A DNA stretch of 64,000 nucleotides, taken from contig BLLK01000022.1 in NCBI GenBank assembly GCA_021927905.1, positions 3,534,001 to 3,598,000 on the forward strand, written 5' to 3'. Below, piece after piece: positions 1 to 64,000 of this stretch. Source of the DNA: Chaetoceros tenuissimus. Lineage: Eukaryota > Bacillariophyta > Thalassiosirophyceae > Chaetocerotales > Chaetocerotaceae. Positions within the stretch are counted from its first letter, which is position 1, and each line of letters starts with the position of its first letter. A program made the position numbers and the translations under genes. Under the pieces are notes generated by a model. It did not search any database, was not told where the DNA came from, and saw only the letters and a program-made list of their open reading frames with translations.

Positions 1-603
1 GTGAAGAAGCGAACCATAGAGCGAGGGGCTGACTTGCCACCTATTCTTGCCATTCTCGGCGCAAGATGCATGCAGGGGTCGATGTTCACAAGATTCTACC
101 AAAAAACGCGAACGCCTGGTAATCATTACCGAATGGATGTGCCTCTAGAAGCCCCTAAAGTTTCCTTCAGCATTTTGGCTTTTCCTATTGAAAAATTCGA
201 AGAGGTTTTGAGTAACTTTTTACGTTTCACCAGTGACTATGAGATTGCGAACAATTACAAACCCAAATTGTTTGTAATCACCTTTATGAAACCAAGTGGA
301 AAACGGGTAGCAGGTCCCTTGAGTATCAAATCTAGCGACACCTTTGTTCTTGACCCTACGACAAATAACCCAAATGACGAAAGTTATATTCAATATATAA
401 TAGAATGCAATAAGCTTGGAAAAAGCCTTGGAGGAGTCCCCGCTCTGAATCAGACGTGCTGCTTAGAATCCGACCCAATGTTCGGTGCTAATGCTATTTC
501 TCTTCAACCTGCGAATAGATTTCAATCAAAGTGGATTGAACAGTTTTGTACTGTAGGTGATGTAACAGAAGTACACAATCCTGCTGGAGTTGATCTTGTC
601 TGA
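1..603 (+). CDS. C-terminal part of a FAD-linked oxidoreductase-like protein (5' partial)
   Basis: The frame is open to the left edge, so the GTG at base 1 is not a real start; this is the last 200 residues or one last exon. The end holds GGVPALNQT (residues about 143-151), followed by a stretch ending in NPAG. The order 'GG.P.LNQT ... F ... NPAG' resembles the C-terminal cap of sugar-lactone/VAO-type FAD oxidases, where a similar 'GGxPxxNQT' segment precedes the last helix. No FAD-binding domain is visible because it would lie upstream of the window. The product name is an inference from this short motif; an unrelated fold cannot be excluded. It is convergent with the ataxin-10-like gene, with 54 bases between stop codons. 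Confidence 0.5.
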   Translation: MKKRTIERGADLPPILAILGARCMQGSMFTRFYQKTRTPGNHYRMDVPLEAPKVSFSILAFPIEKFEEVLSNFLRFTSDYEIANNYKPKLFVITFMKPSGKRVAGPLSIKSSDTFVLDPTTNNPNDESYIQYIIECNKLGKSLGGVPALNQTCCLESDPMFGANAISLQPANRFQSKWIEQFCTVGDVTEVHNPAGVDLV

Positions 604-657
604 AGCAAAAGCTGCACACTATATAGCTTGGAAGGGGCTCTTCTAATTTAATAGTTA

Positions 658-2436
658 TTATCGTCCTTCATGCTTCACTCGTACATTCCCTCGTTTGTCA
701 AGATCTACTTTCACACCAAGGCGCTGGAGTTCTGGGGTGTCCAAAGTTTGTTGCGCTTCGAGCTCTTCAACAATCTTCTGATTCTTAAGGTTCCCTTCCA
801 GTGTATTACGGATAGCTACAATCGCCCACTCGCGTAAAGTAAAACAGCCATATGCGAATGAAGTACAAGATAATAGAACATGCAAGCCATTTCGTTCTGC
901 ACTCACTGCAGCTTTGGAAAACTGTGTATACTCTTGCACATTACCTTCACTATGCTTTGGCACTGGCACCGCAATGTGACGAATTTTGTCTTGATTCTCC
1001 TTGCATCGGTAGCATAAATTACCAATCAAACGTACAATGCTAGTAACAAGATGTTGATCCCCTTCATCTATTTTCAATTCTCGTGCGTTGATCCCCCGGT
1101 TTTCAATACCAAATAAATCCACAAGTCTTCCAAGCTCCTTGACTATATTTGAAAGAATATCAGTTGACTGACCAACTTCTTGTCGTATTCTTAAGCATTC
1201 TTTCTCGTCGTATCGAGTTCCACTACTCAAGCTGTTTGACAAAATATCCAATATAATGATGGATGCTTCTTTCATGACCACATATTCTCCATTATACCTT
1301 TGTTTATCTGTTGTCGTAGCTTTTGACATATTTAACTCATCTTGAAAATGGCAGTATGTTTTTGCGAGTAAAACACACGAAGTGGTGACATCGCTTGTAC
1401 TTGAACCGAGGACATGTGGAGTAGAATCAATCGTATCAGACCTGTGATATTCGTCCAATGCACTTCCAACACAATGTAGCAGAACAAGTTGTTCGGGAGT
1501 AATACTCACAGATCCATTTTCAGATATTGTTCCAAGAACATTATAAAGATGAGGAAACATACCATACGAACAAAATTTTTCAATGAGTCTCGATATCCAT
1601 TCCGTAGCATCATCGGAATGATCAGTCTCTTGCTTATCTTCATCATTTTCTTTTCCTTCTTGAATGACTTTTGACGGAAGCATGAACCGAACAAGATTAT
1701 TCACGAGAAGCTCATCCCTTGATATACATTTTATCTTTTCCATGGAGGCTATTGAAATCTCATCACCATTGGCTATTGCAGAGATGGAGTTGAAAAGTGC
1801 TGTGACGACTACAGCCAACACTGATCTATTCCCTGCACCACCTGTACTATGAACCATTTGCATCCATGTCACTACGAAATCCTTCTTGTCACTATTAATC
1901 TTTTTAGAAACTTGAAGTTTTTCAAGCATGATTTTGGCTGCATCTGTTTCAGATGGCGAAGGTTCGACATCATTCAAGATAATTTCAGCTGTAATGGGAT
2001 TTGCAGTACCAAGATTTGTCAAGATTTGCGAGGCCCACAGCTGGCATTTCCCATCTATCCTTCTATCAGCAATCACTATAGCTAATGAAATATGTAGTCT
2101 ATATTCTCTGACAGCGGTAAGTTGTATATTTGCTCTTGCACAGTCTATACTCAAAAGAGATTGTAAAAACCGCAAAGCTCGTCTCGAATCTGCGATGATT
2201 GCCTTTACATTTCTTGGAAATTCGCTTTGGTCCAACTCCCCTTCTGTTTCTGAATACAAACTTTCCAGTTCTCTTCTATATGACTCCAAGAGGTTTGTAA
2301 CATCTTGAAAATGCTTTGAAAGCTCGTAGACTGAGTGAAGTGTATCGGACTTATTCTCAGATTGTTCTGGAAGAGAAGAGAAATACTTTTGAGCTCCTCG
2401 TGCCTTCTCAAGACGATCTTTCCATAACTCCGGCAT
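658..2436 (-). CDS. ATXN10: Ataxin-10 domain protein
   Basis: Single-exon 592-residue protein. The N-terminal 500 residues are helical and leucine-rich, as expected of an armadillo-like repeat scaffold. The C-terminal 100 residues carry the diagnostic ataxin-10 block: a cysteine/serine-rich helix, then LREWAIVAIRNTLEGN (residues about 539-554), then NQKIVEELEAQ. The family motif is 'REWAI-IRN-EGN-NQ-I--L'. Animal and yeast ataxin-10 proteins are cytosolic and bind partners through this domain; their biochemical role is poorly fixed. It is divergent from the Era gene, with about 300 bases between start codons as a shared promoter. Confidence 0.8.
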   Translation of the reverse strand: MPELWKDRLEKARGAQKYFSSLPEQSENKSDTLHSVYELSKHFQDVTNLLESYRRELESLYSETEGELDQSEFPRNVKAIIADSRRALRFLQSLLSIDCARANIQLTAVREYRLHISLAIVIADRRIDGKCQLWASQILTNLGTANPITAEIILNDVEPSPSETDAAKIMLEKLQVSKKINSDKKDFVVTWMQMVHSTGGAGNRSVLAVVVTALFNSISAIANGDEISIASMEKIKCISRDELLVNNLVRFMLPSKVIQEGKENDEDKQETDHSDDATEWISRLIEKFCSYGMFPHLYNVLGTISENGSVSITPEQLVLLHCVGSALDEYHRSDTIDSTPHVLGSSTSDVTTSCVLLAKTYCHFQDELNMSKATTTDKQRYNGEYVVMKEASIIILDILSNSLSSGTRYDEKECLRIRQEVGQSTDILSNIVKELGRLVDLFGIENRGINARELKIDEGDQHLVTSIVRLIGNLCYRCKENQDKIRHIAVPVPKHSEGNVQEYTQFSKAAVSAERNGLHVLLSCTSFAYGCFTLREWAIVAIRNTLEGNLKNQKIVEELEAQQTLDTPELQRLGVKVDLDKRGNVRVKHEGR

Positions 2437-2740
2437 ATTTTATTCCCTCCGCTTGTGTATACAAATGTACTCAATAGTAAGTCTATTTTTAGGTCAACTC
2501 AGGAATTGTAATGAATCTATCTCGATAAAACAACAGAAGAAAACAAAAGGAAAGGAATTTTGTGGTAGAAAATATGTCGTGTCTCTTTCGTCTGTCCGTC
2601 AACAGATGTCAATGTCAACCACTCAGACGCGAGATTTTGTTCTTTTTTCTTGAATTGAATTACTCTCACTGTATCTTCTTTTTCACAATACAATAGCTCT
2701 TTCAGCATTCAATAGCCAGTATATTAATCATAAGACAATA

Positions 2741-4039
2741 ATGAATAGAATTTTGAATGCTAGGGCGGCTTTGAGGGCTCTAAATACAAGCTCATTATTG
2801 TCAAGAACGCATATCCCAACAATTCCATTCTCTCGAAATCTTTTGTCGCAATTCTCCACAAACATTTGCAAAGAAGAACCAAAAAATGAAAAGAGACGAT
2901 TAGATGTAGCCATAGTTGGAGCGCCTAACGCTGGTAAAAGTCAATTTGTAAACATGGTGACAAAGACAACTATAAGTGCAGTTTCACGCAAACGACACAC
3001 TACAAGAAATGGAGTACTAGCTACTCATACAAGAGATAATGCACAATTGGTCTTTATAGATACTCCGGGATTTGTACAATGTAGATCACAAAAAGATGAA
3101 GGAGTTTTACGAGATTTGGTAAAGGGTGCAAGGGCTGGTATGGATCGGGCAGATTTTTCATTGATTGTCATTGATGCTGCCAAGAAAATTGATGATTTTA
3201 TGAAGGAGGAGTTGGCAATTCTCATGGTTGCTGCTCATAATTCACGTGGACGAGTTGAAGATGTTACTTTGGATAAAAATGGAGAGCTTGTTGAAGTATT
3301 GAATGAAAGTAATGTTGATCCTAGAGACAAGAGGGAAAAGTTTGCAATTGTGTTGAATAAAGTAGATTTGGTCAATCCAAAGGAGAAGCTATTGGACATT
3401 GCGGAAGAAATAGGAATGCTTGGTGATGCATGTGTCAGGTATAAAGGAGAATCATTTGAAAATGAAGAGGATTTAGTTGCTGCTTGTGAGAAAAACGCAG
3501 AGCTATCTCCAGAGGAAGAAGCTGTATTAGAAAATCAGTTTCCACCTGTATTTTACATATCCGCGTTGAAAGATGAAGGTGTTGATGATTTAATAGATTA
3601 TCTATATACACATGCTACGCCGACAAAGGACTTTGTTTTACCTCCAAATCAAAAGTCGGCACAGTCCATGGCTGAACGAGTAGAAGAAATCATTCGAGAA
3701 AAATGCTATCGTTGTCTACATCGTGAAGTGCCACATAATATTTCACAAGTTAATAGATTATTGAAGAAAGGAAGGATGAAGGACGGAAGAGTTGCACTTC
3801 GCGTTGACCAAACTTTGATTGTCAAAACAAAGTCTCATTATAGACTCGTCATGGGGAAGTCTGGGATGACATTACGAAGAATTCAGGAAACAGCGAAACG
3901 AGACTTGCTGAAAATACTTCAATCTGAAGGATACGATGAAGTACTACTGAGCTTGAATGTAAAACTTAGAAAATCTAATGACCATGAAAGAGACATTGAA
4001 TCAGAGAGACAGGGTGTCATGGGTATGGTACTTGATTAG
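2741..4039 (+). CDS. ERAL1: Era-like GTPase, probably mitochondrial (ERAL1 type)
   Basis: 432 residues, no intron. Residues 1-45 are rich in Arg, Ser and Leu and nearly free of acidic residues, as in a mitochondrial presequence. The G domain follows: G1 GAPNAGKS (about 60-67), G3 DTPGF, G4 NKVD and G5 SALKDEG, in the order of the TrmE-Era-EngA family. The last 110 residues form a type-2 KH domain with the loop VMGKSGMTLRRIQ, which is specific for Era. Era proteins bind the 3' end of small-subunit rRNA and act in ribosome small-subunit assembly. An insertion of acidic residues (about 165-260) between G3 and G5 lengthens the protein relative to bacterial Era. A plastid location is less likely because no signal peptide is visible. 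Confidence 0.92.
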   Translation: MNRILNARAALRALNTSSLLSRTHIPTIPFSRNLLSQFSTNICKEEPKNEKRRLDVAIVGAPNAGKSQFVNMVTKTTISAVSRKRHTTRNGVLATHTRDNAQLVFIDTPGFVQCRSQKDEGVLRDLVKGARAGMDRADFSLIVIDAAKKIDDFMKEELAILMVAAHNSRGRVEDVTLDKNGELVEVLNESNVDPRDKREKFAIVLNKVDLVNPKEKLLDIAEEIGMLGDACVRYKGESFENEEDLVAACEKNAELSPEEEAVLENQFPPVFYISALKDEGVDDLIDYLYTHATPTKDFVLPPNQKSAQSMAERVEEIIREKCYRCLHREVPHNISQVNRLLKKGRMKDGRVALRVDQTLIVKTKSHYRLVMGKSGMTLRRIQETAKRDLLKILQSEGYDEVLLSLNVKLRKSNDHERDIESERQGVMGMVLD

Positions 4040-4273
4040 GCTGCATAAAATAAGAAGGTAAAAACAATAAAAAATTCAAAAAATGTCTATCATAGCTTTC
4101 TCTTAGTTAGAGTGTCTTCTAAGAAGACAACCTACTTCAATCATGGAACTCGGATCATGTCCACCAAAAAAAAATCAAATACTCCTTTTGGGTCCATGTT
4201 GTGTTTGTGTTCATGCATAAATTTCATTTCTCTAATCCATATCTACAAAAGATAGAATTCAAATTGCTATAGA

Positions 4274-5110
4274 ATGAATAAAGACGAAACATACTACACA
4301 ATCTTAGGGGTTGAACCTAATGTTGATCAATCTGCTATCCGTAAGGCATATCTCAAATTGTCATTGAAATGGCACCCCGACAAAAATCCCGAAAATCAGG
4401 AAGAAGCAAAGCAGCAATTTGTAAAAATAGGTGAAGCATACGAGGTACTCTCTGATCCAGCACAACGAGCAGCGTATGATCGAGACTTGGCAAGTGGCTT
4501 CACATTTGGTGGAAGTCCACAACATTCAACAAGTGGAACTAATAATTCGTCTTCGTATGAGTATGGTAATGCACACACTGGTCAAACATATACAAGACCT
4601 ACAAAGTCATATGAATCATATCGGGAAGCTTTTGATGATCATGTTGCACACATGTCAGAAGATGAATTAAGGGCAGCAATGGGGACCGCAGCGGTAATAG
4701 GCAGTATTCTTGGGTCGATTGTTGGGTCTAGGTTAGCTCATAAAGTCGCTGGAAATAATGCAGTAGCAAAGACTGTGATTCAAACAGCAGGAAGTCTTCT
4801 TGGAAGTACAGTTGGTTCAGAAGCTGGAGCTGGACTAGTTTTAAATGTCCACCAACAAAGTCGTGATAGAATAAGTTATGAAGAACGGAAACGAGTTGCA
4901 ATGGAGCGTGGGGAACCATTACCAGAACCTCCAAAGAAAGGTTGGGCAGATTTGAGAGAATCATTGTCAAAGACTGTCAAAAATGTTCAAAGTGGAATGG
5001 AAGGGACAACGCAGCCAAGAACAGCTCGAGGTCAATTATTTCAGAGTGCAGTAGGCGCATTGGGTGCGGCTGCACGAAATGCAAAGAAAATGCAAGAAAA
5101 CAAGAAATAA
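4274..5110 (+). CDS. J-domain protein with glycine-rich hydrophobic segment
   Basis: 278 residues. A complete J domain occupies residues about 5-70 with the HPD tripeptide (WHPDKNPENQ), which stimulates Hsp70 ATPase. A Ser/Asn/Tyr-rich linker follows. Residues about 136-190 are a Gly/Ala/Ile-rich stretch with repeated small-xxx-small spacing (AAVIGSILGSIVGSRLAH), resembling a glycine zipper that could pack into or onto a membrane. The C-terminus is basic. There is no zinc-finger or CTDII region, so it is a type III (DNAJC-like) J protein. The partner Hsp70 and the compartment cannot be read from the sequence. Confidence 0.88.
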   Translation: MNKDETYYTILGVEPNVDQSAIRKAYLKLSLKWHPDKNPENQEEAKQQFVKIGEAYEVLSDPAQRAAYDRDLASGFTFGGSPQHSTSGTNNSSSYEYGNAHTGQTYTRPTKSYESYREAFDDHVAHMSEDELRAAMGTAAVIGSILGSIVGSRLAHKVAGNNAVAKTVIQTAGSLLGSTVGSEAGAGLVLNVHQQSRDRISYEERKRVAMERGEPLPEPPKKGWADLRESLSKTVKNVQSGMEGTTQPRTARGQLFQSAVGALGAAARNAKKMQENKK

Positions 5111-5290
5111 AAATGTGATGAAAAAATATTGAAATTTTTATATTGATGAAAGCTAATCTAATGCAAAAAGTAATATGATCATAGAGTTGCATGTTGCCTT
5201 CCATGGAAAATGATTCAATTCAAAGTTGACTTTACTTTTTTCCAAAAATATCGTTTTGCCCGGATAGTACTAGTCATTTTTCTCTGTCTA

Positions 5291-5298
5291 TGACGTCA
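5291..5298 (+). promoter_or_regulatory. Palindromic CRE-like site TGACGTCA
   Basis: A perfect TGACGTCA palindrome lies 125 bases upstream of the preferred ATG at 5423. bZIP factors bind this sequence, and CRE-like motifs are known in CO2/cAMP-responsive diatom promoters. That it acts on this gene is inference. Confidence 0.35.
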
Positions 5299-5422
5299 TC
5301 CAATTTTCTTTACACCGTCGTCATCGTCCACTCCTCTTTTTCATTTTTCAACTCAGTTTTCTTCTTCCTCAAATGTGTTTGAGCTGAGACTTCTCGCACA
5401 AATAAGCGATGCTCACAGAAAG

Positions 5423-6652
5423 ATGAAGGTGCTCTCTCCAATACTTGCACAGCTCTTATCTGTATCATTCCAGCGTCAGTCATATGCATTTCAAGCTGGA
5501 AATAGTAGGGTCAACCTAGTAGGAACTACCACTAGAAGAGTTTCAACGTTCATGTCTAAAGATGGAGAAGTAAATGGGTCAACACAAGGATCAGATAACA
5601 ATATGCGACCCATGGTTGAGTCTTTGCTGAGTAGTACCATGAATAGGGCCATGTCAACTCTTTCAACCGACTCTGTATCTGAACAAACTTCAACTTCGAA
5701 AAGGAATGTATCCAAGAACGACGTAATTGACGCAGCTGTGGTTAGAGCCACAGACCAAGTCAAGAAGGAAGAGGGAAATTCGAAAACAAAAGATAAAAAG
5801 CAGTCAACCAAAAAACAAAAAGATACGCAGCAATCATATCTTCAAAATGCATCAGTAACTCCAACTGCATTAGGCCATACATTATGGCAGCAAGTTATCC
5901 AACCATACAAAGATATTGTTGTAGATGCTACTGCTGGGAATGGAAAAGATAGTCTCATGTTGGCACAAATGTTGTTTCCAAATAATGAAGCAGAGTATAC
6001 AATGGATGAAACTGCAGATAACGAAAAACCTAGATTGATTTGCATCGATATTCAAAAAGAAGCATGTGAAAATACACTTGAATTACTAGGCGAATATCTT
6101 CCTGATGAAATCATGGAAAATCATATTGAAGTGTTGCATCAATCGCATGCTCCAATGCCGTCTCTAACTAAAGAATCAGCTGGATTAGTTTGTTACAATC
6201 TTGGATATCTCCCTGGTGTGAATAAGAAATCTTTCCAGACACAAATGATGACTTCAATCTATTCTATTGCTGATTCAGCATTGTTAATACGGAAAGGGGG
6301 GTTATTGAGTGTAATGTCCTACCCTGGAAATGGGTGGAAAGAGCATTGTGCAGTTAATTATTTTATGGAAGGTTTGGCAATGTTTACTACGCGAAATGAA
6401 GGTGGTTGGAGGGCATATGTTGATTCCATTCCAACAGATTATGAACTCGAAGAGCAACATGTGAAATTCTATGGAGGTGACCACGAGTCAGTTTCATCAA
6501 CGGAAGAAGTCTCAGTTCGAGAAACTGTGCGATTGGCATTGGAAAGGGTCAAAGGTGACGGAGCGGAGAAGCAGACTTGGCGTGTATTTGATCACAGACC
6601 TTTAGGTAGACCGCTATCCCCTATTCTCTTTACAGGGATGAGGATTAAATAA
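5423..6652 (+). CDS. Plastid-targeted putative rRNA methylase (YtqB/MraW-like SAM methyltransferase)
   Basis: I choose the ATG at 5423 rather than the in-frame ATG at 5375, because the former begins a signal peptide (MKVLSPILAQLLSVSF) followed by the plastid cleavage motif SYAF-Q. This gives 409 residues. A low-complexity Ser/Thr/Lys-rich region (about 30-140) precedes the catalytic domain. The domain holds motif I VDATAGNGKDSL (about 168-179), a second acidic strand LICIDIQKEA and the family motif NLGYLPG near residue 260, which is diagnostic for the PF06962 rRNA_methylase family. Bacterial relatives such as YtqB are small SAM enzymes; the RNA target of this one is unknown. The long linker is an addition compared with the roughly 190-residue bacterial proteins. 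Confidence 0.82.
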   Translation: MKVLSPILAQLLSVSFQRQSYAFQAGNSRVNLVGTTTRRVSTFMSKDGEVNGSTQGSDNNMRPMVESLLSSTMNRAMSTLSTDSVSEQTSTSKRNVSKNDVIDAAVVRATDQVKKEEGNSKTKDKKQSTKKQKDTQQSYLQNASVTPTALGHTLWQQVIQPYKDIVVDATAGNGKDSLMLAQMLFPNNEAEYTMDETADNEKPRLICIDIQKEACENTLELLGEYLPDEIMENHIEVLHQSHAPMPSLTKESAGLVCYNLGYLPGVNKKSFQTQMMTSIYSIADSALLIRKGGLLSVMSYPGNGWKEHCAVNYFMEGLAMFTTRNEGGWRAYVDSIPTDYELEEQHVKFYGGDHESVSSTEEVSVRETVRLALERVKGDGAEKQTWRVFDHRPLGRPLSPILFTGMRIK

Positions 6653-6925
6653 TATTAGAAAGAATTTTAAATAGATAAGCTTGTGTGGTGCATCGAGATA
6701 ACGAAGAGGCAAAGATACTCTTCCTCTTTCATTCCGATATTTTGAACAAATGCTGAGTATGAAGGGGTGCCAAAGTAGATATAAAATAATTTGTGTCCAG
6801 TACGTACTTCACCGAACTATGATCTGCTTCACATGTTTTTTTTCATACTTTTATCTACTTATTTCATTTGTGAAGACTTCATTAAATATTAAACTCCGCT
6901 GATACATTCACCATTCCTATATAAC

Positions 6926-8962
6926 ATGCCAAGCGAATCAGCATCATCTTGGAGGGAACGAAGAAAGCAGCTTCGTGAAAAGCGGCGGGGAGAAGAAGAC
7001 TTGCCCGAAGATGAAAATGAACTCGAAGCACTCAGTGAACAATTCTTGAAAGGTCCCAACAAAAATAGAAACTACAGTGATAGATCTACCAAAGATAATT
7101 ATGTCCCTCATGTATCTGCTGCAAAGCGAATGAGAATGGAGAGGGAGGCTGTTTTCAAGTCTGTGACTGGTGAAGATATGAATGCTGAAGAAGAAATGTC
7201 TTCGAGTCAACAGAGGAGTGCAGTTGCCAAAGAGAGAAAAAAGTTGGCTGCTATGGCAAATGCTGCTCCAGCCAATAATGAAGAGGGAAACGATCAGATG
7301 GATGAAAATATTCAAGAGGAAGAGGAATCAGAGGAAGCTGCAAAATCTCTCCTTCTTCAAGCTGCAAAGTTGAAACAGAGCATGACGGAAGCTGAACGTG
7401 AGCAACAGGCTCAGAAGGAAGAAGAACAACGTATTTTAAAAGAGGCTTCTAAAGTGCAGACGAATGCACTTCAGGCTGCATCTGAGTTGGCTCATGGAGT
7501 AGTATACAACTTTAGCTTGCCGACCAGTTGGACATGTCCAAGTCGTATTCTAAAACAAGGCGAAGAGCAATGGAATAAGATTCGGAATAATTGGCATATC
7601 CTAGTGGAGGGACACGATATTCCACCGCCTATGAAATCATTTGTAGACATGAGGTTTCCAAAGCCAATTATTGATTTTCTACAAAAAAGAAATATTAAGC
7701 GTCCTACTCCTATTCAAATGCAAGGTTTGCCAGTGGCACTCGCAGGACGAGATATGGTTGGTATCGCATTTACAGGTTCTGGAAAAACCATGACCTTTTC
7801 CTTACCGCTGGTTATGGCAGCTTTAGAAGAGGAAGTTAGAATGCCTCTTGTAGGTGGAGAAGGACCTGTAGGAATCATCTTGGCTCCTTCACGTGAATTG
7901 GTAAGACAAACGTATGAGTTGGTTCAAAACTTGTGCGAGGCTCTCGCATCTGCTGGGTTTCCACAAATTAGATCGCAACTTGTGATTGGAGGTGAAAACG
8001 CAAGAGATCAATTGCAGCCATTTCGTGATCATGGTGTGCACTGTGTTGTGGCAACTCCAGGAAGGCTTCGGGATTTTCTCAAAAAGAAAAGTATAACATT
8101 AGATATCTGTAGATATATTTGCCTTGATGAAGCAGATCGTATGCTTGATCTAGGGTTTGATGAAGAAGTGGGTGAAATCATGAATCATTTCAAGCATCAA
8201 CGACAAACTCTATTGTTTTCTGCTACATTTCCAAAGAAATTCCAAGATTTTGCCAAACAGACACTGGTCAAGCCGATCGTCGTGAATGTTGGTAGAGCAG
8301 GTGCTGCAAACTTGGATGTAATTCAAGAGGTGGAATACGTCAAACAAGAAGCTAAGATTGTCTATCTATTGGAATGTTTGCAAAAGACTGCTCCACCGGT
8401 GATTATCTTTTGCGAGAGAAAGGGCGATGTAGATGATATTCACGAGTATCTCTTGCTGAAAGGAGTTGAAGCCGTATCTATCCACGGAGGCAAAGATCAA
8501 GCAGAGAGAAATGAAGCTATTCAGCTTTTCAAGGAAGGGCAGAAAGATGTACTCATCGCTACCGATATTGCTGCAAAGGGTCTCGACTTTGCAGATATTC
8601 AGCACGTCATCAACTTTGACATGCCATCAGAAATTGAAAACTATGTCCATAGAATTGGTCGTACTGGTCGTTGTGGGAAGACTGGAGTTGCAACAACTTT
8701 TATCAATAAGAGCTGCGAAGAGACTACCTTATTGGATCTGAAGCATTTGTTGAAGGAAGCGCATCAAAGAATCCCACCAGTTCTAATGATTATGGAAGAT
8801 CCATTAGAAAATATTCAGCGGGAAGATGGGTCGAAAGGTTGTTCCTTCTGTGGTGGTCTTGGTCACTCTATCGTGGACTGTCCTAAGATTGATAAGGATG
8901 CTAGAAGAGTCACTCGAAAGGATGCACTTGCTTCCGGTGATGGTTATGGAGGGGATTGGTAA
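6926..8962 (+). CDS. DDX41: DEAD-box RNA helicase DDX41/abstrakt type
   Basis: 678 residues, single exon. An acidic and coiled N-terminal third is followed by the helicase core: Q motif region RPTPIQMQGLP, motif I AFTGSGKT (about 279-286), Ia PSRELVRQ, motif II DEAD (about 401), motif III SAT, motif V ATDIAAKGLDF and motif VI HRIGRTGR (about 575). A single CCHC zinc knuckle, CSFCGGLGHSIVDC (about 638-651), near the C-terminus distinguishes DDX41/abstrakt from other DEAD-box proteins. The family works in nuclear pre-mRNA splicing. All catalytic motifs are intact and the length agrees with animal and plant orthologues (about 600-620) plus a longer N-terminus. Confidence 0.95.
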   Translation: MPSESASSWRERRKQLREKRRGEEDLPEDENELEALSEQFLKGPNKNRNYSDRSTKDNYVPHVSAAKRMRMEREAVFKSVTGEDMNAEEEMSSSQQRSAVAKERKKLAAMANAAPANNEEGNDQMDENIQEEEESEEAAKSLLLQAAKLKQSMTEAEREQQAQKEEEQRILKEASKVQTNALQAASELAHGVVYNFSLPTSWTCPSRILKQGEEQWNKIRNNWHILVEGHDIPPPMKSFVDMRFPKPIIDFLQKRNIKRPTPIQMQGLPVALAGRDMVGIAFTGSGKTMTFSLPLVMAALEEEVRMPLVGGEGPVGIILAPSRELVRQTYELVQNLCEALASAGFPQIRSQLVIGGENARDQLQPFRDHGVHCVVATPGRLRDFLKKKSITLDICRYICLDEADRMLDLGFDEEVGEIMNHFKHQRQTLLFSATFPKKFQDFAKQTLVKPIVVNVGRAGAANLDVIQEVEYVKQEAKIVYLLECLQKTAPPVIIFCERKGDVDDIHEYLLLKGVEAVSIHGGKDQAERNEAIQLFKEGQKDVLIATDIAAKGLDFADIQHVINFDMPSEIENYVHRIGRTGRCGKTGVATTFINKSCEETTLLDLKHLLKEAHQRIPPVLMIMEDPLENIQREDGSKGCSFCGGLGHSIVDCPKIDKDARRVTRKDALASGDGYGGDW

Positions 8963-9479
8963 AGCGTAATAATGTTAAGTCTATTCACTTCTTGTCCTAC
9001 CACCTATATTGATGCATAACCTCGCATCAAACATCTGCCATAGATTTAAATATACACTTGACGTAACTCGAAAAGTCAATCGAAGGTATGAGCAGCTTCC
9101 TTCGATTTCATGAATAAGTTGGAATCCAACTTCAAAATAACTAGTTGGCAACGATATCACATGGCCACACGTTGCAAAAAGTACTTTATCCATGAAGTCA
9201 GAATCGGCGAGGATCAAATCCAAAACTAGAGCGAAGTCAAGAAAACCAGACAGAGAAAATAAGTTACCTAGTCGTAACATGAGGAGTTACTACGGTACAA
9301 TTTCAACGGTTGCAGTTGAAAGCTTTTATTGCGTCAGTGAAATAGAATGAATAAACTCATAAAAAACTTGTCCATTCTTGTATCTCTTATTCTGCGTTTT
9401 CCATCTTACATCTTTCTTTTCCCATCTAACTTCGTCTTTCAAGAAGGTACCCCGACGTTTCTTATATGCAAAAATAATT
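8963..9479. other. Intergenic stretch without a recognised gene
   Basis: About 520 bases between the DDX41 stop and the start of homology to the cyclophilin 3' flank. Short open frames on both strands have no family resemblance and unbiased codons. I see no RNA gene or repeat here. Confidence 0.5.
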
Positions 9480-10100
9480 TTACAAGTGAAACTTTAGCCA
9501 AACCTTTGATAGACTGCTTTCCTCTTTTAGTGGAGCCAAAATACTAAGCATATCTTGAAATCCAGTTACTAATTGGAGAGATAAACTAACTTATAATAGA
9601 TTAGTTTCATTACACTTCCAATCAAAGCTTTTCAAAAGAGATACTGGTAACCTCGACTCGTCTCAAAATTTTACCCTCAAAGACATTGTCCAGTCTCGTG
9701 TCTCCAAATGTTTTGGCAGCTCCTCGAAAGAAATCTTTTTGAAGAGAATAAACAGAGGACGCAACTTCTTCCACTGCACGAGTCTTTGGAGAATTCTCTA
9801 CGCCTACTGATGCAGCTGGTCTATCCAATGAATATGTAGGTAAATCCACACATCGACTTAAAAATGCGTTTGACGATTCCGTTGGCAAAACAGTTCCAAA
9901 GACTGTATAAGCTGCGTTTAACTCTGGTGCAGCCCTAGTTGTGATTCCATATTCTGGCAATACATCGAAATCTCTATGAGTCAACAAACCTGGTCTATTG
10001 TGTACTAGCCTCTTTTTCTCCTTGAAATCGTCAACCCACAGTTTCGAAGATAAAATTCGTCCTCCATATTCCAATGCACTGCTACCGGCAAATGTTGTCA
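9480..10100 (-). pseudogene. Truncated duplicate of the lumenal cyclophilin gene (3' half only)
   Basis: This segment duplicates the 3' half of the gene at 17149-18177 on the same strand. From 9601 to 10100 it aligns without gaps to 17128-17627, with 10 substitutions (98% identity by direct comparison). The open frame (stop at about 9622) encodes 159 residues that differ from the full gene by one Phe/Leu change. Downstream flank homology continues with indels to about 9480. Upstream of TTGTCA (10095-10100) the similarity stops abruptly and the sequence switches to the motif also found at 11770-11815. The signal peptide, Tat signal and first half of the cyclophilin domain are missing. An internal Met could start a short peptide, but no promoter or targeting sequence came with it. 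Confidence 0.8.
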
Positions 10101-10382
10101 CATACGTCAGTCGCTACATATCCATCCGCGTTTAGACTGCAGAGTGAACATAAACTTGACTTGTGTCGTCCCTATGCTACACGCTCTGCAGGAAATGGAT
10201 CAAAGAAGAATGGAAAAGCTGCGGACAAGAAATAGAAATGATTCATTGCAAAGAAGAGCGATATCAATACAAAAGCTGCCTTATCATACATTCATCAGAA
10301 TAAAGACCAAGGCACATACATTCCTCAGATAAATTTTTAATTGAAATAGTTTTAGAAATTTTCAATTCCATGATCGACAGAA

Positions 10383-11399
10383 TTAAAATGATCCTTTGCA
10401 AACGAGGGTCTTGGAGTTATAAGGAGAAGAATCAACTTTCTTATGCATCGCAATATCAATCTCTTCAATCATTTTGAAATAGTTTTGTGTAATACTTTCA
10501 TCTTGTTCATGTCTTCCTTTCATGAAGATTGGTATTTCTTCATTTTTCAAGATACCATCGCTTTCGAGAAGAGCGGCTGCCTGTTCACGAGATTTACATT
10601 TTGTGGTTTTGTTCATGATACTAGCAGGTGCAATCTTTTTTGCTACATCATAAAAAATACTACCCGCCGTTCCTGTGATGAAATATGCAGTTTTCAAGCG
10701 GTCTGGACTTATTTTCATGAAAGCTTTGATAAAAGCAGGCGCTAAAGTTGGTTTCCGCAAAGATTTCATCAGGTCGAATTTATCAAAGACAACAATAAAG
10801 TTGAAATTATGAATCGTTGATGGCATCTTATCAACAGCTGCTTGCATAATCAATGATGATATCTTGGATGCTTTTTTTACTTCCACTTTTCCAAAGTCAG
10901 TCAAATCTGCTCTGTACCAAAGGTTTGGGCAGCCATCTTTGTCCACTCCATACCAGTACAGATCGTAACTGGCGCCAGATTTGAGTTCATTTGTAAACTC
11001 ATCACTATTTTCAAGGTAATATGCTATTTCCTCTGTAATATTGGATTTGTGTCTCCATTCGAGGTAGTCCACAATCTTTTTTTTGGCGTAGTTAAAAGGG
11101 CGACGAATCTTTTTATTCTTACTGTATGGCTGAGACATGACAGCTTTGACCCAGGACCTCGACAAGTACTTCAATTCTATATTCCATGAAGCTTTCTCAT
11201 TTTCAAGATCTGCAATCATTTCGTCACATTCCTCTTCATTCACCTGAAATGTATTTTTGTTGGTATTGGCAGATGAACTTAGATAGTTCTTGTGCTGAGT
11301 ACTATTTTCTTCCAACCGGAACTTATTTCCGACTGCACTAATACACAATAAGGGGGTCTCTGCCCTATTTTGACTAATTCTGGTATCTTGAGGGCTCAT
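10383..11399 (-). CDS. CRAL-TRIO (Sec14-like) lipid-binding protein
   Basis: 338 residues, no intron. Residues about 75-135 form a helical CRAL-TRIO N-like region (WNIELKYLSRSWVKAVM, then a basic helix). Residues about 140-300 match the Sec14 lipid-binding fold: YWYGVDKDGCPNLWYRADL, then FNFIVVFDKFDL, then PDRLKTAYFITGTAGSIFYD and the helix ending in IAPASIMNKT. The order 'D..G.P.....' / 'D..' / 'P.R....Y..N' is the family pattern. Such proteins bind phosphoinositides, sterols, tocopherol or retinoids in a hydrophobic pocket. It is divergent from the GMC-ABCG gene and shares its upstream region, which contains the duplicated CRE-like repeat. The ligand cannot be inferred. Confidence 0.75.
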   Translation of the reverse strand: MSPQDTRISQNRAETPLLCISAVGNKFRLEENSTQHKNYLSSSANTNKNTFQVNEEECDEMIADLENEKASWNIELKYLSRSWVKAVMSQPYSKNKKIRRPFNYAKKKIVDYLEWRHKSNITEEIAYYLENSDEFTNELKSGASYDLYWYGVDKDGCPNLWYRADLTDFGKVEVKKASKISSLIMQAAVDKMPSTIHNFNFIVVFDKFDLMKSLRKPTLAPAFIKAFMKISPDRLKTAYFITGTAGSIFYDVAKKIAPASIMNKTTKCKSREQAAALLESDGILKNEEIPIFMKGRHEQDESITQNYFKMIEEIDIAMHKKVDSSPYNSKTLVCKGSF

Positions 11400-11745
11400 C
11401 TAATGGTGATTTGTTTTAACGCTCTAGTAAAGCGTAATGTATCTGTAAAATTATTGAGAGAAATCTATTCTAATCAAATTGTTCGTGATGAGATTGTGTT
11501 TTGAAAAATTTCTGCCTTTTTGTTCGGACGTACATACCTTTTTGTACTTCTTGAGGAGAACTACAGGTGTGTTGAAAGCGTACCAATTTGCACAAAGTGA
11601 GCAATGAAGAGGATGGGGTTTGGAGGAGCCCCTATGCTTTTCGGAATGTTGACGAACTGTCTAATCGTGACGACTAGATCTGAGGTGGCGTGTGGTGCGT
11701 GAATGAAAATATCCTTTTTTATGGGTAGTGGCAGAACTGTCTGTG

Positions 11746-11860
11746 CACGTGTGTAATGACGCACGAAGTTTGTCACATACGTCAGCCGCTACACATCCAT
11801 CCGCGTTTAGACTGCACACGTGTGTAATGACGCACGAAGTTTGTCCCATACGTCAGTCGT
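11746..11860. promoter_or_regulatory. Tandem 71-bp repeat carrying TGACGC and ACGTCA motifs
   Basis: The block CACGTGTGTAATGACGCACG occurs at 11746 and again at 11817, a period of 71 bases. Each copy contains CACGTG (G-box like), TGACGC (11757-11762 and 11828-11833) and ACGTCA (11779-11784 and 11850-11855). A partial third copy sits at 10101-10138. The array lies in the divergent promoter between the CRAL-TRIO gene (ATG at 11399) and the GMC-ABCG gene (ATG at 11974). TGACGT, ACGTCA and TGACGC are the CO2/cAMP-responsive motifs described for a diatom carbonic anhydrase promoter, so a bZIP-regulated pair is plausible but unproven. Confidence 0.55.
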
Positions 11861-11973
11861 CAGTCGCTTGCGTGTTGAGAATTTGGAACGAACATAGGAA
11901 TTGTGGCCAAAAGAATCTCATAGAAAAACTCAAAACATAAATAATTTCTAGTTAAAAACGGATCGAAAGTAGT

Positions 11974-14658
11974 ATGTCAAGGAACTATGATTACATCATC
12001 GTGGGAGCTGGCTCTTCAGGATGCGCTCTTGCATCGAGACTTGCAGCAAAGGGAAAGGTACTCCTAGTTGAGAAGGGGGCAAACCATACAGCGTATCCTC
12101 AAAGCAAAGTAAAAGCAGGGTGGCCCCAAATAGCAGGCCTTGTAGTCAATGCACTTCGAAACAAAGGATCAGGTCACTGGACTGGCACAGGAAATATACT
12201 TGGTGGGGGTAAGTTCGCATGATTCTAGATTTCAAATTTGATGCCAATTCATTAATAAAAATTATTTGTTCATTTAGGTAGTGCCCTGAATGCTGGAGTG
12301 TGTGTAAGAGGTCAGAAAGAGATATTCACTTCTCTCGGTATTGATCTATCATTAGCAGAAAAGGCATTTCAATTCCTTGAAAGCACCATCTGTCTTCCTG
12401 CTGACTATGAAGAATTCCATAAGATATACGAAGATGCTTGGAAAGAAAGAGGAGATTATTTTAGACTTCCAGGGTATACATATGGTAGTTGGGTAGAGGA
12501 GGCTTTGAGAGACAATAATGTTTCTTTATCGGAGGGAAGCGGTCATGGATATAAGAAGAGTATTCAGGTTGCCAGAACAATTATGCCTACAAAGGACAAC
12601 GATGAAAGGAGACCAGCAAGCTTTCTGTTCGAAAAATCTTTTGCTGAGAAGGAAGCAAGCATCATGGATCAAGGGAACTTAACTGTACTCCTTCTGACAC
12701 AAGCTAAAAAAGTTATTTTCAACGATAACAAGGAAGCAATTGGAGTTGATTTGATTACTCCAGCTGGTAATTTGACCGTATATGTGAGAAGAAAAGGAAA
12801 GGTATTTTTAAATGCTGGAGCTTATGAAACTCCTAAACTTTTGATGGTGAGTTTGGAAGTAATGCAGTTGAGGTTGCTTCACCAACGTTGTTCTTATTTG
12901 TATTTCATTGTCTATAGTTGAGCGGTATTGGACCAAGAGCTACTCTTGACAAGTATAATATTCCAGTAGTGTATGAAAATGAGCACGTCGGTCTAAATCT
13001 TCAAGATAGAAAAAGCAGCTACATGACACTAGCAGGATTGAAAGACATTTCAGGTGATGATACAGCCATAATAGACGTACTTGCAATATCTGAAAAGACT
13101 TGGACCTACATGCCGAACAAAAATGCACTTGGTAAGTTTTCTTAGTGGTATCATTGAATTCTTTTCACTTTACTGATACAAAAAAATTCTTCATGCATTT
13201 CAAAAGTATGGGGAAATGCTTTTGGAGGGTGCCAAACATGTGCTCCAATTTATCGTACCAAAGCATGTGCTACTCAAGTTTTAGCAGCTGCCATGTTCTA
13301 TGGGTCAGGTTATCAAGGCTCTGGACCTCACTATTTGCCAATGAATGTTGTAGGAAGATATCCAGAGACTCGTGGAAATATCACTCTGGCGAGTTCAAGT
13401 TATGAAGATAATGTCATTGTTCAAGATGGATGGAGCACAAATATGAATGATTTGAAAGGTCCAGCACTGAATGATTTCAAAGCTATTGTGGAAGGAGTGC
13501 AGGATCAAATAATTAGATTTCTGCGAGAGACGAGTATATTAGAAAAGCTTGGTACAGTGTCTTTGAATGCAAGTTTGAATGAAGAATTATCCGCAGAGCT
13601 TGAAGACTTCCTTACTACATCCCAAGATCAGAGACTGAAGGCATCTGAAGTATTTGACAAGTGCAAATTTAATGAAAATCCTTTAGGTGACTGTGTTGGT
13701 ATGGATACTTGTATACCAACTCATCCATCTCTGCCTGTTAATGATAGCGAAGTTCTACGTGAAATAGTGTTTAATAGCTTAGGTTCCACATGGCACATGT
13801 CAGGGACATGTAGGGTTGGCGACGTCGTGAAAAAGGGATCAATGGAAGTCATTGGAGTAAAGAATCTCCATGTTTCTGATTTGTCCATATTAGATGAAAT
13901 AGTAGATATGCATCCATTCATGACGGCTATGAGTATAGGCCTTTTAATAGGTGACAATACATCTCCAATCCAAAGTGGCAATTTCGAATATTTCCCAGTA
14001 ATTTTGTCGACTTTTTGTTGTATTACTATCTTGCTCTTCATGTGCATCCTTGTCGCCAAGCCAATTTGTGGAAGACTGAAAAAGGATAGGAAAATAACAG
14101 ATCTCAATTCTATCAGAAAATCACTGACTTGGTCTCTATGCGCTGTGTCTACGGGAAAAAATACTATCATGGAATGGACAAACGTTTCATGTTCTTATAA
14201 GAAGAAAGCCTCTACGAAAACAACACTATTTAACAACACAGGCAAAATTGTATCGGGTGAATTGACCGCGTTAATGGGACCGTCGTAAGTTCATTATCGA
14301 TATTTGGAGAAATTCTTTTTCACACCATCTTACTTTCGAATATTTTTACAGTGGCGCATCTAAAAGTACTTTACTTGATATTCTTGCAGGCCGCAAGTCC
14401 GAGGGGAAAATATCAGGAACATTCAATGTGCTGGGGCAACACATAGACGCATTTCAAGATGGTGTTTCAAAAATCACCAAAGCAATGAAGAATCATTGCG
14501 CATATATCCCACAGCAAGAATTCTTTTATCCAACTCAAACTTGTTTTGAGGCTGTGAACTTTGTTGCAAATATGCGCTTGGGGAAAAGCCAAAGAATGAG
14601 GATCAACGTAAGGCATTCATTTCACTTTGCCTCGATGATGTTGGTTTACCATCAATAG
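11974..14658 (+). CDS. GMC oxidoreductase domain, N-terminal half of a GMC-ABCG fusion
   Basis: Exons 11974-12208, 12278-12846, 12918-13131, 13207-14284 and 14352 onward, all with GT-AG borders that keep frame. The product begins with the FAD-binding YIIVGAGSSGCALASRL, contains the second GMC signature GAYETPKLLM-LSGIGP (interrupted by intron 2), and ends with the GMC C-terminal block: WHMSGTCRVG (His near residue 533) and MHPFMTAM (second catalytic-type His near 573). A transmembrane segment (about 602-623, FPVILSTFCCITILLFM) follows, then an ABC nucleotide-binding domain with P-loop GPSGASKST split by intron 4. A 1-base deletion in the G-run at 14580-14583 shifts the frame, giving a stop at 14658 and an 800-residue truncated product. 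GMC enzymes oxidise alcohols with FAD. The GMC part itself looks intact. Confidence 0.72.
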
Positions 14659-16829
14659 AGTTTGCACATAGAAAGATTGGTGGTGATCTTCCTGGTGGCA
14701 TTAGTATTTGAGGCCTATCTGGCGGGGAAAGAAAGAGGTACGCATGTATAAGTGTGCCATTATTCTTCAAAAGAAATTGTATTTAATTCTACTTACTTCT
14801 CCCATAGGTTGGTTCTTGCAACGGCCTTAGCATTGAAGCCACGTGTAATGTTCATAGATGAAATCACAAGGTAAGTTTTCCGATTATCACAAATGAAATA
14901 TTATATTTTACTGAAAGTGTATTCTCACCATTTCAAATTTCTATAACCTTTTAGTGGGGTAAGGATATCTTCTTGAAAACATGTTCGTATTTTTTTCATT
15001 CATACTGTTTTTTTCTAACAGCATGTGCAGCTTGATTCGGAGAATTCTCTCCTGATCATAGAGCTCCTAAAGAAATTGAGTAGGGAAAACAACGTGGCTA
15101 GTGTTGTGATTATCCATCAGCCAAGCGCAAAGGTTTTCAGAAAGTTTGATAACTTACTATTGCTTGCAAAAGGACTTCCAGTGTATGCAGGTCCTCTAGA
15201 AGAACTGTCCGAATTCTATGAACGCAATTATGACGAGGCTATGCCCCCAGATTATGATCTTGCTGATGATTTGATTCGAAAGGCTATCGCACATCAGACT
15301 CAAAGAAGTACGGATCATTGGGCAGGTCCGCTTCAAGCTAACTGTGTAAATTCAGAAAGCGAAGAGGAACTATGTCTTGATACTTCGATAATATCAGAGG
15401 AAAATGACAACCGAAGACCTGATGACGAAAGCGAATTTAGTTTTGAAAATTTTCCAATGGAAAAGGAAACCGAAATCCCAAGAGCTTCAGATGAAAGCAT
15501 AATGTCTTTTGAGGATAGTTCAAGAGCCAAATATTTCCCGGAATCGAGTAACTTGACCACAGGAACTAATATGGCTACGGCAGAAGACGAAATTCGATTG
15601 AAATCTAATAGCAGTGCAGTAATCGACTTGGATACTGGAGGAAGGATGTTTACGAAAGAAAATGAATCAAAGGAAACGAAAGATTTGGACTTTTCTAGCG
15701 AACAAAATGCAAGAGTCATCGACCTAGGTATACCAAAAGATGAATGGGAAAACAAGCCAACTGGACCTCTTCATAGTAATGGGGAGGGGACCGAACGCAC
15801 AGATCTAGAGAGTTATGCTCAACCTCCAACTTATTGGAAACTCGCCACAGTCTTTAAAAGAAATCTCAAGAATCAGTATATAAGCAATATTGCTAATGTG
15901 GTGGGAAGACTTGCAAGCTATAGTATTTTATCTATTCTAATTGGTTGGATTTTCTTTCAGGTTGGGGAAGGTGCTAATAGTGCCTCGGATGGATTGACTT
16001 TCACAGAAGCAGATTTATTGATTAGAACGAACATTTTTGTGCTAAATGTCAGCTACCTTTTGCCATTTTCATCAATACCAGTTTTTGTCGGCGACAAAAG
16101 ATTTTTTGTAGCAGAGAGTGCACTTGGGCTTTATAGTCCGTGGATGTATGGTCTCAGTCAAGGTCATCCTTGAGACTCTATTTGTCACTTTGGCAGCAAT
16201 TATCCAAACCTGCATTATTATTCCAATGTGCTCCCTCGTGAATCCTACATTTTCGGCGCCAATTAGCTTCATGACTATACTTGCAGCTCTCATAATGTCT
16301 GGATTAGTGGGTAAGTGTCAAGGAAAAAAAGTATTACCTTCTCGTTTTAGCTGCACGGGTCTTCTTAACAGCACTTTTACGTGTTTTTCAAAAAGGATCT
16401 ACACTGGTATTTTTATGTTCGATGGTTTTGCCTTCCCAAGACATGGCATTCATAGCCGGAAGTACGATTGTCACGATAGGTTTGGCATTGTCCGGTGGTT
16501 TCCTTCCATTCAGGTGAGCAAATCTCATTGCTATGTGCATACTTTATCTGTTATTTCCGTCCTAAAAAATGCTTCATCGTTTTCATCATCTTTTTAGTGA
16601 GATGAGCTCTTTTCCTTATGCATTGCAGTGGCTAAGTCCAGTGAAGTATTCAATGCAAGCCTTGCTTACATGCCAACTAGGAGGTACTAGCTCAGAGAGA
16701 ATTATTGATATCGGTAAATTCAATACTCCTTCAACAGTGTCCAGTAATTTGGGTGTTTTGGTGGGCATATTTCTACTTCTTGCCCTGCTGTCAGGAATAG
16801 CAATAACTCGACTGAAAGAAACTCGTTGA
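14352..16829 (+). pseudogene. ABCG-type half-transporter, C-terminal part of the fusion, with three lesions
   Basis: Exons 14352-14737, 14808-14870, 14955-14958, 15031-16310, 16351-16513 and 16598-16829. After the frameshift at 14580-14583 the next frame continues the ABCG nucleotide-binding domain: KNEDQRKAFISL, then GGISI, an in-frame TGA (14709-14711) where the family has Arg, then the ABC signature LSGGERKR. Walker B VMFIDEIT, the D-loop SGLDS (through a 4-nt exon), and H-loop IIHQPS follow. A long acidic linker (about 15340-15790) precedes the ABC2 membrane domain. A 1-base insertion near 16163 shifts the frame again before VILETLFVTLAA. The two frameshifts compensate, and total spliced length is 4224 nt, a multiple of three. 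Either a young pseudogene or assembly errors; the TGA favours the former. Confidence 0.7.
14955..14958 (+). other. 4-nt microexon (TGGG) inside the ABCG D-loop
   Basis: Between exon end ACAAG (14870) and exon start CTTGATTCG (15031) lie two back-to-back GT-AG introns: 14871-14954 (gtaagt...ttttag) and 14959-15030 (gtaagg...tgtgcag). Only TGGG lies between them. Including it gives ITSGLDS, the conserved ABCG D-loop, in frame; omitting it breaks the frame. Confidence 0.65.
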
Positions 16830-17148
16830 ATTGAGAAAGTAGAATATGTTTTTGAACTGCATTAAAAATTATTTTCAGCAAAGATGAAGATCCGTAATCA
16901 CGTAATCATATTATATTCGGTATGTTGGAAAGATTTCATGTCTTAAGCGTACTTAGTCAACTACTATTCCCCTACCACTCGTCGGTTAATACAAGTGAAA
17001 AATTGAGCCAAAGCTTTGATTAATATTTGTTAAGTTTGCCATCATCTTTGACGGATTCAAAATGTAAAGTTACTTTTATTACGTAATCTTGTTGCTGATT
17101 GGAGAGATAAACTAACTTTCAACTTGATTAGTTTCATTACACTTCCAA

Positions 17149-18177
17149 TCAAAGCTTTTCAAAAGAGATACTGGTAACCTCAACTCGTCTCAAAATTTTA
17201 CCCTCAAAGACATTGTCCAGTCTCGTGTCTCCAAATGTTTTGGCAGCTCCTCGAAAGAAATCTTTTTGAAGAGAATAAACAGAGGACGCAACTTCTTCCA
17301 CTGCACGAGTCTTTGGAGAATTCTCTACGCCTACTGATGCAGCTGGTCTATCCAATGAATATGTAGGTAAATCCACACATCGACTTAAAAATGCATTCGA
17401 AGATTCCGTTGGCAAAACAGTTCCAAAGACTGTATAAGCTGCGTTTAACTCTGGTGCAGCCCTAGTTGTGATTCCATATTCTGGTAATACATCTAAATCT
17501 CGATGAGTCAACAAACCTGGTCTATTGTGTACTAGCCTCTTTTTCTCTTTGAAATCGTCGACCCACAATTTCGAAGATAAAATTCGTCCTCCATATTCCA
17601 ATGCACTGCTACCGGCAAATGTTGTCATATGAAGTCCAGGAATGAAGCCACCAGTTAATAGTCCAGTTGATTGATCCAATGATTGAAATTGACTTCTAGC
17701 ATAAGTTGGCAAGGGATTATCATCCGCTGGAGAATAAGGAACATCGACATAGCTCAAAAATCTAGATACATGATTCGGTGCAAGTTCTCCAAATAATCCC
17801 AAAGTAACTGATCCTGTAAAGACCTGATTATCAATTCCCGGAGCATCAGGTTCCGCTTTTGTATAGAAGGTTCCATCAGCTCTCGAGATACGGACATTGA
17901 AAGTAACCTTGTGTGTAATCTTTGGATCATCTGGTGACTGCTGTAAATTGATTGCATTAGCGGCTGCACTCGATGAAAGAACTGCAGATGTAGCTCCCAA
18001 TACTATCTTTTTAAACATGGATCTTCGATCAAGTGCTTCATATTCTTCATTGTTTCTCGTCTGTTTCAATGCTACTGCCGATGACGGACGCATCAAATTA
18101 ATTTGTGACGCAGAGGGAAATGAGAACGAACTGCATGAATGAACAAGACCCAAAACACAAGCTAATATGACCTTCAT
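17149..18177 (-). CDS. Thylakoid-lumen cyclophilin-like peptidyl-prolyl isomerase
   Basis: 342 residues. N-terminal signal peptide (MKVILACVLGLVHSCSSFSF) and a transit-like region are followed by a second, Tat-type signal: RRSMFKKIVLGATSAVL, ending in AANA at residues about 70-74. This predicts import through four membranes and Tat export into the lumen. The mature part has a divergent cyclophilin fold: TLGLFGELAPNHVSRFLSYV (substrate-side helix), a long insert, and AAYTVFGTVL. The classical catalytic Arg/Phe/Trp set is not clearly retained, so enzyme activity is uncertain and a structural or photosystem-assembly role is possible. Its 3' half is duplicated at 9480-10100. Confidence 0.72.
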   Translation of the reverse strand: MKVILACVLGLVHSCSSFSFPSASQINLMRPSSAVALKQTRNNEEYEALDRRSMFKKIVLGATSAVLSSSAAANAINLQQSPDDPKITHKVTFNVRISRADGTFYTKAEPDAPGIDNQVFTGSVTLGLFGELAPNHVSRFLSYVDVPYSPADDNPLPTYARSQFQSLDQSTGLLTGGFIPGLHMTTFAGSSALEYGGRILSSKLWVDDFKEKKRLVHNRPGLLTHRDLDVLPEYGITTRAAPELNAAYTVFGTVLPTESSNAFLSRCVDLPTYSLDRPAASVGVENSPKTRAVEEVASSVYSLQKDFFRGAAKTFGDTRLDNVFEGKILRRVEVTSISFEKL

Positions 18178-18483
18178 GCTGCCCCTATGTATGTAAAATA
18201 TTTATCTCCTATCTATTGGGTGATGAAAGATTCAGCATTAGCTAGCTAGAAGCATTCCACACAATGAATTTCAACTCTGATGCATCAGATCCACACACAT
18301 CCATCATCATATCTTTACCTCTCATGGGGCTACGGGGAAAATCACGTGTTAAGTGGCAACGGAAAAGCTCAAAATTATGATTGAACCCTCGCTTGATTGA
18401 ACATTGGGAAAATTCAATCAATCTTATGACTATTTATCAAATGCTGATCAATGTATTTATTCTATAATTTAGAAATTAAAAAT

Positions 18484-19506
18484 CTACATATATTGAACTG
18501 GAGAGTCCTTGACTCCATAGACAACGTTCAAATATTCAATAATGGCACTACTTTCAAACAATTTCACTTCCGTATTTGGATCTTCCAGATACGGAATTTG
18601 AAAAATGCCTGCTTCATCAAACATTCTTTGACGATTTGGAGATCCCCTTGGACATGAAATTTGTACATGTGGCAATTGCAATTCACATAATTCTTCTCGT
18701 ACAATCTTTGCAAATGGTGATCCTTCCGCTGACCAGATTTTCAATGGCATTTCCGGTCTATTGGAATTGCGTATTTTACTTCCTTTGCTAAAACTTGGAA
18801 GTAGTACCAAAGATGCAGTCAAGTTCGATAAAAAGTTTCCATCTAAACTTTTCGGAACTGCTTCTTTTCCATATAGTCGAAATAAATATTCAATAATTTC
18901 ATCTGCGCCAGAGAGATTCACACCAGATGAAGGATCATTCATGTATGGAATTTGATAATTTTCAATAGATGTCTTTAGTTCCTTCTCATAATAGGAACCC
19001 TTTTGCGATGGACGATATTCAACTTCTAAAGATAACATGGAAATCGCTTCTCGAACTCTTCGACAAGATGCACATGATTCAATATCATACATGACTATCG
19101 GTCCACGATTTTGTGTAGGCGGTGAAGAGATATTACATGTTTCCAATAGCTGCTTATCATTGCCAATTTTCAACACGGAATATTTTGACTCATCTTTAGA
19201 TATAAGTTCAAATTTATATCCTTCTGCTATAGCACCACTTGCTAGTCTTCCTACAAATGGAACCGTTGCTAAAATAATTTGGAGAGCACGTTGAGGATCT
19301 GTGTAGAATGTTCTAGCTTCTCTTGGAGACTTTAAATTGAGTGAATCCAAGAAAGCTTCCCCTTTCAATTCTACTTTCTCGCTTTCATTTGAATTTTCAA
19401 AAAATGGCCGAAATGGATTGGTCTTGAAAGCCGTGAAACCTGTGCTGCCTTCTACTTTTAGGAAGAAGAAAAGTATGGGAAAAATGATTGATTTTCGGCA
19501 ATACAT
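18484..19506 (-). CDS. Tandem GST N-terminal (thioredoxin-fold) domain protein, probably plastid-targeted
   Basis: 340 residues starting with a hydrophobic signal (MYCRKSIIFPILFFFLKVEG) and a FTAF stretch that could be a plastid cleavage site. Two glutathione-S-transferase N-terminal domains follow. The first (about 135-220) has IVMYDIESCASCRRVREAI with a CxxC, the cis-Pro segment QIPYMNDP and GADEIIEYL. The second (about 248-333) has KIWSAEGSPFAKIVREEL, FQIPYLEDP and SSAIIEYL. No GST C-terminal helical domain follows either copy. Plants and algae have similar twin-domain plastid proteins of unknown function. The first copy keeps a redox-type CxxC; the second has Ser-Pro instead. Confidence 0.72.
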   Translation of the reverse strand: MYCRKSIIFPILFFFLKVEGSTGFTAFKTNPFRPFFENSNESEKVELKGEAFLDSLNLKSPREARTFYTDPQRALQIILATVPFVGRLASGAIAEGYKFELISKDESKYSVLKIGNDKQLLETCNISSPPTQNRGPIVMYDIESCASCRRVREAISMLSLEVEYRPSQKGSYYEKELKTSIENYQIPYMNDPSSGVNLSGADEIIEYLFRLYGKEAVPKSLDGNFLSNLTASLVLLPSFSKGSKIRNSNRPEMPLKIWSAEGSPFAKIVREELCELQLPHVQISCPRGSPNRQRMFDEAGIFQIPYLEDPNTEVKLFESSAIIEYLNVVYGVKDSPVQYM

Positions 19507-19711
19507 ATGTATGATTATTTCTAAGTAAGTTAAAATGGGAGTAAGGTCCGTTTGATGGTACTGTATAGCTGTTTATCTTGCTTGTGCGTAGTCTAATCTT
19601 TTCATCAATAGTTTCTTGCAGCAGTCTATTTAGAGAAGAAGAGGTTGCATCTGAAAGAAAAGGAAAAGGGAACGCTTTCGTCATCAAAAGAATCTTTTGA
19701 GTATCTACCGA

Positions 19712-20270
19712 CATGAAAAGGATAAAATGCCGCCTTTAGCCTCTCGTCATTGTTCAATAATGAGCCTGTGAAACAAAAGATCTTCTTCGTAAAAAGATAG
19801 ATATGTGTTATTTCAAAATAATAAACTATAGAGATGATTATAGTACAATAGTCCCTAAGGTAGCGACGAAAACTAGTTTTATTTTCTTTACATGTGACCA
19901 CTTCCTTAAATGCTGCAAACTAAAACAGTAAAAGGTAAAAGAGAAGAAGAATCGAATCACTTCCAAGAACTCTGAGCGTCGCTATACGTGGTGTACTCGA
20001 AGTAGCGTCGGTAAAAGTTGATGAATCCAATGTTTGAAATTTAGTAATAAACTGCATCCATCACGCCGCGTAAAGTGGATTTATATTCTGAAAAGATTGC
20101 TTCTTTGACAGCAGTATGAAAGCTAGATGAAAGTCATAGATCAGCCTCTAAAATTTAGACCTTGCTAATGGTAAAAAATGGAAATTCAACTAAAATCAAG
20201 GAATTGGTAACATATATATTATAGAATTAGAGTCGGAGTGGTTGAAGATATGCTTAAAGGGAACTTTCGG
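19712..20270. repeat. Dispersed repeat, copy 1
   Basis: Similar in the same order and orientation to 26687-27280. Best blocks are CTAAGGTAGCGACGAAAA-like (near 19857), AATCACTTCCAAGAACTCTGA (near 19955), CGTAAAGTG...TTCTGAAAA (near 20068), TTTGACAGCAGTATGAA (near 20103) and ATAGAATTAGAGTCGGAGTG (near 20221). Between blocks there are many indels, so the copies are old. No long open frame, terminal repeat or target duplication is evident. It may be a non-autonomous element or an RNA gene family; I cannot decide. Confidence 0.6.
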
Positions 20271-20480
20271 TGGGTGTTGGTTGTTTTCTTCGCGTGTAAA
20301 TGAAGTGGAATGGTACCATGAGTATTGGGGTCATTGTTTAGAATTGTAATGGGTCAGAGTGGGTGGAAATTAATGAAGATGTGGTTTGCTTTTGGAAATC
20401 CATGTAGTCATGGGTGAGGTGCGGAAAAGGAAGTCATGTAGATGTGATGCTGCTGTTGCAAATGTGGGTAAAATCATCAT

Positions 20481-22485
20481 TTACATGGCAAAAAATGAAA
20501 GCATACCAATTGCAGCAACAACAGTTAAGGGCTTGATTGTGGAAGTCATTCCACTCGCTGCAGACGTGGTTGGCGATGCAGTTGGAGATTCAGTGGTATC
20601 AGCCCATACTTGAGTTGATGCATTTTCATCAGAAACCTTCTCAAGTGTGCCAACATCTTGAGCATACTCAATGAAGGATTGAGCATACTCGACATACGAG
20701 TCCACTTTCAATTCGTCTGCAATGTTTCCAAACTCATAGTACCCGTCACGAGGTGTGGCAATGAAATTGTTTGTAACCACAGAGTAAGTCTTTGTCATAT
20801 CAATAGGCTGAAATGATCCAGCAAGTCTCGCATTAACTTCCAAGTTCGTAATGCGTCTTCCCTTAGTAGCAGCCTCGTTCACATCGAAACGAAGACCACT
20901 GGCACGTGGATATGCACCCCACGAACCTGCAGGGTCAAGATAGAAATCAACAGCATCTTCAAGCACATTGTGGATTTGTTGTCCAGTCATTTCCAGATAC
21001 ACCATTGTGTTTGAAAATGGTAGCAAAGTATAAGCATCATTAACAGTAAAATCTCCCTATTGAAATGTGGGAAGAATGTGTTAGCATTGTTCAAGGGTCA
21101 TCCAAACTCAAACACTTTTAAAGACTTACTTCTTCTATAGAAGATCTACATCCACCTCTATTTTGAATTGCTACATCAGCAGTACTGAGAGGATTCAACA
21201 AGAAACCTTGAGCTACGAGATCACACGCCCCACTTTCATAACCTCCAGCCTCGAGACCAATATTGGCACTGGAAGTTGCAACAACAGTCTTTGAAAGTAC
21301 ATCTACTTCTGCAGAAAATACTGCTAGATCAGCTACAGCAGCGTTATCTTCTGGATAAGGCACTGCCTGACCATTGCTTCTTGCAATCAGACTGTCAATT
21401 ACCTTGGTTGCATCTTCAGCAGGCAGGTCGTATCTAGGATTTGCGTCACGAACAGTGACTTTGTCAGGATTCAAAGGGAAAACTGGGTTGCCCTCACAAG
21501 ATATTACATTTCCGTTGCCATCAAAGTCAACGTGTAAGTTGCCAACAACCTTTGAGTAATCCCAAGCCTGAACGACACAAACCTTGGAACCATCATCCCT
21601 CTCAATTACAGTTGCGTATGGACCGCGAGTAGATCCAAAGATTCCTGCATTTTCGTCGCCTAATAGACTATGGCTGTCACCTCCAACTACAACATCGACT
21701 CCATCCAAAGTGGCCATCCAGTTCTGATCATTATCATAACCAATATGGGTAACTAGAATAATCATGTTGACACCTTGTGCCTTCAATGTATCAATTTCTT
21801 CCTGAGCAGCTTCCTTCTCATCTCTAAGAATAGTTCCAGCGTCAGGTTGAGAAGATTGCATGGTCTTTTGAGCAATATTAATACCAATTACAGCAACTTT
21901 TTCGTTATTAGTCATTGTAAAGACCTTGGAACTTTCAATCACTGGTACATCAGATGCGAGAAGTGCACTAGCTGGATGTGGGACGACATTTGCGTTGAGA
22001 ACTGCCGGCATAGTAGGGCAAGTAGAAGAAACTTCTCCGGCAGCTTTCATTGCCTTTAGGAACTTTGCAAGCCCTGCATCACCTTTGTCAAATTCATGGT
22101 TTCCAGGAGTGAACACATCAAAACAAGCATGGTTCATCAACTTTGCATCTGCATCACCTTCGAACAGAGTGAAGTAAGTAGTACCAGTGATTGCGTCACC
22201 GGCATGGAGCTTGAGAACATCTCGACCATTAGCTTCAGCTGAAGCTTTGAGCTCGTTCATTGCAGTTATCACACGAGGAAATCCACCGTAGTATGCTCGG
22301 AGGTAAGTGGTCCCTCCATGCATATCAGTAACATCACTTGGGATATCCGAGGCATAAATATTAAGGTATCCTGCACTAGATTCTGTTAAATGACTGTGAT
22401 GATCATTGATATGCAAGAGAGTGAGATGGGTATCGGCCTGAGTAAAGCCTACCACTGACGCAAGTGCCAAAAGTGGGAAAATCAT
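20481..22485 (-). CDS. Secreted 5'-nucleotidase (calcineurin-like ectonucleotidase)
   Basis: Two exons: 22485-21130 and 21056-20481, with a 73-nt intron (21057-21129) whose removal gives IEE-GDFTVNDAYTLLPFSN, the conserved start of the 5'-nucleotidase C-terminal domain. The N-terminus is a signal peptide (MIFPLLALASVVGFTQA). Metal and catalytic motifs are present: LLHINDHHSHL, GDAITGT, TPGNHEFDKGD and GGDSHSLLG. The C-terminal domain contains GYYEFGNI near the substrate clamp. The last 20 residues are hydrophobic after a Ser/Thr-rich stretch, as in a GPI-anchor signal. The enzyme would release phosphate from extracellular nucleotides. It is divergent from the GDPD gene and shares a 725-base upstream region with it. 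Confidence 0.9.
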
Positions 22486-23210
22486 TATTTTTTTATGAAA
22501 GCAAAGTTAGGACGGAATTTTAGAAAGATTCATTTTTGGATTTGAACTCTCCGTGGACACTGTGACCTATTTTGAATTTTTGAAATTTAAGATTCTGGTA
22601 AAGTTGGAATCTGAACGAATTCCGAAAGATTCGGAAAAGAATCTGAAGTATACTTCAAGTCTACCATCGCATTATATATTTTATGTGTGGACTTCAATTC
22701 AAAAACGTACAAGCTAACGAGCACTGTAGGTATTGTTGACAAATTCAGTAAAGTCCACTATGACATAACGTTTGAAGTTAAACCACTATCCTTGATCGAA
22801 AGATTTCAAGTGCGCCCATGACATGTTGTGGAGAAATATTCAGACAGATTCAAAAATATGCAATAGCTGCGTGAAAACCGTGTAAGTTGATACATAATGA
22901 TTTTAACATTACGAATCTTAATTCAGCTGTAAATGAATTCACAGAATTTTTTATAAAACTAGATTCAAAAAGATGCGCAGCTCATTCAAATGCTAAGGAC
23001 GAATCTTCTGATGTCCATATATGAATATGTCGTCGAATTTTTTGTTTGAATCTTGACACTGTCGGTGCACGCAGGGCTTAAATAATTTGTGATGGATACC
23101 CAAAAGATTCTGACCGCGTGAATTCTGCAAAAAGATTGCAGTTGCCAATTTGATTTCATAAAACTTTGATGCAAGTTCATAAAAAAACCTAATCTCAAAA
23201 GTCATTCGAA
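22486..23210. promoter_or_regulatory. Divergent promoter region of 5'-nucleotidase and GDPD genes
   Basis: 725 AT-rich bases without a gene, between two divergent start codons. I looked for the PHR1/PSR1-type motif GNATATNC and found no perfect copy. Co-regulation by phosphate is therefore suggested by gene function only. Confidence 0.4.
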
Positions 23211-24542
23211 ATGGTTAAGTTTGCTGCATTAACTCTCTTTCTCGTTGCAACTGTTCAAGCAAGGAATCTCAAGGGCAAGAGCACCAAGGCTAAGACGTAC
23301 CCTGTACAACTTGGACCACGTCCTTATTTCATGGTAAATTCCATGAAGGATGGTGAGTTGAAAGACAAGCTTTCTAAGTGTGCTGAAAAAAAAATGGACT
23401 TCGAGGTTTCTGACTGGTCCATTGGACACAGAGGTGCATGTATGCAGGTAAGTGTATATATACATATGTACCCCACTCAAATATCAATGTTGTTGTGTTG
23501 CATGAAATCAAAATCTTATCCGAGACATGACTCAATACTTATCTGTTATAACCCTTTGCAGTTCCCAGAACATACTCTTGAATCCTACGAAGCAGCTCTT
23601 CACATGGGTGCTGGAATTATCGAATGTGATGTTACCTTCACCAAGGATCGTCAACTCATCTGCCGTCACGCACAATGTGATCTTCACACTACTACTGATG
23701 TTGTGACACGTCCAGAAATGAACGCAAAGTGTACTGTTCCATACACCCCAGGCGGATCCCCAAAATGTTGTGCATCCGATTTTACTCTTGAAGAAATCAA
23801 AACTCTTTGTGCAAAGATGGACTCCAGTGATTCCGGAGCTGACAGTGCAGAAGGATACATTGGAGGTGTTGCTCCATTCCGAACCACCATGTACTCTAAC
23901 GAATGCCCTAAAGTTCCAACCCACATGGAAAGTATTCAACTTGTTCAAGAATATGGTGCCAAGTTCACTCCAGAATTGAAGACTCCCCAAGTTGAAATGC
24001 CATACGAAGGAGACTATACTCAAGAAGACTACGCTCAACAAATGGTTGACGAATACGTCGAAGCTGGAGTCGATCCAGATGATGTATGGCCACAGTCTTT
24101 TCTATGGAGTGATGCTGTATACTGGTACAAAAACACCGACTTCAAGCAAGCTGTCGCTTTGGAAGGTACCTACACGGCATACGACTACAGTGAAGAAGAA
24201 TTCAACAACCACGTTGCTGATATTGTAGCGGCAGGTGTTCCATACCTTGCTCCACCACAATGGATGCTTCTTGATCTTGATGCTGACAAGAAAATGATTG
24301 CAAGTGACTACACCAAGTACGCAAAGGCTAATGGATTTGATATCATTACCTGGACTCTCGAACGTTCTGGACCTCTTGTGACTGGAGGTGGATGGTACTA
24401 CCAATCCGTCACCGAAGCAACTTCCGTTGATGGTGATCAATTCGAGCTTCTTCATGCTCTTCAAACTGAAGTTGGTATTGTTGGTATTTTCTCTGATTGG
24501 CCTGCGACTACCACTTTCTACGCTAACTGCATGGGCCTTTAA
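23211..24542 (+). CDS. Secreted glycerophosphodiester phosphodiesterase
   Basis: Exons 23211-23447 and 23562-24542. The 114-nt intron (gtaagt...ttgcag) is a multiple of three without a stop, so an unspliced reading is open; splicing is required to join IGHRGACMQ to FPEHTLESY, the GDPD active-site block 'HRG...PENT'. The spliced product has 405 residues: signal peptide MVKFAALTLFLVATVQA, HRGA catalytic His, IIECDVTFTKDRQLICRHA (metal-binding Glu/Asp and second His), and FTPELKT (metal ligand) later. It hydrolyses glycerophosphodiesters to glycerol-3-phosphate and an alcohol outside the cell. Together with its divergent 5'-nucleotidase neighbour it fits scavenging of organic phosphate. Confidence 0.9.
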   Translation: MVKFAALTLFLVATVQARNLKGKSTKAKTYPVQLGPRPYFMVNSMKDGELKDKLSKCAEKKMDFEVSDWSIGHRGACMQVSVYIHMYPTQISMLLCCMKSKSYPRHDSILICYNPLQFPEHTLESYEAALHMGAGIIECDVTFTKDRQLICRHAQCDLHTTTDVVTRPEMNAKCTVPYTPGGSPKCCASDFTLEEIKTLCAKMDSSDSGADSAEGYIGGVAPFRTTMYSNECPKVPTHMESIQLVQEYGAKFTPELKTPQVEMPYEGDYTQEDYAQQMVDEYVEAGVDPDDVWPQSFLWSDAVYWYKNTDFKQAVALEGTYTAYDYSEEEFNNHVADIVAAGVPYLAPPQWMLLDLDADKKMIASDYTKYAKANGFDIITWTLERSGPLVTGGGWYYQSVTEATSVDGDQFELLHALQTEVGIVGIFSDWPATTTFYANCMGL

Positions 24543-24764
24543 CTTTAATTGTGAGGAGAAAGAGAAGAGTTTCGAAATCTAAGAACGGAGAATCTGGTTT
24601 CATTAGTGACCAAGTGGTCAACCTTTTAGTACATAAGAATTCTAGAAATGATTGGTAACTTGCGTGGAAGAATGGCGTCAATAATTGAAATAAATGGTAG
24701 ATTTAAAGTATATACATATTTTCACAATGGTTCCTTGAATGCATACGAGGCACTGGAAATTTTA

Positions 24765-26065
24765 CTACAAACCTAAAGTAATAGTAGCTATCGAGGAGAC
24801 AATGAAAGTAACACAAACTACCATTTTGTATGATGATGATGTAGGTGCCTCATCTGGAGGTACGTCATCCAGATTAGGAGCATCCTTCAAAGAATGTGTC
24901 TTTACAAAGTCCCAAGCCATCTGTGTTGTATCCAATGTCACAGATTGACCAATTCCATTCAGGACATCCTCTGACTTATCATCTAAATAGGGAGTGTGCC
25001 CAACGTCATCCAGAGCAAGTAAAATCACATTTGCATCATCTTTACAAGATGCACCTTCGAACATGGAATATGTATTCGCATTACTACCCGGCGCAGGGTC
25101 AATGACTTGTGTAGCTGTAAAGTTGCATTGATTTGCCGCAGCAAATAACGAAAACATTGTTTCCGAACTTGGATACATCCAATTCAACCAGCTATTGCTA
25201 CCACCATTATATGACACTACAGGATCACCAGTCCCAATGACCATCCAGATTGGCGTAGGAATATAATCTTGCGCAAAGGGAGTTAGCATTGTTCCTGCAT
25301 GACAACCGACTGCAGCCACTAAATCTGAGTGTACAGCAGCCATGGCCAAAGAAATCATACATCCATTCGAATGACCTGCAAAATAGATACGTTTGGTATC
25401 AATTGCAGTTTGATTCAATGTCATGACTGGTACATCTCGAACTACAACTGCAGCAGTCTGACGCAAAAAGCGTAAATCATCCGTCAAAGATGGATCAAAT
25501 GATGAAGTTTTAATGATGCCAGGTTCGGAACAACAGCATTCGTCCATCGTATCTTTACCAATTTGAAGTCCACCAGGGACAGCGAAACAAGTTGCAGCTG
25601 TGACATCTGGATCAGTATTCCCCTAGTTCAGATGAGTATTGTTGGTCAATAAATTACATGACAAAAGCATGGCATGAACATTGGGTCATGATAAGTACTT
25701 ACTATCGGAAGAACGAGTACAAAACAATTCTCTTCCGCCTTTTCTTTCCAACCAGTATAATATAAATTGAATTGTGGACAACTACCGAAACCATGAATGT
25801 CAAACACGAGAGGAACAACCGACGTAGTATTAGAAGAAGATTCTTTAGCACATTCTGGTATATACGTATAAAAGCATCTCTGTCCATTGTAGGCAGTACT
25901 AGGAATACATGTTTGATCGAAACCAGGTAATGCATCAGGTCCAAAGTCACAAAATTTATTATTTGTTTCTTCTGCCGCGTTTGAAAATGAAGACCATAAA
26001 AGAACGACAGAGAAAAGGAGCAGCTGTACCAACAAGGAATGCCTGTGAGAATTCATCTTTGGCAC
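24765..26065 (-). CDS. Secreted alpha/beta hydrolase, PHB-depolymerase/feruloyl-esterase type
   Basis: Exons 26065-25703 and 25622-24765, with an 80-nt intron (25623-25702) that keeps frame. The product has 406 residues. Signal peptide (LLVQLLLFSVVLLWSSFSNA) is followed by a Cys-containing N-terminal region, the oxyanion-side block PLVFDIHGFGSC, the nucleophile elbow FAGHSNGCMISLA (Ser in GHSNG), an acidic residue near GTGDPVV and the catalytic-type His in DDVGHTPY. This order is that of the Esterase_PHB family (secreted esterases acting on polyhydroxybutyrate, acetyl-xylan or feruloyl esters). The substrate is unknown. A Ser/Pro-rich stretch and a hydrophobic C-terminus (VCVTFIVSSIATITLGL) suggest a GPI-anchor signal. 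It is convergent with the GDPD gene. Confidence 0.8.
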
Positions 26066-26233
26066 TCGTGTAAAACTGTATTCTATATCAGTTTATTTTC
26101 ACATGCGAGTATATATAGTTTATGTAAATGAGGAAGTATGTTGCAATATGCAAGAATGACCATAAGTAAAATGAAAATGAACATGCGTTGAATGTCTCAC
26201 AAAAGTTGACAAAAGTGATAAAAATCCCATAAT

Positions 26234-26687
26234 GATTTGTGACGGTTAAGTGGGCGTTAAGACAAAGAAAATAGGTTATGACACAAATCATCCATGCCAA
26301 TCCCTCTCTATTTGCAACGTTCAAACCGCCATCACCAATGGATTTCTATTGTACCGTCGATATGGTCTACCATCATGACAGGGATAAGGTAGCTAGTGAC
26401 GTCATTGTAGCTCTCTACTGAGAGCCTCTGGATGTTGAGGTTGTATCCTCAACTCACTTTATTCAATACTACAGCTAATACACTATCTAATACTATCTTA
26501 TTATATCGTGCATTGTCTGTGGTATTTCAATTTCTAATGAAAAGGCAGCTGCTTCATTCATTCATTGAATAGTCACATTTGAATTACCCATCTCTAGGAA
26601 CAGATCAACCATGAGCGCAGACGAAGTAGCAAAGGCATTTGTACAGCATTTCTATCAGACATTTGATGCGAATCCAGAGGGATTGGC
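26234..26687 (+). pseudogene. Duplicated promoter and exon 1 fragment of NTF2, split by a solo LTR
   Basis: Matches 29277-29543 in the same orientation once the inserted 26349-26529 plus its target duplication is removed. The 77 bases from the ATG (26611) to GGATTGGC are identical to NTF2 exon 1, while the upstream part is more diverged. At 26687 the match ends three codons before the NTF2 splice donor and the dispersed repeat begins, putting a TGA directly after residue 26. Only a 26-residue peptide could be made. Confidence 0.85.
26349..26529. mobile_element. Solo LTR of a copia-like element, with target duplication
   Basis: 181 bases starting TTGTACCGTC and ending GTGGTATTTCA. It is absent from the paralogous site at 29385-29400, giving a clean empty site. 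The flanking repeat is ATTTCTA (26342-26348 and 26530-26536). Its start and last 65 bases resemble the broken LTR at 51689-51774/56739-56873. It contains a TGACGTCA palindrome near 26396. Confidence 0.75.
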
Positions 26688-27280
26688 ATGAAAGGGATAA
26701 CAGGCCTAGCCTCCTCTCGTCTCTCGTCATTGTTAAAAATGAGAGCAAGATGAGAGATGCATGTGTGGATGAGAGATAAAAAAGGTAAACTCGACAGTGA
26801 TAAGAAAAGGACAAGATGCGTATTTAAGATGCTATTCCAAGACAAGCAATTAGAGATAATACAACAGTCCGTAAGGTAGCGACGAAAAGTAATTCTATGT
26901 TCTTTGCATCTAGTCCCTAGCTCTTGCTTAGATGCTGCAAATTATCACAGTAAAAGACGAATCGAAGGAATCACTTCCATGAACTCTGAACCATCGCTCG
27001 TTGGTACAAGTTGTGATTGCGCAGTTTTTTGGTCATAGGAAAACATCATTAGCATCATCGTCAAAGCGTAAAGTGTATTCATTTTCTGAAAAATCGCTTC
27101 CTTTTTGACAGCAGTATGAAGTAGCTAGATGAAAGTCAAATGGATATCTGAGTCTCTAAAATTTGTACCTAGCTATCGCCGCCGTGAAAATATACTGAAA
27201 AAAGGGGATTTGTTAAAACATGTATGTTATAGAATTAGAGTCGGAGTGTTTTTTAAGATACACTTGATAGGGACTTTGGG
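26687..27280. repeat. Dispersed repeat, copy 2
   Basis: Second copy of the repeat at 19712-20270. It begins exactly where the NTF2 fragment ends and runs into the 3' end of the PKD/thrombospondin-3 gene on the other strand. The block TTATAGAATTAGAGTCGGAG (27228-27247) is conserved in both copies. Confidence 0.6.
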
Positions 27281-28214
27281 TATCACATCTCTTCTCTTTG
27301 AAAATGAAGGAATACGAAATCATGAAAGTTGAAGCAACAAGCTGCATGTTTTTTCCTTTGCGGGTAAAGATGAAAAATTGGTTTGGATTCAAGGCTTCAA
27401 TTGGAACCTCTTCAGAAGGATCGGTATCTGGACAGATGTCAGCACAATCCATCACTCCATCATTGTCAGAGTCGACGTCGTTGATGGCAATAGTTGTAGT
27501 GCAAGAGTTGGTAGCGCCAGCGTCATCTTCTACATGCAACTCAACAGTGTAGGTGTTGCCAATGTCTAGAGATGTCTCACCATTTGGAAATGTTACCCAT
27601 AAAAATGCAATAGATCCATCAGTATCATAAGAACCACCATCAATATCTGCATCAGTGATCATCATTGGAAGTACTGGCTGACAATCACCACCAGAATTGA
27701 TTTGAATTGGGCCCGGGTTGCAGACTGCTACAGGAGCTACATTTGCGGCTTGGCAAGCCAACTGCTCACTGATTGTACTTGGATAGAGATTGGAGCAACC
27801 TTCCGTGAGATACACTGTTTCACCACTCAGAAATGTATATTCAGAAGGATTATCGCAAGAAGCGTCGAAATCATAGTAGACCCAGTCATCCAAACCCAAA
27901 CCCGTTTGCTTGGAGGCACATACTGAGTCTAGAAGAGTAGCGGTACTTGCGCAGTCACCTTGTAATGCAAGTTGTGTATCATCTGGCTCGTTATTGATGA
28001 AACCAGTTGGATCAAGGAATGATACAACATTAGTGGTCTCATTTTCAATTTCAATCCATCCTGGCGTAAAAATGGAGGTTAAATCTTCATGCCAGTGCTC
28101 AACAAAGATGCGGAGCTTATCATTATTGGTGATGCAATGGCGAATCTCTACTGCATGGGATTGCACCTTTGGTGCAATAGAAACGAGAGTAACAAGTGCT
28201 AGTAGAAGCTTCAT
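27213..28214 (-). CDS. Secreted protein with PKD-like and thrombospondin type-3 calcium-binding repeat
   Basis: 333 residues with a signal peptide (MKLLLALVTLVSIAPKVQS). Residues about 20-165 form a Cys-rich domain I do not recognise. A PKD/HYR-like beta domain follows (about 170-245; VAVCNPGPIQINS, FPNGETSLDIGNTYTVELHV). DSDNDGVMDCADICPDTDP (about 249-267) is a thrombospondin type-3 repeat, a calcium-binding motif. The last 20 or so residues, KKHSDSNSITYMF at the end, are read from the dispersed repeat 26687-27280, so the natural C-terminus was probably replaced. The ATG follows directly on a CTAG acceptor; a 70-nt 5'-UTR intron (28215-28284, minus strand gtgagc...ctctag) is likely. Role: cell-surface or matrix protein, by inference. 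Confidence 0.65.
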   Translation of the reverse strand: MKLLLALVTLVSIAPKVQSHAVEIRHCITNNDKLRIFVEHWHEDLTSIFTPGWIEIENETTNVVSFLDPTGFINNEPDDTQLALQGDCASTATLLDSVCASKQTGLGLDDWVYYDFDASCDNPSEYTFLSGETVYLTEGCSNLYPSTISEQLACQAANVAPVAVCNPGPIQINSGGDCQPVLPMMITDADIDGGSYDTDGSIAFLWVTFPNGETSLDIGNTYTVELHVEDDAGATNSCTTTIAINDVDSDNDGVMDCADICPDTDPSEEVPIEALNPNQFFIFTRKGKNMQLVASTFMISYSFIFKEKRCDTQSPYQVYLKKHSDSNSITYMF

Positions 28215-28284
28215 CTAGAGGAGACGGATTTATAATTTGTAAGAACAATGAACAGTTATGCTAAAGCTAAGGAAGAAGGCTCAC

Positions 28285-29276
28285 CTCTTGCTGCTGGAAT
28301 AATCTCTGAACGAATCGATACTAGATGAACAAATGGAGGTAGATATCCTGACTTGAAAAAGCAAAGCAAAATCGCAGGAAGTTGTACAATTTATGATTAG
28401 AATGGAGCAGATCACAACACCGCTACGGCAAACTCTTCTCCGAACGAGAAGGGTGCTTGACACCATTCTTCTGCTACTCCTATTCTGTTTCAGTAGTCTA
28501 AAACTATTTATGTTTGCGCACTGATGAAAGTTACAATTGAGGACAAGTCATTGATTTCGAGGACCCTCAAAGATAAGAATTGTGAAAAGAATATCCATGT
28601 ATGATTTTATGGATGGTGACAGGCTTTTTAATTGTCAAAAAAAGAAGTCTTGGAAATTGGAGACAAAGTAGACAACCATCTGTTTTGAGCAAATGCGATA
28701 GATATAATATGCCATTACAGAATTACGTTGTGAGCGTTTTGACCACAACAGATAAAATTCCTATGCGCTGTAAGATCTTTTTCTAATATTTCTCCTTTGT
28801 TGAGTCTAGTCTGTTTTCGGAAGTATGTAGATACCCCCGAGAAAATCAAGAAGGGTTAAAGTTATTCTGAGTTTCCCATTCAAAGTACTGTACGTAGGGG
28901 TGCAATCTGGTTTCATTCGTGTTGGCAAGCAATTCAAGTGATGAAGATTTTTTTCCAAGCCAAGAAAAAGAATGATAGAACACATCCTTATAAGAATATT
29001 TTATTGTTGTAATGCATGATAGAATTGGATAATTTAATAAAGTACTGAAATTCCTCTCGTTTTATAATGAGGTGTTTTATTTCAATTTTATATTCGAAAT
29101 TGGATCACAGTTAAAGTAGTTTGTAAAAAATGATAAACTGTTCAATATATCTTCTTAGCTGTATGTTTTTATTTTTACTATGAATTCTGATTGAATTTCT
29201 TATTAATAATATAAATGTGCTGCGCATTTGTGGTTGCTAGCTGTCAATGATGGAATTGAAAAACGAAAAGCAAATA
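28285..29276. other. Intergenic stretch without a recognised gene
   Basis: About 1 kb of AT-rich sequence. It holds the likely 5' UTR exon of the PKD/TSP3 gene at its left end. Short open frames lack family similarity and I see no RNA gene. Confidence 0.45.
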
Positions 29277-29466
29277 GATTTGTGACGGTTACAACGGCGT
29301 TTTCGATAAAGAAAATAGGTTATGATACATCTCATCATCGCCAATCCCTCTCTATTTGCAACGTTCAAAACGCCATCACCAATGGATTTCTAATGAAAAG
29401 GCAGCTGCTTCATTCATTCATTGAATAGTCACATTTGAATTACCAATCTCTAGGAACAGATCAACC

Positions 29467-30068
29467 ATGAGCGCAGACGAAGTAGCAAAGGCATTTGTAC
29501 AGCATTTCTATCAGACATTTGATGCGAATCCAGAGGGATTGGCTGGTCTTTACGTAAGTTGCCAACATGGATTGTCCATCATCGAAACGCAAACTGTGTT
29601 TGCTTGTTGCACATCCATTCATGCTTACCTTTTGAATTCTACTCACTTGATGCCTCGTTCTATTTCCATTTCCTTCCTTCATTCTACTTCTTGTCTCGAA
29701 TGAATACTATTCGTGTAACGTACATTCATTTCGAAACAAACACATGAACATATATATATATACACCAAACACAACACATGCAAACACAGAGTCCACAATC
29801 AATGCTTACATTTGAAGGAAACCAAGTACAAGGCGTAGAACAAATTATGGGAAAACTCCGTGCTATCGGACCAGTCAAGCACGACATCAAATCAATGGAC
29901 GTACAGCCATCCAATAACCCAAATGCTCTCGTCATTTTCGTCACTGGAAGTATCAAGATTGGAGGTGACAATCCGCTACACTTTTGTGAAATGTTTCAAC
30001 TTGTTAGTACTGGTCCTGGAGCATACTACGTTCATAACGATGTATTCAGACTGAATTATGGGTTGTAG
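29467..30068 (+). CDS. NTF2: Nuclear transport factor 2 (NTF2)
   Basis: Exons 29467-29553 and 29790-30068, with a 236-nt intron (gtaagt...aacacag). The product has 121 residues, close to the usual 124-127. It starts MSADEVAKAFVQHFYQTFD, the family 'A..FV..YY..FD' helix, and continues with SMLTFEGNQVQGVEQIMGKL, the NTF2 core 'S.LTFEG....G...I...L'. The end carries NPLHFCEMFQLV and YYVHNDVFRLNYG, the 'F.Q.F.L....Y.V.NDIFRL' block. NTF2 carries RanGDP into the nucleus through FxFG nucleoporins. Its promoter and exon 1 are partly duplicated at 26234-26687. Confidence 0.95.
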
Positions 30069-31065
30069 GTAAAAGTTCAGTTCCTTGGTTTCAATGAAAG
30101 AATGGGTGTATGGGGTGATTCGATTCAACAGTCGAATGATGATTCATGATACAGTCACAAAGTTGAGTATATATATTGGTAAAAGATGAAAAGTGTCAAG
30201 GGATATTTTCAAACTAGAGTCATTTGTATTGATCAGTTTGGAGGAGTATTGAAAGCGCTTTTACCAATAGTATAACTCAAAATAGAAACTTGAAATGTAG
30301 ACCTGTTTATTATCTACGTAAGAGTAGTATCCTTGTTCGGTAACCATATTCAGTATCAGTACGTTGTGTACAGTTAAAGTATATTGTACATTTGCATACA
30401 GTCTGGAAGTCATAAGGAAAATTGTATTACATTTGACTCAAAACAGAAATCAGCACGATGACTTCGATTGAATATATCGAGTCCACAAGAAGCGTGTTTT
30501 CATCTTTGTCGATCATTCATGAAATCGAACATTACTAAAAGCTAAAAATCAACGATTGCGTAGAAAGGAGACAAATTACTGCCATGCCTGTAGAGTCAAA
30601 ACAATCTGTTAGGAATGGAACGATGTCGACATTATTCTTTTCATAAACCCAAAGTAAGTACACTATCCAGAGCTTCTTCTCACTTTGACAAATGGTAATG
30701 ATTTTCCTTGGGTCCTTTTTCCTTTTGGCAGTAGTATCACAATATTCTATAAGAATGGGTTCTCCTAGTTTCAATCAGATTGAATCCACATTCTTGATAG
30801 CAACATCATCAAATCGTGAGCGAGAGAAAAGCCTCAAGAAATATCGCTCCAAGACAAAGGACGGTATGTTGTTACCGATGCTTCTTCTACGTATTTCAAA
30901 GAGTATTATTTTCATCTATAAATGCGCTGTCATTTAGTTTAGATTAGTAGATATATACCATACATGATAGCAGGATGATACTGCAAGAATACTGCTGTTA
31001 GAGAGTTAGCTAGTGGATTTGTCTTGCATGGAAGTATATCATCGTATACACTGCCTTCCTGCCTG
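30069..31065. other. Intergenic stretch without a recognised gene
   Basis: About 1 kb downstream of NTF2. Two overlapping open frames of 79-81 codons (around 30535-30937, opposite strands) show no domain, signal or splice pattern that I can support as a gene. Confidence 0.4.
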
Positions 31066-31380
31066 CTAGCAACCGTCGTCATATCCTCGAACATGATCTA
31101 GCAGCTCTTCGATTTTCATCTCATCAAGCACTGGTTCTTCCGCCGTTAAGTGACTCATGCAACTTCTTTTACCGAATGTGCTACTTGAATGATTGAACGA
31201 CCGTGACCGACCTTTATCATCTTCGATAGATATCCGCTCAAGTGCTCCTGAAGATGATGAATTGTTTGCAGTATCATGAATCAATCTATTCTCCTCCATC
31301 ATCATGCTGTTTCTTCGAGATCTATTAGATGAGGAGAGTTGTTGGTGTGTCCTATTCTTGTTGTGTAGTTGTGAGATCAT
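31066..31380 (-). CDS. Small Ser/Asn-rich protein, tandem paralogue A
   Basis: 104 residues, function unrecognised. It begins MISQLHNKNRTHQQLSSSNR and ends with the strongly conserved block MSHLTAEEPVLDEMKIEELL, then a VRGY..GC terminus, shared with the protein at 32898-33170. The middle is Ser/Asn/Arg-rich and probably disordered. The C-terminal block is acidic and helical. There is no signal peptide or membrane segment. 3' flanks are also similar (ACTGCCTTCCTG.CTGC), so the whole gene was duplicated. Upstream, at 31585, lies the shared GAGAAGGGTAGAA motif. Confidence 0.6.
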   Translation of the reverse strand: MISQLHNKNRTHQQLSSSNRSRRNSMMMEENRLIHDTANNSSSSGALERISIEDDKGRSRSFNHSSSTFGKRSCMSHLTAEEPVLDEMKIEELLDHVRGYDDGC

Positions 31381-31404
31381 GATTTGCTTGATTTGATTAG
31401 ACGT

Positions 31405-31557
31405 ATTGTAATTATCAGAATGGAAGACGAAGAACTTATAATGGGCCTGCAGAAGGAGAACATGTGATTCTCGATTCTCATATTGTAATTATCAGAATGG
31501 AAGACGAAGAACTTATTGGGCCTGCAGAAGGAGGAACATGTGATTCTCGATTCTCAA
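31405..31557. repeat. 77-bp tandem duplication upstream of small gene A
   Basis: ATTGTAATTATCAGAATGGA begins at 31405 and again at 31482. The two units differ by short indels only (ATAATGGG/ATTGGG and GAGAAC/GAGGAAC). Confidence 0.8.
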
Positions 31558-31584
31558 TACTTCCTCAAGGATGAATTCTCGTGA

Positions 31585-31640
31585 GAAGGGTAGAACATAG
31601 AAAATCATCCTGGACTTCTCAGTTGGATTGCTTCTCAATT
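31585..31640. promoter_or_regulatory. Promoter-like module 1 (GAGAAGGGTAGAA ... TTGCTTCTCAA)
   Basis: GAGAAGGGTAGAA and, about 30 bases on, GGATTGCTTCTCAA. The same pair recurs at 32366 and 33303. It lies about 200 bases upstream of small gene A, which is on the minus strand; read on that strand it includes a CCAAT-like core. Confidence 0.45.
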
Positions 31641-32365
31641 TTAGCGGAATAATTCATCATAATATTTTACCGTCAACTTGGTGCAATTAGTCTTGTGATC
31701 ATCATAACTACGTCTACATAGGAGACTGAAGCTGTCGTTAGAGTAGCTCCTGATGGACGGTCCTGTATTTCCACTCCAAATTATCTATTAGCATGACTAT
31801 TGTCAAAACAACCTTTGATATTGTTTCTCTCAAATAATGATTACTTTCAATTGGTAAGGATATCATATTGCTTTTGTTTAAACTAATGCTTTATTTTAAT
31901 ATCACGATGCTAGCAAAGGTGACATGGTGCATAAAATATTGCTGTGTTGGCTGAGATCGAATCAAATCTTTAAGTCAGAAAATGTCCTATGAGGAAGAGC
32001 CTATGTATTTGGGAAGGGATCTGGACTTCTCATCAATCAATTGAAATTGCTAATCGAGGACAAAATTTGCGAAAAAGCAGCTGCAATAGAGATCAATCCC
32101 TTATGACTTTTCCAAACATGGATTGGCATAGATGCAATTATCTGCATCTGCATTTTGAATGCGATCAAAATATGTCCTTTTCATAGTTATTCACAACAAA
32201 ATCGGAAAGAGGCAGAAGGATTGTCTGATAAGAAGCGCATTGTTGTAAACTCATGAGAGCTGACTCTAGCTACTCCCTCGCAGCTGCTCTCAATATTCTT
32301 GGAAGATAGCTTACAAGGTTCCCAGTCGTCCGATTCATTAGACTATCAGTTTAATTGTTTTCGAA

Positions 32366-32530
32366 GGCGAGAAGGGTAGAACGAAAGAGAAGGAACTTTG
32401 CCGGGATTGGTACATTCTCAAATTCATTGGTTGCATCTCAAAAATGAGAATGAATTTTTGGGTAGGTTGAGAAGGGCTACGCTTCAGAGTTTCGTCTATA
32501 AAAAGCTTGCTTGCTATTTGATTAAAAAGT
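32366..32530. promoter_or_regulatory. Promoter-like module 2, without a downstream small gene
   Basis: GAGAAGGGTAGAA at 32366 and ATTGGTTGCATCTCAAAAA near 32429. It resembles the module at 33303 over about 170 bases. No intact member of the small-gene family follows it, so it may mark a lost copy. Confidence 0.4.
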
Positions 32531-32897
32531 AGCAATAACTATGATGCAAAAATATTTGTCGTTTTTTATTGTTTGTTTGACGGCTTGATGGAAAAGGAAC
32601 AACAAAGAATAGATTTAGTAGGAGCTACAACAAAATGATCTTCTCAAATTTCAATCACAGGTCATTTCAATTAGACTCATTTTATTATTTAGATTAAAAT
32701 AAGTTATCCTGATATATAGCTATTTACTAGTAGGTAATATGATAGATTCTCTAATTAGGAGCTCCTCTGTACTTTTGTTTCGCTCTTCTTACGCACTAGT
32801 CTACCCTTGTTATCGCGGGCGAGAGCACTAGAACAGTGGAAGCACTAGAACAGTGGAAGTATATCGTAGTGTTATGCACTGCCTTCCTGTCTGCTTG

Positions 32898-33170
32898 CTA
32901 GCAACCATTACCATATCCACGAACAAGATCTAGCAGCTCTTCTATTTTCATCTCGTCAAGCACTGGCTCCTCCGCCGTTAAGTGACTCATGCTGCCGCTG
33001 CTTGTGGTACTCGATTGATTGAAAGACCGACTGTTCTTATCATGATGATCTTCGATAGGAATTCGTTCAAGTGCTGACCCATTCTCCTCCAGCTTCATCA
33101 TGTTTCTTGGAGATCTATTGGATATGAGTTGTCTGTTGTTTGTCCTATTCTTGTGGAGGTGTGAGATCAT
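32898..33170 (-). CDS. Small Ser/Asn-rich protein, tandem paralogue B
   Basis: 90 residues, paralogue of the protein at 31066-31380 in the same orientation 1.8 kb away. N-terminus MISHLHKNRTNNRQL, a shortened Ser/Asn/Lys middle, and the same C-terminal block MSHLTAEEPVLDEMKIEELL with LVRGYGNGC. Conservation of both ends with a variable middle, including in-frame length differences, argues that both genes are translated. Function is unknown. Promoter module 3 (33303) lies 133 bases upstream. Confidence 0.6.
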   Translation of the reverse strand: MISHLHKNRTNNRQLISNRSPRNMMKLEENGSALERIPIEDHHDKNSRSFNQSSTTSSGSMSHLTAEEPVLDEMKIEELLDLVRGYGNGC

Positions 33171-33302
33171 TATTTGATTTGAATAGACGTACTAGTAATT
33201 ATCAGAATCGGAAATTGAATTATTATGAGCATTAAGAGCCGCTTTGTTCTCAGAATGTTTTATTCTACTAGACCAATTCCCGATGTTGACATTCTCAAGT
33301 TT

Positions 33303-33470
33303 TGAGAAGGGTAGAATGAAGGAAAACGGGACTTTGTGGGATTTTGATTGGTTGCTTCTCAAAAAATGCGGAGTATTTTTTGTTCTTAGAAAAACCATGA
33401 TTTTTCGCCGGTTAGGATTGAAGAGGTTGGTCTTCTTCTACCTAAAAAAACTTCCTCGCTGTTGGATTAT
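33303..33470. promoter_or_regulatory. Promoter-like module 3, upstream of small gene B
   Basis: GAGAAGGGTAGAA at 33303 and GATTGGTTGCTTCTCAAAAA near 33344, matching modules at 31585 and 32366. On the minus strand, the direction of small gene B, it presents a CCAAT box. Confidence 0.45.
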
Positions 33471-34025
33471 AGAAACGTAAGGTCAGTAGTGAGAAACAAA
33501 TGATGGATTAGTACGCACCACATAATAGTAGGCACAAGTTAGATGTATTCATGATAAACAAATGTTTGTGGCTGCGTAGATGCTACTATTACAGCAACAT
33601 GGCATTTTTTAAATAATACTACATCTGTTTTTGATATTATTTATAAATAATTTGTATCAAGCTACTAGTCTAATCAAACTCTTGCTTATTATCCTTTTTC
33701 TGTTTTTACTTTTTCTTTTTGAAATATTTGACAAGACTAATTTAGGGCAATTTTGGACATTTGAATCATCTAAGCTAAAATAGATAGCATAATATCTTAT
33801 GCTATGAAGATATCATATCCACAAAGATACTACAATATATACGTACACATTATCATTGGTCTCGCCAAAAATCGCATTTTACTCTTGGGAAGATCAAGAG
33901 CCACCTGCAAGCCTGTCAAACTCGACCATCTCCGATTGTACTAAGTTTACTGTATTTGAAATCAATTCAAGTCAATTGGTATCACAGACGAGAACCAAAT
34001 ACATCTTTCAGCAACTACTACTACA

Positions 34026-34647
34026 ATGGGAACAAAGTCACTTGTCAGGTCGTTTCGGGCATCATCGGTTGCAGTATATCTGGTGAGTTCTTCCCATCAT
34101 TTTCACTGAATATTTTTCATAGCTGGATAGGTTATGTCAAAATGAACCTACAACAAGCATCGTCTTGTTCCTCTTTTTCTTTCTATTTATATAACTCACA
34201 GTTTTCATTTTCTCTCTAAAGCTCAACCTTGTCGTCATTTTCAACTGGACATTATACAATCCAATATATCTCCATGCACTCATAGGAACCATGACGTCTC
34301 TCGTCACCTTTGCAATGCTTCTAGTTGCAATGAATGGACCGAAATTTCTTCTTCAATTCCTTGATAGTTCACGTTTTGCATTCCTCTTTACATTCCGCGG
34401 AAGATGGTTCATGGATTTATATGTGAGTCTATTCCTTTATGCTATGGAGATCTGGGGCATTTTGATGGCGACTGCTACTCTTGGATTAATGTTTGGTATT
34501 CGTTTTGCAGGTGTGAGACATCCTGAAGCTTTTAGAATTTTGTTTAGGCAGAATGCTGATTTTGATGATGAAGGAACCATTTACACCGATGCTGGTGATA
34601 CATATGATGGAACTTATGATGGGACACTAGAGAGTGGTAGACGATAA
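34026..34647 (+). CDS. Four-helix membrane protein, possibly COPI-associated/TVP15-like
   Basis: Exons 34026-34082 and 34222-34647, with a 139-nt intron (gtgagt...ctctaaag), give 160 residues. The splice joins a short basic N-terminus (MGTKSLVRSFRASSVAVYL) to LNLVVIFNWTLYN, making one continuous first transmembrane helix, which supports the model. Four hydrophobic segments follow the order helix, helix, charged turn with FRGRWFMD, helix-helix, and an acidic Asp/Tyr/Gly-rich tail. The arrangement and the 'RGRW/RGR' turn recall the COPI-associated/TVP15 family of Golgi proteins, but this is a weak resemblance. A longer 5' exon cannot be excluded. Confidence 0.55.
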
Positions 34648-34961
34648 GCATTAGATGAATAGAGGAGAAGTATGGACTGTGTATATTACTGTTCCTTATT
34701 CTGATGTTGGGGGAATGATAAAAAAGTCTCATTTGATAACATGAGGAGATACAATGGAGGAAAAATCGTTGAAAGAAGAATGTAGACTGGATGAAAATGT
34801 CATCATTGAAATACCTTGGCGGGTGATTCATAGATACACATTTTTATTCAGTTCACAATGTGCGACAAATTGGTTCTCAAGAATCAATAATGATAGTATG
34901 TAACGAAATAGACTGTTTTTCAAAATATATGATATATATGGAATTAAAGCTCTTTATTTAG

Positions 34962-36335
34962 TTACAAGAATAATGCCGCATCTTCCACTTCTCGTAATCG
35001 AGCTTGATGACTTGCCCATTCTCGTTCTAATCTCTTCATGTCATCGGGCCAATCAGGATGGAACACCCTTCTTCCACAACCTGGTGTTGGACATTCAGCA
35101 CCAAATGGAGGTTCTAAAATGAATTTATCCAAGCACTTGTAGTGGTACCAACAACCACAATATACTCGAATTGGTCTCATCGTCCTTGCTACCTTGCGAT
35201 CTTTCTTTTCCTTGTCATTTTTGCATTCCGAAACAGGCAAATACATGAATTTGAGTTTATTTGGATCTGCAGGTAAAGCCAGTTTGTCACAACATGGGCA
35301 TTTGGAATCTGGAACATTTTGAATCTTTTCTTGCAAAAAAATAACCAAAGATAAGAGACTAGGTTGAGGTGCATTGCCACTGCCAAAGTTGTATCCCGAC
35401 ATCCTAGCTTCTTCTTCTTCTCTCCATTTTGCTTCCATTTCCTGATCATATTTAAGTTCTTGATCTGTGATTCTATGAATTGCACGTCTTGCTGCTTTTC
35501 TTTCTTTAGCATGAGCTTTCAATACATGATCTTTTCCCTGTACTCTAGATGCATCCTTCTCTCTCAAATCACGTACAGTTGATAATGTATCAATATCATG
35601 TTTTAGACTTTTGAGCTTATCTTTTGTAAGTTTTTCTCCGATATCCTTTTTAGAATCATCATCATCCATTTTAGGCTGTCGAATAGGATTGGAAAGCACC
35701 AACGCTTTTTCAGCAGTCATTCCATCTTGCATTCTTCGAATAACTTCTAGAGCTTGAGAAGTCAGCATCTTTTCAAGCTTTGGTGGAAGATTTGTAGATA
35801 TGAGATTTAATAAACAAGCTTTACCCCAGTCTTCATGAGTTGTTGTCGATGGATAGCCTTCATCAACAGTTATGGAACAATTGTAGAAATATTTTTTGCG
35901 ACAAAGTTTGAGCTTGATTTTTCCTTTGCTCTCAATAATGGATATAGTAGATCCGCTATCATCTTTCTTCAAGAGATTCATAACTTGCTTCAGTTCCTTC
36001 CAACAGGGCAGAAATCTATTATTGTCTATAAATTGTACGAGTCTCGTTACGGTCGTTACCAATTGTTGATAATGGCCAAGTGGTAAATCTGCCACAAGAT
36101 CTGATTCTAATTTCTTCTTCAATCCGGGGGGCACTACTTCATCCTGTTTAATATCTACAATGAAGGAGTGGCTCGGATATTCGGATGGAAAGGTGATTGT
36201 AAATTTAATACATGTGTACGGAGTTCTTTGATAAGATCCAATCAGGAACGAATTTGTAGCTGTCTGTATCTTTACTTTTGGTAAAGCTGTCTTTAGCTCC
36301 GCAATTTCTTCGGTTATAGAAGACGGGAGATCCAT
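34962..36335 (-). CDS. RWD domain and RING-like zinc-finger protein
   Basis: 457 residues, single exon. Residues about 5-105 form an RWD domain (EEIAELKTALPK; YTCIKFTITFPSEYPSHSF, the 'YP...P' signature). A coiled, charged middle (about 215-320) follows. The C-terminus is a Cys/His zinc module: CPCCDK, then after a spacer YCGCWYHYKCLDKF and CPTPGCGRRVF. Spacing is that of a RING-like cross-brace with an extended first loop. RWD-RING combinations occur in E3 ubiquitin ligases, where RWD resembles a UBC fold, so a ligase role is plausible. It is divergent from the lipase gene across about 490 bases. Confidence 0.78.
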   Translation of the reverse strand: MDLPSSITEEIAELKTALPKVKIQTATNSFLIGSYQRTPYTCIKFTITFPSEYPSHSFIVDIKQDEVVPPGLKKKLESDLVADLPLGHYQQLVTTVTRLVQFIDNNRFLPCWKELKQVMNLLKKDDSGSTISIIESKGKIKLKLCRKKYFYNCSITVDEGYPSTTTHEDWGKACLLNLISTNLPPKLEKMLTSQALEVIRRMQDGMTAEKALVLSNPIRQPKMDDDDSKKDIGEKLTKDKLKSLKHDIDTLSTVRDLREKDASRVQGKDHVLKAHAKERKAARRAIHRITDQELKYDQEMEAKWREEEEARMSGYNFGSGNAPQPSLLSLVIFLQEKIQNVPDSKCPCCDKLALPADPNKLKFMYLPVSECKNDKEKKDRKVARTMRPIRVYCGCWYHYKCLDKFILEPPFGAECPTPGCGRRVFHPDWPDDMKRLEREWASHQARLREVEDAALFL

Positions 36336-36825
36336 GTTTATATATATAGAGAGAGAAATAGTATTTGTGTGGTATAGTTTGGCTCAAATATCTAGTTTCC
36401 TTGAAGTATCAAATATCAAATTATGGCTTCAGGCTTCAATATTTGGCGGTTATAGAAAAGTGAGGACTAATTTAGCTAGTTGGCGGTTAAATCTAAAACG
36501 TTCTTCAGTCCCATCTTTTTTCATTTTCATTTTTGAAATTTTGGCGATAGACGGAACACATCTTTGATCTCTATGCAGATCCATTACAATATCATCCATC
36601 GCTTCTTGTTTTTCATCGAATGCATAGTCTTCATTTTTTCATTATTCACAACGACGAAAGAGGACTCATCATCACTGCAATTTCTGTTCCAAAAATCACA
36701 TCTGAATAATCTTAAAAGAAAGGTAAGATCTCTTATCATCACCAACGACAAAAACACAAATGAAACGTGTCTCATTTTTTCACTTCTTCAGTTCGAACAG
36801 CTCCAAATTTACAAACTAAAAAAAC

Positions 36826-38202
36826 ATGACAGGACGTGAACCATTAAAAGCTGTCAATGAAAAAGCAGCAACCACCATGACACCTAGTCGCAAAAGGCCA
36901 GCAGGTAAAAAAATCATGAGCTCAATAAAAAAGAAGGGAGGGAAACTGAGAAAAGTACTCACACCGCCTAGAGAAAACCGAGTGGGATGTACCAAAACTC
37001 CAATGAGAAAGGGACAAGTTCTCACATTCTCTCCGAAATTCCAAAATGCATCCTTGTTTGAAATCAAGACATGTGAATTTTCACCTTCCGAGTATCAAAT
37101 TGAACCTCCTTCGTTTGACAGTACCATTGCTAGTTGTAAGATTTGCAATATTATGGATTCTTATGTTGATGAACTAGGTGTCGACTTTGATTTTGCAGAT
37201 CTAATGCCTTTTGGGGGAAGTCCAAAACAGGATATTCATATGCTCTTGATGGGAGAACCAGCGACCATGATACAAAAGGAGAAACCAAAAGACTCAAAAT
37301 TCGGTCCTATTCTAGAAAAACTTAAAGATGTGGCGAGTGATATTGTAGTTGAAGGCTTTTATAGAGATCATGCATCTTCCAAAGAAATTGGTAGAGTTGA
37401 GATTTGCATCTTTTCGAGTGAGTCTCTTCGACAAATCATTGTAGTGTATAGAGGAAGTTCGTTGTTACAAGACCATCCTAAAATTGGTGCGCAAAAGGTC
37501 AAGAAAGATGACGAGAAGAATCAAGATGGAAAGGATGGATCGTATGAAATTGATGTGAATGACATGGTTATGAAAGCATATGAAGAAACAAATCTCGAAG
37601 AATCAGTTTTTACACTCCTTAATCGCCTTACTGGATTCAAGCCATTTTTTGATGTTGCCTTTACCGGTCATTCCTTTGGAGCGTGCCTCAGTTCCATTGC
37701 TGCATACAAGTATGCAAAGAGTAAGCCTGCATCTAGAGTCAGAGCAACTCTATTTGGATGTCCAAAGATTGGTGGACAAAAGCTTCGCAATGAAATCCAC
37801 TCTCTTCCAAACCTGAATATCCTTAGAGTGGAAAGAACTACTGATCCATTTGTATCTCTTCCTGAAGGACATGAAAACGACTATATCCATGTAGGTCATT
37901 CGATGCAACTTGAGCACACTGTCACTTCATTGACAAGAAAGGACGAGGCAAGACCGATTGCAATCAAACTTTACAAGTTTGACAAAAATCGTCCAGCTTC
38001 CAACTTTTTTAATACAGGTGTCAATATGGCATTGAACTTTAGTAAAATCAAGATTGGAAACGAGGTTCGTTCCTACCTCAAGGATTTGCAAAAGGTATAC
38101 AACCTGAATTTAGAATGGCCTCAATCATTTGAAGTGATTGAAGCATCTGCGCAAAAGGAAAACTTTGTCGAGCATAAGCTCCCAGTAGGATATCTTGCTT
38201 AG
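36826..38202 (+). CDS. Class-3 lipase (fungal-type triacylglycerol lipase fold)
   Basis: 458 residues. A basic N-terminus (about 1-60, Lys/Arg-rich, no hydrophobic signal) precedes a lipase_3 domain: IIVVYRGSS near residue 205 (usual 'V..RGT/S' strand), the nucleophile elbow FTGHSFGACLSSIAAY (Ser near 282), ATLFGCPKIGGQ (usual 'FG.PR.G'), the Asp of TTDPFVSLP, and His in HVGHSM/LEHTV. The catalytic triad Ser-Asp-His is therefore available. An insertion (about 225-255, Lys/Asp-rich) separates the first strand from the elbow. Cytosolic or lipid-droplet location is likely without a signal peptide. Substrate class is inferred only from the family. Confidence 0.87.
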   Translation: MTGREPLKAVNEKAATTMTPSRKRPAGKKIMSSIKKKGGKLRKVLTPPRENRVGCTKTPMRKGQVLTFSPKFQNASLFEIKTCEFSPSEYQIEPPSFDSTIASCKICNIMDSYVDELGVDFDFADLMPFGGSPKQDIHMLLMGEPATMIQKEKPKDSKFGPILEKLKDVASDIVVEGFYRDHASSKEIGRVEICIFSSESLRQIIVVYRGSSLLQDHPKIGAQKVKKDDEKNQDGKDGSYEIDVNDMVMKAYEETNLEESVFTLLNRLTGFKPFFDVAFTGHSFGACLSSIAAYKYAKSKPASRVRATLFGCPKIGGQKLRNEIHSLPNLNILRVERTTDPFVSLPEGHENDYIHVGHSMQLEHTVTSLTRKDEARPIAIKLYKFDKNRPASNFFNTGVNMALNFSKIKIGNEVRSYLKDLQKVYNLNLEWPQSFEVIEASAQKENFVEHKLPVGYLA

Positions 38203-38628
38203 AAGGATAAGAAACTAGGGTATAAAAATAAATATAATAAGAATTACAATTGTGCTGGAACTCTTTGCAAATTCCAATTCGATTCTATTCTAAAAAAATG
38301 TTATGAAACGAAAGAGGGAATTCACTCGAACCCTTTCGGGAGATCCAGTGTAACATTAAAATTATCAGATATGCAAAATCAAGAACCAGCATTGCTGTAG
38401 TTCATCTTATCATTTTTGCTACGTATTCATCGATCGATATCAAAAGGTATATCTACAATGATGCAAAAGATCTTGCCAACCATTCTACCCAGTACGTACC
38501 TATTAAAACTACGACTCAAAAAAATTCGAAAAACTCATTCATCACAAAAGGTAGACCTTACTACATTACTGTTCTATTGATGAAACGACAAGCGAGTGAA
38601 TCAATAAAACAAAAAAGGTTTTTTTTTT
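38203..38628. other. Intergenic stretch between lipase gene and tRNA-Leu
   Basis: About 430 bases. The run of six T on the minus strand (38611-38616) just past the tRNA 3' end is its likely Pol III terminator. Nothing else is recognised. Confidence 0.5.
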
Positions 38629-38711
38629 TGCATCGAGTGGGATTCGAACCCACGAGTACGAGTACACTGCAACTTGAGTGCAGCCCCTTAGACCAGCTCG
38701 GGCATCGATGC
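38629..38711 (-). tRNA. tRNA-Leu(CAA)
   Basis: 83 nt. The acceptor stem GCATCGA pairs with TCGATGC, with discriminator A. D arm CCCGAGCTGGTCTAAGGGG, anticodon arm CTGCA-CTCAAGT-TGCAG (anticodon CAA, decoding UUG), a long variable arm (class II, as for Leu) and T arm GTGGGTTCGAATCCCAC. No intron. The GGTTCGAATCC B box and a T-run terminator downstream support Pol III transcription. Confidence 0.95.
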
Positions 38712-38900
38712 ATGCTATCACAAATAGTGCTACTACAAAATATGATCTCTAATCTATGGATTTTTATCTGAGAAGTCCCTCTTTCCAGTTTCCAGCTCTC
38801 TCACACCACATCTTTTGTTATTCTTTTCAATTGAAACATAATACACATCTACTATATTCTATATATATCGTCACTGCATCAACTCTATCAATCAATAAAA

Positions 38901-39233
38901 ATGCCACTAGTAAAACTATTTGCACAAAAAACCCTTTCCAAGCCAATTAATCTGAGCTCGCTGCAATCTAAGCTATGTGCAATTTGGAACACAAAGCCAA
39001 ACACTACGAAATTGATTCTCACAAGAGTAGATGATTGGACAGATGAAAGTTTTCAAGAAGATGTCTACGTGGATATCAGAGCATACGGAAAACCGGAAAG
39101 AACTAGAGAAATGGTACTTGATGGAATGAACAAAGTGCAAGACGCTTTCAAAACAGAAGGATTAATTGCCAATGTAAGACTTGAAACCTACGAAGGGGAG
39201 AGATATTTCCATGTACCACCGAAGGAAACTTAA
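38901..39233 (+). CDS. Tautomerase/MIF-superfamily small protein
   Basis: 110 residues beginning Met-Pro (MPLVKLFAQKTL), as required for the N-terminal catalytic proline of tautomerases after Met removal. One beta-alpha-beta unit is visible: strand, helix LSSLQSKLCAIWNT, strand TKLILTRVDDW (usual 'vyV.i....w'), then a second helix ERTREMVLDGMNKVQDAF and a last strand. Length and order fit a one-domain 4-oxalocrotonate-tautomerase- or MIF-like fold, which assembles as a trimer. The substrate is unknown. The start is set by a good context (AATAAAAATGCC). Confidence 0.68.
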   Translation: MPLVKLFAQKTLSKPINLSSLQSKLCAIWNTKPNTTKLILTRVDDWTDESFQEDVYVDIRAYGKPERTREMVLDGMNKVQDAFKTEGLIANVRLETYEGERYFHVPPKET

Positions 39234-39636
39234 TTGAAATACGTTGATAAGAATGGAAGAACTATTTAGTAAAGATGTTGCGATCGAATGTACATTTCGG
39301 TGAATACAGAATCGGAATCGAGCCAAGGTGAATATAAAGGAAAAGCGAAGATGTATGTATCTCCCAATCCCCTACGAACCTACAAAACTAACAATTAGAT
39401 GCTATATCATTTATTTATTACTTTGTAATCTTTGATATTGTTAAAAAATGTCGAGTGAAAAGCCAAACAAAATCAAAAAAAAGAAAAAAGTAAGAAAAAT
39501 GAGCCTCGTTAGGTTGGGAGTTGGCACAAAGATCGCTTTTCAACAACACATCACTCTCTCTTCTTTCTTTTCAATTGTCAAATGCAATAAATAGCGTAGT
39601 TGCATGATAGAATCACCCCTTCCAAAACTCTGAGCA
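39234..39636. other. Intergenic stretch without a recognised gene
   Basis: About 400 bases, AT-rich, with an A/AAG-rich tract near 39470-39500. No gene or repeat seen. Confidence 0.45.
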
Positions 39637-40965
39637 ATGAAGACTTTCGTCACTTGTATCCTATGCGCAACGGCTGTACAGTCTTTCTCATTGGCGCCAT
39701 CTACATCGAGACTTCCAAGGGTCAAATCAGAGTTGTACGCTTCACTTACAAATGATGAAAGCAATTCATCTTCTCCTTTCCCGCCCAATCAAAGTACGAC
39801 GAGAAGGTCAGCCTTGCAAACATTCTTGACTGTAGCCACTGTATCTTCTACCCTCCCAGCTTTTGCAGACGAAGCAAACAGTATTCATATCAGCGCACAA
39901 TGGAGTGCAGTCGATGGTCTCAATAGTTTAGATGAAGGAAAGAAATTTGTCTCATTTGATACATCTGCATACAGGGCAATGATGGATGACCCAGCTAGAA
40001 CTCCATTTTTCGAAAAGGCAATCATAGAACGACTGAATTCCGTACCTGGTGGCCCGGAATCTCAAACTGTCTTGGATTTGGGGACTGGACCTTTTGCACT
40101 TTTTGCAATTATTGCTGCACAAGCTGGTGCGGGTAAAGTCTATGCCATTGAAGCAAATCGTGAAGCGGTTATTTCCGCTAGAGCAAATATTAAAAAGTTG
40201 GGTTTCGAAGATATTATTGAAGTGATTGAAGGATTTAGTAATGAAATTACACTTCCAAACAATGACAAGGCTGATTTTGCCGTGGCAGAGATTATTGGCA
40301 GTGTTGCTACAGAAGAAGGAGCATATGCAACGATTTTAGATGCACAGAGACTCGTCAAGGACCCTAGCAACAAAGCAAATTGGATTCCTTCCAGAGTCCA
40401 AACATATGCTGCACCTGCATCTTATACTCTTCACAATCTATTCCAACCACCAGCCTTCGATTGGACAAAGTTGAATGGTGAACCAGTGAGATTTAATTGT
40501 AGAGATGAAGGTCTTCAATTGCTTTCAAATCCCGTTTTGGTAGAGGATGTATGTTTTGCAGATATCAAAGCCAATAGTAAGATTGAGAAAAATCTTAAAT
40601 TTGTTGTTGATGGAGAGCGGATTGAAGACAATACATCCTCATTGTATGAAGAGTTTCGTAGAGCAAGGCTGAGTAAGAAGGAAGCTGAAAGCATGGCAAA
40701 AACAACAGCTAGTAGTGTGACAGGTATTGCTCTATGGCCAAGGCTCTTGCTAGATGGAGGAGAAACAATCCAAGTGAATTCACGAAAATTTCCAGACGGA
40801 GGGCACCAAAAGTCTCATTGGCAAACCGTATTGCCAATTATGAATGATCTTCCTGTTCCTGTCAAAGCAGGTGACGAGATCAATGTGGACTTGAACTTTG
40901 ATGTGTCGCCAGATGTATTGAAACCACCATCTTATAGAATAGATGCAGATATTATTTCAAAGTAA
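39637..40965 (+). CDS. PRMT-like methyltransferase with plastid and Tat-like lumen signals
   Basis: 442 residues. Signal peptide MKTFVTCILCATAVQS is followed by the plastid-type FSLAP, then TRRSALQTFLTVATVSSTLPAFA, a twin-arginine lumen signal ending in AFA-D. The mature part is a protein-arginine-methyltransferase-like Rossmann domain: FDTSAYRAMMDDPARTPFF (usual 'Y..ML.D..R...Y..AI'), motif I VLDLGTGPFALFAIIAAQAG, motif II VYAIEAN and AEIIGSVATEEG, which corresponds to the PRMT double-E loop 'SEW.G....E' but with the Trp/Met pair replaced. A beta-barrel C-terminus follows. Known PRMTs are nuclear or cytosolic; a lumenal one would need SAM in the lumen. Single exon. Confidence 0.72.
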   Translation: MKTFVTCILCATAVQSFSLAPSTSRLPRVKSELYASLTNDESNSSSPFPPNQSTTRRSALQTFLTVATVSSTLPAFADEANSIHISAQWSAVDGLNSLDEGKKFVSFDTSAYRAMMDDPARTPFFEKAIIERLNSVPGGPESQTVLDLGTGPFALFAIIAAQAGAGKVYAIEANREAVISARANIKKLGFEDIIEVIEGFSNEITLPNNDKADFAVAEIIGSVATEEGAYATILDAQRLVKDPSNKANWIPSRVQTYAAPASYTLHNLFQPPAFDWTKLNGEPVRFNCRDEGLQLLSNPVLVEDVCFADIKANSKIEKNLKFVVDGERIEDNTSSLYEEFRRARLSKKEAESMAKTTASSVTGIALWPRLLLDGGETIQVNSRKFPDGGHQKSHWQTVLPIMNDLPVPVKAGDEINVDLNFDVSPDVLKPPSYRIDADIISK

Positions 40966-41037
40966 ATAAATTATAGAGTATAGCTAACTTTCAAAGCAAA
41001 ATATACTTGTCTCTAGTATCTAATTCATTTCAACTGT

Positions 41038-41511
41038 TTACACTTCGTCAGGGTTGAAAATGACAGCATTGCATCCACAAGATTCTGCACCAACACGCTC
41101 ATGTAAATAATCTGCAACATAATTGCCAATATCCCATGCATTTACAAAAGCATCCTTGTCAAATTTCTTCCAATCTGCATATAAATCATCTGTAATTTCA
41201 GTCATGATGGACATGATTTCCGCTTCACCATTTTCTCTACAACGAATGTACGTTTGTTTGCAGACTTCACCCATCTGTACGTGCACTTCTTGAGTCATCC
41301 ATTCTCTGTCTAACCAGCCAGCAACAGATTTAGAAAGTCTTGTGCCTTCAGCTTCATGGTCATCCAAGTCTGCTACGTTCATAACTTCAATTGCGTTGAG
41401 ACATGTTGATCTAGGTTGAACGCATTTTGATGGTAGTACAGCAAAAGCAGCGACATCTTTCACTAAAGAAAGGAATAATATGACCGAGGAAGCTATTGTA
41501 ACAAGGTTCAT
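41038..41511 (-). CDS. Conserved plastid-targeted protein of unknown function
   Basis: I choose the ATG at 41511 over an open-frame Met at 41655 because it begins a clean signal peptide (MNLVTIASSVILFLSLVKDV) followed by the AAF-A plastid cleavage motif. This gives 157 residues. The mature part is acidic and helical: DREWMTQEVHVQMGEVCKQT, a second helix, and a C-terminal VGAESCGCNAVIF with a CxC. No catalytic motif is recognised. It lies between two other plastid-protein genes, convergent with the first and divergent from the bilin reductase. Confidence 0.65.
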   Translation of the reverse strand: MNLVTIASSVILFLSLVKDVAAFAVLPSKCVQPRSTCLNAIEVMNVADLDDHEAEGTRLSKSVAGWLDREWMTQEVHVQMGEVCKQTYIRCRENGEAEIMSIMTEITDDLYADWKKFDKDAFVNAWDIGNYVADYLHERVGAESCGCNAVIFNPDEV

Positions 41512-41894
41512 GGTGAATTCAATACTCAATTGATATTTAATATGCTTCTTCAATAGCAACACAGTATCACGTCTATCTAAAGAAGAAGAAGAAAAAGTGA
41601 CGCGGAAAAGCACGCAATCGATAATGACGATGATAACTAGCTGGATACAACACAACTAATTGGCTCGAAACTAAATGAATCATGTTCAAAGCCAGGAAAA
41701 ATCCTTTCTAGCCTTTTGCATTTACACTTTACACCACACATCTATTAGAAGCTATTGAAGATACAAGATATATCTCTTTACTTACGAGTAGACCAACATT
41801 TCTGTACCTTCATTTGTATCGAAACTACAGACCTTCTCGTAGCAACTTCAGCAGTATTAAGCAGAAACTTCAGTGAAGAAAGTCTAAAACAAAA

Positions 41895-42899
41895 ATGAGA
41901 CAGTTGTATCTTTTCATGAAATTGGCTTTGTTCTTTCTAGCAAGCAAACAAGTGGAGGCTTTTGTAAATATTCCAACTTCAGTACGCATACAAACGTTGA
42001 ATCAATCTTCTACTTCGATAAGATTGTCCAGTAGCGATGAAGGGGGGACGTTTCGAGTCTTTGCTGAATATGCTTGGGAAAAACTACTTAATAGCGAATT
42101 AGGTTTATCGGAGGACAATATACCAGTCCCAAAAGATTTGGAAAAGAATACATCTGAGGCAAAAGGACCAGTGCCACCAGGAACAAAAATTGATATTGAA
42201 ATAAAAGCAGCAGCGCCAAGTGATGAAGAATCTCCATTGAGACTGGTAAGATATGCACTTTTGGAAACGCTGACACCTTCTGAATCTGGAATCAAGTCTA
42301 TTCCACAAGCTATACAAGTCTTGAACTTGGTCATGTTCCCTAATTCGAAATTACCCTTGCCTGTATTGGGTATGGACTTGGTGACTTTACCTGGAAATAA
42401 GAATTTGATTGCGATTGATTTTCAACCGACAGCTCCACCGACAGATGATGGAGAACAAAACTATGACAACATGTTTCCAAATTATTTAGAAAAGTATGAA
42501 GAAAGATTGAAAGAATTGCATGAACGTCATGTACAGAATCAACAGGATTTGCTTCCATTTGGGGGCGAAATTCCTCCGCAAGCAAAGAGATTTTTCTCTC
42601 CATATGCTCTTTGGACTCGTATTCAAGATGATGACGATAAATCGAGAGATGCATTCAGTATCATACAGACTGAAGTATTCAAAGCATATTGTGAATATTT
42701 TGATCTCTACTTGGAAATGATGACAGATTTGGCGGTTCAGAAGTTGGCTCTTGACGCAGAATATGATGTAAAGCAAGGTCATGTTGATTATCTTAATTAC
42801 AGAAGAGACTTTGACCCTGCAAGACCGATGTTGACACGATTATATGGTGAAGACTATGCTGAAGAAGTCATTTCAGATGTATTGTTCAAAGAATTGTAA
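41895..42899 (+). CDS. Ferredoxin-dependent bilin reductase (HY2/PebA/PcyA family), plastid
   Basis: 334 residues; the second Met (41916, MKLALFFLASKQVEAF) gives a tighter signal peptide with the plastid motif EAF-V, so the mature start is near residue 23. The domain runs to the end: PVLGMDLVTLPGNKNLIAIDF (usual 'P.LG.D.......v...D.qP' of FDBRs), FFSPYALWTRI (usual 'FS.w.l'), a helical bundle with YCEYFDLYLEM, and the C-terminal DPARPMLTRLYGEDYAEEVI, the hallmark 'DPAR..L.R.FG...AE..I' of the family. These enzymes reduce biliverdin to phytobilins with ferredoxin. Diatoms lack phycobilisomes, so the product may serve phytochrome or other use. The subtype is not resolved. Confidence 0.88.
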   Translation: MRQLYLFMKLALFFLASKQVEAFVNIPTSVRIQTLNQSSTSIRLSSSDEGGTFRVFAEYAWEKLLNSELGLSEDNIPVPKDLEKNTSEAKGPVPPGTKIDIEIKAAAPSDEESPLRLVRYALLETLTPSESGIKSIPQAIQVLNLVMFPNSKLPLPVLGMDLVTLPGNKNLIAIDFQPTAPPTDDGEQNYDNMFPNYLEKYEERLKELHERHVQNQQDLLPFGGEIPPQAKRFFSPYALWTRIQDDDDKSRDAFSIIQTEVFKAYCEYFDLYLEMMTDLAVQKLALDAEYDVKQGHVDYLNYRRDFDPARPMLTRLYGEDYAEEVISDVLFKEL

Positions 42900-43366
42900 G
42901 AAAGTGGTAAGATTTTGAGAGTAATTCCTTCCGTCGCAAAGGACAATTTCAATTGTATGAATCAATCGTGAAAAGTTGCGGAAAACCTTATTTATTCTAG
43001 TTTTATCATTAAATAAAAGCGAAAGCTTTCTCGCTTATTCAATCAATATGAATATTCAGAAGTTTATACTTTATTTACGTTTTTCTATGATAAAACGATG
43101 GAAACAAAATGATCTTTTCATAGTGGAACTACCCTCTCCTTCCCCTTTGTGTCACTTTCCAAATTCAAAATTTGACACGGAATGTACATACGCATTGCGT
43201 CTTTTTTGGCATCAACAACAAGAACATTCTTGGCAGAATGATGAGTGATAAAGGAAATAAAAGAAACTGCTTGGAGAGGCACAAGACCAATCCTTAACGA
43301 CCTATAATTTACGAGATTCAAATCCTTGAGTACATTATCGTTTATAATAGCACAGGATAAGAGAAT
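42900..43366. other. Intergenic stretch without a recognised gene
   Basis: About 470 bases between the bilin reductase stop and the F-box/ankyrin start. No RNA gene or repeat seen. Confidence 0.45.
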
Positions 43367-45139
43367 ATGCATATGCAGTTGAGGAAGAAAAGAAAGATAC
43401 TCGAGCATGAAGTGCCATCTGCAACTTTGAAAGATATGCCACATGAAGTTATGAAGAATGTCTTTAGTTATGTTGGCAAAGGCAACTATTGTTTTGTTGC
43501 CCCAGTATCAAAAGACTTTTGTCATAACTACATCACTATGGATGTGATCGAAGATAAATATGAACACAAACTGGATATCTTTCAAGCAATGCAAAGAAAT
43601 GTGGTCACTACGGTAGAAGCTGCTTCAACTTCGTATCAGCTGGCTGAACATTGTTTTCTAAATGCAACAGATACATTTCAACAAAAACTATTTAGTGAAG
43701 CTATAATAAAGGGAAGGCAAGACATAGTAAGAATGGGATATGCTTTGGGAGTATGCATGGAAGGAAATTATGATAATGCTTTTGAGGAGATAGCAAAAAA
43801 GGGAGATTTGAGTATGTTGCTTCTACTAAAAGAGAAGGACCTTAAAATTTCATCTTATTTGGAGAAAATCATTAGAAACTCTGCATTCCATGGTCATTTG
43901 GATATCCTGCGATGGTTGCATCAAAGCAAAGAAAATCTTTCATCATGGCCGAGGACACTTTATGCGCAGGCTGCTGAAGGTGGAAATCAAGAAATTATTG
44001 AATGGGTTCAAGATGTTTTAAAATTGAAATTTAATAGAAAAGCATATGTTTGTGGTATCTTAAAGGGCAAACAAATGTCAGCGATAAAACGATTGAGAGG
44101 GCAATGGAACGAAGATTCTCTGCAAGATGCAGTACATTCTGGAGATATGGAAGTACTTCAATATCTTCTTTTAGATCATAGATGCCCACGCGACGATCCT
44201 CTAGCGTGTGCAGCTGCTGCTTCTTTAAAAGACCATCGGAAGTCATTGGAAATTTTAAAATTGTTGCGCGAACATGGAGTTCCATGGAATTCAGAAACTT
44301 TTGCAAGTGCAGCCAGATTTGGGAATCTTGAAGTCCTAGATTATTTAAAAGATAATGAATGTCCTTCAGACGAAGAGGCTCTTTATGCTGCAGTACAAAA
44401 TGGTGACGCTGCGATAATTCAAAGGTGCTTGCATTGTGGCTCCGATGAAAGAACTTGCAGCCTTGCTGTGACTCACCCAGCTCATGACAATGCACTGGAG
44501 GTACTAAAATTTCTCAGGCATCTCGAAGTAGATTGGGATGAGGATACGTGTGCAGAAGCTGCACTGCAAGGAAATCTAAAAGCATTGAATTGGGCTCTAG
44601 AACATGGATGCAATTGGAGTGAGGAAACTTTTAACAATGCCATCAAGTCCACTGACACAACAACTATAGAGTATTGCATTGACAATCATTGTCCTTATAA
44701 TGAACGCGAGGTGTATGCAAGTGCAGTTACTTGTAAGGATCCCATCACTGTGCTCAAACTTCTTCGGAAGAATGGTCTTCAATGGAATGAACACACTTGT
44801 GCAAAAACTGCAGCAGTTGGGAATCTGAAGCTTCTGCGCTGGTTAAGACTGAATGGATGTCCCTGGGACAAGAATACTTGCCATGCAGCCGTCTTTTATG
44901 AAAGATATGAGGTACTGGTTTATGCTCATGAAAATGGTTGCCCTTGGACGGCAACAACTTATGCATATTGTTTTGATGAACCTGAAGTGGATGACGAGGA
45001 TGATTACATAGTTCCAACTGAATACAAATGCTCAGGAGAAATCTTTGATTATCTCGAAGAACGTGGCTGTCCCAAACCAGATGATGATGATTGGGGTAGT
45101 ATTGATTTCGACTATGAGAATAACTATATACGAGATTAA
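43367..45139 (+). CDS. F-box-like and ankyrin-repeat protein
   Basis: 590 residues, single exon. Residues about 20-60 (LKDMPHEVMKNVFSYVGKGN, then VSKDFCHNY) form an F-box-like helix bundle. From about 120 to the end there are roughly twelve degenerate ankyrin repeats of the type 'A...G.LE.L.WL..NGCPW', for example FASAARFGNLEVLDYLKDN and CAEAALQGNLKALNWALEHG. Repeat ends GCNW/CPWD recur. This architecture is a large family in diatoms and giant viruses. By analogy the ankyrin part would bind a substrate for an SCF-type ligase; no target is known. The C-terminus is acidic. Confidence 0.8.
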   Translation: MHMQLRKKRKILEHEVPSATLKDMPHEVMKNVFSYVGKGNYCFVAPVSKDFCHNYITMDVIEDKYEHKLDIFQAMQRNVVTTVEAASTSYQLAEHCFLNATDTFQQKLFSEAIIKGRQDIVRMGYALGVCMEGNYDNAFEEIAKKGDLSMLLLLKEKDLKISSYLEKIIRNSAFHGHLDILRWLHQSKENLSSWPRTLYAQAAEGGNQEIIEWVQDVLKLKFNRKAYVCGILKGKQMSAIKRLRGQWNEDSLQDAVHSGDMEVLQYLLLDHRCPRDDPLACAAAASLKDHRKSLEILKLLREHGVPWNSETFASAARFGNLEVLDYLKDNECPSDEEALYAAVQNGDAAIIQRCLHCGSDERTCSLAVTHPAHDNALEVLKFLRHLEVDWDEDTCAEAALQGNLKALNWALEHGCNWSEETFNNAIKSTDTTTIEYCIDNHCPYNEREVYASAVTCKDPITVLKLLRKNGLQWNEHTCAKTAAVGNLKLLRWLRLNGCPWDKNTCHAAVFYERYEVLVYAHENGCPWTATTYAYCFDEPEVDDEDDYIVPTEYKCSGEIFDYLEERGCPKPDDDDWGSIDFDYENNYIRD

Positions 45140-45399
45140 ACTCTTTTCTGCAAAAAAGATAATGTAATTATTTTAAAAAACATACCTTAAAGTAGAAATA
45201 CCTGTAAGTATCGTTCTTCCAAAAAATATGACAAACACAGAAACGACGTTGTAGGACTCAAGTCATTCGAGTAAGTACGTACATAGGTAGGAACCAAACA
45301 ACTAAACGCTGAAAGCTGAAAGGTAGCTTGTTTGTTGAAATGAGTTTTCATAGCTTGTGTGTTCAGTCCAAGCGCATAAAAAAAATTGAAGGAAATACC

Positions 45400-46419
45400 A
45401 TGGCTTCCAAAATTGATAGAATCATCCACACCCTTAATGTGTTAAAAGAAGATGCTGAAGCAGTAACCTATCCCGTTGGTGTCTTGGAAAGATTGGGCGA
45501 TGTTTTGGAAGAAGCAATGATAGAGGCAACGGGTGATTTTCTTCATGATGAAATTGACGACGATATACATACTGTTGATCAAGTTGAAGCGATGCTAGAT
45601 CTTGTTCCAGAATCAACAGCACACACTAGACTGTATGAGGTAGATGGTTGTGCTGGAGAGAGTTGGGAATGTTATCCAGTACAGTCAGCCCTTTATGATT
45701 TCAAACATTGGCGTCCAAATACATGGGCAATGAAATTTATACCTATAATAGCACAAAAAGGATTAAGATATGGGCAGTTTGGCTTAGAAGAACTTAGAGG
45801 TGGAATATTGGCAAATGATGACTCTGATTATAATCTGTTGCAAATGTTATGTGCTCCCTTGGATGAGAGATTTGAATCCCAAGATTACGATGCACAATGC
45901 ACAGATGTATTGAGACAATTAAAGGATATGGGTCTATTCTTTAAGAAAGACGTGAGACGATATAAGCTTGCTGGTCGAATCCATGCTGGTAATAAAATGC
46001 GAGTATGGAATATGTTAGAATGGTATCCAGGACTGTTGAAAGAACGAGGAAACTATGAAGGTGATGCTTTGATCAATTACATGACTAGACTTCGTAGTGA
46101 TGGACTTTCAATATTGCAATTCGCCGACAAATTACAACCTTCTTCAGATCTCTGTCTGTTATTCTTCAAACATGAAGAGGATACGGAAGAAGACAGCCGT
46201 AATTTATTTGAATATTTGGTTGACACAGTCGGACGTGACGATGCAATAAAAGCAATTCTTGAAACAATGAGTTCAAGAAAGGACTACAAGTATTTCAAAC
46301 TGGATGCTGATACCAATTCATATCCATTTTTGGTGGCAGCTGAAAATTCAAATGTAGACATCACTTTTCATCTTCTTCGCGAAAACATTTCTGAAGTCTT
46401 GTCATTGGTCATGGTTTAA
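45400..46419 (+). CDS. Uncharacterised protein, possibly diatom-specific repeat family
   Basis: The ATG at 45400 (context ACCATGGC) is preferred to the in-frame Met at 45328, giving 339 residues. It starts with a helix (MASKIDRIIHTLNVLKEDAE) and continues with segments such as WAMKFIPIIAQKGLRYGQFG and a repeated 'LL.ML..PLDERF' type, spaced like irregular helical repeats. Near the end SYPFLVAAENSNVDITFHLL reads like a single ankyrin-type helix pair. There is no signal peptide. It follows the F-box/ankyrin gene in the same direction, about 260 bases away. Function is not recognised. Confidence 0.6.
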   Translation: MASKIDRIIHTLNVLKEDAEAVTYPVGVLERLGDVLEEAMIEATGDFLHDEIDDDIHTVDQVEAMLDLVPESTAHTRLYEVDGCAGESWECYPVQSALYDFKHWRPNTWAMKFIPIIAQKGLRYGQFGLEELRGGILANDDSDYNLLQMLCAPLDERFESQDYDAQCTDVLRQLKDMGLFFKKDVRRYKLAGRIHAGNKMRVWNMLEWYPGLLKERGNYEGDALINYMTRLRSDGLSILQFADKLQPSSDLCLLFFKHEEDTEEDSRNLFEYLVDTVGRDDAIKAILETMSSRKDYKYFKLDADTNSYPFLVAAENSNVDITFHLLRENISEVLSLVMV

Positions 46420-46699
46420 TATAGCTAGCTAGATACCTAGCTAATGAAGATCGATGAAAATTGGACGGACAGACGATAAGGGACTAAATCCAATGGCGTT
46501 GCATGTTTCATCTTTCCTTGCAAGTTCCACAGAAGCTTTGAGGTTTGGTACTCCAACTAACTCTCATCACTCACTTATATTTTTATTCATCGATTATGGC
46601 CGGAGCTGATACTCATACATAGCAAATCTATTTGAGATCGAGGAGTTGATAAATACCACACATATCTGCTACGCCAACTGAGTGATATTGTCCAAACAA

Positions 46700-47746
46700 A
46701 TGAAACACGCATCAGTAGTTATCATCTTTTTGTATTCCTTTATCTACGCTTGTGATGCTTTTGTCAGCACTCGTCATGGAATCAAATCTCCCTTTGTTGT
46801 GGGACTTAGGCAGTCAACACAAGACGTGGACACGGTGATACCACGAGATATTCTTGGCCCACCAGAACCTTTGAAGAATTTGCAAATAGGTCAAAAGATA
46901 GATGCATTTCGAAGGATTCTAGAGTCAAGTACATCCATGGAAAGGCTCGCAAATTTTACCATAGAACGAGTATCTTACACACCAGATGCTTTTGTAATGC
47001 ATAATTTCTTAACAGAGTCTGAATGTCTTGAGATTCAGAATTCTGCACGAAAGGCTGCCATGACACGTGCAGAAACTATTACTGAAAATGATACAAAGTC
47101 GAGAAAGAATTGTGAAGTTGCCTGGTTGCCATCATCTCGAAGTGAACAATCTCATCAACATTCTAATTTGATACCGAGTCTTGTGTCATCAGTTGCAAAT
47201 ATATTCCTTTCTCCAGCCGTACTATCAAATCCTTCCGCTGGAGTAGAAGACTTGCAAGTATTGAGATATGGTACTGGAGGAGAATTTGTTTTACATCATG
47301 ATGGAGAACCACGAACAATGACTGTCATTTATTATCTGAATGGTGTTGGAGGAACTTGGTTTCCTTTAGCTAGAACTAGCAATGATGTGAATGAAGACCC
47401 CTGTACAAATATGAATACATCTCAAATGGATGCATCATTTTACAAGACTAGGTCTCAGCCTCAAAATAAACAGTCTGCCTTAGACCTGGGGAAAGATTTT
47501 CAACCACGATCACATGGACTATTGGTAGAAGGAGGAAGAAGTAGCGAAGAGGATAGTCCAATAAATCAACATGTTGCTTCCATAAAGCAAGGTGATGCAT
47601 TAGTATTTTACAATTACTGTGATGATGGTTCGGGGCGCCTGAATTGGAGAGCGCTTCATGCCGGGTTACCAACTGCTGAAGAAGACGGAGAGAAATGGAT
47701 CGCCAACCATTGGTTCAGAGTAAATGATCTTACTGAAATTAGTTAG
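46700..47746 (+). CDS. 2-oxoglutarate/Fe(II) oxygenase, prolyl-4-hydroxylase type
   Basis: Start at 46700 (MKHASVVIIFLYSFIYACDAF), a signal peptide ending in an AF-type site; an in-frame Met at 46682 is possible. About 348 residues. The P4H core holds FLTESECLEIQ, VLRYGTGGEFVLHHDGEP with the iron ligands His and Asp (HHDGE), TVIYYLN and, after a long insert, QGDALVFYNY. A distal His in WRALHAGLPT and Lys in GEKWIANHWFR follow, the last corresponding to the 2-oxoglutarate-binding Lys. All ligands are present. The insert (about 225-295) between the strands is Ser/Gln-rich. Target proline residues are unknown; secretory pathway or plastid. Confidence 0.82.
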   Translation: MKHASVVIIFLYSFIYACDAFVSTRHGIKSPFVVGLRQSTQDVDTVIPRDILGPPEPLKNLQIGQKIDAFRRILESSTSMERLANFTIERVSYTPDAFVMHNFLTESECLEIQNSARKAAMTRAETITENDTKSRKNCEVAWLPSSRSEQSHQHSNLIPSLVSSVANIFLSPAVLSNPSAGVEDLQVLRYGTGGEFVLHHDGEPRTMTVIYYLNGVGGTWFPLARTSNDVNEDPCTNMNTSQMDASFYKTRSQPQNKQSALDLGKDFQPRSHGLLVEGGRSSEEDSPINQHVASIKQGDALVFYNYCDDGSGRLNWRALHAGLPTAEEDGEKWIANHWFRVNDLTEIS

Positions 47747-47897
47747 CACACATTTCTTTGAAGGATGTAAATGACTTGGCGAAGAACTCTTCGAGATTCA
47801 AAATGCTAGTGTAAGTATGAGTGTCAAATAAGTTAAAGATGCACTCGACGACAAAGCGAAAACTTGTTATTCATATCTACTACATGCAATTTTAATT

Positions 47898-49175
47898 CTA
47901 TTCACTTTTCACTCTATAAACCCCGCCTCTGCTCCTAACAAGTTTACCACATGGATCTTCTTTGTAAGAATCTAAAATACCATGTAATACCATTGGTTCT
48001 GCAACATTGACATCCAATTTTTCTTTTGATACAGGTAGTAGGTATTGTTGCAACCAAGACGCCATGTCGTATGAATGTTTCATCAATCTCGACCTCAAGT
48101 CGTTATATTTATCGTCGCAGATATCTAAAGCTTTTACAATTTCCAATGAATCGTAATCTATCTGGCGTTGGATTTCATCAATGTCATGAGGTATACTCTC
48201 AGCACCCATATAGTTTGCAAACTTATCCCAAAAATATTCCTTTCCTAATTCGGTCTCATCATAGATAAAAATTGGATTCCTGACATCAAAACTCTTCAAA
48301 TTGTCACCTCCATCTTCATCTGCAAATGCTAAAAGGTTCCTCTCCTCATCTGATAGACTTGTCTTCCCCAATTTTGCTATTCCTAAATGAAATCGTGTTG
48401 AATGCATGCAGAATGGCTGGTTCTCTTTACAGGAGCTGGAACAATTATTTCCAACACAAAGCTCTGTAAATGCATATGGGTTAGCACCTCTGTCAATTTT
48501 ATTTCTTTTTATCGCTTTATCCCAACGGGACTTAAACCAAAGCACTGGATGCTTGATTCCAATAACAAGCTTAGTCTTGGGTAAGTGCTTTGAGAGCTCC
48601 TTGATTTGTTTGAATGATTCTGAGTTCAGAGACATTATATTTTCACAATGTACTCCTTTGAACAATTTTTCATCTCCGTATTTTGATGGCCACGTCTGAT
48701 ATGCATTCGTCACCAAACTTTCCAGAGATGTGCAAGATTGTTCATCTGATAATGGCATCGGTGCTAGATTTGCCAAGCTCGTAGCAACGGACATAGTATT
48801 ATGTGAGAAACCAACTACTGCGAAATCTAGGATAGGTCCATCCTTGTCAGCGTCTATGATCAACGTATCCTCTTTGTTCTTTCTAAACCATGATCTATAA
48901 TGTTTCTTCCTGGACTTCATATATTTCAGATCAACTTTAGTCGCGGTGTTGTTCGATGACCAACTTACTTTTTTCTTCACCGTCTGAACATATGGCTCGA
49001 AGCTTGAGGAGTTTGATCCAAAGAGTATACCGATTGCGAATAGGATCACTAATAGTAAAGCTATTGCCACAGATTTATAAGTGTTTCTTGCTCGATGTTT
49101 GTATGGATTTCTCGTCTTTTTTCTTTCAGGCAGAATATAGACATTTGGTCTTTGATCCAATGCAATTCTTCCCAT
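47898..49175 (-). CDS. Type II membrane protein with sulfotransferase-like domain
   Basis: 425 residues. One transmembrane helix at about 35-53 (ALLLVILFAIGILFGS) after a basic N-terminus gives a type II topology, as in Golgi sulfotransferases. The lumenal domain begins ILDFAVVGFSHNTMSVATSL, in the place of the 5'-PAPS-binding 'VGxxKCGTTSL', and later has TKLVIGIKHPVLWFKSRWD, in the place of the 3'-phosphate motif 'RNPxxRxxS'. Several ligands differ, so activity is unsure. A Cys-rich loop (CVGNNCSSSCKENQPFC) follows. It is paralogous to the protein at 62247-64000: TKL.VGIKHP, FCMH..RFHLG and LGKTSLSDEER are shared. Confidence 0.65.
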   Translation of the reverse strand: MGRIALDQRPNVYILPERKKTRNPYKHRARNTYKSVAIALLLVILFAIGILFGSNSSSFEPYVQTVKKKVSWSSNNTATKVDLKYMKSRKKHYRSWFRKNKEDTLIIDADKDGPILDFAVVGFSHNTMSVATSLANLAPMPLSDEQSCTSLESLVTNAYQTWPSKYGDEKLFKGVHCENIMSLNSESFKQIKELSKHLPKTKLVIGIKHPVLWFKSRWDKAIKRNKIDRGANPYAFTELCVGNNCSSSCKENQPFCMHSTRFHLGIAKLGKTSLSDEERNLLAFADEDGGDNLKSFDVRNPIFIYDETELGKEYFWDKFANYMGAESIPHDIDEIQRQIDYDSLEIVKALDICDDKYNDLRSRLMKHSYDMASWLQQYLLPVSKEKLDVNVAEPMVLHGILDSYKEDPCGKLVRSRGGVYRVKSE

Positions 49176-49813
49176 GGCTGTGATGGAAGAAGCAAAGTAA
49201 CGAATGCGTTCTAAATTTTAATGGTGATAATGGACTTTCCAGGGTCGCTGGTTTGAATTGATTGTAATACAATGGAGAGATATCACAGCAGCTAGCACAT
49301 GCTCATAGTAAGATAAAAAGAAGCGAAGCCAAGCGAAGCGTTACATTTATTAGGCTTCTCAGTGATGAGTCGAATTAGCTAAGTCGTGCGTACCTATATC
49401 TGACTAAGATGCAAATTAGTCATACAAAGGCGGATTGTAGCCAAACTTCGTAAAAAGGTAAGATGACATAATCAAATATAATATTTCGTGGTCTATTTCA
49501 AACAGAATGAAATAATTGCTAACCTCACGAGCCCAAAACACCGATATTGTGTCTAATCTAAGGATTACAAACTCATTGTTATATGGTATGTATAATAAAT
49601 ACACTTATTTTTAGTTTTCCTCCTTCCGTGATTATAATTTTGCTGTTCCTATTCATTTTTAAAACTCGTACACCTTACATAATTATACTTACGTTACGAG
49701 TAACTCTGAACTTTCTGTCAATCCACCAACACATTTTTGTAACCATCAGTTTTGATTATCCAACCTCAGTTCTTTGTATGAATGAAACTGATTCTTTTAA
49801 AATTGATTAATTC
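49176..49813. other. Intergenic stretch without a recognised gene
   Basis: About 640 AT-rich bases. Short hydrophobic open frames exist on both strands but none has a credible start context or family. Confidence 0.4.
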
Positions 49814-50272
49814 TTAGTTCTTCCAAACCAAATAGTTATTGATACTCAATTCGAATTGCGGACTTTTTAATTCAACTTTCAATTTTTCCTCAATTGAATC
49901 AACACTGATTTTCTTACTAGCATCCTTTTTATCAATATCATCAGCAACAATTGAAACTGAAGTTGTATGACAACCAGTACTGGAGTCGGGAACACAACTT
50001 TGAATTGAGAATTTTACATCTTTGCAAATAATGTTTTTAAGTGCATCCTCGACAGCTTTGCAATTGCAAATACCTGTAACATCCACAGAAGCAGTAGCGC
50101 TGTAATCGCCATCCTTGATTCCAATGCATCCACTTGCAGAGATAACTTTCGACTTCTTGAGGCCACGACGAATCATCGGGTGATCCAGTGAATTGACAGG
50201 TGTAGATACATCTTAAGCAGCAGCAGCTCCACAGAGAAGTAGGATAAGACAATGACCAAATACAGATTTCAT
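49814..50272 (-). pseudogene. Small secreted protein gene with an in-frame stop after the signal peptide
   Basis: From ATG at 50272 the frame reads a signal peptide (MKSVFGHCLILLLCGAAAA), then TAA (50215-50213), then continues in the same frame through DVSTPVNSLDHPMIRRG to a stop at 49814. The second part contains six Cys (SGCIGIKDGDY, ICNCKAVEDAL, CKDVKFSIQSC, TGC) and acidic/Lys repeats, like a small disulfide-bonded secreted domain I do not recognise. A single substitution explains the stop. Alternatives are a downstream start (ATG at 50176, no signal peptide), or a sequencing error. Confidence 0.55.
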
Positions 50273-50653
50273 AGTCGTGAATATATTTCTGTTTCTTTGG
50301 GAATGATAAGAGAAGCACTCTTACATTAATAAGATGGGTCCTTCTGAAGACAAAAGTAGAGGAAAAAGAAAATTCTCAAAGGTGCGCAATGATGGGTCAA
50401 GTGTCATTGGAAACCTTTCGCGCACCTTAACAACGTGTTCAATTTAGGGCTCTTAACTTTTCCCAACAATCATACTTAGGCAATATGAGAGATAGGTATT
50501 TTAGAATTTAGTATGCGTCGTAGAAAAAATACAAACGAGGAATAGATACAACTTTCCATACTACTCCTACTACTAAAAAGTGTCTTCGTGTAGCTAGCTG
50601 TAGCTGGATATGCTCTTATCCTCTATATATTTTAGAAAGACTGAATCACGTTT
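50273..50653. other. Intergenic stretch without a recognised gene
   Basis: About 380 bases. Contains GCGCAATGATG and CTTTCGCGCACC as a loose inverted pair near 50380-50425 but nothing I can name. Confidence 0.35.
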
Positions 50654-51520
50654 CTAATTATACCGTTTCTTCATACTTCCCGATGAAATGCATGCCTCAT
50701 AAACATCTGGTCTATTTGCAATCAAATATGTCTCAAGCTTTCCTAATGCTTGAGCGCCATCTTTCTCATTGCCTGTAATGTCACCTATCAATCCCTTCAC
50801 AACTTTTTGTGCTTCTTCTATATCTTCGTCATTATGGACAACTGTCTCTACTTCTCCTACAGTATAACCAAAATCGGTTCCGTCTAAATCAACTACAATG
50901 TTCTCTGAGGAAGAAGACGCTACTTTCTTCCATGTTGAACGCTTTGTTTCTATCCTTGCGAATGGTCTCAAATCATACTTCGCAATACTGATGGGGATAG
51001 ATGGTATCTCATATCCATCCATGGTTTCTGAGTCACATGTCTCTTTTTCAGTTCCCCGACTAATACTGCAATCACCTAAGATCGCCTTCACAACATCAAT
51101 TGCTTCCTCTCCTTCTAATTCTTCGTAGACAGTAACTTTACTCTGAAGACTTTTCCTCCCCTTTTTCAATTGCCAAGATCCATTCTCGGGATCACTAGAC
51201 ATGTGTCTATACCTCAACCAACAGTCTTTTGTACACAGTAAAAGTTCCTCATGGTCAAAGTACCAATCCATAAACTTGATCTCATTCTTTGCTGGTTCAA
51301 AATTGAGTTCACTTAGTTTTTGCAAAACGTCGTCCAAGTTCGATGTACAAAATTTCTGTTCAACTTCCAGCATCTTTTGCTTCTGCATTTTTATCGCTGT
51401 ATTATAATTCTTAAAAGATACTTTTGATAAATTTGTCGGATATGTAAATAGTTGGAAACTTGTGGATGATCTCAGTAGTATAATTGATAGTGAAAGACCT
51501 GTTTTTATTTTCTTAATCAT
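50654..51520 (-). CDS. THTPA: CYTH-domain phosphatase, thiamine-triphosphatase type
   Basis: 288 residues. The N-terminus (MIKKIKTGLSLSIILL, then STSFQLF) looks like a signal peptide with a plastid-type SF cleavage site. The CYTH tunnel motifs are all present: EVEQKF (usual ExExK; about 52-57), the aromatic strand KFMDWYFD, WLRYRH, GSWQLKKG, KVTVYEELEG, ARIETKRSTW and LDGTDFGYTVGEVE with the last acidic pair. WLRYR, WQLK and the GEVE end are characteristic of the thiamine-triphosphatase branch. It would hydrolyse thiamine triphosphate or short polyphosphates with Mg2+. Plastid location is inference. Confidence 0.85.
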   Translation of the reverse strand: MIKKIKTGLSLSIILLRSSTSFQLFTYPTNLSKVSFKNYNTAIKMQKQKMLEVEQKFCTSNLDDVLQKLSELNFEPAKNEIKFMDWYFDHEELLLCTKDCWLRYRHMSSDPENGSWQLKKGRKSLQSKVTVYEELEGEEAIDVVKAILGDCSISRGTEKETCDSETMDGYEIPSIPISIAKYDLRPFARIETKRSTWKKVASSSSENIVVDLDGTDFGYTVGEVETVVHNDEDIEEAQKVVKGLIGDITGNEKDGAQALGKLETYLIANRPDVYEACISSGSMKKRYN

Positions 51521-51688
51521 ATTGACAAAAGCACTTGCAAGAATAGTGAGTGAAGTTGGGTAGAGTCCGTCGGAGCTTTAGAATAGTAGTGATGAAAGTA
51601 GAAAAAGCATTTCAACACACAGAATAAGATATCAATAGATCGGTGTATCGGTATAAAACAAAAGAAGAGTTGAGGGTTGAGGATTGAT

Positions 51689-51774
51689 ATTGTACCGTCA
51701 TTACATGAGGTTGATGATGATGTCATTGACGTGTCACATTTAGGCTATTTATGTCCTATGCTCCACGTCAATAC
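51689..51774. mobile_element. Older copia-type LTR, left part (interrupted)
   Basis: Begins TTGTACCGTC like the solo LTR at 26349 and ends in AATAC (51770-51774), the target duplication of the nested element. The right part continues at 56739. No target duplication surrounds the whole LTR, so its own outer ends are not certain. Confidence 0.6.
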
Positions 51775-51871
51775 AGTTTAGACGTAGTCCCTATCCAATA
51801 CGGATATAGTATCTGTACATATATCATGTACTCACTAATTATTACACATCATATATACATATACTCTAGCT
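51775..51871 (+). repeat. 5' LTR of the gag-only element
   Basis: 97 bases. Directly followed by the probable primer-binding site (51872-51884). Typical TG...CA ends are not present; the ends AG...CT are set by the target duplication and by alignment with the 3' copy. Confidence 0.85.
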
Positions 51872-51884
51872 GGTTATTAAGCCC
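51872..51884 (+). promoter_or_regulatory. Probable primer-binding site
   Basis: GGTTATTAAGCCC directly after the 5' LTR; with the last LTR base it reads TGG, the complement of the tRNA CCA end. The primer tRNA is not identified. Confidence 0.4.
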
Positions 51885-52770
51885 TACGCAACCTCAGCGT
51901 ATAAAGGATAACATTAGAATAAATCCCCGAAGCACGGATCCGAGAGGATCTGCGATTTAGTGTAGAGAAACAGATCTACACTAGATTTCATTCCAGCAGC
52001 CGCTCTAGCGAGCGGAAGCTAGGATGAAGGACGGCGATGACGTCAAAAGCATGCTACTGACGCCTACAATCTGAGAGCGTACAGTAGCCCTACTTTGTAG
52101 TATGTTTAGTTACAGATAGATAGGAGGCAAACAAGAACCTATCACCAACATAAACCCATTACAAGGGTAGAGCACCTGAATCCCGAGATTAACGGCAGAC
52201 ATATCCATTCAACCACCTCCTATATTGAATTGGACATTGAAAAGACGGAAATAATCAAAAACTGTAGAAGTCACCTAGTAAATCCAAGGGAAACAGAAGT
52301 GTTTAGCCGACAAAACAGGCGAGTGTTGTACGTACAAGAAACGGTACGTCAGGACACGGGTTAGAGGGACTCACCAAATCCTCAACGCATGATATGTATA
52401 AAAGGTCATGAAAGCCAAAAGCAAGACTAGAATCATTAGAACATGACACCTAGTCCACACCGGAAATTCGCCGAAGTGTACGACGTTTAGAAAGGCAGAA
52501 AACTACACGTCACGGACAGCTCACCCAACAGAAACTGAACGAGAACCTATATCTGGAGGTGGGTGCCCAAGGTAAGGAAAATAACTCCGAACCGAGGCAC
52601 TGCCCAAGGGAAGATAGGCTTCAACGCCAAGTGCCACGCCTTGACACCAGAGACGAGAAGCCATCTGCTCGAGGCAACACCAAAAGATATAGAAGAACTG
52701 GATAGAGATTAAATGCCTAAGATCGACCAGAAAATAATAAAAACAATAAAAACCAAAAAGAAATATAAAA

Positions 52771-55338
52771 ATGTCACAAATGGAATTACGTTCAGCAGCG
52801 AAGAAAAAGGAGGAAATGGAAAGGGATGAGCTGGAAGGTCCCTACTATTACAGTGAGAAGCCTACTCAGGTAATACAAGGAGGAGTGCATACCGTAATAA
52901 AGCAACTATGGAATGCAGTGAAAAATGTAGATGGCATGGAAAAATCGGAATGGACTGAATGGGCGGCAAAAGGACTCATAGCAAATCTTACAAAGTTTAG
53001 AGAGTTTACAGATCTCCGTCTGTCAAACGATGAAAAGATCCAACACCTCATCAACTCAATCACAGAGAATACCGACTATAGAGTAGAAGAGGATGACAGT
53101 GGACCAACTAGACAGATTAGACTATGGATACCAATCCCAAAGGAACCACAACCAACTAACCCCAGCCATCTATCGGAACAAGATGAAGAGGAAGACGAAA
53201 AAGATGAAGAGGAAGAAGAACAAAGACCAAACGAACCAACTTTGGCACAACCATCAATGGAACAAGATGATGAGGAAAGTAGTCAAGGGAGCAAACACAG
53301 TGAAGAAATAGAGATAGAAAGCGATGATGACATCAACAAGAGCATAGTCACTGCAGTAGATACCATGACAGAGAAACTGGAACAGCTGACGACAGAAATA
53401 GGAATCATCAACGCAACGGATCCAAGCTCACAAGACACGCAAAGGAGAAACGACATGATCGAATCACTCACAGCAGTCACACATAGTATGGCTCAAATCC
53501 TCGAAGCCATCAAGCATCTGGATAAGGCAACAAGAGCAAACATTAGAAGAATAGAAACAAAATCTATTGCCAACATGAACAAATCCAAGAAACAGATGAA
53601 GGAGGATATGAAAAAGGAATTGAAGAAAGACATGGGAAAAGAAATGGAAAAGATGATGGAGAAAATGATTGAAAAAGAAAGAAAGGATTTCAACTCGTAC
53701 ATCCAAAGTCAAGAACAGTTAGCCATTAATAGACTCAACCAGCAAGTGAAGGATGAGACAGAAGCAAAACTGAAAGCACAACAGTACAAACTGGATGAAC
53801 ATAAGGAGCTGCTAATCCTAGATATGGAGCAAGAGAGAAATGACATGGGAGAGAAATGGAAGAAATATATTGAGCAAGAAAAACAGAAAATCAACACACC
53901 TCAATATCCACTCCCGTACCATCCACCAGGAGCGCCTACAATCAGTACACCATTTAATACCAATGTCCCAGTATCCCAAGCAATCAAGCACACCAATACA
54001 CCTCGTAGCCCAGGAAGACAGGCTAAACTTACTGACTACGATAAACCGGACACATACGTCTACGAAGGAAGCAAGTTTACTGTAAGACCGCAACTTCTAA
54101 TCGATAGCGTCAATAACATCCCAACACTCAAAGATAAGGATGACATCATATACGTATACACAGCGATCCATACCGTAGCAAGGACAAGCGGAGTACTTCT
54201 GACCACACCTGCTACAATCCAGATATACACAATGCACCACCCATACCCAACAACATTTGGAATCAGAAGTGATGCTGAATCGAACCCAAACGTAGACTTC
54301 CAAGCATCAGTTTCCCTAAACCAACTGTACAAACTCATGGATAGAGCACTATACAATCTTCTCACCGAGGTCATATCAGAGGATTACTACGAAGCCAAAC
54401 AGATCATGGACAATGCAGCCAGAGATGGAGAAGGTTACAAAGCTCTGTACATGCTCCTAAAACTGTGCCTACCACGACTAAACCCAATGGTAGCTCCAAC
54501 AGTACCCCCACTCTGGACGCAAGGAACAGAGCTGACGAAGTTTGTAGCAAAAGTAAGATCATACAAGGACTTTGATAGCAATTTCGATGATGAGACAGCA
54601 ATCAGACACATACTCCAACATGTACCAGAGGATGAATACCCAGGAGTGGCAACAGTAAGAGGCAAGTACCAAGCATACGTGGACGCCAAAGAGACATATA
54701 ACATCCAGTATAGCAATATTCCAAATCCACCCTTACCACCACCACTACCAGGAGATGTCTCACTTGCATACATAGCATACAATATCAATAAGAACCCTGT
54801 GAATGCAACAACAAGACGTATGATTGCGGAGGAAATTAACAAACATCCAATTAATGCAATCACGAGACGTGCAATAACAGAAGAGATTCAGAAAGTACAG
54901 GCAACAATGGAAGTAGAAGAACCAACGGTAATGCTGACAAGAAGAACAGGAACGAAAGAACTATGTAAAGCATGCGGTACATATGGACACCAGGTTAACA
55001 TCGACGGATGCGATCAACTGGCTATGGTACAGAACTGTCTAAAATTCCGTCAACTGTGCAAGAAGAACAATGAAGAAAGTACTATCAAAAATATCCACGA
55101 GAAATACAAAAACTTCAATGAAGATAAAAAGAAGAAATCTCAAGAGATGTCAACAAGAAGAAACACCGAAAGAGGAAATGGAAAGAACGATAGAAACACT
55201 GAGAGACGATCAAGATCTAGGGATAGAACCAGAATCACAAGACTAACATCAGCAAACGAAGACTCAGATAGTCTATACACAGATCTCTCAGATGATGAAT
55301 ACTCCTTCGATACTTCAGATTCATATGACAGATATTGA
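52771..55338 (+). CDS. Gag-like polyprotein of the retroelement
   Basis: 855 residues, start in AAAATGTCACAAATGG. The N-terminal third is acidic (Glu/Asp-rich, about 130-200), residues about 265-385 are a Lys/Glu coiled coil (KKQMKEDMKKELKKDMGKEM), and the central part (about 420-690) is helical as in a capsid region. One zinc knuckle, CKACGTYGHQVNIDGC (CX2CX4HX6C, about 731-746), is of the diatom copia Gag type. The C-terminus is Arg/Ser/Asp-rich and may bind RNA. It is the only long frame in the element. No protease motif (DTG/DSG) is seen. Confidence 0.8.
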   Translation: MSQMELRSAAKKKEEMERDELEGPYYYSEKPTQVIQGGVHTVIKQLWNAVKNVDGMEKSEWTEWAAKGLIANLTKFREFTDLRLSNDEKIQHLINSITENTDYRVEEDDSGPTRQIRLWIPIPKEPQPTNPSHLSEQDEEEDEKDEEEEEQRPNEPTLAQPSMEQDDEESSQGSKHSEEIEIESDDDINKSIVTAVDTMTEKLEQLTTEIGIINATDPSSQDTQRRNDMIESLTAVTHSMAQILEAIKHLDKATRANIRRIETKSIANMNKSKKQMKEDMKKELKKDMGKEMEKMMEKMIEKERKDFNSYIQSQEQLAINRLNQQVKDETEAKLKAQQYKLDEHKELLILDMEQERNDMGEKWKKYIEQEKQKINTPQYPLPYHPPGAPTISTPFNTNVPVSQAIKHTNTPRSPGRQAKLTDYDKPDTYVYEGSKFTVRPQLLIDSVNNIPTLKDKDDIIYVYTAIHTVARTSGVLLTTPATIQIYTMHHPYPTTFGIRSDAESNPNVDFQASVSLNQLYKLMDRALYNLLTEVISEDYYEAKQIMDNAARDGEGYKALYMLLKLCLPRLNPMVAPTVPPLWTQGTELTKFVAKVRSYKDFDSNFDDETAIRHILQHVPEDEYPGVATVRGKYQAYVDAKETYNIQYSNIPNPPLPPPLPGDVSLAYIAYNINKNPVNATTRRMIAEEINKHPINAITRRAITEEIQKVQATMEVEEPTVMLTRRTGTKELCKACGTYGHQVNIDGCDQLAMVQNCLKFRQLCKKNNEESTIKNIHEKYKNFNEDKKKKSQEMSTRRNTERGNGKNDRNTERRSRSRDRTRITRLTSANEDSDSLYTDLSDDEYSFDTSDSYDRY

Positions 55339-55573
55339 GATACCACAGTACGTACTGCAACAACTACAGCCTCAGAAGATACAACGACAGCAATGCACGC
55401 GAGGCTATGGAAGAAATGAATGTATACCAGTACCAAACACTACCCCAATAGATATGGAGACAATAGACATAGACTTCGATACAACTACATGGCATCGAGA
55501 GCCAATACCAGTACAAAGAAGGAGGACTGAAGAGGATGCAAAAATAAGAAGGAAGAATATGCTAATAACATAG
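55292..55573 (+). CDS. Short frame overlapping the end of gag (+1)
   Basis: 93 codons, overlapping the gag 3' end by 47 bases in the +1 frame. Contains MDIEIPQY-like acidic/Ile segments and a C-terminal basic stretch RRRTEEDAKIRRK. It could be the relic of a pol start reached by frameshift, or chance. No protease or nucleic-acid-binding motif is visible. Confidence 0.3.
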   Translation: MMNTPSILQIHMTDIEIPQYVLQQLQPQKIQRQQCTRGYGRNECIPVPNTTPIDMETIDIDFDTTTWHREPIPVQRRRTEEDAKIRRKNMLIT

Positions 55574-55669
55574 GAAGGATCGCGTTTGACCAGAGCAATG
55601 ACATCAAAAGTATAAGAACAAACGCATATTCAATATAGAATCGTATCCAAGCTAGTAACAGTATCCAGT

Positions 55670-56100
55670 AACATCTGAGCAGCAGAGGATAACAAAGTGA
55701 AAGCGTATCGAACCATCTTAACAAAAGCATCTGAGCAGCAGAGGATAACCAAATAGAAGCGTATCGGAAACTGCAGCAACATAACCTGAGCAGCAGAGGA
55801 CAACCAAATGGAAGCATATCAAACCATTGTAATGTGCAAGTGTAATCAGACAATTGTAGCAACACCATCTGAGCAGCAGAGGATAACCAATAGGAAGCGT
55901 ATCAGACTACTGTAACAACATTGAGTGTCAAATGTACAGAGGATAACCAATAGGAAGCGTATCGGACTATTGTAAGAAAAACAAATATGTCAAATGCACA
56001 GAGGATAACCAACAGAAAACATACCGGACTATCGTAACAAATTCAAAGGTCAAGTGCAGAAAGGATAACCAAAAGGAAGCGTATCGAGCCATAGCAACAA
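55670..56100 (+). repeat. Seven-unit degenerate tandem array in the retroelement
   Basis: Core GAGGATAACCAATAGGAAGC recurs at 55685, 55741, 55796, 55879, 55939, 56001 and 56061, spaced 55-83 bases. Most units continue GTATCGGACTATTGTAACAA. The first four are preceded by CTGAGCAGCA. The array lies between gag and the 3' LTR. Confidence 0.85.
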
Positions 56101-56630
56101 CACCAACCAAGGCCAAGAGCGACAAGCATCACCAATAACGACAAGATCAACGAAAAATGCCATTTTTCGAACAGTGCAATAGCACCTAGCGAAGCAAAAG
56201 AAAATAGCTGCAGTCAATAGAAGGCCCCCTCGTACAATCTAAACAAAAACAAAGGCTATGAACGTACTACAAATAATACAAAAAGACATGTCAGAGCTTT
56301 TTTAGAGTAGGAGCGTACACACAACGAGTCACTGACATGGATAGAAATCAAGACATTCGCCGAGCAACCAATATTGCAAAAAAAAAATAAAAGCAAACAG
56401 TCAAATAATCATGAGCCTGACAACGACAAAAAGAATAAACACCAGAGAAAAGATAAGCGACAACGAAATAGTAAACCAGTCGAGGAGAGATATAGAAAGA
56501 TAACTCCAACAACATGAGACATGATTTTAATAACAGGTACAAAAACAACAGAAAACCCCAAAAGAAATAGATATATTCCGCCAATGACACAGCATTGAAT
56601 AGTGACAAGTCTATCAGTACACACTTGGCA

Positions 56631-56642
56631 GTATGGGGGGGG
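56631..56642 (+). promoter_or_regulatory. Polypurine tract
   Basis: GTATGGGGGGGG abuts the 3' LTR, as expected of a plus-strand primer. Confidence 0.7.
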
Positions 56643-56738
56643 AGTTAGACGTAGTCCCTATCCAATACGGATATAGTATCTGTACATATATCATGTACTC
56701 ACTAATTATTACACATCATATATACATATACTCTAGCT
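56643..56738 (+). repeat. 3' LTR of the gag-only element
   Basis: 96 bases, identical to the 5' LTR except for one missing T near the start. Confidence 0.85.
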
Positions 56739-56873
56739 AATACTCACATAGCATTGTATGATTATGCAAGATACAGGTTCAACCACCTTATCTCACAATA
56801 TCAATATCAATACTACATCTAATACACTACATAATCCTACTATATTATTCTGTGTATTATCCGTGGTATTTCA
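56739..56873. mobile_element. Older copia-type LTR, right part
   Basis: Starts with the AATAC target duplication and ends CCGTGGTATTTCA, similar to the end of the solo LTR at 26349-26529 (TCAATACTACA.CTAATACACTA is shared). Removing the nested element rebuilds one LTR of about 216 bases. Confidence 0.6.
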
Positions 56874-57374
56874 GGTTATTTCGCCTGTTAATTGATTTCC
56901 TCTGCGCATACGAGAAGCGATGGTATTTAAACCATCACAAGAACGAAAGATGGAAATTGGGAATGCACTTTTTCAATAGATCTTTGTTGTGGCGAATTAG
57001 GAAGAATTCTAGCAAGGGGTAAAATGGGGACGGGCGAAAAACTGGGGAATAAAGAGGAAAAATGACGTCAACTAAAGAACTATAATTGACATTACTATGA
57101 CGTTCGCTTTTTCTCTTCTCGGTGGTTTTCTCAATACCGTACGCTGACTGCTGTTGTGTGCTGTGAGTGTTTGAATGATGTGCACATCCAAAATACGGGC
57201 AGAACCTGGAACTATTCACTCTACACTTATCAGACATATCTTAATCATATACCAGTCACTATGATAGAGAGGTCATAGGAACCTAAAAGCAAAGGGAGAC
57301 GAAATTGAAATCTGGGAAGAAGCTGTGAAAAACATGTCCTTACTTTCAATACAAATCATTGTTGCATAACTAGC
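56874..57374. other. Upstream region of the RING-H2 gene
   Basis: About 500 bases with a TGACGTCA palindrome at 57063-57070. No gene recognised; a further 5' exon of the RING-H2 gene could lie here. Confidence 0.4.
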
Positions 57375-57986
57375 ATGCTACTCGTACCTTTGTGTATGTA
57401 CTGCTGTAAGAGAATGGCTTTCGCTGCGTTGGAAGAAAACTTGGAACAAAGACGTCGACGAGAAGAAGATCCTGAGGAGAATGTAGACGACCATTCTGAA
57501 AAAGTAATGAAACATGTTATTGTGAAGGTAAGGATTTGTGTGAGTGAGTCTTTTTCCTAATGAATGAAGAATGAAAACTTACATTTCACCTTCATAAAGG
57601 TGGTCAAAATGGGAGAATTGGCGCCGAGACCGGATGTAGAGACAAGTGATGAATTAGCAGAAGAACCAAGGGTTGAAGCAAGCACAGAGACTCAACCGAA
57701 AAAAGTTTATTCAGAGAGAAAAAAGAATATCAACCTATGGCGAAAGATTGAACGTGATCTGATCGTAAGAAGAAAAAGAAAGAAAATAAAAGAAATGAGC
57801 GACAATTCAAAATCATGCGCAATATGTTTGGAGGCATATAAAGAAGGTGATGAAGTAGCTTATTCGAGAAATAAGCAATGCGCGCATTATTTCCATTTGG
57901 ATTGTATATCAGACTGGCTTCGACGTAGAGATGAATGCCCTGTCTGTCGTTTAGTATTCCTTCAGCATAGAAACGGGAATGCTTAA
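57375..57986 (+). CDS. RING-H2 zinc-finger protein
   Basis: Exons 57375-57527 and 57600-57986 (72-nt intron gtaagg...cataaag) give 179 residues, joining HVIVK to VVKMGEL in frame. A charged, probably helical N-terminus (EENLEQRRRREEDPEENV) and a Lys/Arg-rich stretch precede the C-terminal RING-H2 domain: CAICLEAYKEGDEVAYS, CAHYFHLDCI and DECPVCR (C3H2C3 spacing, about 127-170). Such domains recruit E2 ubiquitin-conjugating enzymes. Many diatom RING-H2 proteins carry an upstream transmembrane helix; here the hydrophobic start MLLVPLCMYCC could be the end of one, so the 5' end is uncertain. Confidence 0.78.
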
Positions 57987-58299
57987 GCAGGTAGTATCAG
58001 ACTGCAGCACCCTAGTATGTATGCTTAAAGAGTTGGGGACAAATGAGCTGCTTCACATGGCTTAGTGGGCGGGAAGAGCGATGAGCGATCATAAGTACAA
58101 GACATATATATTGTACGCTGATGCAGGTGTAGAATAATTGTATCCTTTTGATTCAAAGAAAAATTAAGTAAATATACTATCAACAAAGTAACAGATGTAC
58201 CTGTCGATGCGAGAACACCACCTTGTTGATGAGAGAAGTAAAAACATATAACATGGGAGAAAGCTCTTGTAATGATCTGGTTGCTGTTATCCGTGCAAA

Positions 58300-59976
58300 T
58301 CAAGCCTTATCCTCAGTGGCAAGAGATAGATCTTCTTCATCTTCAAACATTCCTGGATGAACCTTCATCATCTGGCTCTTTCTGACATTAGTTTGAGCAA
58401 TGATGGTCGAAGCTCGACTAATTTTTGCATCCTTGGATTCCTTGGATGCACTCTCCATGTGCGACACAGCATGCTGCATCTCTGTACCACAGATTGAAAT
58501 GAAATTGCAAAACTCAAGAAAGTCGATGTTTCCAGAGTTGTCCAAATCAATTGCGCGAAATAGCACATCAAAGTCACTCTCGCTCATAGTTCCAATCTTG
58601 CCACTGGTCATAAAGGTCCAAAGTTCTTCTCTAGATATGGAACCATCCTTCTCAATACTTGCATCAATGCGTTCGAACTCTGCTTTGAGGGCATCTGCAG
58701 TAAGAATCATTTGTGCAGATCCCTCAATCTCAATATTTTCAGCAATTCGAGTCGCAAACATATATTTTAGATGCTTCTCTCTTTGTTTCGAACGAATGAT
58801 GAAGAATGCCACAATCATAGCAATCAAGACGATGGAAGCAGCTACAACGAGACCAGCCAAAACATCAGCCTTGATTCTCGCTTTTGGTTCTACATACAAA
58901 GGTGGGCTGCAGTTTGGATCTTTGGTACACCAATCTTCTTCGGTTGGACAAACTATGATGGAGAAAAATCATATTTGAGAAATATGGACTTAGAACGGGA
59001 ATGATATCATATAATACAAAAAGTATAAATCTCACTTGACCCCAAACACGCTCTTGTCATCGGGAATTGTAAGGTTTCGACAGTATTAATGTCATCTAGG
59101 GCACTCTCGATCCCATCTTTGAATTCTTGTTCAGATATCTTGGTGTACAATAAGTTTGTTGACGCAAAGAGATTGTAAGTATTCAAATTATAAAATTGGT
59201 CTACTGCTCTTGCGACTTCAAAGTCTTCATCCAAGAACATCCAGTTTTTTACTGCTAATGCTCTTCCTTGGTCTCCTCTGTCAACTTCAGCAGTGAAAGT
59301 AAGGGATCTTTCACCTGCAGGATATGCAGAGCCTTCAGATGGTTGAAATGATTTGTCTTGTGGGAAACCAAGAGCATGACCAACTGAAGTTCTTTTCATT
59401 AAAACATAAAGTGAATTTACCATAGTGAGAGATTAAAATATTTTGAGAAAAAATTGAATGAGTACTAACAGTGACTTACACGGACCCGTCCTTCTCATGA
59501 GAGCTAACTTTGAAGTTTTCAGCAAAAGTTGCATATCCATTGATGCCACATAAACCACTCAATGCATTCAATTGTGTTGGAAATTCATTAGGATTTTCAT
59601 CGCACCAGGCTTGGTCAACAGGAGGATAGAACAGAAATCTATGTTCGTGTCTTCTGGATCCTTTGGTTGTGATATTTACAAATGTTATTAATTCATTGCT
59701 ATCGTAAGGGAAACCGTCGTAAATATCCAATGCAATCGGGTTGAATCTTGCCATTTCCTTGGAAGAGGTTTGATTAACTCTATAGAAACCATCCATTTTC
59801 CCCCACAACTCATTTTGTTTTGCGATGTCGTTAGTGAAGTCAGGATCGTATCTTTTGTCTGTGTCGCCGAGGCAGGGATGAGTATTCCACTGTCCACATT
59901 TTAGCGCAGAGCTGCTGGGCATCTGGCTGAAAATAGAAGACGCTAGCAAAAGTAAGTTCAAAGATGCCAATTTCAT
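58300..59976 (-). CDS. Secretory-pathway membrane protein with cytosolic EF-hands
   Basis: Three exons: 59976-59480, 59391-59036 and 58952-58300, introns of 88 and 83 nt with GT-AG ends that keep frame. Signal peptide MKLASLNLLLLASSIFSQ is followed by a large extracytosolic part with paired Cys (LKCGQWNTHPC, AWCDENPNE, GLCGINGYATFA, TEEDWCTKDPNCSP). One transmembrane helix (VLAGLVVAASIVLIAMIVAFF) is followed by a cytosolic tail with two EF-hands: SIEKDGSISREEL (less regular) and IDLDNSGNIDFLEF (canonical loop). A single-pass receptor-like protein sensing calcium inside the cell is the natural reading; the extracytosolic ligand domain is not recognised. Confidence 0.75.
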
Positions 59977-60158
59977 TGTGATGATTGGTGTAAATAGGGC
60001 CTATTCGTAAAGTTATGGAGTGTACCTTATGGCTGCTGTCCAAAGAATTATCCATATTTAAGCGGGGTATCTTTTGTTGGTTGACACTCTGTCTTCGAAT
60101 CATCTCCTTAAAACATACACGATTGAAGTCAAAAGTCCCATAAAACGTCACATTTTCG

Positions 60159-60899
60159 CAGGCTCACACGTTTCAATTTTGTTTCAGAAACGTGTTTCAT
60201 CATGTTCACCAAATCCCTTGAAACAGGCTTGAAACAGAAACAAACACTGTTCACCAAATAGCTAGCGTGTTTCAGAAACATTGAAACGTGTTCACCAAAT
60301 ACCCTCCATTTCGGGGTGTTGAAACACCTTTTTCTTGGACTTTTCAGCCAATCAAAATCGCCCTTTTCAGATACATCAAAAGCCATTCTCCATCAAAATC
60401 TCTCTTAGATAGGCTAGATTATGCAGGTGAAGAAAATTGACTAGTTTTGAAACGGACACAGTTGATATGCCTCAGGCCTAGTGGCTTGCAGCCATCACCA
60501 TGGAAATTCCAAATTGGGCTGAAAAGATATTTGGCATTTTGAGTGTACACTTGACCTCAATGTACGAAATTTTTAATTAACCACCATTGCCAAAGTTTTG
60601 ACCTTACATTCAATTTATATGAGTGTATATTTTTGGGACATATCCGTATTTTGGTTTTATGTTTCTATCCATAAATACTTAGATTTTATATGAAATTTTT
60701 CATTGTGATCATTTCCATTGTCCGTTTGTGGTGTAGTAGCTTTCAGCCACATTGTCTATGTTTCTGAAACAGTTTCAAAACTGTTCACCAAAACTAATTG
60801 AAACAGTTTGAAACAGAAACAGTGTTCACGCAATTTTCTTCGTCGAAACAGAAACCGAAACCGGTTCACCAATTTTTTTTTTTGAAACGTGTGAGCCTG
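60159..60899. mobile_element. Non-autonomous hAT-type element (MITE)
   Basis: 741 bases bounded by perfect 18-bp inverted repeats: CAGGCTCACACGTTTCAA (60159-60176) and its complement (60882-60899). The flanks CATTTTCG (60151-60158) and CATTTTCA (60900-60907) form an 8-bp target duplication with one mismatch. The CAGG start and 8-bp duplication fit the hAT superfamily. GTTCACCAAA occurs in direct orientation at 60204, 60249, 60290 and 60783, and slightly changed near 60864, together with many GAAACAG words, as subterminal repeats. No transposase frame is present. Confidence 0.8.
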
Positions 60900-61020
60900 C
60901 ATTTTCATGATGCTTCCGAAAGTGAGATGAAGAGTTCAAAAGATATAATGATATAATAATGTTGATGGATTCTTCACTTTTGGATTCAATATTCGATTCA
61001 CTATCCGTCGAAACAGTAAA

Positions 61021-61951
61021 ATGACCAAAGTCCAAGGGATGCGATTTACTATGGTTTTATTCCTCTCCAGGTTCTTGTGCACATCATCAGCGTTCTCTAC
61101 TAATGGAAATACAAGTTGTTTGTCTTGTCAAGGAAAAAAGAGACAGTCTCTACCCGTGCTATCAAAATCTGATAGAGAAGTCTCAATCATTGCTAGCAGG
61201 AAGAAATACTCTACAAATGATTTTTCGTCGTTGATTCTTTTATCAAGGCGTGAAGTATATATGAATGCGATCCAATTCCTGCTTCTATTTATGATGTTCA
61301 ACTTCGTTGAAGAATCCCAATGGAATCCTTCATTACATAGTATGTGAATCAAAAATGTTGGATTTGTTTCCATCTGTTCCAATGAAGAATCATTACAAAT
61401 CAATATCAGCTGCAAATTGGTTTGTTCATTTTTTCACTCAAGTCTATGGACTTGGTGCAATTCTTCGATTACTTGATAATGGAAATAGTGGAAAGAAAAA
61501 GTCTGACAATTCTGGGAGAGAAAAGTCAATTAAAAATCAGAGGATCTCTTTTGCAGTAGTGTTTGGTCTTCAGCTTTTAATGGGCAATTTCTTGATTTTA
61601 TCACATACTCTCATCGGAGAAAATGTCAAATCATTTGCAATTGGAGAACAAAGGCTCTATAATATCGCCATGTACCTATTGAAATTATCCACTTTCATTT
61701 GCGGTTTCGTGCTCTGCGCGCCGATTTGGGGATGGATTACAATTGTCCCTGTTTCACTTGCTACGATGAATCAAAAATTGCTGATGGATAATCTGAGTGG
61801 CATCATGCTCAGCACATTTGGCATGTTTACAATGATAGCCTCTCCGAACGATGCTTTCCCAGTTCTGTTCAAAGCAATCTATTTATTTTTTACCACTCAT
61901 ATCCACTATTGTAAAGAAATGTTTGTCAAGAATGGAAATGATGTCACCTGA
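61021..61951 (+). CDS. Multi-pass membrane protein, possibly plastid
   Basis: Exons 61021-61339 and 61410-61951 (70-nt intron gtatgt...atatcag) give 286 residues; the splice joins NPSLH to TANWFVHFF and keeps frame. The N-terminus MTKVQGMRFTMVLFLSRFLC with TSSAF-S looks like a signal peptide plus plastid-type cleavage site. Hydrophobic helices follow: IQFLLLFMMFNF, ISFAVVFGLQLLMGNFLIL, LLKLSTFICGFVLCAPIWGW, ITIVPVSLATM and ...FPVLFKAIYLFFTT. No transporter motif is recognised. The intron is inferred from the frame change and good borders, not from transcripts. Confidence 0.6.
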
Positions 61952-62246
61952 TTTGTATCATGTTGTCACTGCAACTGTACTCTGTGTTGCAATGATGATA
62001 ATGCGATTTTCATTGAGGAAACGTCATAATGATGTCAGTCATAACGAGAAAAGTATTGTAAATGTAGGTGATATTTGACTGCAGTTACATCACAGCATAT
62101 TTATAAACACACTCATGATACACATAAAAACGTTCAAATTTGTGGGACAAGCAATGAGGAGATATGAAGCACATATTATGAGACATCTATAAGTAGTGTA
62201 CGCTGATGTATAATACTTGTATCAATCTATTTATAAATATTGTGGA

Positions 62247-64000
62247 TTATTGCACTTCAAATTTCCCCATCTTTGATCGAACCAACTTATTGCATGGGTC
62301 CTTCTTGTATTCCTCCAATAAACCATTGAAGACAGTTGGATCTGCAACAGCCACATCAGCCCTACTCTCATCCGAAGCCAAAGGAACCCAATAGAGCTGT
62401 AACCAAGTTGCCATTTCATACGAATAAGATAAAAGTCTAGCTCTCAAATCGTCATATTCATTTTTGCAAAAGTCCAAAGAGTTGACATTGGCCAATTCCT
62501 TATCATGATCTAGTCGCGATTCTTTTAGTTGCTGCAAGTCATGAGGGATATGATCTACGCCCAAATATTTGGCAAGTGACTCCCAGAAATACTCGCCAGT
62601 GAGTTCCAAGTCATCGTAAAGAAATACAGGGTTTTTCACTTGATCATTTTTGACTGCATTTCCTCCATCCTCATCATCAACAGCCAAATACTTGCGTTCC
62701 TCATCTGATAAAGAAGTTTTGCCTAACCTAGCTAATCCTAAATGAAACCTTGATCGATGCATACAAAAGAATTGATTCAGCTTACATGTATGTCGACATC
62801 TTCTTCCTGTACAAAGCGTTGTCAACTCATATGGGTCTTGATTATTAGTCATTCTATCCAGTTGCTTATTTTTCGCAGCTTGATCCCAAAACTCTTTGAA
62901 CCAAATGACTGGATGCTTGATACCGACCATTAACTTGGTCTTTGGCAAATGTTGAGAGAATTCCACAGCATTTGCATCATTACCAGACCCCATGAAGGAT
63001 GAACAATGCGATCCTCGCAATGGCTTATTTTCATTGCCCTCTATTTTCGCCCAGTTTTGATAACTGTACCAAACAGTCTGATGGAGTGGAGTACAAACAT
63101 CAGCTGGAACCATGGGAGTGATGTACATCAGCGACTTTGTTAGATCAGCAGTACAATGATTATTTCCAATGATGAAGAAGTCTAGAATCGGACCAGATTG
63201 ATCTGCATTTTCAAGCAAATTATCAGTTGTAGATTCATCTCCTTCAAACCATGAAGTGAAGTGATCATCGCGTGTCTTGATCCAGTCTATGTCTACAACT
63301 GACGCGTCTAATGTCTGTATATTTTCTGTAGGGGTCGATGCTGCTTCTTCATCTTTGGGAGAAGTTTCACTTGGAGTTGCAGCTTCTTCTTCAGTTGAAG
63401 TCGAGTCTGAGGATGATGGCTGTGCTCCCTCCTCCTCACCCTCCGTTATTTCTTTGCACACGCCACAGCTTCTTGCACAATGGCTCAACATGTATTCTGG
63501 ATTTGCTTTGCATTCATCTATTGCAGCCCAATGAGGACAGGAATCATGGTCATCTTTGCAATCATCGGGAATTGGATCATTTTCTGCAGAACTCGAGTCT
63601 GATATCAAGAGCTGTTCTTCCTCCTCCTTCTTCTCCTCCTGCTGCTCTTCCTCATTCTCTTCTGTTGAAGTGGGGTCTGATGATGAAGCCTTTTCTTGTT
63701 CCTCCTCCTTCTCCTCCTCCTCAGCTTCTTCTGTTGAGCTTGGGTCTGATGACAAAGGCTGCTGTTCCTCCTCCTCAGTCTCTTCTGTTGAAGTCAAGTC
63801 TGATGATAAATGCTGTGCTCCCTCCTCCTCCTTCTCGGACTCCTCTATATCTTTACAAACGCCACAGCTTCTTGCACAATTGTTCAACATGAACTCTGGA
63901 TTTTCCTTGCATTCATCTTTTGCAGCCCAATGAGGACAGGAATCATGGTCATCTTTGCACGTTGCTCTACCCTTCACTTCCAAACTATGATCAAAGAATT
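62247..64000 (-). CDS. ShKT-domain and sulfotransferase-like protein (5' partial)
   Basis: The frame is open to the right edge; the TTG at 63983 is not a start and the N-terminus lies outside. Two ShKT-like Cys modules, each with DDHDSCPHWAA and CARSCGVCK, occur at about 9-43 and 143-178 of the visible part. Between them is an acidic array in which SSDPTSTEE-type units repeat. The sulfotransferase-like domain begins ILDFFIIGNNHCTADL and has TKLMVGIKHPVIWFKEFWD, CTGRRCRHTCKLNQFFCMHR and LGKTSLSDEERKYL, paralogous to 47898-49175. PAPS ligands are only partly preserved. A secreted or Golgi protein is likely. Confidence 0.65.
   Translation of the reverse strand, partial: FFDHSLEVKGRATCKDDHDSCPHWAAKDECKENPEFMLNNCARSCGVCKDIEESEKEEEGAQHLSSDLTSTEETEEEEQQPLSSDPSSTEEAEEEEKEEEQEKASSSDPTSTEENEEEQQEEKKEEEEQLLISDSSSAENDPIPDDCKDDHDSCPHWAAIDECKANPEYMLSHCARSCGVCKEITEGEEEGAQPSSSDSTSTEEEAATPSETSPKDEEAASTPTENIQTLDASVVDIDWIKTRDDHFTSWFEGDESTTDNLLENADQSGPILDFFIIGNNHCTADLTKSLMYITPMVPADVCTPLHQTVWYSYQNWAKIEGNENKPLRGSHCSSFMGSGNDANAVEFSQHLPKTKLMVGIKHPVIWFKEFWDQAAKNKQLDRMTNNQDPYELTTLCTGRRCRHTCKLNQFFCMHRSRFHLGLARLGKTSLSDEERKYLAVDDEDGGNAVKNDQVKNPVFLYDDLELTGEYFWESLAKYLGVDHIPHDLQQLKESRLDHDKELANVNSLDFCKNEYDDLRARLLSYSYEMATWLQLYWVPLASDESRADVAVADPTVFNGLLEEYKKDPCNKLVRSKMGKFEVQ

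Follow-up and report, generated by a model that had tools for sequence, protein, structure and literature searches.

Background

HOTHEAD is a GMC family enzyme of the hydroxynitrile/mandelonitrile lyase branch of the GMC oxidoreductases, a family whose active site has two positions, one held by histidine and the other by histidine or asparagine. PMC8267416 describes HOTHEAD as needed for omega-hydroxy fatty acid oxidation in the plant cuticle and suggests ABCG32 as an exporter of cutin precursors, so that a GMC enzyme and an ABCG transporter serve one lipid layer in plants. The plant genes are separate, whereas in the diatom gene described here the two are fused, and the analogy need not extend to the substrate. 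Half-transporters of the White/ABCG1/ABCG2 type share with the diatom protein an ATPase placed before the membrane domain and six C-terminal hydrophobic segments; the diatom protein differs in having a whole GMC enzyme and one extra helix in front, a serine in Walker A and, joining ATPase to membrane domain, a variable acidic linker.

No GMC-ABCG fusion was found, by title or abstract opening, in the literature searched. Passages of a paper on diatom transporters (PMC3237598) name clusters of the ABC transporter G family, with no occurrence of the word "fusion", and none of five terms looked for occurs in a paper on oomycete domain fusions (PMC2705460). Relatives were found neither in viral contigs (1 stretch matched a pattern) nor in genome contigs (106 stretches matched a pattern), which says little, as these collections consist of viral and prokaryotic sequence.

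Results and discussion

Gene structure and a second, intact copy

The window is a 64,000-nucleotide stretch of the Chaetoceros tenuissimus genome, and its positions 11974–16829 (plus strand) hold ten exons whose product joins a GMC flavoenzyme to an ABCG half-transporter through one hydrophobic helix. Our splice reconstruction places the ATG at 11974 and the final stop at 16827–16829, and similarity to a second copy of the gene likewise starts at the ATG (blastn match from 11971). Exon 1 (11974–12208) carries the start codon and the FAD-binding GxGxxG motif, here GAGSSG, and ends in a canonical donor; exon 2 (12278–12846) encodes the GMC N-terminal domain (GGGSALNAG...) and exon 3 (12918–13131) the GMC signature region (SGIGP), both placed by splicing and Pfam. 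Exon 4 (13207–14284) holds the GMC C-terminal domain (WHMSGTC, HPFMT), the hydrophobic helix (residues 604–622; 13998–14054 when converted via the exon table), a linker and the start of the ABC ATPase. The remainder of Walker A (GASKST), the Q-loop region and the LSGGE signature lie in exon 5 (14352–14737) and Walker B (VMFIDEIT) in exon 6 (14808–14870). Exon 7 (14955–14958) is a 4-nt exon between two introns, TGGG here and CGGG in the second copy, which completes TSGLDS. The H-loop, the variable acidic linker and the first section of the membrane domain follow in exon 8 (15031–16310), more of the membrane domain in exon 9 (16396–16513), and its end with the stop codon in exon 10 (16598–16829), all three placed by splicing and Pfam. 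The nine introns are all GT-AG and 67–85 nt long. In a Pfam scan run as three frame pieces, GMC_oxred_N, GMC_oxred_C, ABC_tran and ABC2_membrane all exceeded their cut-offs. These profiles and the hydrophobicity bear out the preliminary description of a GMC enzyme, a single helix and an ABCG transporter in one set of exons, and the nine canonical introns that it listed, two of them around the 4-nt exon, were recovered independently; the spliced length is 4179 nt instead of the 4224 nt it gave.

The second copy lies on another contig (G000:C13, L013 1867–6453) and encodes 1,296 residues with no internal stop. It matches the window copy in domain order, in its ten exons and intron positions and in the 4-nt exon, and contains GMC_oxred_N, GMC_oxred_C, ABC_tran and ABC2_membrane in one chain, all above cut-off. 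Because the same exon structure recurs, intact, elsewhere in the genome, the fusion did not arise by chance or by chimeric assembly, the latter being rejected in view of the same architecture on two contigs.

Reality of the fusion

It could be argued that two neighbouring genes, a GMC enzyme followed by an ABCG transporter, were wrongly merged, and each of the two families does occur elsewhere in the genome without the other nearby. Against this, exon 4 of the window copy (inside the ORF 13158–14288) reads without interruption from the end of the GMC enzyme, across the helix, into the P-loop, and in both copies a single exon crosses the junction with neither stop nor gap. The junction also evolves as coding sequence: the helix and linker aligned without gaps at a dN/dS between the copies of 0.25 (bootstrap upper limit 0.50), and third positions hold 38 of their 79 differences (p = 0.005). 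With the identical arrangement at two loci on different contigs, separate genes were rejected and their merging is very improbable. The GMC-ABCG fusion is real, and the earlier claim of one gene joining an enzyme to an ABCG exporter is backed by the intact copy and by the coding-type evolution of the junction.

The remaining dN/dS values between the copies were 0.21 for the GMC part (bootstrap upper limit 0.29), 0.10 for the ATPase domain (0.17) and 0.13 for the membrane domain (0.20). In a check for gene conversion, third positions differed in fewer codons of the GMC part (119 of 589) than of the ABC part (167 of 594; p = 0.0018), and the longest identical run, 56 nt, was not above the shuffled 95% level of 59 nt.

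The enzyme and transporter parts

The N-terminal part belongs, by its sequence, to the GMC oxidoreductases. GMC_oxred_N and GMC_oxred_C score 67.4 and 41.7 bits in the window copy and 56.1 and 36.5 bits in the intact copy, compared with curated cut-offs of 23 and 24.6. Both copies have the FAD-binding GxGxxG near the N-terminus (GAGSSG or GGGSSG, residues 11–16), with the Rossmann motif beginning within a few residues of the start (MSRNYDYIIVGxGSSG). The best matches of the intact copy's GMC part (598 residues) are plant (R)-hydroxynitrile lyase/mandelonitrile lyase, with hydroxynitrile lyase 3red first (E = 6.1e-36), a closeness judged among solved structures only. The histidines of WHxxG[T/G]C and [T/S]HP align between the two, and both have NAGV after the GGxS motif; the fusion differs in having no signal peptide and in having a membrane helix and then an ABC transporter attached. 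Residues H537 and H576 of the intact copy, which we take to be the GMC active-site pair, align with the hydroxynitrile lyase histidines, in a weak segment (15.4 bits, i-Evalue 0.038), and are conserved in the window copy.

The C-terminal part qualifies on sequence as an ABCG half-transporter. In the intact copy the ATPase domain is N-terminal to a six-segment ABC-2 membrane domain and carries the motifs GLSGGERKR (signature), VMFIDE (Walker B) and VVIIHQ (H-loop). The best NCBIfam model is TIGR00955 "pigment precursor permease" (E = 8.3e-77), although the score of 259 bits falls short of the model's curated cut-off (736), and the best solved matches include fungal CDR1 and other pleiotropic drug efflux pumps, plant ABCG16, human ABCG2 and ABCG1. 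The canonical Walker A pattern GxxGxGK[ST] occurs in neither copy: the sequences read GPSGASKST (window) and GPSGSSKST (intact), with serine in place of the third glycine. All 6 other ABCG loci that were compared have glycine at this position; the genome has 24 PF01061 matches in all, some being exons of one gene. This serine, shared by both copies, leaves the ATPase activity of the fusion protein uncertain. Several accepted ABCG proteins have degenerate ATPase sites, and the substitution therefore lowers the case for an active ATPase, not that for ABCG membership.

Breaks in the exporter half of the window copy

Alignment to the intact copy locates three breaks on the plus strand of the window copy. 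At 14584–14587 it has AAAA against AA in the intact copy, a change of +2 that shifts the frame; at 14709–14711, in the conserved frame and directly before GLSGGE, it has TGA for CGA; and at 16162–16163 it has GG for G, a frame change of +1. As assembled, the frame from the ATG stops at TAG 14656–14658 after 800 codons, and the window copy encodes no complete exporter. The preliminary description had a "-1" and a "+1" frameshift cancelling. The "+1" is the extra G and the supposed "-1" is the extra AA; the two sum to three, but nothing is cancelled functionally, since the frame is wrong across the roughly 1.3 kb of coding sequence that separates them. It also overlooked the TGA and did not recognize that the copy is interrupted by this stop as well as by two frame changes that do not compensate each other. 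Decoding of the TGA as selenocysteine or some other amino acid was rejected, as the intact copy has an arginine codon there and the two frame changes would remain; alternative introns removing the breaks, checked by eye, were set aside because they would delete conserved sequence before LSGGE.

Because dN/dS in the exporter domains is only 0.10–0.13, the three breaks appear to be recent, or artefacts of assembly or allele. The window copy may accordingly be a young pseudogene, a truncated allele or a misassembly, and any truncated product would comprise at most the GMC part, the helix and part of the ATPase domain. Length errors in short single-base runs are typical of nanopore data. The C. 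tenuissimus assembly was built from nanopore and Illumina reads, and the reported heterozygosity of the species is 1.56%. There is close to an even chance that the window copy has genuinely and recently become a pseudogene or null allele, leaving the C13 copy as the only working one. The exporter half is disrupted at three points, including a C-to-T nonsense mutation, and at this heterozygosity a broken allele may have entered the assembly; on the other hand, dN/dS is low throughout, and two of the breaks alter the length of short single-base runs in an assembly of this kind. Those same two breaks, together with exporter domains constrained at least as strongly as the enzyme, would fit an intact working gene with three assembly errors. 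This we consider somewhat unlikely, as CGA to TGA cannot be a run-length error and the intact copy, from the same assembly, is free of such breaks across 3,891 coding nucleotides.

Predicted topology and proposed mechanism

A single hydrophobic helix lies between the GMC and ABC parts of both copies, and the intact copy has seven hydrophobic segments, of which the first precedes the ATPase domain and the other six follow it. In both copies the 15 residues on the enzyme side of the helix contain no lysine or arginine and the 15 on the ATPase side contain six. This charge bias suggests that the GMC enzyme lies across the membrane from the ATPase. No signal peptide was found by eye in either copy, the protein beginning MSRNYDYIIVG, and blastn detected no match upstream of the ATG between the loci that might mark a signal-peptide exon, although such a search could miss an exon that is very short or evolves fast. 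It is unusual for an N-terminal domain of about 600 residues to cross a membrane without a signal peptide, and the topology puzzle raised in the preliminary description is a real one. An argument for lumenal placement from N-glycosylation motifs was rejected, since the GMC part has seven in each copy and shuffled sequences average 5.0 and 4.3 (p = 0.21 and 0.12).

With a probability of roughly 0.6, we favor a true fusion whose enzyme oxidizes cargo outside, the window breaks being recent or at the level of the assembly. The protein would consist of an FAD-dependent GMC oxidoreductase, a single membrane anchor and a White-type ABCG half-transporter. Because a half-transporter must dimerize, the working unit would have a pair of GMC domains at the exit of a single exporter. 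If the anchor's charge pattern is a guide, they would face the lumen or the outside of the cell, and a lipophilic alcohol of the fatty alcohol, hydroxy-acid or sterol type could be oxidized while leaving the pump.

The order could also be the reverse, with a cytosolic GMC domain on a re-entrant or hairpin anchor handing its oxidized product to the exporter, in line with the coupling of an enzyme to the exporter of its product that the preliminary description proposed. Hairpin anchors often have a central proline, as does the helix of the intact copy (LLIPFILII); moreover, there is no signal peptide, and the similarity between the copies starts at the ATG with the Rossmann motif close behind. 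The window copy's helix, however, is without the proline, and the strong positive-inside bias of 0 versus 6 is what would be expected of a helix that simply spans the membrane with its ATPase side in the cytosol, so that we regard this order as possible, though well short of an even chance. The predicted outward GMC domain and the Walker A serine in both copies might instead point to a surface-anchored GMC oxidase acting as an extracellular source of hydrogen peroxide, the ABC part being only a regulatory or vestigial anchor. This is improbable, as constraint is strongest in the ATPase and membrane domains (dN/dS 0.10–0.13), which is not what a vestigial element would show.

Returning to oxidation outside the membrane, we entertain, with considerable doubt, a new and perhaps diatom-only class of ABCG proteins that export and oxidize. 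Each half-transporter would have its own far-side flavoenzyme, placed there without a signal peptide, the cargo would be chemically altered on leaving the pump, and the P-loop serine would tune or redirect the use of ATP.

Conclusions

If the predicted placement is true, how so large an enzyme domain crosses the membrane with no signal peptide becomes a topology problem open to direct testing, and the enzyme would act on exported cargo and would not make future cargo. Domain fusions often show which proteins cooperate. The substrates of ABCG half-transporters are hard to assign, and a fused oxidoreductase limits the likely cargo to compounds that a GMC enzyme can use, with the GMC domain itself providing a flavin-bearing handle for testing that cargo.

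The fusion gene and its intact second copy

The window copy of the fusion gene runs on the plus strand from the ATG at 11974 to a stop ending at 16829, in a window of about 39% G+C. Its ten exons are separated by nine introns of 67–85 nt each, all GT–AG, and exon 7 consists of 4 nt (TGGG), without which the conserved TSGLDS downstream of Walker B would be incomplete. The splice thus bears out the nine canonical introns and 4-nt exon of the preliminary description, although the exon table gives a spliced length of 4179 nt instead of 4224 nt. Exon 4 (1078 nt) contains no stop and extends from the GMC C-terminal domain through the hydrophobic helix and a linker into the ATPase domain, reaching the P-loop. 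Three frame pieces were scanned against Pfam: the first scored above cut-off for GMC_oxred_N, GMC_oxred_C and ABC_tran, the second for ABC_tran, ABC2_membrane_7 and ABC2_membrane, and the third for ABC2_membrane.

When the genome (41,027,912 bases in 68 contigs) was searched at the protein level, one further locus, on contig C13, matched both the GMC half and the ABC half. Exon by exon, identity to the window copy is 79–89%, the exceptions being 71% in the stretch with the variable linker and 66% in one 35-residue match. Aligned to the window, the sequence fetched there (L013) has the same ten exons, encoding 1,296 aa with zero internal stops; its 4-nt exon reads CGGG, and the single chain scores above cut-off for the GMC, ATPase and membrane domains. 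A PF00732 profile search of the genome failed to pick up this copy, so counts from such searches are lower bounds. For the two other GMC loci that were found (C16:2174258 and C21:623577), the genome searches placed no ABC match within 50 kb.

The preliminary description had made the fusion depend on the existence of an unbroken homologue carrying both sets of domains, and the C13 copy is one; the fusion is therefore not an assembly chimera. Together with the uninterrupted exon 4 across the junction, this homologue upholds the placement of GMC enzyme, helix and ABCG transporter in one gene, of which two copies were found, one of them intact.

Upstream of the window copy, in the promoter region, an element CACGTGTGTAATGACGCACGAAGTTTGTC.CATACGTCAG containing CACGTG and ACGTCA occurs in two direct copies 71 nt apart (11745–11866), about 120–230 nt before the ATG. 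A related sequence at 10095–10141 matches over 47 nt (96%); no match to the core of the element was seen in the L013 sequence preceding the C13 copy. Elsewhere in the window, an 862-aa ORF at 52750–55338, in a region of strong A over T skew, has lysine/glutamate-rich and Cys/His-rich stretches and by eye resembles a retrotransposon Gag. Two neighbouring imperfect tandem arrays with periods of 55 and 60 and similar consensus units occupy 55672–56086.

Divergence and breaks in the window copy

The two copies were compared by the Nei–Gojobori method, omitting the TGA codon, codons next to frame changes and partnerless codons (mostly in the acidic linker). dN/dS is low in all domains: 0.21 in the GMC part (bootstrap upper limit 0.29), 0.10 in the ATPase domain (0.17) and 0.13 in the membrane domain (0.20), with 0.39 in the variable acidic linker between the latter two (72 aligned codons). 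The helix and linker at the GMC–ABC junction, 90 codons aligned gap-free, give 0.25 (upper limit 0.50), with 38 of 79 differences on third positions (p = 0.005); judged by this substitution pattern, the junction is coding sequence. The inner parts of introns are 67% identical (397/589 aligned bases) with 33 gap columns.

Divergence from L013 is uneven, and a clear conversion tract was not found. Third positions differ less often in the GMC part (119/589 codons) than in the ABC part (167/594; p = 0.0018), and the helix and linker rank among the most diverged stretches. Exon 8 measures 1280 nt in the window copy and 991 nt in the C13 copy; the acidic linker (15330–15800) is longer in the window copy.

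Relative to the C13 copy, the window copy has three breaks on the plus strand, all in its exporter half, three events being too few for inference from location. At 14584–14587, where the preliminary description had a −1 change, the window copy reads AAAA against AA; the frame account of that description also omitted the TGA at 14709–14711, a C-to-T change from CGA; and at 16162/16163 GG stands against G. As assembled, the reading frame from the ATG ends at TAG 14656–14658 after 800 codons, giving a product with the GMC domain, the helix and the ATPase domain to the Q-loop region only, followed by an out-of-frame tail. Since the exporter domains are at least as constrained as the enzyme, great age of the breaks is unlikely. 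They may be assembly errors: the first and third are length changes in short single-base runs, and nanopore assemblies frequently err in the length of such runs. The window copy may also be a young pseudogene, or the broken allele of a heterozygous diploid. The genome report for Chaetoceros tenuissimus strain NIES-3715 describes nanopore and Illumina sequencing, an assembly of 41.0 Mb (38.9% G+C, 85 scaffolds, the largest 4.46 Mb) and an estimated heterozygosity of 1.56% (PMC8613185).

Identity of the two halves

The solved structures nearest to the GMC part of the C13 copy are plant (R)-hydroxynitrile lyases (3red, E 6.1e-36), with choline oxidase behind them. Two histidines align with the lyase, although the C-terminal segment alone scores only 15.4 bits; we take them to be the putative active-site pair.

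The ABC part belongs to ABCG. Among NCBIfam models, TIGR00955 (pigment precursor permease) fits it best, at E 8.3e-77 but under the curated cut-off of that model, and the closest solved structures are CDR1 and other fungal pleiotropic drug pumps, plant ABCG16, ABCG2 and ABCG1. In both fused copies the third Gly of Walker A is replaced by Ser (window 14353–14370; L013 4260–4277), whereas Gly occupies this position in six of six other ABCG loci compared (L003, L004 and L014–L017), a subset of 24 PF01061 matches in the genome, where some matches are separate exons of the same gene. Alignments of several of these genes also break near TSGLDS in an intron-like manner, and the 4-nt exon thus appears to sit in a stretch with recurrent introns.

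Topology and proposed working

A hydropathy scan of the C13 copy gave seven segments: the first, at 606–624, lies between the enzyme and the ATPase domain, and the other six belong to the membrane domain. In both copies the 15 residues before the first segment contain no K/R and the 15 after it contain six, which by the positive-inside rule puts the ATPase side in the cytosol, where it has to be; the GMC domain is accordingly predicted to lie outside or in a lumen. The puzzle raised in the preliminary description persists, as this charge bias sets the GMC domain opposite the ATPase domain and no signal peptide is evident in the fusion protein. A blastn comparison upstream of the ATG (1.2 kb of the window, 1.9 kb of L013) found nothing in common, and N-glycosylation motifs showed no enrichment. 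The helix of the C13 copy has a proline, so it may instead be a hairpin anchor with a cytosolic GMC enzyme.

We infer that the half-transporters would dimerise with a GMC domain on each, the enzyme more likely being on the exit side, and that a lipophilic alcohol would be oxidised by the GMC domain while emerging. Plant HOTHEAD is a GMC enzyme. In cuticle formation HOTHEAD is required for the oxidation of omega-hydroxy fatty acids, and ABCG32, a separate protein, is a suggested exporter of cutin precursors (PMC8267416); this offers an analogy that carries no weight for the substrate of the fusion protein. Among the open-access papers listed by the literature searches, none dealt with a GMC–ABC fusion; the protein joins two ordinary families within one chain, which is an unusual arrangement.
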